This document shows positions 1-33,497 of a stretch of 33,497 nt of DNA, piece after piece. Numbering within the stretch: the first letter of the stretch is position 1; each line of letters begins with the position of its first letter. This DNA comes from Granulosicoccus sp. (GTDB lineage Bacteria; Pseudomonadota; Gammaproteobacteria; Granulosicoccales; Granulosicoccaceae): the NCBI GenBank assembly GCA_023300375.1, contig JALZWO010000138.1:1-33497 (forward strand). Reading direction: 5' to 3'. The notes under the pieces are model-generated. The model ran no database searches. It was not told the DNA's origin and worked only from the letters and a program-made list of their open reading frames with translations. The position numbers and the translations under genes are program-made.

Positions 1-60
1 AGTGATCATCAGTAAATACGTGTCAGATCCAAAGCTACGTGCGGATTAGGGCTTGCAGTA

Positions 61-663
61 TTAACCCGCTAACATCTCATAGGGATGCTGCCAACCATTC
101 TGCGTGCGTAATCTATCCAACCATGCTCCTACATGAAAAGGCACTTCTACTTCCGCTTCAACGGCGTGCATTAAGTAAGCACTGAGTGAGAAATCTGAGA
201 TGCTGATCTTGTCGCCTAACAGGAATGGGCGGCCGTCACTGAGTTCAGCGTCAATGATGCCACTGTCGTGTGTGTATCTTGCCAACAGCCAGTGGCGGGC
301 ACCTTCGCTAAGTTGTGAATCCTCAAACCTTTTGTCGGCTCGCAGTTGCGGCAAACACATACCAATTTTATTGGCTTCCCACACCAGCCACTCAAGGTTT
401 TTTTGACGATTGGTTTTTGAGTCAAAATGCCCATGTTTTTCGGCAAGGTACAGCAAGATAGCGTTTGATTGAATCAAATGTTTGTCGCCGTCGATAAGCG
501 CGGGCACTTCGCAAAATTTGGATGCCGCTAAGAATTCTGCAGGGCGATGTGGCCGTGGCAAGAAAATATCGATTGTTTCGTAGTCGTGTTCGATATTGGC
601 CCACTGCAGAAAAAACTTAACTTTGAACGCATGGCCTGAGTCTGGATGTCCAAACAATTTCAT
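61..663 (-). CDS. Glutathione S-transferase family protein
   Basis: The 200-residue protein has the two-domain GST layout. Residues 1-80 form a thioredoxin-like N-terminal domain: it opens MKLFGHPDSGHAFKVK and contains the glutathione-binding signature EVPALIDG followed by IQSNAILLYLAEKHG. The remainder is an alpha-helical C-terminal domain with the family-typical GDKISISDFSLSAYL segment. The likely role is conjugation or reduction of a small electrophile using glutathione in the cytosol; the substrate cannot be inferred. Ser9 sits where the catalytic Ser/Cys of bacterial GSTs is usually found. The ATG start is supported by AGGA seven bases upstream. An EamA transporter lies 26 bp upstream on the same strand, so the two may be co-transcribed. 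Confidence 0.88.
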   Translation of the reverse strand: MKLFGHPDSGHAFKVKFFLQWANIEHDYETIDIFLPRPHRPAEFLAASKFCEVPALIDGDKHLIQSNAILLYLAEKHGHFDSKTNRQKNLEWLVWEANKIGMCLPQLRADKRFEDSQLSEGARHWLLARYTHDSGIIDAELSDGRPFLLGDKISISDFSLSAYLMHAVEAEVEVPFHVGAWLDRLRTQNGWQHPYEMLAG

Positions 664-689
664 AGTGTTTCCTGTATTTTGCCGCGTAA

Positions 690-1577
690 CTACTTTGTGG
701 CCTGTATTGCTGTTGCTACCGAATTTTGCTGTTCACGGTGGAGAAAATACAAACCACTAACCACCACTACAGCACCGCCCCATAAAATGTGGCTATTGGG
801 CGAGTGTGACCAAAGCATATAATCAAAAACTATAGCCCAAAGCAGCGATGTATATTCGATGGGTGCCAACACCGATGCTTCACGACTGCTAAAGGCTTGG
901 GTTATAGCGAGGTGCCCCACCAGTGCCAACATAGCCACGCCAAAAATTAAAACCCATAACGTAAACTCAAGCGGTTGCCATACGAAAGGTAAAGCACATA
1001 GAGCGACGATGCCAAGTCCGGCATTAAAATAAAAAACCAAACTGGTTGTAGATTCAGTTTTCGCCATGATTTTTCCAGAGATAAACAAAACGGCGTAACT
1101 GAGGCTACCCACCAATGCCAGCAGATAACCAATAGAGAACTCTTCAAAACTAGGGTTAATCGCTATAGCCACGCCTACGTAGCCGGCCACAATCGCAAGC
1201 CAACGGTGCATGCCAAAGCGTTCCTTAAGTACCAGTACCGATGCAACTGCAATAAACAACGTCCCGGTAAAAAAGACCACGGTTGCATCCGCTAGCGGCA
1301 AATATTTTAGGGACGAAAAAAAACCACCCACGGCTGTCAATCCCACCATGCCACGCAAAATATGCGCACCTAAGCGTTTGGTGCGCAGCTTACTCAATTT
1401 TTTTTGAAACCCAAGAGTGCCCAGTAATACAGCCGTGATTATGACGCTACGGATCGCCAGAATAGTCACCGTATGAACCTGATTCTCAATCAGTATTTTA
1501 GCTAATACATCCATGCTGGATAGAACGAAGATAGCCAGAGCCATCAGCCACATGCCACGTACCATTGATGGAGTCAT
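690..1577 (-). CDS. DMT superfamily (EamA) transporter
   Basis: This 295-residue protein consists almost entirely of hydrophobic helices, about ten in two five-helix halves, which is the EamA pattern in the drug/metabolite transporter superfamily. It begins MTPSMVRGMWLMALAIF. The end of the first half reads VLVLKERFGMHRWLAIV, a typical EamA motif in which E-R precedes a glycine-rich helix; the second half contains a comparable run around AITQAFSSREASVLAP. It probably exports a metabolite or amino acid across the inner membrane, with unknown substrate. The ATG is preceded by AGGA nine bases upstream. The gene follows a 317-bp non-coding stretch rich in inverted repeats, which may form its mRNA leader. 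Confidence 0.87.
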   Translation of the reverse strand: MTPSMVRGMWLMALAIFVLSSMDVLAKILIENQVHTVTILAIRSVIITAVLLGTLGFQKKLSKLRTKRLGAHILRGMVGLTAVGGFFSSLKYLPLADATVVFFTGTLFIAVASVLVLKERFGMHRWLAIVAGYVGVAIAINPSFEEFSIGYLLALVGSLSYAVLFISGKIMAKTESTTSLVFYFNAGLGIVALCALPFVWQPLEFTLWVLIFGVAMLALVGHLAITQAFSSREASVLAPIEYTSLLWAIVFDYMLWSHSPNSHILWGGAVVVVSGLYFLHREQQNSVATAIQATK

Positions 1578-1701
1578 CGAGCCGTATCCTGCGTGCCTAA
1601 AGCATTACATTGCTACACAAAATGACTCGTTGTCGAGTGGTGAATTTAACCCACCCTATCGCAGGCGTGTTCAAAATAAATGAACACACATGAAGAGCCA
1701 A

Positions 1702-1841
1702 ATTCGCCTGTGCATGAAGAGTACTTACTTACGTAAAAATAATGGGAAACATCATTCCTACGAAGGATAAGAATCTAAGATTTATAGCACCACTTACGTG
1801 GGAATGACGAGCCTATGTAAGTGCCATTCGCCTATGGATGA
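1702..1841. repeat. Degenerate REP-like element with flanking direct repeats
   Basis: Arm A (1750-1766, CATCATTCCTACGAAGG) is a near inverted copy of arm B (1793-1809, CTTACGTGGGAATGACG). The sequence resembles the common intergenic palindrome that begins with ATTCC and ends GGAATGA. Arm B extended leftward (1791-1802) can also pair with 1812-1823 over 12 positions if two G-U pairs are allowed, leaving a 9-nt loop. Outside these lie direct copies of ATTCGCCTRTGSATGA at 1702-1717 and 1826-1841. I see no second copy in the window. Confidence 0.45.
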
Positions 1842-1847
1842 CGCAGC

Positions 1848-1887
1848 CCGTTGAAGGCCCCACCCAAGTGGTGCCTCCAATCAACGG
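1848..1887 (-). terminator. Long hairpin just after the disordered-protein gene
   Basis: A 40-base inverted repeat begins eight bases after the stop codon of the minus-strand gene ending at 1895. The outer stem CCGTTGA/TCAACGG is perfect over seven pairs. The inner stem AGGCCCCAC/GTGGTGCCT has eight of nine pairs around a CCAA loop, with a CCAA bulge on one side. No T-tract follows on the minus strand, so it is not a classic intrinsic terminator; it could still protect the mRNA 3' end or assist termination. Confidence 0.4.
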
Positions 1888-1894
1888 TAAAGCT

Positions 1895-3211
1895 TTAGTC
1901 ACCACCTGAGGTATCGGCAGCCGGCGGCTTCTTCGGGCTAGCAGCCGCACGACGCGGCTTCGGCTTCTCTGCTGCATCGGCTTTTGGCTTAGGTGATTCC
2001 ACTTTTTCAGCTTTGGTCTTGGCCGCTACTTTGGACGCTGTTTTCTTAGCTACCTTTTTCCGCACAGCTCTGGGCTTGGCTTCAGCAGGTGAACTCTCAC
2101 TACTCGCTGACGATGGCGCAGCCTCACCCGCTTCAGGGCGTTTACGAGGCGCACGTGGTTTTCTTGCCGCTGGCTCTTTTACGCGATCAGGAGATGTGGA
2201 ATTGGCCGCTGGAGCTGATGTGGATACCGGCGCAGAATTCGACGCAGGCGCAGATGACGAAGTTGAATTCACAGCTGGAGCCGTGGATTGCTGTACCGAC
2301 CTATCTGGCGCTCGTGACGACTGATCAACAGACGCTGGACCTTGCTGCGTTACGGCAGCTTGTGACGGGGCTTGGTTCGCGTTTGAGTGAGTACCTGCGT
2401 TGTTATTAGGATTTTCTGAATCAGTCCGGTTTTGATTTCTGTTACGGTTATTTCTGTTGTTCCGGTTCTGGCCACGATTCTGATTGCGGTTGTTTCTGTT
2501 TTGCCTATTACCCTCGCCCTGCCCTTGATTACGCCGCTGGTTAGGGTTTTGGGCGTTAGCTTGCGCACCACCTTGCTGTCGGTTGTTTCGCTGTTGCTGG
2601 TTGTTAGCGTTGCGACCCTGACGCGGTTGAGCATTGTTTGATCTGGATCGACCCTGAGCATTGCCGTTGCGATCGTTTCTCTGGTTTGATCTGCCTCGAC
2701 CACGGGGGTTATTACTATTTGCCCCCATCACCAGACTACCCACTTGGTAGGGATCTTCCATGCCAATCAGGTTACTGTCGGAAGGGAAGCGGTTATTGAC
2801 GTTACAACGATCGCGATTGCCAAAATTGTCGTCTTCGTTCTCGACAAAAGCAGGCTGCTCGGGTAAGGCGCGATTACCGATGTTGTCCATTGCCTCGGTA
2901 ATTTCACGAGGTGGACGCAACGCTCGGTTGCCTTTTTCTATGCGGTTGCCAACGTTGTCATCATCACGGCCGCGCCCACGGTTGTTGCGAGCGCCCTTGC
3001 GTTTGTTGTTATTACGGTTGCGATTGTTCGCTCCGCCTCCCGCAGCACCTTGCCCGGCCGGTCTTTGGCTGTTGTTGGGGTTACCTCGACCTCGACCGCG
3101 TCTGGGGGCTGGACGTGACCCGCCTTCGCTGTTGCTGTCATTGCGGCTACCGCCTGCTTCGGCCGAACCGCTGGAACTAGCCCCAGAATCTTGAGTATCA
3201 CTGCTTGTCAT
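1895..3211 (-). CDS. Disordered Asn/Arg-rich protein with DNxGNR repeats and H1-like tail
   Basis: I do not recognise a family. The 438-residue product has no signal peptide, membrane helix, Trp or obvious folded domain, and one Cys (C136). Residues 1-80 are Ser/Gly-rich, then RGRGRG and Asn/Arg-rich. Residues 81-155 are less repetitive and contain DNVGNR (85-90), DNIGNR (109-114) and DNFGNR (128-133). About 170-262 is an Asn/Arg/Gln low-complexity tract, about 265-345 is Ser/Ala/Pro-rich, and the end (about 348-438) is a Lys/Ala/Pro tail like bacterial histone-H1-like proteins. Such composition suggests nucleic-acid binding or condensate formation, which is inference. The reading is firmly on the minus strand, because the motif copies differ by synonymous codons. 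The start has no Shine-Dalgarno of its own; a mini-ORF overlaps it. Confidence 0.75.
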   Translation of the reverse strand: MTSSDTQDSGASSSGSAEAGGSRNDSNSEGGSRPAPRRGRGRGNPNNSQRPAGQGAAGGGANNRNRNNNKRKGARNNRGRGRDDDNVGNRIEKGNRALRPPREITEAMDNIGNRALPEQPAFVENEDDNFGNRDRCNVNNRFPSDSNLIGMEDPYQVGSLVMGANSNNPRGRGRSNQRNDRNGNAQGRSRSNNAQPRQGRNANNQQQRNNRQQGGAQANAQNPNQRRNQGQGEGNRQNRNNRNQNRGQNRNNRNNRNRNQNRTDSENPNNNAGTHSNANQAPSQAAVTQQGPASVDQSSRAPDRSVQQSTAPAVNSTSSSAPASNSAPVSTSAPAANSTSPDRVKEPAARKPRAPRKRPEAGEAAPSSASSESSPAEAKPRAVRKKVAKKTASKVAAKTKAEKVESPKPKADAAEKPKPRRAAASPKKPPAADTSGGD

Positions 3212-3237
3212 ACTACTAACATCATAATGGTTACCTT
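3208..3237 (-). promoter_or_regulatory. Five-codon mini-ORF overlapping the disordered-protein start
   Basis: On the minus strand the sequence reads AAGGTAAC, then an ATG eight bases after the AGG, giving the frame ATG ATG TTA GTA GTA TGA (3225-3208). Its TGA overlaps the ATG of the 438-residue gene as ATGA. The main ATG has no purine-rich ribosome site at normal distance and is blocked upstream by an in-frame TAG, so no earlier start is possible. Translation of the long gene may therefore depend on ribosomes that terminate on this mini-ORF and restart. The overlap and spacing are seen directly; coupling is inference. Confidence 0.45.
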
Positions 3238-3663
3238 ACTATCGTAACGATCAGTCGTCATGCCTACCCGAGCACAGGAGCCACAAGAGGCTGCATGCTA
3301 ACGAAATCATGGTTTTTGACGTGGGTAGTGCTCATGCTCATTACTAATCGGGAGCTGACTGTGGCAACGATAAGTTAAGTTACCACCAAATCCGAGCGAT
3401 ACCTACTATTATGCACTACATTAAACGATTGTGCTCTTTGCTCTTATCTGTGCCAAACGTTCGGAATCGTTTGCCAGATTACCTACCGAGCAGCGACATC
3501 GGTTGCTATACAAGATAGTGTAAATTGTACGCCATCACACCTGTGTTCACTCAATTGCCTCATACGCCAGGGCTCTTAAACCTGATGTAGCCAGTAATGA
3601 GTTTGCTCACCTGCCCTTTTTACGGCTTGACTTGTCAAGTCGACAATCTCTCGCGATACACCA
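3212..3663. other. Divergent intergenic region
   Basis: About 450 bp separate the minus-strand disordered-protein gene from the plus-strand SulP gene. I find no credible coding sequence. Apart from the mini-ORF signals at the left edge and a 13-base palindrome near the right edge, the only promoter-like element is an extended -10 candidate, TGCTATACA at 3504-3512 (plus), without a matching -35 box. Promoters for both divergent genes presumably lie here. Confidence 0.5.
3629..3641. promoter_or_regulatory. Perfect 13-base palindrome before sulP
   Basis: GACTTG-T-CAAGTC is a perfect inverted repeat ending 22 bp before the TTG start of the SulP gene. It overlaps the string TTGACT, but no -10 box lies at the correct distance. 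An operator for a dimeric regulator is possible; the short length makes chance occurrence a real alternative. Confidence 0.3.
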
Positions 3664-5160
3664 TTGAAAACTGAATCTCTAAACGGCTGGCAGCACGAAT
3701 GGCTCGGAAACATACGCGCCGATATTCTAGCAGGCCTCGTTGTGGCGCTGGCGCTCATTCCAGAAGCCATAGCGTTCTCGATTATTGCTGGCGTTGACCC
3801 CAAAGTCGGGCTGTATGCCTCGTTCTCTATTGCCGTCATAGTCGCTATCACTGGCGGCCGACCTGGCATGATATCAGCGGCTACCGCCGCTACAGCGGTC
3901 CTCATGGTTACTCTGGTTAAAGAGCACGGCCTTCAGTACCTACTGGCAGCCACAATACTTGCGGGGCTTATTCAAATTTTAGCTGGCTTGTTTAAACTCG
4001 GCTACGTAATGCGTTTTGTATCGCGTTCAGTCATGACAGGCTTCGTTAATGCGCTGGCCATCCTGATATTCATGGCGCAACTGCCTGAGCTTGTCAATAT
4101 TCCTAACCCGTCATTAACATACATTATGGTGGCGGCAGGCCTAGGCATCATCTATCTGCTTCCCAGAGTGACCAAGGCGGTGCCTTCGCCGCTGATCTGC
4201 ATCATCGTGCTCACAGTGATTTCGCTTCTGCTCGGGCTCGATGTACGTACGGTTGGCGATATGGGCGAGTTACCCGATTCACTCCCGATCTTTCTACTAC
4301 CAGACATTCCCCTTAATTTTGAAACGCTGAAGATTATCCTGCCCTACTCAATTGCCGTGGCAGCGGTGGGCTTGCTTGAATCTCTCATGACCGCCTCCAT
4401 CGTCGATGAACTCACCGATACCAAAAGCGACAAGAATCGCGAATGCATCGGGCAAGGTATTGCCAATACTGCAACGGGTTTTATCGGCGGCATGGCAGGA
4501 TGCGCCATGATCGGCCAGTCAATTATCAATGTAAAGTCAGGTGGACGAGGCCGGCTTTCTACATTCTGTGCTGGTATCTTTTTATTGATAATGATCGTTT
4601 TTCTGGGTGACTGGGTTAAGCAAATCCCCATGCCTGCCTTGGTTGCCATCATGATCATGGTATCCATTGGTACCTTCAGCTGGTCGTCTTTAGTGAACTT
4701 ACGCGACCATCCGCGTAGCTCCTCTGTGGTCATGCTGGCTACCGTTATTGTGGTCGTGGCTACTCACAACTTAGCCATCGGTGTTGCGGTAGGTGTGTTG
4801 TTCTCTGGTATTTTCTTCGCCTGGAAGATCTCCCAAATTTTCAGGGTGACCTCCACTCTTTCAGCCGACGAACTCAGCCGCACCTACAAGGTAGAGGGTC
4901 AATTGTTCTTCGCTTCCAGTGACGAATTCACAGCGGCATTTGATTTTAAAGAGGCATTGGAAACCATCATTATCGATGTTAACGATGCGCATATCTGGGA
5001 CATATCTAGCGTGCAGGCCTTGGATATGGTAGTACTGAAGTTCAGACGAGAAGGAAGCACCGTGGAGATTATCGGACTGAACAAGGCGAGCGAGACCATT
5101 GTTGACCAACTCGCCGTTCACGATAAGCCTGGTGCCCTCGACGATATGATCGGCCACTGA
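3664..5160 (+). CDS. SulP family anion transporter with STAS domain
   Basis: The 498-residue protein matches the SulP (SLC26-like) family. The N-terminus contains the characteristic [22 protein letters not shown] segment followed by [13 protein letters not shown]. Many transmembrane helices fill residues 20-390, including the conserved-looking stretch [18 protein letters not shown]. Residues 400-498 form a cytoplasmic STAS domain with [19 protein letters not shown]. It should move an inorganic or small organic anion such as sulfate, bicarbonate or a dicarboxylate; sequence alone does not decide which. The start is TTG: the frame is closed by a TGA at 3628-3630 and no ATG precedes the first helix. 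No clear ribosome site is visible. A universal stress protein gene follows after 19 bp. Confidence 0.92.
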
Positions 5161-5179
5161 ACAAGGAAAACATCCCACT

Positions 5180-6055
5180 GTGACAAACCCCGAGACACAG
5201 ACTGTGAGCAAACTCATTGCAGTAATTGACGGCTCTTCCTATTCTGCAAGCGTCTGCGAACACGCAGCCTGGGTGGCTAACCGCGCAGGCAGTGAGATCG
5301 ACGTCGTCCATGTTCTTGGACGCCGCATCGTATCTGAAGGCTCAAATTTGAGCGGTAGCATTGGCCTCGGCGCTCGTTCATCGCTATTGAACGAGCTTGC
5401 AGAACTCGACGAGCAAAAGGCAAAACTTGCTCACAAGCGTGGTCGGGCGATCCTTGAAGATGCACAAGAGCTGCTGGTATCGCGAGGCATTAGCTCCGTT
5501 CACACAAAGCTCAGAAATGGTGAGATTGTTGAGTCCGTTCAAGCACTCGAAAGTGAAGCTGATCTATTAGTTTTAGGGAAGCGTGGAGAAGGCGCCAACT
5601 TTGACAAAGGTCATCTTGGGTCGAATTTGGAGCGTGTGATACGTTCCACCAACAAACCGGTTCTAGTGGCCTCCCGCGGGTTCAACCCCATCAGCCGCAT
5701 CCTTATAGCCTTTGATGGCGGCAAAAGCGCTTTGAAGGCTATAGAATTTTTCGCTCAACGCTCACAGTACAATGACCTTGCATGTCACGTGCTCATGGTA
5801 GGCAATGACACGGCCGACAATCGCCGGCAAGTAGAGGGCGCGGTTGCTGCCCTGTCGAGCGGAGGATTCACAGCCACAGGCGACATCGTGCAGGGGCAGC
5901 CCGAAACGGTCATAACAGAACAAGTAGAAACCCATGACTACAACCTTGTCATCATGGGAGCCTATGGCCATTCACGTATCCGCAACCTGATCATTGGCTC
6001 AACCACCACTGAAATGATCCGGTCTTGCAAAGTCCCGGTTCTTCTATTTCGCTAA
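5180..6055 (+). CDS. Tandem-domain universal stress protein
   Basis: The 291-residue protein contains two Usp domains, about residues 9-145 and 155-291. The second ends with the ATP-binding signature G-2x-G-9x-G-S/T, seen as GAYGHSRIRNLIIGSTT. The first has a slightly longer version, GKRGEGANFDKGHLGSN, with ten residues between the glycines. UspE-like tandem proteins act in the cytosol in stress responses, often binding ATP. The start is GTG with AAGGAAAA about ten bases upstream. The gene lies 19 bp after the SulP gene, so co-transcription and a role in regulating anion uptake are likely, the latter by inference only. Confidence 0.9.
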   Translation: MTNPETQTVSKLIAVIDGSSYSASVCEHAAWVANRAGSEIDVVHVLGRRIVSEGSNLSGSIGLGARSSLLNELAELDEQKAKLAHKRGRAILEDAQELLVSRGISSVHTKLRNGEIVESVQALESEADLLVLGKRGEGANFDKGHLGSNLERVIRSTNKPVLVASRGFNPISRILIAFDGGKSALKAIEFFAQRSQYNDLACHVLMVGNDTADNRRQVEGAVAALSSGGFTATGDIVQGQPETVITEQVETHDYNLVIMGAYGHSRIRNLIIGSTTTEMIRSCKVPVLLFR

Positions 6056-6121
6056 ATGGCGAATTGAAATAACGCTGGTCGTCACCATATCTACCTAATA
6101 ACGATTAACTAGGATGATCAA

Positions 6122-6355
6122 GTGAATAACTTACGACAACAACTAGCACCTGGCCTTAGCGGTGTAAACATTGGCATTACCGTGCTGCTGGCTCTCATGG
6201 CATGGCCTCTTGCCCTGCTCATGCTAGCGTACATATTCTTTGGTCAGAAAGTAGGACTCGATTTAGGCCGCCCTGCAACGCTCGTTACCTTTTTCGGACG
6301 AGTCAGTACTGCAGTGCGTGCGGGCATTGAAGCATTCAACAAACCCTCTACCTAA
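6122..6355 (+). CDS. Small membrane protein, 77 residues
   Basis: I do not recognise a family. The product has a short polar N-terminus, one long hydrophobic segment (about residues 15-41, containing VLLALMAWPLALLMLAYIFF) and a basic amphipathic C-terminal half with TFFGRVSTAVRAGIEAFNK. The start is GTG, preceded by AGGA about eight bases upstream; an ATG inside that AGGATG terminates after three codons. It sits 66 bp after the universal stress gene and could be the third gene of a SulP-Usp operon, perhaps as a small inner-membrane partner of the transporter. That role is inference. Confidence 0.65.
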   Translation: MNNLRQQLAPGLSGVNIGITVLLALMAWPLALLMLAYIFFGQKVGLDLGRPATLVTFFGRVSTAVRAGIEAFNKPST

Positions 6356-6438
6356 TCCCACTAGAACTATACGATCTGGCTGATCTACCTTGATTTGCTG
6401 ACACGTGTGCGAAGCACATCCGTGTGCCATAGAACACG

Positions 6439-7746
6439 CTAAGGCGCATTACGCATAGTATCTGGCAGCCACGTAGCCAATTCAGGTACCGCGATGAGTA
6501 CAAAGATCATCAGTACCATAATAAGAAACATGGGAATGGCGGCTTTAGCGATGTAGCCCATATCGTGATCGGTCATACCCTGTAGTACAAAAAGGTTAAA
6601 TCCAATGGGTGGTGTAATCTGGGCCATCTCGACCGCAACCACCACGAAAATACCAAACCAGATGGGGTCTATCCCCGCCTGCCGTATCATAGGCTCTACA
6701 ACAGCCATGGTTAATACCACTGAAGAAATTCCGTCAAGGAAGCAGCCCAAGATAACGTAGAAAACCAGTAGCGCCATCAGCAATTCAAACTGCGACAGAT
6801 TCAGCCCACCGATAAAATCTGCAAGCGCTCTGGGCAAACCAGTAAATCCCATAGACAAAGATAGAAAAGCTGCGCCAGCAAGAATTAACGCGATCATGGC
6901 AGATGTGCGTGTGGCCCCCATTAAACTGGTAGTAAACGTTGTCCAGTTGAGCGACCCCTGAACAGCCGCTAAAACCAAGGCCCCGATAACACCAAATGCT
7001 GCTGCCTCAGTTGCCGTGGCAATACCTGCGTACATGGAACCAATGACGAGCAATATCAATAAAATGACTGGAATCAGATAACGGCTATTACGCACTTTTT
7101 CCATGAACGTCATGACAGGCTCTGGTTCTGGGTCAAAGGATTTAGACACCTTCGACATGATGGCGATGTAAGCCATAAACATGAGCGCCAAGACAAGGCC
7201 AGGTAAGACACCCGCCAGAAATAATTTTCGGATGCTCTCATTGATCGTTACACCATAAACAATCAGTGTGAGCGAAGGTGGAATCATCAACCCAAGTGTT
7301 GCAGCGCCCGCCAGTGTTCCAATGATCATTTTTTCAGGGTAGCGACGCTTGCGCAGCTCGGGAATAGACATCTTACCAACAGTGGTCAGTGTGGCAGCGG
7401 ATGAGCCAGACACAGCTGCAAATACAGCGCAGCCCACTACATTGGTGTGCACAAGCCCTCCGGGCAATCGCGCCAACCAAGGCGACAACCCACGAAACAT
7501 ATCTTCTGATAATCGGGTTCGGTATAAAACCTCCCCCATCCAGATAAACAAGGGCAAAGCGGTTAGCGTCCACGATGAGGATGCCGACCAGATAGTGGTG
7601 ATCATCACATCCCCTGGAGGACGTGTGGTGAATAAGGTCATGCCTACAAAGGCCACACCCAATAGTGCAAGCCCTACCCATACGCCTGAGCCCAGCAGTG
7701 CAAACAGGACAAATAAGAAAATACCTATCGCAGCGAATTCTTGCAT
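6439..7746 (-). CDS. dctM: TRAP transporter large permease (DctM)
   Basis: The large membrane subunit of a tripartite ATP-independent periplasmic transporter, about 435 residues, which is normal for DctM. It contains the typical segments ALPLFIWMGEVLYR, AVFAAVSGSSAATLTTVG and GLMIPPSLTLIVYGV, and the C-terminal EMAQITPPIGFNLFVLQG. With DctQ it would use a sodium or proton gradient to import a substrate delivered by DctP. I chose the ATG at 7746 (protein MQEFAAIG) rather than an earlier in-frame start at 7800. The shorter start leaves 19 bp after dctQ, has GAGA seven bases upstream and fits the family N-terminus; the longer form would overlap dctQ. Confidence 0.93.
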   Translation of the reverse strand: MQEFAAIGIFLFVLFALLGSGVWVGLALLGVAFVGMTLFTTRPPGDVMITTIWSASSSWTLTALPLFIWMGEVLYRTRLSEDMFRGLSPWLARLPGGLVHTNVVGCAVFAAVSGSSAATLTTVGKMSIPELRKRRYPEKMIIGTLAGAATLGLMIPPSLTLIVYGVTINESIRKLFLAGVLPGLVLALMFMAYIAIMSKVSKSFDPEPEPVMTFMEKVRNSRYLIPVILLILLVIGSMYAGIATATEAAAFGVIGALVLAAVQGSLNWTTFTTSLMGATRTSAMIALILAGAAFLSLSMGFTGLPRALADFIGGLNLSQFELLMALLVFYVILGCFLDGISSVVLTMAVVEPMIRQAGIDPIWFGIFVVVAVEMAQITPPIGFNLFVLQGMTDHDMGYIAKAAIPMFLIMVLMIFVLIAVPELATWLPDTMRNAP

Positions 7747-7765
7747 CAGTTTCTCGGTAACAAGA

Positions 7766-8287
7766 TCAGTGGTTAGCGACGGTTTCAGAGACCATGGCAT
7801 GCTTCTTTAGCACGATGAGTCTGATCAAATTGTCACAAAAACAAATGGCCAACAAGACGGCACCTATGCTCATCCCCAATTGTGGGATCCAGATAGGTGT
7901 TGCATCCTGCCCTTGGCTGATATCGTGGAATTTATGTGACCAGACAGTAGCTTTTACTGCATACCAAGCAAGATAAACCGCAGCGGCGGCACCAACAGAA
8001 AAGCACCAAAACTCTAGGTAGTAGCGGAATCTTCCGGCTACGTTCAAGAGTAAGCTGACGCGAATGTGTGCACCACGATTCAATGCATGTGCGAATGCGA
8101 GGAAGGAAGCTGCCGCCATACAGTAACCTGCGTAGTCAGGTGCACCGCTAAAAACTTGGCCGGTCCAGCGCGCTAGCATTTGCACCATGATAAGTACAAG
8201 AATAGCGATAAGAAACAAAGCCGCAAGAACACCTCCAGCCGTGTATAGATGATCAAGTGCCTGACAAAACCGGCGGTAGGCTTTCAT
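7766..8287 (-). CDS. dctQ: TRAP transporter small permease (DctQ)
   Basis: The 173-residue small membrane subunit has four predicted helices and the DctQ pattern. These include an N-terminal helix with FLIAILVLIMVQMLARW, the segment AFAHALNRGAHIRVSLLL (the conserved alanine/histidine-rich motif), and a C-terminal WIPQLGMSIGAVLLAI. It lies between dctP and dctM on the minus strand in the common TRAP gene order. The ATG at 8287 (MKAYRRFCQ) places the first helix correctly. An in-frame GTG at 8359 would add 24 residues, and neither start has a convincing ribosome site. The gene is 152 bp from dctP. Confidence 0.88.
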   Translation of the reverse strand: MKAYRRFCQALDHLYTAGGVLAALFLIAILVLIMVQMLARWTGQVFSGAPDYAGYCMAAASFLAFAHALNRGAHIRVSLLLNVAGRFRYYLEFWCFSVGAAAAVYLAWYAVKATVWSHKFHDISQGQDATPIWIPQLGMSIGAVLLAICFCDNLIRLIVLKKHAMVSETVANH

Positions 8288-8439
8288 GGAAAATTTGGCT
8301 CTGAGTGATATAAATATTAGCAAAATGCCTGTAGAAAAAGGCTGCCTTTCGGTCCGCACCTACCACTTGTCAATGGCAAAGCAATTTGGATACGAGGCAG
8401 CCTCTTGCGCAAACCCTATGTCGTCAGATCGGGATGCAC

Positions 8440-9429
8440 TTACTTAGATGCGTTAAACGCTTCCATGATGGCCTTACCGTCGTCTCCGGCAGCTTCTATC
8501 CACTCACTGGTCATGGTGTCACCAATGGCCTTCAGCTCGGCAACCAACGCATCACCCGCAGGGCCCACCGTCATACCACCAGCAGTAAGACCTGCCATGG
8601 TAAAACCGGTGTACTCTTTTGCACGCCAAGTGCCGGCGTACTGGGCCAATTGCGCACAAGCCTGGATAACGCCTTTATTGGCATCGCTAGTATCTTCCCA
8701 TACATCTTTGTTAACCATAACGTAGTTGTACGGAAGCCATGCATCTACCTCGTAGAAGTGCGACAAGCTCTCCCACACTTTACGATCGTAGCCCGTAGCA
8801 CCAGAGGAGACCATAGATTCAGCCACACCTGTGGCAAACGCTTGCGAGATTTCAGCCGCCTCGATGGTCACTGGCAACATACCCGTTAGCTCAGCGAGTC
8901 GTGCTGTTGCATTGTTGTAGGAACGGAACTTAAGGCCTTCCATGTCTTCCACTGAGTTCACTTCTTTGTTGAAGTAAAGCCCCTGTGGTGGCCATGGCAC
9001 TGCATACAACATGACCAGATTCTGCTCATCAAGCAGTTTTTCCATAGTGGGTTTAGCGGCTTCAAAAAGGCGCGCACTATCGTCGAATGAACTGGCAAGA
9101 AAGGGCACCGAGTCAAAGCCAAAAACGGCATTTTCATTTTGATGACCCGACATCAGCCGCTCACCAATCTGCGTTTGACCTGTTTGTATTGCACGCTTGA
9201 TGTCAGCCCCTTTGAACAACGAGCCACTTGGATGCGTGACGATCTCGATGTCACCGCTAGTGCCGTTAGTAACGCATTCAGCGAACTGAACGCCCGTTTC
9301 AGAATGGAAGTTAGTCGCTGAATAAGCCATGGGCATATCCCATTTTTCGGCATAGGCACTGCCTGCCAAAGAGGCTCCTGCCACCATAAGGCTGACCATC
9401 AAGCCAGTTTTCAAAGATGAATATCGCAT
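8440..9429 (-). CDS. dctP: TRAP transporter solute-binding protein (DctP family)
   Basis: The 329-residue periplasmic protein starts with a signal peptide cleaved after SAYA (residue 27). The DctP fold is marked by GLKFRSYNNATARLAELTG, in which Arg169 matches the conserved arginine that salt-bridges a substrate carboxylate in characterised TRAP binders, and by ISQAFATGVAE downstream. This predicts an organic acid or amino acid ligand; the exact ligand is unknown. The ATG has AAGGA about ten bases upstream. The gene follows an FAD-dependent amino-acid oxidoreductase gene and precedes dctQM, which points to an amino or imino acid substrate. Confidence 0.92.
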   Translation of the reverse strand: MRYSSLKTGLMVSLMVAGASLAGSAYAEKWDMPMAYSATNFHSETGVQFAECVTNGTSGDIEIVTHPSGSLFKGADIKRAIQTGQTQIGERLMSGHQNENAVFGFDSVPFLASSFDDSARLFEAAKPTMEKLLDEQNLVMLYAVPWPPQGLYFNKEVNSVEDMEGLKFRSYNNATARLAELTGMLPVTIEAAEISQAFATGVAESMVSSGATGYDRKVWESLSHFYEVDAWLPYNYVMVNKDVWEDTSDANKGVIQACAQLAQYAGTWRAKEYTGFTMAGLTAGGMTVGPAGDALVAELKAIGDTMTSEWIEAAGDDGKAIMEAFNASK

Positions 9430-9465
9430 GCTGTAGTTATCCTTTGGTTAATATTCTTGGACGTG

Positions 9466-9485
9466 GCAGATCACTGTGGATCTGC
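9466..9485 (-). other. Hairpin between oxidoreductase gene and dctP
   Basis: GCAGATC-ACTGTG-GATCTGC forms a perfect seven-pair stem with a six-base loop in the 115-bp gap between the oxidoreductase stop codon and the dctP start. No T-run follows it on the minus strand. It may stabilise the high-demand dctP message or partly reduce read-through, as hairpins before binding-protein genes often do. Confidence 0.35.
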
Positions 9486-9544
9486 AACCGTCATCTATCG
9501 TACCCGTCAAACACGCTCAAGCACAACAGCCGTGCCCCGATAGC

Positions 9545-10789
9545 TCAATTAAAGCGTTCTGGGTGAAAAGCAATTAGATCATCTGCCGTGCGCTCACCGC
9601 AGATCAACTCTGCGATCAATCGTCCAGTTTTAGGACCACCCGTGAGACCAATGTGATGGTGCCCAAACGCGGTATAAACGCCGGTTTTGCCTATCTCACC
9701 GATAAGTGGCAGGCTATCGCTAGGGGCAGGTCGATGCCCAAGCCATTCAACAGTATCAGAGTATTCCACATCGGGGAATGTGGCTTTCATCTGACGCATC
9801 AACAGCTCAATGGGCGCCCGCGATGGCCCGGCATCAAGACCACCCAACTCAACGATACCCGCACATCGCAAACCATCATGCATCGGCGTTGCCACAAATT
9901 TACCCGACGTTATCATCGTAGGAACGCTAACTGTCTTCGTTGGATTTTTGAATATCACGTGATATCCACGCTCTGATTCCAATGGAATTTTCAACCCGAA
10001 AAGTTCTGTCAGCTTCTTCGACCAGACACCCGTGGCGATGACTGCATGATCACAGTCAATGGCTCCCTGCTCTGTTTGCACAGCACTGACTCGACCATCA
10101 GTGATCGTAATATCCTCAACGCTTGATTGAACAATAGTGCCGCCCAGTGATTCAAATACCTTGGCCAGTGATTTGACATACTTCCCAGGGCTTGTAATAA
10201 AACCGTGATTGTTCACCACGGCAAGAACATTAATGTTGCTCCCCAGTGCTGGCTCTCTATCGCGTACCTCTTGCCCTTGCAGGAGTTTGGGCGTAAATCC
10301 ATGACGCTTCCTCAATGACCACACATAGCTATCCGCTTCGAAGTCATCCATCGTTGGGTACGCAAACTGATACTCCGACGGGTGCAACCATTGATCAGCC
10401 TCTGTATTGCCTGCCAGATCCTGATGCTGCTCAACCGTATCCCCAGTGATGTATGTCAGGTGCTTGGCAATACGCTGAGTATCACTATCGTTCGCATAGC
10501 TTAGGTATTTCTTCAACCATGGTGCGATACGAGGGAAGTAAGACCAACGCATGAATAAGGGAAACTCGCGGTCCATCAGCATGGCGGGAGCTTTTCGTAA
10601 GAGTCCAGGGCCAGTTACCGGCACCATGGCGCACGCCGCAAGCACACCGGCATTGCCGTGAGAGGTTCCCTCCCCCGGAGGCAAACGATCAACTAAGGTG
10701 ACACGCGCCCCAGCGCGTGCCAGCCAGATGCCCGTGGCTACGCCGACAATCCCAGCACCTACAACGACACAATTGGGTGGTTTATTCAC
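9545..10789 (-). CDS. FAD-dependent D-amino-acid dehydrogenase-like oxidoreductase
   Basis: The 414-residue protein belongs to the DAO/DadA family. The N-terminal Rossmann motif VVGAGIVGVATG binds FAD, followed by VTLVDRLPPGEGTSHGNAGVL, where the GTSHGNAG string is typical of DadA. The C-terminus has RPAPSDSLPLIGEIG and FGHHHIGLTGGPKTG, the second FAD-contact segment. It should oxidise a D-amino acid, or a cyclic imino acid such as hydroxyproline, and pass electrons to the respiratory chain. The start is GTG with AGG about eight bases upstream. It heads the dctPQM cluster and diverges from an Asp/Glu-racemase-family gene, which fits uptake plus catabolism of one substrate class. Confidence 0.88.
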   Translation of the reverse strand: MNKPPNCVVVGAGIVGVATGIWLARAGARVTLVDRLPPGEGTSHGNAGVLAACAMVPVTGPGLLRKAPAMLMDREFPLFMRWSYFPRIAPWLKKYLSYANDSDTQRIAKHLTYITGDTVEQHQDLAGNTEADQWLHPSEYQFAYPTMDDFEADSYVWSLRKRHGFTPKLLQGQEVRDREPALGSNINVLAVVNNHGFITSPGKYVKSLAKVFESLGGTIVQSSVEDITITDGRVSAVQTEQGAIDCDHAVIATGVWSKKLTELFGLKIPLESERGYHVIFKNPTKTVSVPTMITSGKFVATPMHDGLRCAGIVELGGLDAGPSRAPIELLMRQMKATFPDVEYSDTVEWLGHRPAPSDSLPLIGEIGKTGVYTAFGHHHIGLTGGPKTGRLIAELICGERTADDLIAFHPERFN

Positions 10790-10823
10790 CGGCTACCTTT
10801 TTCATGAATGACTAATGAATCTG

Positions 10824-10853
10824 AAAATAGCACGCAGAACCACTCGTTTTCAA
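10824..10853 (-). promoter_or_regulatory. Candidate promoter of the oxidoreductase-TRAP operon
   Basis: Read on the minus strand there is TTGAAA (five of six matches to the -35 consensus), an 18-base spacer and TATTTT (four of six at -10). The predicted transcript would start about 28 bases before the GTG start of the oxidoreductase gene. The element lies in the 110-bp gap shared with the divergent racemase-family gene. Confidence 0.4.
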
Positions 10854-10899
10854 CTGTTCATCAAGTACCTGCTTTGGCCAGCACTGATACACTGTAAAA

Positions 10900-11589
10900 A
10901 TGCAACCATCAGGCACCGTAGGTGTCATCATGCTCGACACACGATTCCCACGATTTGTGGGCGATATCGGCTCGCAAGACACCTGGCCATTTGATGTTGT
11001 TTTTGAAGTCGTTAGAGGCGCACGTGCCAGTGATGTTGTGAACTCCACTGGCGAACAAAAACTACAGCCTTTCATCGATGCTGCCATCAAGCTGCAAAGC
11101 AAAGGGGTTAGCGGAATAACCACAAGCTGCGGCTTTCTTTCAATGGTGCAAGCGGACATTGCCGAGCACTTGCACATCCCGTTTGTCGCATCATCACTGA
11201 TTCAGGTGCCTTGGGTTCAATCCACCCTGCCACCGGGTAAGCGTGTGGGCATTCTAACTATTGATTCAAATGCTCTCACAGCCCTGCATTTGCAAGCAGC
11301 AGGTATCGATACCGATATACCCGTAGCAGGCGTACAGCACGGCCTAGAGTTCACTCAAGCTATTCTTAACGACAGACTGGCTATGAGTAAAAATCAGTGC
11401 GAGCACGATAATGTAGAGGCAGCACTGCAGTTTGTGTCAGCACATCCTGACCTAGGCGCCATTGTTCTTGAATGTACCAACATGGCTCCTTATGCCAGTG
11501 CTATTCAACGTGCCACAGGACTACCTGTGTTCTCTATTTACACACTGATTTGCTGGTTGCAGTCGGGTTTGTTGTCTCGGCAGTTCTAA
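10900..11589 (+). CDS. Aspartate/glutamate racemase family protein
   Basis: The 229-residue protein shows the two-cysteine architecture of the Asp/Glu racemase superfamily. Cys77 is in GITTSCGFLS and Cys192 is in VLECTNMAPYA. The N-terminus GVIMLDTRFPRFVGDIG and the C-terminus SIYTLICWLQSG are typical of the subgroup annotated simply as aspartate/glutamate racemase family. Cofactor-independent epimerisation through a Cys pair is the family chemistry; the substrate is not known. The ATG at 10900 is the first start after an in-frame stop, without an evident ribosome site. Divergence from the oxidoreductase/TRAP operon suggests it interconverts isomers of the imported compound. Confidence 0.85.
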   Translation: MQPSGTVGVIMLDTRFPRFVGDIGSQDTWPFDVVFEVVRGARASDVVNSTGEQKLQPFIDAAIKLQSKGVSGITTSCGFLSMVQADIAEHLHIPFVASSLIQVPWVQSTLPPGKRVGILTIDSNALTALHLQAAGIDTDIPVAGVQHGLEFTQAILNDRLAMSKNQCEHDNVEAALQFVSAHPDLGAIVLECTNMAPYASAIQRATGLPVFSIYTLICWLQSGLLSRQF

Positions 11590-11606
11590 TCCAAATAGAT
11601 CAACTT

Positions 11607-11676
11607 TTAGCGTTTAGCGTTTAGCGTTCAGGAATTAGCAATTAGCAATTAGCAATTAGCAATTAGCAATTAGCAA
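11607..11676. repeat. Ten-unit heptanucleotide tandem array
   Basis: Seventy bases consist of seven-base units in unbroken register: three TTAGCGT (11607-11627), one degenerate TCAGGAA (11628-11634) and six TTAGCAA (11635-11676). The two unit types share TTAGC and differ in the last two bases. The array lies in the 153-bp gap between the convergent racemase-family and CurA-like genes and outside both reading frames. Perfect copies make slippage-driven length variation likely. It lacks spacers, so it is not a CRISPR array. Confidence 0.9.
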
Positions 11677-11742
11677 TAGGATTGCCTGTCGTAACGTTCT
11701 TGACTGGGCAACCCTTAAGTTAATTGGATAGCCAAGGCTAGC

Positions 11743-12774
11743 TCAACTGACCTTCACAACCACTTTCCCAAAGCTTTTTCCCACGAGTAAATCATTCAGA
11801 GCTTGCGGAGCGTTTTCGAGTCCGTCCACCACTTGCTCCTTATACTGGACATGTCCTTCAGCCAGCCAGGCAGACATGTCAGTGGCGAATGTCTTGTAGA
11901 GTGACTTGGGGAAGCTATCGAAGATAATAAAGCCTTGCACCTTTACCTTCATACGCAGAATAGTGCCCATAATAACGGGAGCATGATCTGGCCCATCGGG
12001 CAAGCTCTTGAGGTTGTACCAGCTAACAACTCCACACACAGGTACACGGGCAAATTCATTGAGCAACGGCAATACACCGTAGAGCACTTTGCCACCTACA
12101 TTTTCAAAGTACACATCAATTCCCTGCGGGCAGGCAGCGCGAAGTTCTTCTGCAAAATTTTCCGACTTATGATCAATACAGGCATCAAAGCCTAAAGTGT
12201 CAACGACGTGCGCGCACTTCTCTGGACCGCCTGCCACACCAACAACATGACAGCCTTTAATTTTGGCTATTTGACCAACAGTTGCCCCCACCGGACCCGA
12301 TGCCGCGGCAACCACTACCGTCTCACCCGCTTTAGGCTCACCGATATTGAGTAGTCCTGCGTAAGCGGTATAACCGGGCATTCCCAATATGCCCAAGGAC
12401 CAAGATGGATTCTCAGGGTTCTTGCCAAGGTTTAGCACATCCACGCCATCACTGAGTGCATAGTCTTGCCATCCGCTACCAGTGAGTACAAAGTCACCTA
12501 CTTCAAAACCACCTACTTTGGAATCGATAACTTCTCCAACAACTTGCGCTGTCATGACTTCATCTATCTTTACAGGCTCAGCATACGACTTTGCATCGTT
12601 CATGCGACCACGCATGTACGGGTCGAGCGACAGATAGCGTGTGCGCACTAGCATTTGACCTTGCGCAGGTGTAGGTACATCTGTTGTTTCTAATCGTAAG
12701 GTATTGGCATCTGGCAAGCCATTGGGTCTTTGGGCAAGAACGATACGACGATTAGTGCTGGAGGTTTGTGCCAT
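11743..12774 (-). CDS. curA: NADP-dependent alkenal/curcumin reductase-like oxidoreductase
   Basis: The 343-residue protein is a zinc-free medium-chain dehydrogenase/reductase of the CurA/YncB and leukotriene-B4 dehydrogenase group (E. coli CurA is of nearly the same length). Evidence includes the N-terminal VRTRYLSLDPYMRGRM, MPGYTAYAGLLNIGEPKAGE before the nucleotide-binding loop, AAASGPVGATVGQIAK as the glycine-rich motif, and FENVGGKVL plus QGFIIFDSFP near the end. It likely reduces carbon-carbon double bonds of alpha,beta-unsaturated carbonyls with NADPH in the cytosol. It stands alone between a convergent racemase-family gene and a divergent DUF952 gene. The symbol is by similarity of architecture; the natural substrate is open. 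Confidence 0.85.
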   Translation of the reverse strand: MAQTSSTNRRIVLAQRPNGLPDANTLRLETTDVPTPAQGQMLVRTRYLSLDPYMRGRMNDAKSYAEPVKIDEVMTAQVVGEVIDSKVGGFEVGDFVLTGSGWQDYALSDGVDVLNLGKNPENPSWSLGILGMPGYTAYAGLLNIGEPKAGETVVVAAASGPVGATVGQIAKIKGCHVVGVAGGPEKCAHVVDTLGFDACIDHKSENFAEELRAACPQGIDVYFENVGGKVLYGVLPLLNEFARVPVCGVVSWYNLKSLPDGPDHAPVIMGTILRMKVKVQGFIIFDSFPKSLYKTFATDMSAWLAEGHVQYKEQVVDGLENAPQALNDLLVGKSFGKVVVKVS

Positions 12775-12863
12775 GGGATTCCTAGTTCAAGTATGAAGCG
12801 CAGGTTTGACGATATAGTTGCTGACATTCATACTCTACAGATTAACCGACTCAGGTACAGCAA

Positions 12864-13208
12864 TTGTCAACAGAGATCTCCCTATTTCATATTGCGACAG
12901 ATGCAGACGCTAACGCGTACGCCTCTGCTGGGATATACCGATGTGCATCACTAGAAACCGAAGGCTTCATACACTGCTGCAATAGAATTCAGCTAATAGG
13001 CGTCACTGAGCGGTACTACGAAACTGTAGACGATGTGCAATTGCTGTTGCTAGATGCGGATAAGCTCGAGTCAGCGCTTATCCTTGAGAATACCGTTGGG
13101 GGGACCGAACTGTTTCCCCACATCTACGGGCCTATAAACGGCGCGGCAATAATAGATATCGTACCGTTTGGGATCCATTCAACCGAAAGGCTGGGATTGT
13201 TTCTATAG
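12864..13208 (+). CDS. DUF952 domain protein
   Basis: The 114-residue protein fits DUF952: it opens ISLFHIATDADANAY, has the family core LETEGFIHCCNRIQLIGV (family usually FIHCS), then LLLLDADKL and LFPHIYGPINGAAI. DUF952 proteins are small and of unknown function, distantly related to the ADP-ribosyltransferase-like fold in some classifications, so I assign none. The start is TTG (12864) with AGGTA seven to eight bases upstream. The gene diverges from curA and converges on the acyl-CoA dehydrogenase gene. Confidence 0.8.
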   Translation: MSTEISLFHIATDADANAYASAGIYRCASLETEGFIHCCNRIQLIGVTERYYETVDDVQLLLLDADKLESALILENTVGGTELFPHIYGPINGAAIIDIVPFGIHSTERLGLFL

Positions 13209-13265
13209 GGGGGCTGTTGCTCACCTATAGGTACAGGCCTGCGCGGCGCACCGCTACAGACCTGT
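13204..13265. terminator. Paired hairpins between convergent genes
   Basis: Two adjacent inverted repeats lie just after the DUF952 stop. TATAGG/CCTATA (13204-13209 and 13224-13229) is perfect. ACAGGCCTG/CAGACCTGT (13233-13241 and 13257-13265) pairs eight of nine and encloses GCGG-CGCA-CCGC. They sit 40-100 bp from the stop codon of the opposing acyl-CoA dehydrogenase gene. Without T-tracts they are not textbook terminators, but the position fits a bidirectional transcription barrier. Confidence 0.35.
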
Positions 13266-13303
13266 AAGCGCTGTCAGTGACTTACATAATGCCAAGGCAC
13301 TTA

Positions 13304-15088
13304 CTATAGCTGAGCAGCATCGAGCGCTATAGTGCTTTCGGCGCCTTCTGTAATAATGACTTCTGCAGACTCAACCAATGGCAACATACGTTCAGAGTAG
13401 TAACGTGCCAACATGATTTTGGCATCCAGATAGGCATCGTCTGAGCCATCTTCTTGCTTCAGCTTGAGTGCTGCCAACGCTGATCTTGCCATCATCCAGC
13501 CACCAGCCAACCTACCCTGCATCATCAGAAATTCTACCGACGTTGCCGAGGGTAGAGTTGCATCGTTCTGACCCAGTAGCCATTGTGTTGCGTTTTCAGC
13601 AGACGCAATGGCAGGCTCTAGACGTTTTGAAATTGCCTTGAAATCCAAGTGATCAGATTGCTTTAATTCATCCAGAACGCTACGCATGTCATCCAGTAAT
13701 TCACCCATGCCTTTACCACCATCGCGAGCGGTTTTACGTCCAATCAAATCGTTGGCTTGAATGGCAGTGGTACCTTCATAGATGGGTGTGATCCGAGCGT
13801 CCCGCAAAAACTGCGCAGCGCCCGTCTCTTCTATAAAGCCCATACCGCCATGCACCTGCACACCCAATGAACATAACTCAACGCCCATCTCGGTTGACCA
13901 GCCCTTGACTAACGGCGTGAGAAGCTCACCACGACGCCGCATTTTTTCGCGCACCTGTTCATCTTGATGACGTTTAGCTTGATCAAAAGCGGCCGCGCAC
14001 TCTAACCCCAAACCTCGCATAGCCTCAATAGTGGAACGCATAGTCATTAAAATACGTCGCACATCGGGGTGATTGATGATGCCTTGATCGTCAGGGGACT
14101 TGCCAAGCAATGTCTTACCTTGTTTTCGGTCACGCGCGTAGGCCACCGCTTTTTGATAAGCACGTTCTGCAATGCCATAACCTTCTACGCCCACTGCATG
14201 CCTGGCTTGATTCATCATTGTGAACATGTAGGCAAGGCCATGGTTGGCTTCACCTAGCAAGTAGCCAACGGCACCCGCGTTGTCACCATAAGACATGACG
14301 CACGTCGGGCTGGCATGAATGCCTAGCTTGTGTTCAATGGATACACACGTAAGATCATTACGCTGGCCTAATGAGCCATCGTCATTGATCAGGAACTTGG
14401 GAACAATGAATAGTGAGATGCCTTTAACACCTTCTGGTGCATCGGGAAGTCGTGCAAGCACCATGTGTATGATGTTTTCAGTGAGGTCGTGCTCGCCGTA
14501 GGTTATGTAGATTTTCTGGCCTTTGATAAGGTAGTGATCTCCACTGGGCTCAGCCTTGGTGCGCACCGCTGCTAAATCTGATCCGGCCTGCGGCTCGGTC
14601 AGGTTCATGGTGCCAGTCCAGCTGCCTTCCACCATCTTTGGAAGAAAAAACTGTTTTTGTTCTTCAGAAGCATGATGCTCGATAGCGTCTACTGCACCCT
14701 GTGTCAATAATGGACACAGGCCAAACGCCATGTTGGCGCTATGCCACATTTCCTGAACCGCAGCGGCCACAGTTAATGGCAAGCCTTGGCCACCAAAGTC
14801 GGTTGGGAATGACAAGCTTCCCCAACCACTCTCAACAAATTGTGAGTAGGCAGCCTTCCATCCATCCGGCGTGCTCACTTCGCCGTCTTGCCACTTGCTG
14901 CCCTGCTGATCACCAGACCAATTAAGCGGCGCCAGAACGTCTTCTGTAAAACGGGCAGATTCGTCAAGAATGGCTTCTACGAGATCAGGAGTTGCATCTT
15001 CATAGCCATCAAGCTTGGCTAGATTGGCGAGACCAATAACATTGTTTAAGACGAAGGCAATATCTTTAACGGGAGCGCTGTAACTCAT
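13304..15088 (-). CDS. Acyl-CoA dehydrogenase, DmdC-type long form
   Basis: The 594-residue enzyme is of the long acyl-CoA dehydrogenase type with N-terminal extension and extra C-terminal domain, a group that includes DmdC (3-methylmercaptopropionyl-CoA dehydrogenase). Key segments are TGTMNLTEPQAGSDL (FAD contact, about residues 158-172), GVQVHGGMGFIEE, and RITPIYEGTTAIQ with the catalytic Glu438. It would form the trans-2-enoyl-CoA double bond and hand electrons to ETF. The ATG overlaps the stop of the preceding phasin-like gene by four bases (ATGA), so their translation is probably coupled. etfBA lie just upstream on the same strand. Whether the substrate is a fatty acyl-CoA or a methylthio-acyl-CoA is not decided by sequence. 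Confidence 0.92.
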   Translation of the reverse strand: MSYSAPVKDIAFVLNNVIGLANLAKLDGYEDATPDLVEAILDESARFTEDVLAPLNWSGDQQGSKWQDGEVSTPDGWKAAYSQFVESGWGSLSFPTDFGGQGLPLTVAAAVQEMWHSANMAFGLCPLLTQGAVDAIEHHASEEQKQFFLPKMVEGSWTGTMNLTEPQAGSDLAAVRTKAEPSGDHYLIKGQKIYITYGEHDLTENIIHMVLARLPDAPEGVKGISLFIVPKFLINDDGSLGQRNDLTCVSIEHKLGIHASPTCVMSYGDNAGAVGYLLGEANHGLAYMFTMMNQARHAVGVEGYGIAERAYQKAVAYARDRKQGKTLLGKSPDDQGIINHPDVRRILMTMRSTIEAMRGLGLECAAAFDQAKRHQDEQVREKMRRRGELLTPLVKGWSTEMGVELCSLGVQVHGGMGFIEETGAAQFLRDARITPIYEGTTAIQANDLIGRKTARDGGKGMGELLDDMRSVLDELKQSDHLDFKAISKRLEPAIASAENATQWLLGQNDATLPSATSVEFLMMQGRLAGGWMMARSALAALKLKQEDGSDDAYLDAKIMLARYYSERMLPLVESAEVIITEGAESTIALDAAQL

Positions 15089-15612
15089 GACTTTGTATCC
15101 TTTTTGTCGGAGCTTTTGCTAGCCTGACTAAAGATGTCGTTGAATTGGGAGAACATCGCTTGTAGATCGCCCACGGCAGTTTCCGCCACGCTCTGCAGGC
15201 TCTCTGCTGACTCCTGAAATTCCTCAGCCATTTTTTTGCCTTTAGTTTCCCAAAAATCACGGGCTTCCATCATGGCAAGATTTTGCTTGAGCTGGACTTC
15301 ATCAAGTAAACGCTTCGACTCCTCACCTGAGCGAGCAAGATAGTCATCTACAACCACCTTTGAAGCTTCAAGTTTCTCTTGGGCTTCCATTACACCTAAA
15401 TGCGCTTGTAACTGGGCCTCTTCGGCTGACTCCCCAGCCTGCGACATGGCCTTGTTCAGAAGCTCATTGATCTGGCCAAGCGTGCGTTTTGCTGTCGCCT
15501 TGATTTCATGGGTATCGTCGGGCAGATCCTCGATAAAATTTTCTACCTTGGCTTGAACAGACTCCAGCTCTTTCAACGATTTATCAATCGCATCTTTAAT
15601 GCTGTTACTCAT
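15085..15612 (-). CDS. Phasin-like coiled-coil protein
   Basis: The 175-residue protein is Glu/Ala/Gln/Lys-rich and almost entirely amphipathic helix, with no signal peptide, membrane segment or Cys. Heptad-like runs such as AQLQAHLGVMEAQEKLEASK and QLKQNLAMMEARDFWETK form a partial internal duplication: both contain the pattern (A/Q)-x-L-x-x-(H/N)-L-(G/A)-(V/M)-M-E-A. The C-terminus ends in a phasin-like FSQFNDIFSQASKSS. It may coat storage granules or membranes, or scaffold enzymes; this is inference. The ATG has GGAG seven bases upstream. It overlaps the acyl-CoA dehydrogenase gene by four bases. Confidence 0.72.
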   Translation of the reverse strand: MSNSIKDAIDKSLKELESVQAKVENFIEDLPDDTHEIKATAKRTLGQINELLNKAMSQAGESAEEAQLQAHLGVMEAQEKLEASKVVVDDYLARSGEESKRLLDEVQLKQNLAMMEARDFWETKGKKMAEEFQESAESLQSVAETAVGDLQAMFSQFNDIFSQASKSSDKKDTKS

Positions 15613-15661
15613 GGCAATCTCCAGTTAGCGAAATCTTCTTACAACCGTTCAGCCTAGCGTG

Positions 15662-15679
15662 GCATGAAATACTTCATGC
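15662..15679. promoter_or_regulatory. 18-base palindrome before the phasin-like/acyl-CoA dehydrogenase pair
   Basis: GCATGAA-ATAC-TTCATGC is symmetric at 16 of 18 positions and lies 50-67 bp upstream of the phasin-like start, in the 161-bp gap after etfA. The size and symmetry fit an operator for a TetR- or GntR-type regulator of acyl-CoA metabolism. Read as RNA it is also a seven-pair hairpin with a four-base loop, without a T-run. Confidence 0.4.
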
Positions 15680-15773
15680 AGGTGGGGCAACCTCCAGTGC
15701 TCATATATACAGCTCCACAAGCTACTGAACTCGAAATACTATGCCGCGCTAGATTGAACTTGGCAACTAATAA

Positions 15774-16709
15774 CTAACCATCTAGGGCCGCAGACAACTC
15801 TGGCAGTGCATCAAACAGGTCAGCAACCAAACCATAATCCGCAACTTGAAAAATGGGCGCTTCTTCGTCTTTATTGATCGCCACAATAACCTTGCTGTCC
15901 TTCATGCCGGCCAAATGCTGAATGGCACCAGAGATACCAACCGCCAGATACAAATCGGGTGCCACTACTTTTCCGGTTTGTCCTACCTGATATTCGTTAG
16001 GAACAAAGCCTGCGTCTACTGCTGCTCGTGATGCACCGACAGCCGCATTCAACTTGCCTGCGATTTCGTCAAGCATGGAGAAGTTCTCTCCATTCTGCAT
16101 GCCACGACCACCGGACACCACGATATCAGCGCTGGTTAATTCTGGCCGGTCAGATTTGGATAATTCCTGCCCCACAAATGACACTTTAGGATCTGCATCA
16201 GCGGCATCTACGCTTTCAACGCTGGCACTTCCACCTGTCGCCGATGCGGTATCGAAAGAGGTTGTTCTGATGCCAATCACTTTTACAGAATCTGCGCTTT
16301 GCACCGTGGCCAATGCATTGCCTGCATAAATTGGTCGCACGAAGGTGTCGTCGCTTTTGACTTCAATGATGTCAGAGATACCAGATACGTCAAGCAATGC
16401 AGCAACACGAGGCATAACGTTCTTGCCTGCTGCCGTGGCTGCAAACAGGATATGGCTGTAACCTTGAGCGTGCTTTACCACCAACGCTGACAAATTCTCA
16501 GCTAACTCATGGGCATACGCTGCATCGTCTGCATGCAATACTTTGCTCACACCAGCAATTTGGGCCGCCTGTTCGGCGACTGCGCCGGCGCCACTACCCG
16601 CGACCAGCAAATCAATATCCCCACCCAGCTGTGTAGCTGCTGTGACAACATTCAAGGTGGCAGGACGGATTTGACCGTTTTCGTGCTCAACCAGAATCAA
16701 TGTGCTCAT
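15774..16709 (-). CDS. etfA: Electron transfer flavoprotein alpha subunit
   Basis: The 311-residue protein is EtfA/FixB. The N-terminal half is the ETF domain; the C-terminal half carries the FAD-binding region with [30 protein letters not shown], the signature around [12 protein letters not shown] and [18 protein letters not shown]. With EtfB it carries electrons from acyl-CoA dehydrogenases to ETF-ubiquinone oxidoreductase. The ATG is preceded by GAGA. It begins 23 bp after etfB, and the dehydrogenase encoded two genes downstream is a likely partner. Confidence 0.96.
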
Positions 16710-16732
16710 AGTAGTTTTCTCGTTGAATTTGA

Positions 16733-17482
16733 TTAAATGACTTTTGCGTCGTTACGCAGCTTTTCTACAAGCTCTGCAACACTGCTAACGATAATGCCAG
16801 CTTCACGGTTGGGTGGCTCATTGACCTCAACCACTGACAGCTTACTGCTCACATCCACACCCGTATCGGCAACCGGTATGATCTCCAATGGCTTCTTTTT
16901 CGCTTTCATGATGTTAGGCAATTTAGCGTAGCGAGGCTCATTGAGCCGCAGATCAGTGGTTACAATGGCAGGCATCTGCACCTTGATAGATTCCAAACCG
17001 GTATCCACTTCACGCGTGACTTTCAGGCTATCACCTTCAAACTCTACCTTTGAGGCAAACGTGGCTTGTGCCATACCAGTCAGTGCTGAGAGCATCTGAC
17101 CCGTCTGATTGGAATCGTCGTCAATGGCCTGCTTGCCCAGTACCACCAGACCTGGCTGCTCTTTCTCAACCAGATGCTTGAATAGCTTAGCAATCGCCAA
17201 CGGCTGCAATTGCTCGTCCGTCTCAATTAAAATGCCTCTGTCTGCGCCCATGGCAAGAGCTGTGCGGATAGTCTCTTGAGACTGGGATGAGCCTATTGAA
17301 ACGGCAATAACTTCTTCAGCATGTCCAGCTTCGACTAGTCGCAGGGCCTCTTCAACCGCAATTTCGTCAAAGGGATTCATGGACATCTTGACATTTGCCA
17401 ATTCAATACCCGATTTATCTGCCTTGACACGCGCCTTGACGTTGTAGTCAAGGACGCGTTTAACACCTACCAATATTTTCAT
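16733..17482 (-). CDS. etfB: Electron transfer flavoprotein beta subunit
   Basis: The 249-residue protein is EtfB/FixA: it begins [16 protein letters not shown], has [18 protein letters not shown], the AMP-site segment [15 protein letters not shown] and the family signature [20 protein letters not shown]. Its length is standard. The ATG has GAGGA roughly nine bases upstream. It is the first gene of the etfB-etfA-phasin-acyl-CoA dehydrogenase group and follows the cytosine deaminase gene by 146 bp, a gap long enough for its own promoter; a TAGAAT -10-like string is present there but has no good -35 partner. Confidence 0.96.
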
Positions 17483-17628
17483 GCGGAATTAGTCCTCAAT
17501 AAACGTGTGTACCTAGATAACTGGATTCTACCTGCTCTAGCGTTGCTAACGCAGGGGCACAATGGTTTTCTGACGCGAATTTTGCGCTGCGTGTCGTATA
17601 TACGGCAGGCTGTTGATTCAGGTTGAGT

Positions 17629-18075
17629 CTACTCACCAATATCTTCATTCCACAGCTCAGGCTCTTCCGCAATGAAATCTCGCATCATAGCTATGCATTC
17701 TTCGTTTTCGAGAACGTCTACAGTAACTCCACGACTGCGCACGTACTCCTCAGGCCCCTTGAAAGTGGCGTTCTCGCCAACCACAACCTGCTTGATGCCA
17801 TAAAGCAAAACAGCGCCACTGCACATGTCGCATGGGGATAATGTGGAATACAGAATGGCTCGCTGGTAGGTGCTCGCTGGCAATCGGCCCGCGCCCTCGA
17901 GGCAATCCATTTCAGCGTGACGGATAGTGCTGCCTTTCTGAACACGCTGATTGTGCCCTCGCCCAATTATCTCGCCATCTAAAACGAGAACAGACCCAAT
18001 AGGTATACCACCAGATGCACGTCCTTTACGAGCCTCTCCGATGGCAGCTTGCATGAAAGATGTGTGATCGGTCAT
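17629..18075 (-). CDS. Cytosine deaminase-like (yeast Fcy1 type) nucleoside deaminase
   Basis: The 148-residue protein has the zinc deaminase motifs H53-A-E55 and P81-C82-xx-C85 (SPCDMCSGAVLLYG). Beyond these it matches yeast cytosine deaminase Fcy1 as I remember it over nearly the full length: GGIPIGSVL, GRGHNQRVQKGS, EGAGRLP, LYSTLSPCDMC, VVGENATFKGPEEY and the end EPELWNEDIGE. Fcy1 converts cytosine to uracil as a cytosolic dimer, so pyrimidine salvage is the most likely role; other bases cannot be excluded. The active-site motif is HAE instead of Fcy1's HGE. It lies 38 bp after a SIMPL-domain gene, at the end of the long minus-strand run. Confidence 0.88.
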   Translation of the reverse strand: MTDHTSFMQAAIGEARKGRASGGIPIGSVLVLDGEIIGRGHNQRVQKGSTIRHAEMDCLEGAGRLPASTYQRAILYSTLSPCDMCSGAVLLYGIKQVVVGENATFKGPEEYVRSRGVTVDVLENEECIAMMRDFIAEEPELWNEDIGE

Positions 18076-18113
18076 AAGTAAGAGTCTCTTGCAGGTGGCC
18101 CTTGCGGGTGGCT

Positions 18114-18845
18114 TTAGTCGAGCTGGATACGGCCTTGAACCTGAACTTGCACAGTACTGCTTCCGGCGGCAATGGCAGGTGCTGACTCAACTGCACGAGA
18201 GCTGTACAAATCGACACCTAAAACACGTGAATGTTGAGGCGTTGGAGCACCTCGTGTCGTAGATATATCGAGCTCCAGGATACGAAATCCACCGCTGTTT
18301 AAATTACGCTGGACTAACGCAGCCCTGTCTTTAAACGAATTTAGTGCGTTGTCTATGAGCAAATCGGCAGCCCTCTCGCGAGTGGCAGGCTTTACTGACA
18401 AATTTATACTCTGCACTTGCAAACGTTCTTGCAACGTCTGAATAGCCTTGCCTGCCGCAGCGAAATCATCGGTTTCCAATTCAATGCTCTGTTTTGCAGT
18501 CCAACCAATCAACTGACGTTTGTTGGTTGGGCCATAGGTTGGAAATGTTTGATAGTTACGACTTCTCACTGCTATCGCCTCAAAGCTCTCTAGGCTATCA
18601 AGCGCCCAAGTCATCGTGGCATTCACCTTGTTGGCCAGGGAGGAGGCATCTTTATCCTCCTCTTGTACTACAAGTATGACCACCATGAGATCGTTATCAA
18701 CATCAACAGACGCTTGGGTGGAGATACGAACAACATCGTATAACGTCTCTTGCACGTTCTGAGCACGCAACTGCGTTGGCAAGCTCAACAGCACGAGCAT
18801 GGCAGGCACCAGCGCCCCTGCCACCCATGTAGATCGAAAAGCCAT
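18114..18845 (-). CDS. SIMPL-domain (DUF541) periplasmic protein
   Basis: The 243-residue product begins with a signal peptide (MAFRSTWVAGALVPAMLVLL, cleavage near LRA-QN). It continues as a SIMPL/DUF541 domain: ISTQASVDVDNDLMVVILVV, then paired beta-alpha units with YGPTNKRQLIGWTAKQSIEL and a C-terminal VQVQVQGRIQLD strand. SIMPL proteins are periplasmic or surface proteins of mostly unknown function, some linked to oxidative stress. The ATG at 18845 overlaps the fadI stop codon by one base (TAATG) and has AGAGG five bases upstream; an earlier in-frame start at 18890 lies inside fadI and would place 15 extra residues before the signal peptide. Confidence 0.87.
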   Translation of the reverse strand: MAFRSTWVAGALVPAMLVLLSLPTQLRAQNVQETLYDVVRISTQASVDVDNDLMVVILVVQEEDKDASSLANKVNATMTWALDSLESFEAIAVRSRNYQTFPTYGPTNKRQLIGWTAKQSIELETDDFAAAGKAIQTLQERLQVQSINLSVKPATRERAADLLIDNALNSFKDRAALVQRNLNSGGFRILELDISTTRGAPTPQHSRVLGVDLYSSRAVESAPAIAAGSSTVQVQVQGRIQLD

Positions 18846-20122
18846 TATGCCTCTAGCACTGCACTGACACCCATGCCGCCCGCTGTGCATACCGAAATCA
18901 ACCCTTTACCACTGCCTTTAGCTGAAAGCTGGCTAGCCAAAGTACCCAGAACACGGGCGCCCGTTGCAGCGAATGGATGACCTACCGCTAAGCTTGAGCC
19001 CACAGGATTAAGCCTATCGCGATCTATCGAGCCCATAGGCTCATCACGATTTAACTCGGTTCGGCAATACTGCTCATCTTCCCAAGCTTTTAGTGTGCAG
19101 AGCACTTGGGCCGCAAAGGCCTCATGAATTTCATAAATATCGAAGTCTTGTAGCGATAGCGAGGCGCGTCTTAGCATGTCGCTAACGGCGACAGTTGGAG
19201 CCATCAGCAGGCCATCCCCGCCGACAAAATCAACCGCCGCGGTGGCTGAATGCGTTAAGTAGGCTTGAATAGGTAGGCCACGTTCACGTGCCCACTCTTC
19301 TGTGCACAACAGCACACCGGCGGCACCATCAGTTAATGGCGTGCTGTTGGCAGCGGTTAAAGTACCGGCATCGCTTCTGTCATACACGGTGCGCAACTTA
19401 GCCATTGACTCAAGCGTTGAATCACTGCGCATGTTGTTGTCACGAAGCACGCCATCACACGCGATGATGAGATCGTCGAAGAAGCCTGATTCGTAAGCTT
19501 GACTGGCATTTTGATGCGATAACAGGGCAAGCTTGTCCTGCTCCTCGCGTGAGATGTTCCAGGTTTTTGCCATCAACTCACAATGCTGGCCCATACTCAT
19601 TAATGTACGAGGCTCATTCACTGACGGTGGCACCGGCGCAAGTTCTTTGGGTCCAAAGCCTTTGAACACGGCTAGCTTTGATTTAAAGTCTCGTGCTTTA
19701 CCCAATGCTACCAGCCGCTTCGAAAACTTGTTACCAAACACAATAGGCACATCGCTGACAGTATCGGTACCTGCAGCAATGGCTGAGTCGATTTGTCCAG
19801 TAGCAATTTTGGCCGCCGCCATCATCGCAGCTTGCAGTGAAGTGCCGCAAGCTTGCTGCATCGTTACAGCGGGAGTTCGTGGCGATAGCTTTGTGCTAAG
19901 CACAGCCTCGCGCGCAAGATTCCAGTCACGGGCATGGGTTATTACAGCACCCGCATTAACCTCACCCAACGCCTCACCACTGAGCGCATACTTATCCACC
20001 ATACCGTTGAGCACCGTGCTCAGCATTTGCTTATTCGATAGGTGCGCGTACGCGCTGTTTGAACGACAAAACGGGATGCGTAAGCCGCCAACTATAGCGA
20101 CAGGTTTAATTGAATTAGTCAT
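18845..20122 (-). CDS. fadI: Acetyl-CoA acyltransferase (thiolase)
   Basis: The 425-residue thiolase has nucleophilic Cys92 in MQQACGTSLQAA, the His of YEIHEAFAAQ, the GHPFAATG loop and the second catalytic Cys (about 412) in VCTAGGMGVSA. It cleaves 3-ketoacyl-CoA to acetyl-CoA and a shortened acyl-CoA, the last step of beta-oxidation. Size and pairing with fadJ favour FadI over FadA. The start chosen is ATG 20122 (MTNSIKPVAIVGG), overlapping fadJ by eight bases; a longer in-frame version would add 27 residues inside fadJ. The SIMPL gene begins at its stop codon. Confidence 0.93.
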   Translation of the reverse strand: MTNSIKPVAIVGGLRIPFCRSNSAYAHLSNKQMLSTVLNGMVDKYALSGEALGEVNAGAVITHARDWNLAREAVLSTKLSPRTPAVTMQQACGTSLQAAMMAAAKIATGQIDSAIAAGTDTVSDVPIVFGNKFSKRLVALGKARDFKSKLAVFKGFGPKELAPVPPSVNEPRTLMSMGQHCELMAKTWNISREEQDKLALLSHQNASQAYESGFFDDLIIACDGVLRDNNMRSDSTLESMAKLRTVYDRSDAGTLTAANSTPLTDGAAGVLLCTEEWARERGLPIQAYLTHSATAAVDFVGGDGLLMAPTVAVSDMLRRASLSLQDFDIYEIHEAFAAQVLCTLKAWEDEQYCRTELNRDEPMGSIDRDRLNPVGSSLAVGHPFAATGARVLGTLASQLSAKGSGKGLISVCTAGGMGVSAVLEA

Positions 20123-22115
20123 TCTTAGAAGTACCTGTCTGTGAGTGTAACGTTGATAAGTAACGCATCGGACCACCACGAAAAGGAGCGAAGCCTGTTC
20201 CAAAAATTATACCCGCATCGAGGAACTCATCATCGGCCACGATGCACTCTGCCGACACCGCCTGACATTCTGCCAAAAAGGGTTTTATAAGTCTATCTGC
20301 AAGCCTGTCACCGTAGGGGCTGTTAACGTTAATCTTACGACGAACGGCATTACCGTTCTTCCATTCGTAAAATCCACGCCCACTCTTTTTGCCTAAATCG
20401 CCTTCATCGAGTTTTAACTGCAGCATATTTCGGTGCGCCTCAACATCACCCGTTGCCAGTGTATCAGCCACCTTCATGCACACATCCAAACCCACTACAT
20501 CCGCTAGTTCAATTGGCCCCATAGGCATACCAAAATGGATGGCTGAAGCGTCAATGGTTTCCTTGTCGATTCCTTCAAGCATTAATGTAAACGCTTCCAT
20601 TAGGTAAGGCGCCAGTACACGGTTAACCAGAAAACCTTCCGTACTCTTTGTGGGTAGAGGAAATCTATTTATTTGCGAACTAAATGCACAACCACGCGTT
20701 ATCCATTGCTCACCTGTGTTAGCTGCGTGAACAACCTCGACCAATGGCATTTTGGCTACTGGATTGAAAAAATGCAGGCCGATGAGCCGCGAGGGATCTT
20801 CCAGATCACGGCTAAGATCATTCAGTGATAAAGCTGATGTATTTGTCGCCAATATGGCATGCGCTGCCATCCGCGGCTCTATGCTGGCAAACAACGCCCG
20901 CTTGGCATCAGCATCTTCATAAATGGCTTCTATGATGACATCAGCACGCGGCACAGCATCGCCTTCAACATCGGCCCGTAAGCGTGTCTGAGCAGCCATA
21001 ACAGCCGGCTTTTGTCTTAGTTTTCGCTTAAATAGTGATGTTGCCCGTTTCAATGCAGGCTGTATGTGTTCTAGAGAGCGATCTTGCAAGCTCACTTCCA
21101 TGCCTTGTAGAACACACCAAGCGGCTATGTCGCCACCCATGACACCGGCACCCACCACATGCACACGCTTAACCGGAAACTCAGCTGCTGAGCCCAGTGA
21201 TTTCATGCGCTCAGTCATGAAGAATATGCGCCTCAAGTTGCGCGCGGTATCACCCACCATGAGTTCGCCCACTTGAGTGGCTTCATTCTGGAACATACGC
21301 CTACGGTTATCACGATGCGTTGCCCACAAATCAATCATGGCAAACGGTGCTGGATAGTGCTCAGGGTTGGCTTTTTCTGCCGTCTTTTTTCTCAACACTG
21401 CGGCCAATGCCGAACGCGCAGGTTGGTGGTTGCTAAGACGAGCCATTAAAGATAGCTTTCTGGGTTTACGCTTTTTCAACACTGCGCGTCGAGCAGCCCA
21501 TTTCAACGACGAATATTCATCAACCAGCTCATCTATGAGACCCATTGATCGAGCAGCAGGAGCGCGCAACATCCGCCCTGTCAGCATAAGTTGCATCCCA
21601 GCTGAGCCCCCCACTCGTTCGGTGGCACGCACGGTACCTCCCAAACCTGGAAAGATACCCAGTTTAACTTCTGGAAATCCGAAACGCGTTTCAGGCACAT
21701 TGAGCGCGCAAATGTAATTACAGCATAATGCAAGCTCCAAACCACCACCAAGTGCAAATCCGTGGATCGCAGCAACGGTATGACAAGGCAAATTTTCAAG
21801 GCGAGAGAACACCTCATGCCCACGGCTAATTTTTTCGCTGACCTTCGCAGCCTCTTCAAACTGATCAAACTCGCGAATGTCAGCACCAAGAATAAAACTG
21901 GCAGGCTTGGCCGACTGAATCACCAATCCTTCAAGGTCCAGGCTATGTGCCCATTCAACAATTTCTCCTAACTCAGTGATGACCGCTTCGGATAATGAAT
22001 TAGCTTTTTCCTCCTCCCGATCGCAAGATAACCAGAGAATGTTCTCTGCATCATGCTCTATTTTCCAGTGATGATACTTGGCGGGCGGTGTCTGAGTGTT
22101 GTTGGTTTCGTTCAT
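20115..22115 (-). CDS. fadJ: Multifunctional enoyl-CoA hydratase/3-hydroxyacyl-CoA dehydrogenase
   Basis: The 666-residue fusion enzyme has a crotonase half with FILGADIREFD, HGFALGGGLELALCC and FGFPEVKLGIFPGLGG (both catalytic Glu positions present). A dehydrogenase half follows with the NAD motif VVGAGVMGGDIA, LATNTSALSLNDL and LHFFNPVAKMPLVEVV. It hydrates trans-2-enoyl-CoA and oxidises the 3-hydroxy product. It is slightly shorter than the roughly 700 residues of E. coli FadJ. The ATG at 22115 (MNETNNTQ) is chosen because a longer frame from 22211 would run into batD. batD ends 46 bp upstream and fadI overlaps its 3' end. Confidence 0.93.
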   Translation of the reverse strand: MNETNNTQTPPAKYHHWKIEHDAENILWLSCDREEEKANSLSEAVITELGEIVEWAHSLDLEGLVIQSAKPASFILGADIREFDQFEEAAKVSEKISRGHEVFSRLENLPCHTVAAIHGFALGGGLELALCCNYICALNVPETRFGFPEVKLGIFPGLGGTVRATERVGGSAGMQLMLTGRMLRAPAARSMGLIDELVDEYSSLKWAARRAVLKKRKPRKLSLMARLSNHQPARSALAAVLRKKTAEKANPEHYPAPFAMIDLWATHRDNRRRMFQNEATQVGELMVGDTARNLRRIFFMTERMKSLGSAAEFPVKRVHVVGAGVMGGDIAAWCVLQGMEVSLQDRSLEHIQPALKRATSLFKRKLRQKPAVMAAQTRLRADVEGDAVPRADVIIEAIYEDADAKRALFASIEPRMAAHAILATNTSALSLNDLSRDLEDPSRLIGLHFFNPVAKMPLVEVVHAANTGEQWITRGCAFSSQINRFPLPTKSTEGFLVNRVLAPYLMEAFTLMLEGIDKETIDASAIHFGMPMGPIELADVVGLDVCMKVADTLATGDVEAHRNMLQLKLDEGDLGKKSGRGFYEWKNGNAVRRKINVNSPYGDRLADRLIKPFLAECQAVSAECIVADDEFLDAGIIFGTGFAPFRGGPMRYLSTLHSQTGTSKND

Positions 22116-22161
22116 AAATTCTGCTCTGGCCGTATTGATTGAGGCTATCACGTCATGACTG

Positions 22162-24117
22162 TTACAGCGGCGGCAAACTTTGGTAAGCCTCTTTGCGTTT
22201 GTCTTTGCCACGTGGCATACGCTCCTGCTCGATAGCCTTCATAGCTATCACCAGATTATCAGATAATTTATTGAGCCGCTCTTGCAATACGGGCTCAGCC
22301 ATCGAGCCACCATTTTTACTGTAGAGCGCCAATTGTAAGGCAGCTAAGGTATCACGCGCATCACCCTCAGGCAGCTTGGCACAAAGGCCATCGATCGTTG
22401 TGGGAGGAGATGTCGTCCACTGTTCGCCAGCCCATTGCATAAGAGCGATTTTTAATGTTAGTAAGTCGCCTTGCTTAGCCGTTTTCCGAACCCCTTGCAA
22501 AGGCATCAAACGATTCTGAACAGCACTGTATGCCGTGCTCTTAGAGGCCTGCCTGCTAGCACTTGAGCGCTTGAAAATCCAATAAAGCACCGCCAGCAGT
22601 ACAGCAAATAATGTGATCAACGCCAGCGCCCGCCAGCGTTGAACAGAGTCTTCCAGAGCTGTGATACGTGGCCCCTGGCTTTGCAGTTGAGCCTGCTCTT
22701 GTATCGCTAGTGACTGTTGCAGATCTGCACTTGCAGTATCTGACAATGGGTTTGTTGAGGAATCGTTTAGTGCAGAGTTAACTCCCTGCTGCTGATCACT
22801 TGAGGCATTGTTCGTTGTAAGATTTGCAGAGTTGTTGCTCGATGCTGACGCTGGTGCAACGATAATGGTTTCTGCGGGCAGCTGTGCAGTCTCGTTTTGG
22901 CCTGTTCGCGTGTTAAACCACTCAACGCTAACCGCAGGTAGTGTAAGGGGGCCGCTACGTTGAGGAATTAGCGCCCAATTGATGCGTTGTTCAGCGATCA
23001 GTCCACTATCGTCGCCGTCCATTGTTAAGCGAGGGTCTTCAGCATACAAACTAACTCCATCGATAGCAGGTATGTTGATTTCAGGAAGTTGCGATTGCAA
23101 CACGCCTTGCGCCTGCATAACCAGAGTACGCGTTAGGGGTTGGTCAACTTGTGCGCTGGCAGGATCACTCTGCCACTGAGCTTGAATCTCCAGAGCCTTT
23201 GCCGGCAACCACCACGCGGCATTTGTGGAAGGTCGAGGCAGCACGTTCAATTCAATTGCATCACTACGTCGTGTCAGTTTTCGTGTGGGCGAGAAAAAGC
23301 CACGAACACGCGATGGATCTGCAGGCACCGTGATGTTCAAAATCACAGGCTCAATGGTTATGGGGCCACTTTTTTGCGGAAACAACGCAAAACGACGTTC
23401 AGTAACTCGGTATTCACGTCCATCACGCTCCTCTAAACTTTGTGTATCCTCACCAATACGTTGGACAGTCATGTTGTCAGCTGATGGGGAATCCAGACCG
23501 CCATCAACGATGTCAATTGCCTGAAATACTCTTAACGACATGACAACTTGCGACTGCACCCATGGTTCAGCGGTATCGACACTGGCCTCAAGAAAAATAT
23601 CCCTACTGGCGCCGGTTGGTATATCACTAACGTTCAGTGTCAGTAGTTGAGTCTCATAGTCCCCCACCTGCACCGATGGAACAGTGAACACGCCTTGGCC
23701 CTTGGGTAACAACTCCAACACCCATCTGACAACACTCACGTTTATCAATTGATTGTTATTGCTAAACGTTGTGCTTATCTCTCTGGAGCTAGAGCGGCTA
23801 ACCACATCAAAATTTTCACTCAACGATGAAGAATCAAGTTCAGCATCGATGCCTTGAGCGGTGATCGTTAACATGACTGATTCATCGCGCGTGATTTGCT
23901 GTGCACTCAATTCAGCTCGCACTGACACCTCTTGCGAATGAGCATGAGGCATACCGACAATCAGAAGGCAGGCAATCCACACGCTGGGCCAGAAGGCTGG
24001 CCAGTCAGCCGAGAATATAGTTTGCAAAAACTGCGAGCGCGATTGTGGCCTAAGCCGTAGCACTATAGACATCAAGAAACGCTCAGCAAAAAAGCTTCTA
24101 CCAGGGGTTAACAGCAT
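22162..24117 (-). CDS. batD: BatD-like aerotolerance protein
   Basis: The 651-residue protein has an N-terminal hydrophobic segment (VWIACLLIVGMPHAHS) followed by SQEVSVRAELSAQQITRDESVML, typical of BatD. Repeated beta-sandwich modules follow (for example FALFPQKSGPITIEP and WALIPQRSGPLTLPAVS), then an Asn/Ser/Gln-rich linker, a transmembrane helix near residues 495-515 and a basic cytoplasmic tail of about 136 residues. It is presumed to be an inner-membrane protein with a large periplasmic part acting with BatA/BatB. The ATG at 24117 is well supported by GAGGTGA immediately upstream, although it overlaps batC by 20 bases. Confidence 0.88.
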   Translation of the reverse strand: MLLTPGRSFFAERFLMSIVLRLRPQSRSQFLQTIFSADWPAFWPSVWIACLLIVGMPHAHSQEVSVRAELSAQQITRDESVMLTITAQGIDAELDSSSLSENFDVVSRSSSREISTTFSNNNQLINVSVVRWVLELLPKGQGVFTVPSVQVGDYETQLLTLNVSDIPTGASRDIFLEASVDTAEPWVQSQVVMSLRVFQAIDIVDGGLDSPSADNMTVQRIGEDTQSLEERDGREYRVTERRFALFPQKSGPITIEPVILNITVPADPSRVRGFFSPTRKLTRRSDAIELNVLPRPSTNAAWWLPAKALEIQAQWQSDPASAQVDQPLTRTLVMQAQGVLQSQLPEINIPAIDGVSLYAEDPRLTMDGDDSGLIAEQRINWALIPQRSGPLTLPAVSVEWFNTRTGQNETAQLPAETIIVAPASASSNNSANLTTNNASSDQQQGVNSALNDSSTNPLSDTASADLQQSLAIQEQAQLQSQGPRITALEDSVQRWRALALITLFAVLLAVLYWIFKRSSASRQASKSTAYSAVQNRLMPLQGVRKTAKQGDLLTLKIALMQWAGEQWTTSPPTTIDGLCAKLPEGDARDTLAALQLALYSKNGGSMAEPVLQERLNKLSDNLVIAMKAIEQERMPRGKDKRKEAYQSLPPL

Positions 24118-25003
24118 CAGTCACCTCGGGAAATTCTGTTAGATGGCTTTGTTCCAACTTGCGACGCAGCAAACCGGCAGGGTCATCAGGGATTCTTCGT
24201 AGCCATTGTTCAATGGCCTGATCAGACTCGCTCATGGTTTCAATAGGTCGTTCGACAGGCTCACCTGTTGCGCCATCATCTGGTTCTGGCTGCCCATCAG
24301 GCGGGGGCTGGTCAGCGTTTAAAGCATCGCGCGCCGCTTGCGCGTCGCGCTCTTGCTGATCCTCAGAGGCAGCTTGTTCGGCATCGGAAGGCTCACTGTT
24401 TTCTGATCCTTCGTTTGCTTCATCGCTCTGCCCTTCTTCACTTTGCCCATCTTCTGATTGTTCATCAGATGGCTGCTGATCTGAGGGTTGTTGCTCTTCC
24501 GAATCAGAGGACTGCTCATCACCTTCTTCACCAGACTCTTGTTCTTGTTGCTCTTGTTGTTGCTGCTCTATAAGTTGACGCACGATTTCGCTGTTATGCG
24601 CCGCATCTTGAAATTCTGGCTCGCTTTGCAATACTTGTTCGAAATTATCCAACGCACTTTCAAAATCACCCGCTCTGACATCGCTCACACCCTGATTGTA
24701 CAAAGCACGGTTGGCAGCCTGAATATCACCCTCTAGCAGGCTTTGCGTGGCTAACTCACTGAATTCTTCAGCAGCGGCCTGGAACTCGCCGTTCTTATGT
24801 TTGGCAATGGCTTGCCAGTTGGCATCGGGCGCAACGTTTTGCAGTTGTTCTATATTGCCAGCTTCAAGCGCATCACTGGCCTGTTGCTCAGGTGTACGCC
24901 ACCAGTCCGCTTGGACAATACTTGGCATGAGCCCAAACATCAGAATAGAGAAAGCTATCGCTTTACATTTATAATCCCGAGGAATAGTGTTTAGACCGTT
25001 CAT
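24098..25003 (-). CDS. batC: BatC/BatE-type TPR protein with acidic linker
   Basis: The roughly 301-residue protein has a signal segment (AIAFSILMFGLMPSIVQA) followed by DWWRTPEQQASDALEAG, the usual opening of Bat TPR proteins. TPR-like helices follow, including ALYNQGVSDVRAGDFESALDNF and LQSEPEFQDAAHNSEIV. Then comes a roughly 100-residue Glu/Gln/Ser/Asp-rich disordered tract, and a conserved end with QWLRRIPDDPAGLLRRKL. In other proteobacteria this part is often fused to the BatB vWA domain; here it is separate. The start at ATG 25003 overlaps the batB stop by four bases. The function as a periplasmic adaptor in the Bat complex is inferred. Confidence 0.85.
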   Translation of the reverse strand: MNGLNTIPRDYKCKAIAFSILMFGLMPSIVQADWWRTPEQQASDALEAGNIEQLQNVAPDANWQAIAKHKNGEFQAAAEEFSELATQSLLEGDIQAANRALYNQGVSDVRAGDFESALDNFEQVLQSEPEFQDAAHNSEIVRQLIEQQQQEQQEQESGEEGDEQSSDSEEQQPSDQQPSDEQSEDGQSEEGQSDEANEGSENSEPSDAEQAASEDQQERDAQAARDALNADQPPPDGQPEPDDGATGEPVERPIETMSESDQAIEQWLRRIPDDPAGLLRRKLEQSHLTEFPEVTDAVNPW

Positions 25004-25995
25004 ACCAACACGCCTCTTCTGAAAAGTGTCAATGCACCTAGCAGTAAGGGCCACACAAGCCAAGGCGAATACTCAACCCAATAGGTTTGACGCATGGGCG
25101 CTTGCGCGTCGCCCTCTTCAATAGCAATAGACGAACGCACCTGAGCCAACTGCTGAAGATCTTCACCATCGGTGGTTAGCCTCACCGCCGTACCCCCACC
25201 AATGGCTGCCAGCTCACTCATGGCTGACATACTGATCGAGGGCACCACAATGCCGCCATTGGCATCTCTTATAAACTGACCACCTGCATCTCTTAATGGT
25301 CGACCAGATGCAGTACCAACAGCTAGCACAGACAAGCGATGCCCAGCATCACGTGTACGTTGAGCAGCTTTAAAATCTCGCTCACTCAGCATCTGATCTC
25401 CCATATAAAGGATATGCCCTTGCCTTACTCCTGTTTGCGCAAGCAGCTCAAGCGCACGCTCAATTGCTAGATCGAGCCTACTGCCTTGAACCGGCATGAT
25501 ATCAGTGGATAGCGACGGCAAGAAGGCTTCGATAGTGCTGGTATCTTCAGTTAAAGGACTGACCACATAGGGGCGTTCGGCAAAAGCAATGAGACCAATC
25601 TGTTGCCCATCACTGCCTGCCAGCAAATCGGTCAATTTGAAACGCGCTCTTGCTAACCTGCTAGGCGCTATATCGTCTACCTGCATTGAAGAGGACAGAT
25701 CAAACAGTACAACTTCAGCCTGATTCGCCTGAAAGACTGGCACTTCCTGTTTCTCCCACACCGGCCCAGCAAGCAGCAGCAGACTCAACACCCAAGCTGA
25801 AAACAGCATCCACGGGCCTATTCGCCTCTTAGCATTCGACCCTTCCAGCACGTACTGTTGAAGCTCAGGATCTACCACACGCTCCCAAGCACTACCGATA
25901 GCCGACCGCCGATACCAGAACGTGATGGCTAGCGCTAAAGGCAAGAAACCCCATAACCATAAGGGGCGTAGCCAAACCAGATCTGCATCGCTCAT
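25000..25995 (-). CDS. batB: BatB-like vWA-domain membrane protein
   Basis: The 331-residue protein has hydrophobic segments at the N-terminus (around residues 10-26 and 60-80) and C-terminus, flanking a von Willebrand A domain. The metal site starts with DLSSSMQVDDI (DxSxS present). The later metal-site Thr is not evident: the loop reads VQGSRLDLAIERA. A late acidic residue is present in MGDQMLSERD. This pattern is common in BatB relatives. It is presumably anchored in the inner membrane and works with BatA. It overlaps batA and batC by four bases each, implying strict co-expression. Confidence 0.9.
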   Translation of the reverse strand: MSDADLVWLRPLWLWGFLPLALAITFWYRRSAIGSAWERVVDPELQQYVLEGSNAKRRIGPWMLFSAWVLSLLLLAGPVWEKQEVPVFQANQAEVVLFDLSSSMQVDDIAPSRLARARFKLTDLLAGSDGQQIGLIAFAERPYVVSPLTEDTSTIEAFLPSLSTDIMPVQGSRLDLAIERALELLAQTGVRQGHILYMGDQMLSERDFKAAQRTRDAGHRLSVLAVGTASGRPLRDAGGQFIRDANGGIVVPSISMSAMSELAAIGGGTAVRLTTDGEDLQQLAQVRSSIAIEEGDAQAPMRQTYWVEYSPWLVWPLLLGALTLFRRGVLV

Positions 25996-27029
25996 GCCGG
26001 GTGATTCTCAACTGGGCGCTTAGGTTGCGCTGAACTTACAAGCGCCATGCCCGACAATGCCCATAAAAAACTGCACAACAACGCGATGCTCAATGGCCAT
26101 GCGAAAAGCTCATTAAGTGGACGAAATTGTTGTTCATCCTGCTCAGTTGGCTCTAATTCATCAATTGTTGCATAAATGCTAGCTAGCTCCTGAGAACTCC
26201 GAGCTCGAAAATATTGGCCTCCTGTGGCATCACTGATGGCCTGCAATGTGGCTTCATCAAGTTCGCTTCGTCTTGTCCCCATGGCTCGGCCAAAAACATT
26301 AGCTCCCTGATCAGAACCAACGCCTATTGTATGTATGCGGATATCACTGCTAGCGGCAACTTGTGCCGCCTCCAGCGGATCAACAACACCTGCTGAATTA
26401 GCACCATCTGTAAGCAAAATCAACACTCGAGATGCATCAGGGCGTTCACGTAGGCGTTTAACCCCAAGACCAATGGCATCTCCGATGGCGGTAGATCGAC
26501 CGGCAAGCCCAATAGTGGCCTCAGATAAAAAATGTTGTACGGTCTCATGATCGTAGGTCAATGGAGTTTGCACATACGCTTGTGAACCAAACATGATCAA
26601 ACCAATGCGATCTCCCCCCCTGCGGTCAACAAAATCTTGTGCAAGTTGTTTTACCACCGCCATGCGAGTGGCTGGACGGTTCCCAGAGTACAAATCAGTT
26701 TCACGCATGCTGCCAGAGATATCAATGCCAAGCAGCAAGTCACGACCCGTAACAGGTACGCTTAGAGATTCTGAAAAATTTTGTGGCCGTGCAACACTTG
26801 CGACCAAAGCAACCCATGCAACCGTTAACAATACAATGCGTAGCCAGTACTTCGCCGATGCCACTTGATGTTCACCTGCGTAGGCTTTGTAAAAATCTGC
26901 GTCAGGAATACGCAAGGCACGCGAACGAACAATAGGAGCTGCGGGCGCAAAAAAGTAGACAAACACTGGCAGTGGCAACACCAAAAATGCCCAAGGAAAC
27001 ACCCAACTGATGGTTTCAAAAACACTCAT
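25992..27029 (-). CDS. batA: BatA-like vWA-domain membrane protein
   Basis: The 345-residue protein has N-terminal membrane helices, the conserved ARPQNF segment before the domain, and a complete metal-ion-dependent adhesion site: GIDISGSMRETDL, the Thr of GRSTAIGDAIG and LLTDGANSAG. A C-terminal helix ends the protein. BatA proteins partner MoxR ATPases and have been linked to aerotolerance and envelope stress in other bacteria. Four-base overlaps with the DUF4381 gene and with batB place it centrally in the operon. Confidence 0.93.
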   Translation of the reverse strand: MSVFETISWVFPWAFLVLPLPVFVYFFAPAAPIVRSRALRIPDADFYKAYAGEHQVASAKYWLRIVLLTVAWVALVASVARPQNFSESLSVPVTGRDLLLGIDISGSMRETDLYSGNRPATRMAVVKQLAQDFVDRRGGDRIGLIMFGSQAYVQTPLTYDHETVQHFLSEATIGLAGRSTAIGDAIGLGVKRLRERPDASRVLILLTDGANSAGVVDPLEAAQVAASSDIRIHTIGVGSDQGANVFGRAMGTRRSELDEATLQAISDATGGQYFRARSSQELASIYATIDELEPTEQDEQQFRPLNELFAWPLSIALLCSFLWALSGMALVSSAQPKRPVENHPA

Positions 27030-27541
27030 GCGACGTGTTCAGCATGTGGGCGTCCGTGCGACTGTGTTTTTGCTGCTGCCGAGATTAATTCATCGACGTG
27101 ATCCATCAAGGTATGCAAATCTTCATCTCTCACATCAGGATTTTTTTGATAAGGACCATTTTCAAGCAATTTACCAAAACTATTTTTAAAGACTTCCCTA
27201 CCGCATATATCATCAAGCTCGCGCAACCAGTCTTCGCCGTGAAGGCTGGCGATACTTTGCCGCGACCTCGCCACCAGCGCCACTCTACGCACTAGTTTTG
27301 ACAGTGCTGACAATGACTGACTAACGGGTACATCACCCACCTGAGCTCTCAGAACCCCCAGCTCGCTACGCGCTTGTCGTTGCCAGCCGTAACGTTGAAA
27401 ACGACGGTAGGCAAAAAATGCAAACACACCTAACAAGACAATACCAACGCCAAGCAGCCACCACCCAGGTGCCGGCAAGGCGCTTACCGGTGGCAATTGC
27501 AAGTCACGCAGCTGCGAGAGTAAGTCTTCGGTGTCGTTCAC
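27026..27541 (-). CDS. DUF4381 membrane protein
   Basis: The 171-residue protein has one transmembrane helix (PAPGWWLLGVGIVLLGVFAFF, about residues 24-44) preceded by QLRDLQLPPVSALP, a DUF4381 hallmark, and a basic helical cytoplasmic domain with RVALVARSRQSIASLHGEDWLREL. DUF4381 genes occur between DUF58 and BatA genes in proteobacterial MoxR operons, as here, and the role is unknown. The start overlaps the DUF58 stop by four bases. Confidence 0.88.
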   Translation of the reverse strand: MNDTEDLLSQLRDLQLPPVSALPAPGWWLLGVGIVLLGVFAFFAYRRFQRYGWQRQARSELGVLRAQVGDVPVSQSLSALSKLVRRVALVARSRQSIASLHGEDWLRELDDICGREVFKNSFGKLLENGPYQKNPDVRDEDLHTLMDHVDELISAAAKTQSHGRPHAEHVA

Positions 27542-28503
27542 AAGCTTGGCTCAACGCTTGAATCACTTTTGCGTTGGAGAATGTTCGCAGCGCTATCCAA
27601 TAGAGGCATGTGAGTGGATACACTCATGTAATGATGTCTTTGCGACACAAAAAGTGACTTTAAAATTTCTTGCCTACCAATGAACTGAGATGCGTAGCGT
27701 GTCTGCTCATTGCGCGAACTGACGTTTAGAGTCCATGTAGAGTGTTCGCCCTGAGTGCCAGCACTCACCGGGTACGAACCCGGTTCAGGTAGATGGCGAT
27801 CGAGCGGATCGGTAATGTGCACAGCAATCAGATCAGCGGCACGTAAGGAGCTTCCCAACATTTGCTGAACTGTTTCATCAAAGCCCACGAAATCACTGAG
27901 TAGCACAACGGTGCTGCCTGCGTGCACACTGTGACGTAAACGGCGCATCGTTTTGACGAACTGATCGCCACTTGACACAGGCATGCGCCTCTGGCCTTGT
28001 TCAATAGCACGCAACAATCCCATCAAACCGCGTCGGCCCGATTGTGGGCGAATCTCACTGTGCCAATCGTCGGTAAATACGAATCCACCTACGCGGTCGT
28101 TAGCCGCTACCGCACACCAACCCAGTAGCGCAGCCAGACGTGTCGCCAACGCTGATTTGAACATTCCCTGTGTTCCAAAACGCATGTTGGCACGAAAATC
28201 CACCAACAGTAGAACGGGACGTTCACGCTCTTCAACGAAAAGTTTGGTATGAGCGGTGCCTGTGCGTGCAGTCACTTTCCAGTCGATCTGCCTTATGTCG
28301 TCACCGGCCTGATACTCGCGTACTTCAGCAAAATCCAAGCCTCGGCCTAGTCGTCGCGATACCGACCCACCACTTTGAGGCGCTGCGCTGCGACGTCTCA
28401 CCTGTCGTTGAAGCGCCGAAGCTGCTCCACGCAGATTGACAAGTTCCTCCAAGGACGTGCTTGCAGGTGAGGAAAATGACTGCTTTAGCGTGTTAGCCAA
28501 CAT
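27538..28503 (-). CDS. DUF58 domain protein
   Basis: The 321-residue protein carries the DUF58 signature GRGLDFAEVREYQAGDDIRQ followed by IDWKVTARTG, then a vWA-like fold beginning PVLLLVDFRANM with VVLLSDFVGFD later. DUF58 proteins are encoded beside MoxR ATPases and are thought to be their substrates or partners. There is no membrane segment, so the protein is likely cytoplasmic. moxR ends 13 bp upstream. Confidence 0.92.
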   Translation of the reverse strand: MLANTLKQSFSSPASTSLEELVNLRGAASALQRQVRRRSAAPQSGGSVSRRLGRGLDFAEVREYQAGDDIRQIDWKVTARTGTAHTKLFVEERERPVLLLVDFRANMRFGTQGMFKSALATRLAALLGWCAVAANDRVGGFVFTDDWHSEIRPQSGRRGLMGLLRAIEQGQRRMPVSSGDQFVKTMRRLRHSVHAGSTVVLLSDFVGFDETVQQMLGSSLRAADLIAVHITDPLDRHLPEPGSYPVSAGTQGEHSTWTLNVSSRNEQTRYASQFIGRQEILKSLFVSQRHHYMSVSTHMPLLDSAANILQRKSDSSVEPSL

Positions 28504-28516
28504 GTGTGGAATCGGT

Positions 28517-29509
28517 TCACGGAACAGCTATCTGACCAAGCAGACGATCAAGAACATCACTGGCAGTAACGCCGTCAGCCTCCGCCTCGAAAGATAATAT
28601 TAGACGATGACGAAGCACATCGTGGAACACAGCCTGTACATCCCCAGGAGAGACGTAGTCGCGCCCATCAAGCCAGGCGTGCGCACGCGCACAGGCATCG
28701 AGGCACAAGGTACCGCGAGGGCTAGCACCATATTCTATCCATCGACCTAGTTGCTCATCAAATTGTGCAGGTTGGCGACTCGCAGCGATTAGTCGCACAA
28801 CATAATCTTCGATGTCATCTGCCATGAAGACTTGCAGTACTTCACGCCGTGCAGCAAACAAAGCGCTAAGTGGAAACGAAGGCTTGGCTTGCGCAGGTTT
28901 TTCGAGCGTGCTGCCTATGGCCGCCTCGCTAGACTTCAATGCTTCAGATCTCACCAGCCTTAATATTTTCGCTTCGTGTTCGGGCGCTGGATAGTCAATC
29001 ACAACCTGCATGTGAAAACGGTCGAGCTGCGCTTCAGGCAAAGGATATGTACCTTCCTGCTCGATCGGATTTTGAGTAGCCATGACCATGAAAGGCGCTG
29101 GTAGTGGATAGGTGTGATGCCCCACTGAAATTTGCTGTTCCGCCATGGCTTCAAGCAAAGCTGACTGAACCTTAGCAGGTGCTCGATTGACTTCATCAGC
29201 AAGGATAAGATTATTAAACAACGGGCCTTGCTGGAAGACGAACGTACCATCAGCTGGCCGATAAATCTCCGTACCTGTCAGATCCGCGGGCAATAGATCA
29301 GGCGTAAATTGTACTCGCTGGAAGTTGGATTCAATGCAGTCGGCCAGCGCCTTGATGGCACGAGTTTTGGCCAGTCCAGGTGCACCCTCCACCAACAGGT
29401 GACCATCGACCAGTAACGCGATAAGTAGTCGATTGACGAGCCGTGGCTGGCCAATTATGGCCGCCTCTACTTGTGAACCGAGTTGTTGGACAGCTGTGAG
29501 TGCACTCAA
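28517..29509 (-). CDS. MoxR-family AAA+ ATPase
   Basis: The 330-residue ATPase has Walker A (EGAPGLAKTRAI), Walker B (LILADEVNRAP), the sensor/loop segment ATQNPIEQEGTYPLPEAQ with LDRFHM, and a C-terminal lid with ASPRGTLCLDACARA. MoxR proteins act as chaperone-like ATPases that mature or remodel vWA-domain proteins, here most likely BatA, BatB and DUF58. The start is TTG at 29509, with AAGG close upstream (and AGGG further up); no ATG occurs before the conserved GQ motif at residues 20-21. It is the first gene of the long minus-strand run. Confidence 0.94.
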   Translation of the reverse strand: MSALTAVQQLGSQVEAAIIGQPRLVNRLLIALLVDGHLLVEGAPGLAKTRAIKALADCIESNFQRVQFTPDLLPADLTGTEIYRPADGTFVFQQGPLFNNLILADEVNRAPAKVQSALLEAMAEQQISVGHHTYPLPAPFMVMATQNPIEQEGTYPLPEAQLDRFHMQVVIDYPAPEHEAKILRLVRSEALKSSEAAIGSTLEKPAQAKPSFPLSALFAARREVLQVFMADDIEDYVVRLIAASRQPAQFDEQLGRWIEYGASPRGTLCLDACARAHAWLDGRDYVSPGDVQAVFHDVLRHRLILSFEAEADGVTASDVLDRLLGQIAVP

Positions 29510-29581
29510 GAACCTTGACCCTGTACGAAAATTATTTGCTTATTGAAACGACATGTTTTGGTGATTATTCCCAGCAAAAAA

Positions 29582-30592
29582 TTACAGGTCATCTTCATCA
29601 TCTTCTTCGTCAATACTAACGTTCACAGATTGACCAACATTGGTCACATCAGCTCCACAAAACGCCTGTAGGCTAACCGTTCCCTCTTCCTCGGCATCTA
29701 GCCTTCCTGGGACATCATCATCGATGCTATCCACACTGGCCTCACCCCCTCCAGACTCATCAACAAACCAGATAATCTGATTTGTGATGTCTCGAGTGGT
29801 CACAGACCCATCGGCAGACAGGTAGGCGCCCGTAGCCGTAAAATCTATGGTGTCATTCACGTCAAGACTCACTGGATTAGGCGTAACGCTCAGGCTTTGT
29901 AACGTATCGAGTACAGTAAGTTGACGCTCAAGTGGTTGCACGTTACCAAATGAGGCAGATAGCGTGACAGCACCTGCGGTGGTCGCGTTAATAATCGCCG
30001 TGTTCTGATCGGTGCTTTCCAATGTAGCAGTGCTGTTTAGCTGCAAGCTGAAGCCTGCCTCTGTTAGAACACGTACCGATTGGTCGTCAAACAGCCCTGT
30101 AGCGAAGTATTCGCCCGGTACGCATCTCTCTAGATTGTCTTGCCCTTCGATTGAATTGATCGATATCAGAGATGCGTCATTTACCGTTAAGCCAAATTGA
30201 GCCGACACGATATTGCTCACGCTAACTGATACCGTCGCACTGCCATTGTTCTGACCCGTGACAAGACCATTCTCACTGATCGATATGATGGATGAATCGC
30301 TCGTACTCCAACGCCGGCCGTTGGAACTCAGGTTAAACGTGAGACCAGAGCTGCTGATGCCAGCAAGACCTAACTGAAGCTGCTCATCACGGTTGATAAC
30401 AAGAGCGGTATCGCTGTTGGCTGGTGGCACTACTGCTAAACCCACCAAATCGAGACTCTCAATTTCTGCCGCTTCTTCAAAAATACGGGAGTCGCCATCG
30501 CAAGCGGCCAGTAGCAAGCTAAGTGCAACTGTTACGCCCAACAAAATTCGTTTTTTGCGCATGCGCACGTTATATTCCGCGTGAAGCATCAT
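29582..30592 (-). CDS. Lipoprotein with bacterial Ig-like repeats
   Basis: The protein has a lipoprotein signal peptide (RKKRILLGVTVALSLLLAAC, lipobox LLAAC, Cys31 in this numbering). Repeated beta-rich units follow: RRWSTSDSSIISISENGLVTG and GSATVSVSVSN match the Big_2 Ig-like pattern, and a second unit lies around LQSLSVTPNPVSLDVNDTIDF. The C-terminus is strikingly acidic (EEDDEDDL). It is probably anchored in the outer membrane and extends into the periplasm or outside. Two starts are possible: ATG 30592, overlapping the stop of the preceding barrel gene by four bases, or ATG 30562, which gives a more standard signal peptide. I keep the coupled one without strong preference. Confidence 0.8.
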   Translation of the reverse strand: MMLHAEYNVRMRKKRILLGVTVALSLLLAACDGDSRIFEEAAEIESLDLVGLAVVPPANSDTALVINRDEQLQLGLAGISSSGLTFNLSSNGRRWSTSDSSIISISENGLVTGQNNGSATVSVSVSNIVSAQFGLTVNDASLISINSIEGQDNLERCVPGEYFATGLFDDQSVRVLTEAGFSLQLNSTATLESTDQNTAIINATTAGAVTLSASFGNVQPLERQLTVLDTLQSLSVTPNPVSLDVNDTIDFTATGAYLSADGSVTTRDITNQIIWFVDESGGGEASVDSIDDDVPGRLDAEEEGTVSLQAFCGADVTNVGQSVNVSIDEEDDEDDL

Positions 30593-31107
30593 GGTGTGTT
30601 GAATCTAAAGCCAAACAGCAGTCCATCTACTTTCAACGGCTCATCCGCGTTGTAATGGCGATATTCAGCGGTAAAAAGAAGGTTGGGGAACAGAACTAAT
30701 CGCTGCATGAGACCAACGCTGACTCGCGCGCCAGTAAAGTCGCCCTCAACACGTGGACTTGTCGGAGAATTCTGTTCAAGTGTGTATTCAACGGCACCCA
30801 GAACGATAAAGCCTTGCACGCCTCGCTGAGGCGGGGACTGAAAACGGATACCAACGCCGTAAGCACTGTCAATATCAAGATCGAAGTTGTCCTCTTCTCC
30901 AGACAAAAAACCTCTATCTGCGAAAACCTCAACGCCAATTCCGGGGAAAACAAAAGCGCCTGCGCTTATGCTGGCGAAACCCGGATAGAACTCCAGATCT
31001 GAATGAGTAACGATTGCTCCACCCACCTGAACTTCACCGTAAATACGACCTTCGGCTAACGCACTGTATGAAGCGGTTAGTAACACACAAGCAAGCAGCC
31101 AGCGCAA
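30589..31107 (-). CDS. Small outer-membrane beta-barrel protein
   Basis: The 172-residue product has a signal peptide (MRWLLACVLLTASYSALA, cleavage before EG) and then alternating beta strands with glycine-rich turns: EVQVGGAIV, ISAGAFVFPGIGVEVFADRG, SAYGVGIRFQ, ARVSVGLMQRLVLFP, TAEYRHY and a final strand LLFGFRF. Eight strands fit an OmpX/OmpA-size barrel. No specific family is recognisable. The start is TTG, strongly supported by AGAGGTGA just upstream. Its stop codon overlaps the lipoprotein start, so the pair may form a surface complex (inference). Confidence 0.78.
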   Translation of the reverse strand: MRWLLACVLLTASYSALAEGRIYGEVQVGGAIVTHSDLEFYPGFASISAGAFVFPGIGVEVFADRGFLSGEEDNFDLDIDSAYGVGIRFQSPPQRGVQGFIVLGAVEYTLEQNSPTSPRVEGDFTGARVSVGLMQRLVLFPNLLFTAEYRHYNADEPLKVDGLLFGFRFNTP

Positions 31108-31278
31108 AGTTCACCTCTATTCTAGTGGGGCCGCTCAATCCTCAAGCAAACCGATTGTTAAACTACCCTAAAGATTGCCAATTTGGCCTGTTGGGCAGTA
31201 GTTACTGGTACGCGAATTGATCGCGACTGTCTCAATAAGCAAGTATGTTACCAAAAACTGGCACAACACCACTGTAAA

Positions 31279-32106
31279 TTAAGGACACTGTACTGCGGCA
31301 TGTAGAACATCTAGTTGCTCGCTCTGTACAAGTACCAAACAGCCTTCGCCCGAAACAGGTGAGGCAACACGCGAACTCCAGTCACCTGCATCCGGAATCT
31401 GTCCAATTTGCTCCATAGAGGTCACAACGTGGTGGTTGACAAGCACTCTGTTGTTATTCTCTCCACCAGTAACATTAGTTTCTGTCTGATGAAGGTACCT
31501 GGCTAGCATAATGTTCGCACCAGCAGCTTTCGCGGCGCTCTCATTTAGCGTGCCTAGCCTAACTTCGAGCTCGTCAGAGTCGTCCACTGCAGAGATGTCG
31601 ATTTTCAGAGCAGCGCGAACAGGTTGTTGTAAAGCTCCCCTGACGTGACGGCTATTGCTCCCCATCATAACGACACGACCGTTGATGACAGCCTGCGGAG
31701 TATAAACGCCGGGGCGACCGGACAAGCCTGCACCGTTATATAAACGCTGACGCATGGAATGCTCAGGCGCAGAGTAAGGGTCTACAAAACTGCCATCTGA
31801 GCGATGCTCCAATGTGTCCCAGTAATCCACGTGAAATTCCAGCGCCATCAGTCTATTGTTCTCAACAAGCAATTCACCCAACAAACTGTGCGCTGCGGGA
31901 CAGGCAGCGCAACCCAGCGAGGTGAACAGTTCAATCACTTGGAAAGTGTCTATGCCATCGGCATCGACTTGGCTCAAATCAGGGTTTGAGTCGGCATTGA
32001 CGACGCCCGTAGGGATCACTACCAAGCAGCAGACCAAAAAGAGATGAGACGCGGTAGACAAAACGGAATAGAAAAAATGAAGTGGTCCATTGAGCAAATT
32101 CTTCAT
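31279..32106 (-). CDS. DUF1223 secreted thioredoxin-like protein
   Basis: The 275-residue protein has an N-terminal signal/hydrophobic segment (LFLVCCLVVIPTGVVNA) and the DUF1223 core: VIELFTSLGCAACPAAHSLLGEL with a CxxC pair, then LEFHVDYWDTLEH, SMRQRLYN, YTPQAVINGR and MMGSNS. DUF1223 has a thioredoxin-like fold, is exported, and lacks a well-established function; a periplasmic redox role is suggested by the CxxC. The ATG has AAGGA about nine bases upstream. The photolyase gene lies upstream on the same strand and the barrel gene lies downstream after 171 bp. Confidence 0.88.
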   Translation of the reverse strand: MKNLLNGPLHFFYSVLSTASHLFLVCCLVVIPTGVVNADSNPDLSQVDADGIDTFQVIELFTSLGCAACPAAHSLLGELLVENNRLMALEFHVDYWDTLEHRSDGSFVDPYSAPEHSMRQRLYNGAGLSGRPGVYTPQAVINGRVVMMGSNSRHVRGALQQPVRAALKIDISAVDDSDELEVRLGTLNESAAKAAGANIMLARYLHQTETNVTGGENNNRVLVNHHVVTSMEQIGQIPDAGDWSSRVASPVSGEGCLVLVQSEQLDVLHAAVQCP

Positions 32107-32183
32107 AAAACTGATTCCTTGTGCTTCGCTATTTGGAGAACGAGTGGTACGTACGCCGCAACTTCGTGCACGTTGAGAAGCTC

Positions 32184-33497
32184 CTAAACTTTTTTGGTTC
32201 CCTTTATTTTCTGGAAAGTGTCTAACGCTCTTACACGCGAGGTTTTCAGATCGACAAGCGGTTCAGGGTAATCCAATAGTTTTCTCTCCTCTTCAGGGAG
32301 AGCCCAAGGTTGGTGTACGAATTTTTTATCCACGTCTCCAAGCTCGGGTACCCAGAATCGCACATATTCTCCACTTTTGTCGAATTTTTCTCCCTGTAAC
32401 ACAGGGTTGAATACCCGAAAAAAAGGTGCAGCATCTGCACCAGAACCCGCAGTCCATTGCCATCCCATAGCGTTGCTCGCCAAATCAGCATCCACCAGAG
32501 TGTCGCGAAACCAACACTCACCCACCTGCCAAGGGACTAACAGGTTTTTTATGAGATACGAGGCAACTATCATCCGAACACGATTGTGCATCCAGCCTGT
32601 GGCATAAAGCTCACGCATCCCAGCATCGACTATGGGCACCCCTGTTTGCCCAATCCGCCAACGGCGCTCATGCTCCCCTGTATTTTTTGCCCATTCAAAT
32701 CTGGCGAAGCGTTTGTCCAATGGCTGATCAATAGTATGCGGAAAATGATAAATCAGACAATAAGCAAATTCGCGCCAGACGATTTCCTTAGCAAATGTTT
32801 CTTGGCCTTCAGTTAACGACGTGACGCTATTTGCACCGAAAAGCTTAGTCAGTACGAAGCGAGGACTGATTTCACCAAAATGCAGATGAGCAGAGAGTTT
32901 TGAAGTGCCGCTTTGCGCCGGAATGTTTCTACCCTGCGCATAGTCATGCACAGGCTTTTCCAAAAACTGCGATAGCCGCGAGCTTGCACTGTCCTCCCCC
33001 ACCTCCCAATGCGACATCATTTGGGCAGCCCAAGGCTTGTCAGGCATAAAACCCAGCTCATCAATTGTCTTGGTATCCGACAATTTTTGTCGATCGCTGT
33101 CTTTTAGGGAAGCAATTTTTTCAGGCTCTGACGCACATTGCAACAGCTCGGCATTATTATCAAGCGCCTTGGCAGCGGCATTCCAAAACGGGGTAAAAAC
33201 ACGATAAGGAGTTCCATCGCCCTTCAGGTTTTCCCATGGCTCAAAAATAAGCATGGCGTTAAACGTCTCAACCTTCACGCTCTGTCGCAATGCAGTTTTT
33301 ATGCTTTTGTCTCGCTCAATGGTGACTGGGTCGTAGCAGCGGTTCCAATAAACATGCGTTGCATGAGTCTGAGCCACCAAACGCTCAAGCACATTCTGGC
33401 TATCCCCTGCAAAACACACCAACGATGCACCTTTCGATCTCAAACTCTCATCAAACACTTTGAGGCTATGGTGCAACCACACACGGCTCGCCTCACC
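32184..33497 (-). CDS. phrB: Deoxyribodipyrimidine photolyase, class I (partial)
   Basis: The frame runs off the window edge, so the N-terminal start is not present; 437 codons are visible and open with GEASR before VWLHHSLKVF. The remainder holds the antenna-domain end and the whole FAD-binding domain: GTSKLSAHLHFGEISPR, WREFAYCLIYHFP, GMRELYATGWMHNRVRMIVASY, DADLASNAMGWQWTAGSG and the RVFNPVLQGEKFD end. Conserved Trp residues for photoreduction are present. It repairs UV-induced cyclobutane pyrimidine dimers using blue light. Truncation is due to the window only; nothing suggests a pseudogene. Confidence 0.94.
   Translation of the reverse strand, partial: GEASRVWLHHSLKVFDESLRSKGASLVCFAGDSQNVLERLVAQTHATHVYWNRCYDPVTIERDKSIKTALRQSVKVETFNAMLIFEPWENLKGDGTPYRVFTPFWNAAAKALDNNAELLQCASEPEKIASLKDSDRQKLSDTKTIDELGFMPDKPWAAQMMSHWEVGEDSASSRLSQFLEKPVHDYAQGRNIPAQSGTSKLSAHLHFGEISPRFVLTKLFGANSVTSLTEGQETFAKEIVWREFAYCLIYHFPHTIDQPLDKRFARFEWAKNTGEHERRWRIGQTGVPIVDAGMRELYATGWMHNRVRMIVASYLIKNLLVPWQVGECWFRDTLVDADLASNAMGWQWTAGSGADAAPFFRVFNPVLQGEKFDKSGEYVRFWVPELGDVDKKFVHQPWALPEEERKLLDYPEPLVDLKTSRVRALDTFQKIKGTKKV

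Follow-up and report, generated by a model that had tools for sequence, protein, structure and literature searches.

The question raised by this locus is what kind of protein is encoded by a low-complexity open reading frame (ORF) at positions 1895-3211 on the reverse strand of a contig from the marine bacterium Granulosicoccus sp., and which part of its 438-aa product matters to the organism. The contig was analysed over a window of 33,497 nucleotides, which is the whole stretch of DNA considered here. An original prediction, made from the letters of the DNA, had described the product as a disordered protein with three DNxGNR motifs and an H1-like Lys/Ala/Pro tail, and had suggested a condensate-forming linear-motif scaffold for RNA or DNA. 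The segments of the protein and the conserved neighbouring gene are listed in Table 1.

Table 1. Segments of the 438-aa protein and its conserved neighbour, with positions in the window.
Feature	Position	Strand	Evidence
Whole ORF, 438 aa, predicted disordered scaffold-like protein	1895..3211	-	Full core in 10 other Granulosicoccus genomes; pN/pS <1 in every segment
N-terminal arm, residues 1-82, G/R/N/S-rich, basic	2966..3211	-	Charges +16/-5; pN/pS 0.513
Conserved acidic core, residues 83-163	2723..2965	-	57/81 columns invariant in 11 orthologs, 53 of them with varying codons; pN/pS 0.109; charges +9/-16
GNR half of core, residues 83-134: DNVGNR, KGNRAL, DNIGNRALPE, DNFGNRD	2810..2965	-	PcnB tails of four other genomes carry a similar module
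NVNNRFPSDSNLIGMEDPYQVGSLV half of core, residues 137-161	2729..2803	-	24/25 columns invariant in 11 orthologs
Strongly basic middle arm (residues 164-262), rich in N/R/Q; putative RNA-binding region	2426..2722	-	Composition +22/-2, which suggests RNA binding; pN/pS 0.455
Spacer, residues 263-340, S/A/N/P-rich, fastest evolving	2192..2425	-	pN/pS 0.794; mean pairwise identity 21%
C-terminal arm (residues 341-438), rich in A/K/P, conserved KPRAPRK box	1898..2191	-	K351-K357 invariant in 9 sequences of alignment A1; pN/pS 0.508
Gene for a SulP-type transporter, a divergent neighbour that is conserved together with the 438-aa gene (context only)	3664..5160	+	PF00916; same neighbour in 9/9 flanks L025-L033 (frames read) and in L190, where a helicase gene lies in between

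The distribution of the gene was determined by a search with the whole protein, which gave matches in 9 of 39 genomes, its own included (L010, another and weak match in G019 at E 4.5e-4, is interrupted by five stops and was left out), and with A2, a profile of the standalone core that was run on 27 genomes of the genus. The full core was found by A2 in 11 of the 27, again counting the genome of the window, together with three weaker matches: a divergent ortholog, a low-complexity protein of 343 aa, in G003 and in G018, and the tail of poly(A) polymerase I (PcnB) in G009. The two divergent orthologs retain NINNRFPSDSNL, lack the GNRALPE block, and carry the Lys/Ala/Pro part in an N-terminal position. 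The pattern RFPSDSNL occurs once each in 13 of the 27 genomes, and its backwards control in none. The search for orthologs proposed in the original prediction has therefore yielded 10 other Granulosicoccus genomes with the full form and two with a divergent one. Outside the genus nothing convincing was found in 369 genomes of the class searched with two profiles, in viral contigs, or in plasmids: A2 gave three matches in the class genomes, all from Granulosicoccus, profile A6 gave the same three and a weak one (E 0.0137), which lies in a stop-containing frame of 31 aa, and viral contigs and plasmids gave no core. A scan of public genome contigs returned nine loci, whose records all bear the name Granulosicoccus. 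Within the order, the standalone profile covered one (G171) of 21 genomes of other genera, as far as the search listings show. The ORF is a real protein-coding gene, which is conserved and, over the range searched, restricted to the genus.

The three hexamers are DNVGNR (from residue 85), DNIGNR (from residue 109), and DNFGNR (from residue 128); they differ in their codons, as had been predicted. Among 200,000 shuffles of the whole protein none contained three copies, one contained two, and 1,028 contained a single copy; when residues 81-165 were shuffled 200,000 times, more than one copy was never obtained. A fourth GNR, absent from the original prediction, lies within the core at residue 94 (KGNRAL), and a fifth outside it at residue 234.

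Selection was assessed on a codon alignment of 11 orthologs, from which mean pairwise pN and pS were calculated for each segment. All segments have a pS of 0.71-0.79, and pN is 0.084 in the core versus 0.36-0.58 elsewhere, which gives a pN/pS of 0.109 for the core against 0.455-0.794 in the other four segments (Table 1). Because codons vary in most of the invariant core columns, selection acts on the amino acids and not on the DNA, the RNA, or the ORF that overlaps the gene on the + strand (2760-3194). A DNA repeat and an antisense-ORF constraint were rejected: synonymous sites in the core have diverged as much as elsewhere, and the overlapping ORF is thus not the conserved object. The view that an amino-acid motif rather than a repeat is conserved was borne out, and the 81-residue core is under strong protein-level selection.

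The expectation that DNxGNR would be more conserved than its flanks was correct for the arms, over which the motif stands far above, but not for the rest of the core, since 13 of 18 DNxGNR columns are invariant in the 11 orthologs and so are 44 of the other 63 core columns. The four GNR triplets of the core are invariant throughout (12/12 columns), and the longest invariant run covers residues 137-154 (NVNNRFPSDSNLIGMEDP), followed by residues 156-161. The conserved unit is a bipartite core of about 80 residues, rather than three hexamers. That the motif might be common to many proteins was considered and rejected. The pattern D[ND]xGN[RS] gave nine matches in the own genome versus seven for the backwards control, three of the nine in the 438-aa gene and six in unrelated or short frames. 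As a DNA pattern, NxGNR..P gave 22 matches in 27 genomes versus 14 for its backwards form; 11 were in the standalone gene, four in PcnB tails, and seven elsewhere, in frames of 25-222 aa that lack an R/N-rich context as judged by eye.

Structure prediction with AlphaFold2 (9 sequences) gave a mean pLDDT of 44.4 and a pTM of 0.15 for the whole protein, and the 81-residue core by itself gave no fold (pLDDT 54.5, pTM 0.11). In a charge-hydropathy plot every segment fell on the disordered side of the boundary, so that the predicted disorder was upheld by both methods. The net charge of the core is acidic, and the arms on both sides of it are basic. Neither Pfam nor NCBIfam contains a family that matches the protein at E up to 0.1, PDB chains gave no match to the core profile, and a search of the literature library for the letters of the motif found no match in print; nothing was found that pairs Granulosicoccus with ‘intrinsically disordered’. 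The statement that no named family has this layout thus holds for these collections. The protein family thus appears to be undescribed, and disordered RNA-decay scaffolds as a kind are already known.

A resemblance to part of the core was found in PcnB, which is present in 26 of the 27 genomes of the genus (25 above cut-off). In G002, G009, G021, and G040 the PcnB C-terminal tail is long and R/N-rich and carries D[DN]xGN[RQ], DNxGNRA.P, and N.NRD in that order; the PcnB encoded with the window (503 aa) has a short tail without this GNR module. Comparison of the standalone GNR half with the PcnB module using hhalign gave a probability of 92% (E 5.8e-7, calculated for one comparison); when broader alignments were used, the probability was 77%. 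The A2 HMM scored 15.6, 17.7, 7.7, and 9.0 bits on the four tails, values reached by 0, 0, 3, and 0 of 1,000 full shuffles and by none of 1,000 window shuffles each. In the reverse direction, A4, the profile and HMM of the PcnB module, scored 8.4-16.4 bits on 10 of the 11 standalone proteins, values attained by no more than one in 400 shuffles of each kind; the exception is the protein of G006, whose 1.2 bits were attained by 31 and 15 of 400. Ordered blocks of the module above the level of composition are therefore found in 10 of the 11 standalone proteins and not in G006, and the two divergent orthologs are without the middle block. RNase E tails scored at most 0.2 bits with A2 (a score for 13 of 14) and at most 2.4 bits with A4 (14 of 14). 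When run on 48 genomes of the order, A4 retrieved four PcnB tails, four standalone cores, and two chance matches in unrelated frames; the cores were four of the 11 at E up to 0.05 (0.005-0.039), with that of the window missed, and A2 recovered only one of the four PcnB tails in its genome search. The NNRFPSDSNL half, which is the most conserved in the standalone proteins, is absent from the PcnB tails. Taken on the sequence comparisons, there is good evidence that the GNR half of the core resembles the PcnB tail module beyond composition; the match is short and compositionally biased, and convergence is a possible source of the resemblance.

The occurrence of the two forms was mapped on a midpoint-rooted tree of 25 PcnB domains, a single protein. 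Standalone genes occupy 13 of the 14 rows of one clade (99/96), the exception being G007, which is 68% complete. The PcnB-tail modules occupy all four rows of another clade (100/100), which has no standalone gene, and the two forms never co-occur. These searches found neither form in 10 of the 27 genomes (G007, seven further tree rows, and G010 and G020 outside the tree), four of which are 63-76% complete. It was also observed that PcnB of G017 and G005 (L048:2734-3138(+) and L053:563-985(-)) has a long G/N-rich tail without the module and is placed by the same tree as sister to the module-bearing clade.

The gene neighbourhood was read from the flanks of the orthologs. SulP lies beside the gene in all ten flanks in which the upstream side was read far enough (the nine of L025-L033 and G018). 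On the downstream side, ETF-QO faces the gene directly in seven of the nine flanks L025-L033, as read from frames; in L025 the two are separated by two further ORFs, of which the first is EamA-like, like its counterpart in the window, and in L028 by several kb. In the window the gene is followed by an EamA transporter gene and a glutathione-transferase-like gene, and the genome's own ETF-QO is on another contig. In 12 genomes that lack the gene, the surroundings of ETF-QO were inspected and showed no ORF of a comparable kind (the contig ends near in G002, G011, and G020). The order in G018 is SulP, an RhlE-type DEAD-box helicase, the gene, and ETF-QO, the helicase and the gene being codirectional with frames 24 bases apart, a putative operon. 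The same pair, likewise a putative operon, occurs in G003, followed by one further ORF and then ETF-QO; the stretch read there stops short of SulP. Both helicases score best with the RhlE model, although under its curated cut-off (608.2 and 595.4 versus 743).

Several further observations were made in these regions. In six of nine flanks a conserved element, GTGAGACCTGAGAG.GAT..ACCTTTGCC, was noticed by eye in the interval that separates the gene from the divergent SulP, at L029:5590-5630 and at the corresponding position in L027, L030, L031, L032, and L033. It was not seen in the 260 bases upstream of the gene in the window. Rfam searches of the window and four loci (L027, L029, L030, and L033) gave no family at gathering score, and the element in L029 has only a chance-level match. 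Beyond ETF-QO, L033:8824-10245(-) is a beta-CASP/RMMBL ribonuclease-like gene whose best score is against a type VII CRISPR Cas14 model, well under the cut-off (392.8 versus 800). On contig C86 of the own genome (L036:1-1542(+)) the C-terminal domain of a larger protein recurs as a similar 102-aa frame at 2299-2607(+), in the manner of a polymorphic cassette. Within the window, the run of ORFs at 24098-29509(-) is one that we take to resemble a MoxR ATPase, DUF58, von Willebrand-type (Bat-like) operon.

RNase E was examined as the enzyme whose tail the protein might represent. A long frame was found in 14 of 15 genomes searched (not in G013), that of the own genome being 1,225 aa. Of the 14 RNase E tails that were read in Granulosicoccus, two being cut by contig ends, none contains the GNR module or FPSDSNL, and seven contain a lone GNR triplet; the 438-aa protein is therefore not a displaced RNase E tail. 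Near the C-terminus of nine of the 14 tails (L175-L187), a VS.RQPS.LK..V.SLA box was noticed by eye, a candidate microdomain of the genus; two of the other five tails are the ones cut by contig ends.

The original prediction had itself raised the case of an enzyme tail broken off through misassembly. An origin as a detached or misassembled tail, whether from RNase E, from PcnB, or from some other enzyme, would account for a composition like that of RNase E tails and for a GNR module that is also found on PcnB tails. It is nevertheless extremely improbable. The separate ORF recurs in 12 other genomes, 10 full and two divergent, with conserved neighbours in the flanks read, which rules out an assembly artefact, and both RNase E and PcnB are separate genes in the own genome, which together with the 14 module-free tails read rules out a detached RNase E tail. 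An ancient gene fission from PcnB is a possible origin of the standalone gene. A nucleoid-associated or histone-H1-like protein, in which the Lys/Ala/Pro arm would bind DNA and the core would be a regulatory dock, is more plausible than that but still quite unlikely. The A/K/P-rich C-terminal arm with its invariant KPRAPRK box and the predicted disorder are in its favour, and the Lys/Ala/Pro-rich tail of the original prediction is indeed there; its likeness to H1, however, is one of amino-acid composition only, and no linker-histone or H1-like family is matched in Pfam or NCBIfam (a search with PF00538 found nothing in the own genome, but nothing in any control genome either, and so carries no weight). 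Moreover, the N-terminal Lys/Ala/Pro part of the G003 and G018 proteins means that its position is not fixed, K/A/P-rich stretches are seen by eye in the RNase E tails of the same genomes as well, and the PcnB resemblance and the RhlE gene point to RNA enzymes.

Among the alternatives, a scaffold without a role in RNA, tied for example to SulP or ETF-QO, deserves the most weight, although we regard it as unlikely. Under this explanation the PcnB likeness would be a convergence of acidic N/D/G/R-rich tracts; SulP and ETF-QO are indeed the usual neighbours, and the RhlE gene is directly upstream in only two of the 12 flanks read (G003 and G018, the others being L025-L033 and the window). Against it, both usual neighbours are encoded on the strand opposite to the gene, ETF-QO occurs in 25 of the 27 genomes irrespective of the gene, and for most rows the PcnB match scores above what shuffles of the same composition reach.

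The best explanation, which we put forward tentatively and with slightly less than even confidence, is a genus-restricted intrinsically disordered RNA-decay scaffold. The linear-motif scaffold of the original prediction fits the predicted disorder, the orthologs, and the conservation of the motif at the amino-acid level. RNA rather than DNA is favoured by context as the putative ligand, because of the PcnB tail resemblance and the RhlE neighbour in two genomes. Judging from composition, the R/N/Q-rich basic arms would bind RNA without sequence specificity, and the acidic core may serve as a short-linear-motif dock for a 3'-end processing or decay enzyme, which could be the enzyme that the PcnB tail binds or, in trans, PcnB itself. 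The protein would then bring RNA and enzyme together, perhaps within a condensate, in the manner of the RNase E C-terminal region. A more specific and rather doubtful version is that a docking module for RNA 3'-end metabolism occurs in two architectures within one genus, as a PcnB tail and as an enzyme-free disordered scaffold acting in trans, which in two genomes is encoded behind an RhlE helicase.

If the two-architecture version were true, a degradosome-like hub would be built around polyadenylation instead of RNase E, bacterial RNA-decay scaffolds would not need to be RNase E tails, and docking modules could be exchanged, inside a single genus, between the tail of an enzyme and a free-standing scaffold. 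In bacterial annotation, disordered proteins that have no enzyme domain are readily overlooked; here evolution itself singles out the approximately 80 residues that matter, and the alternation with the PcnB tail points to a partner pathway that can be tested.

Among known systems, the PcnB C-terminal tail of one Granulosicoccus clade is long and R/N/G-rich and has the three blocks in the same order as the core. Unlike the standalone protein, that tail is part of an enzyme, lacks NNRFPSDSNLIGM, and has an IYD.IQP segment of its own. The available part of PMC9764084 refers to regions of PAP I that bind RNase E, RhlB, or Hfq. RNase E tails of gamma-Proteobacteria are described, in the portion available of PMC4435900, as disordered, with an RNQ-rich part followed by an AEPV-rich part and with embedded microdomains, and for RNase E of P. 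aeruginosa the accessible text of PMC11964227 reports that the arginine-rich motifs AR1, AR4, and REER bind RNA and that an NDPR motif binds PNPase. With the RNase E C-terminal scaffold, as these partial texts present it, the 438-aa protein shares predicted disorder, R/N/Q-rich and A/P-rich parts, short conserved motifs or microdomains within fast-evolving sequence, and lineage-restricted gain of motifs. It differs in that no nuclease is attached (it is a standalone ORF in 13 genomes, without fusion to an RNase E/G catalytic domain), in being A/K/P-rich where those tails are A/E/P/V-rich, and in its core, which none of the 14 RNase E tails read in Granulosicoccus contains. The NDPR motif is likewise a short N/D/R-containing linear motif in a disordered scaffold; its sequence is different, and the parallel is one of analogy only. 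The BR-body condensates of RNase E, as outlined in the part of PMC10412687 available, offer a model of action for a disordered RNA-decay scaffold, with which a possible condensation of the 438-aa protein may be compared.
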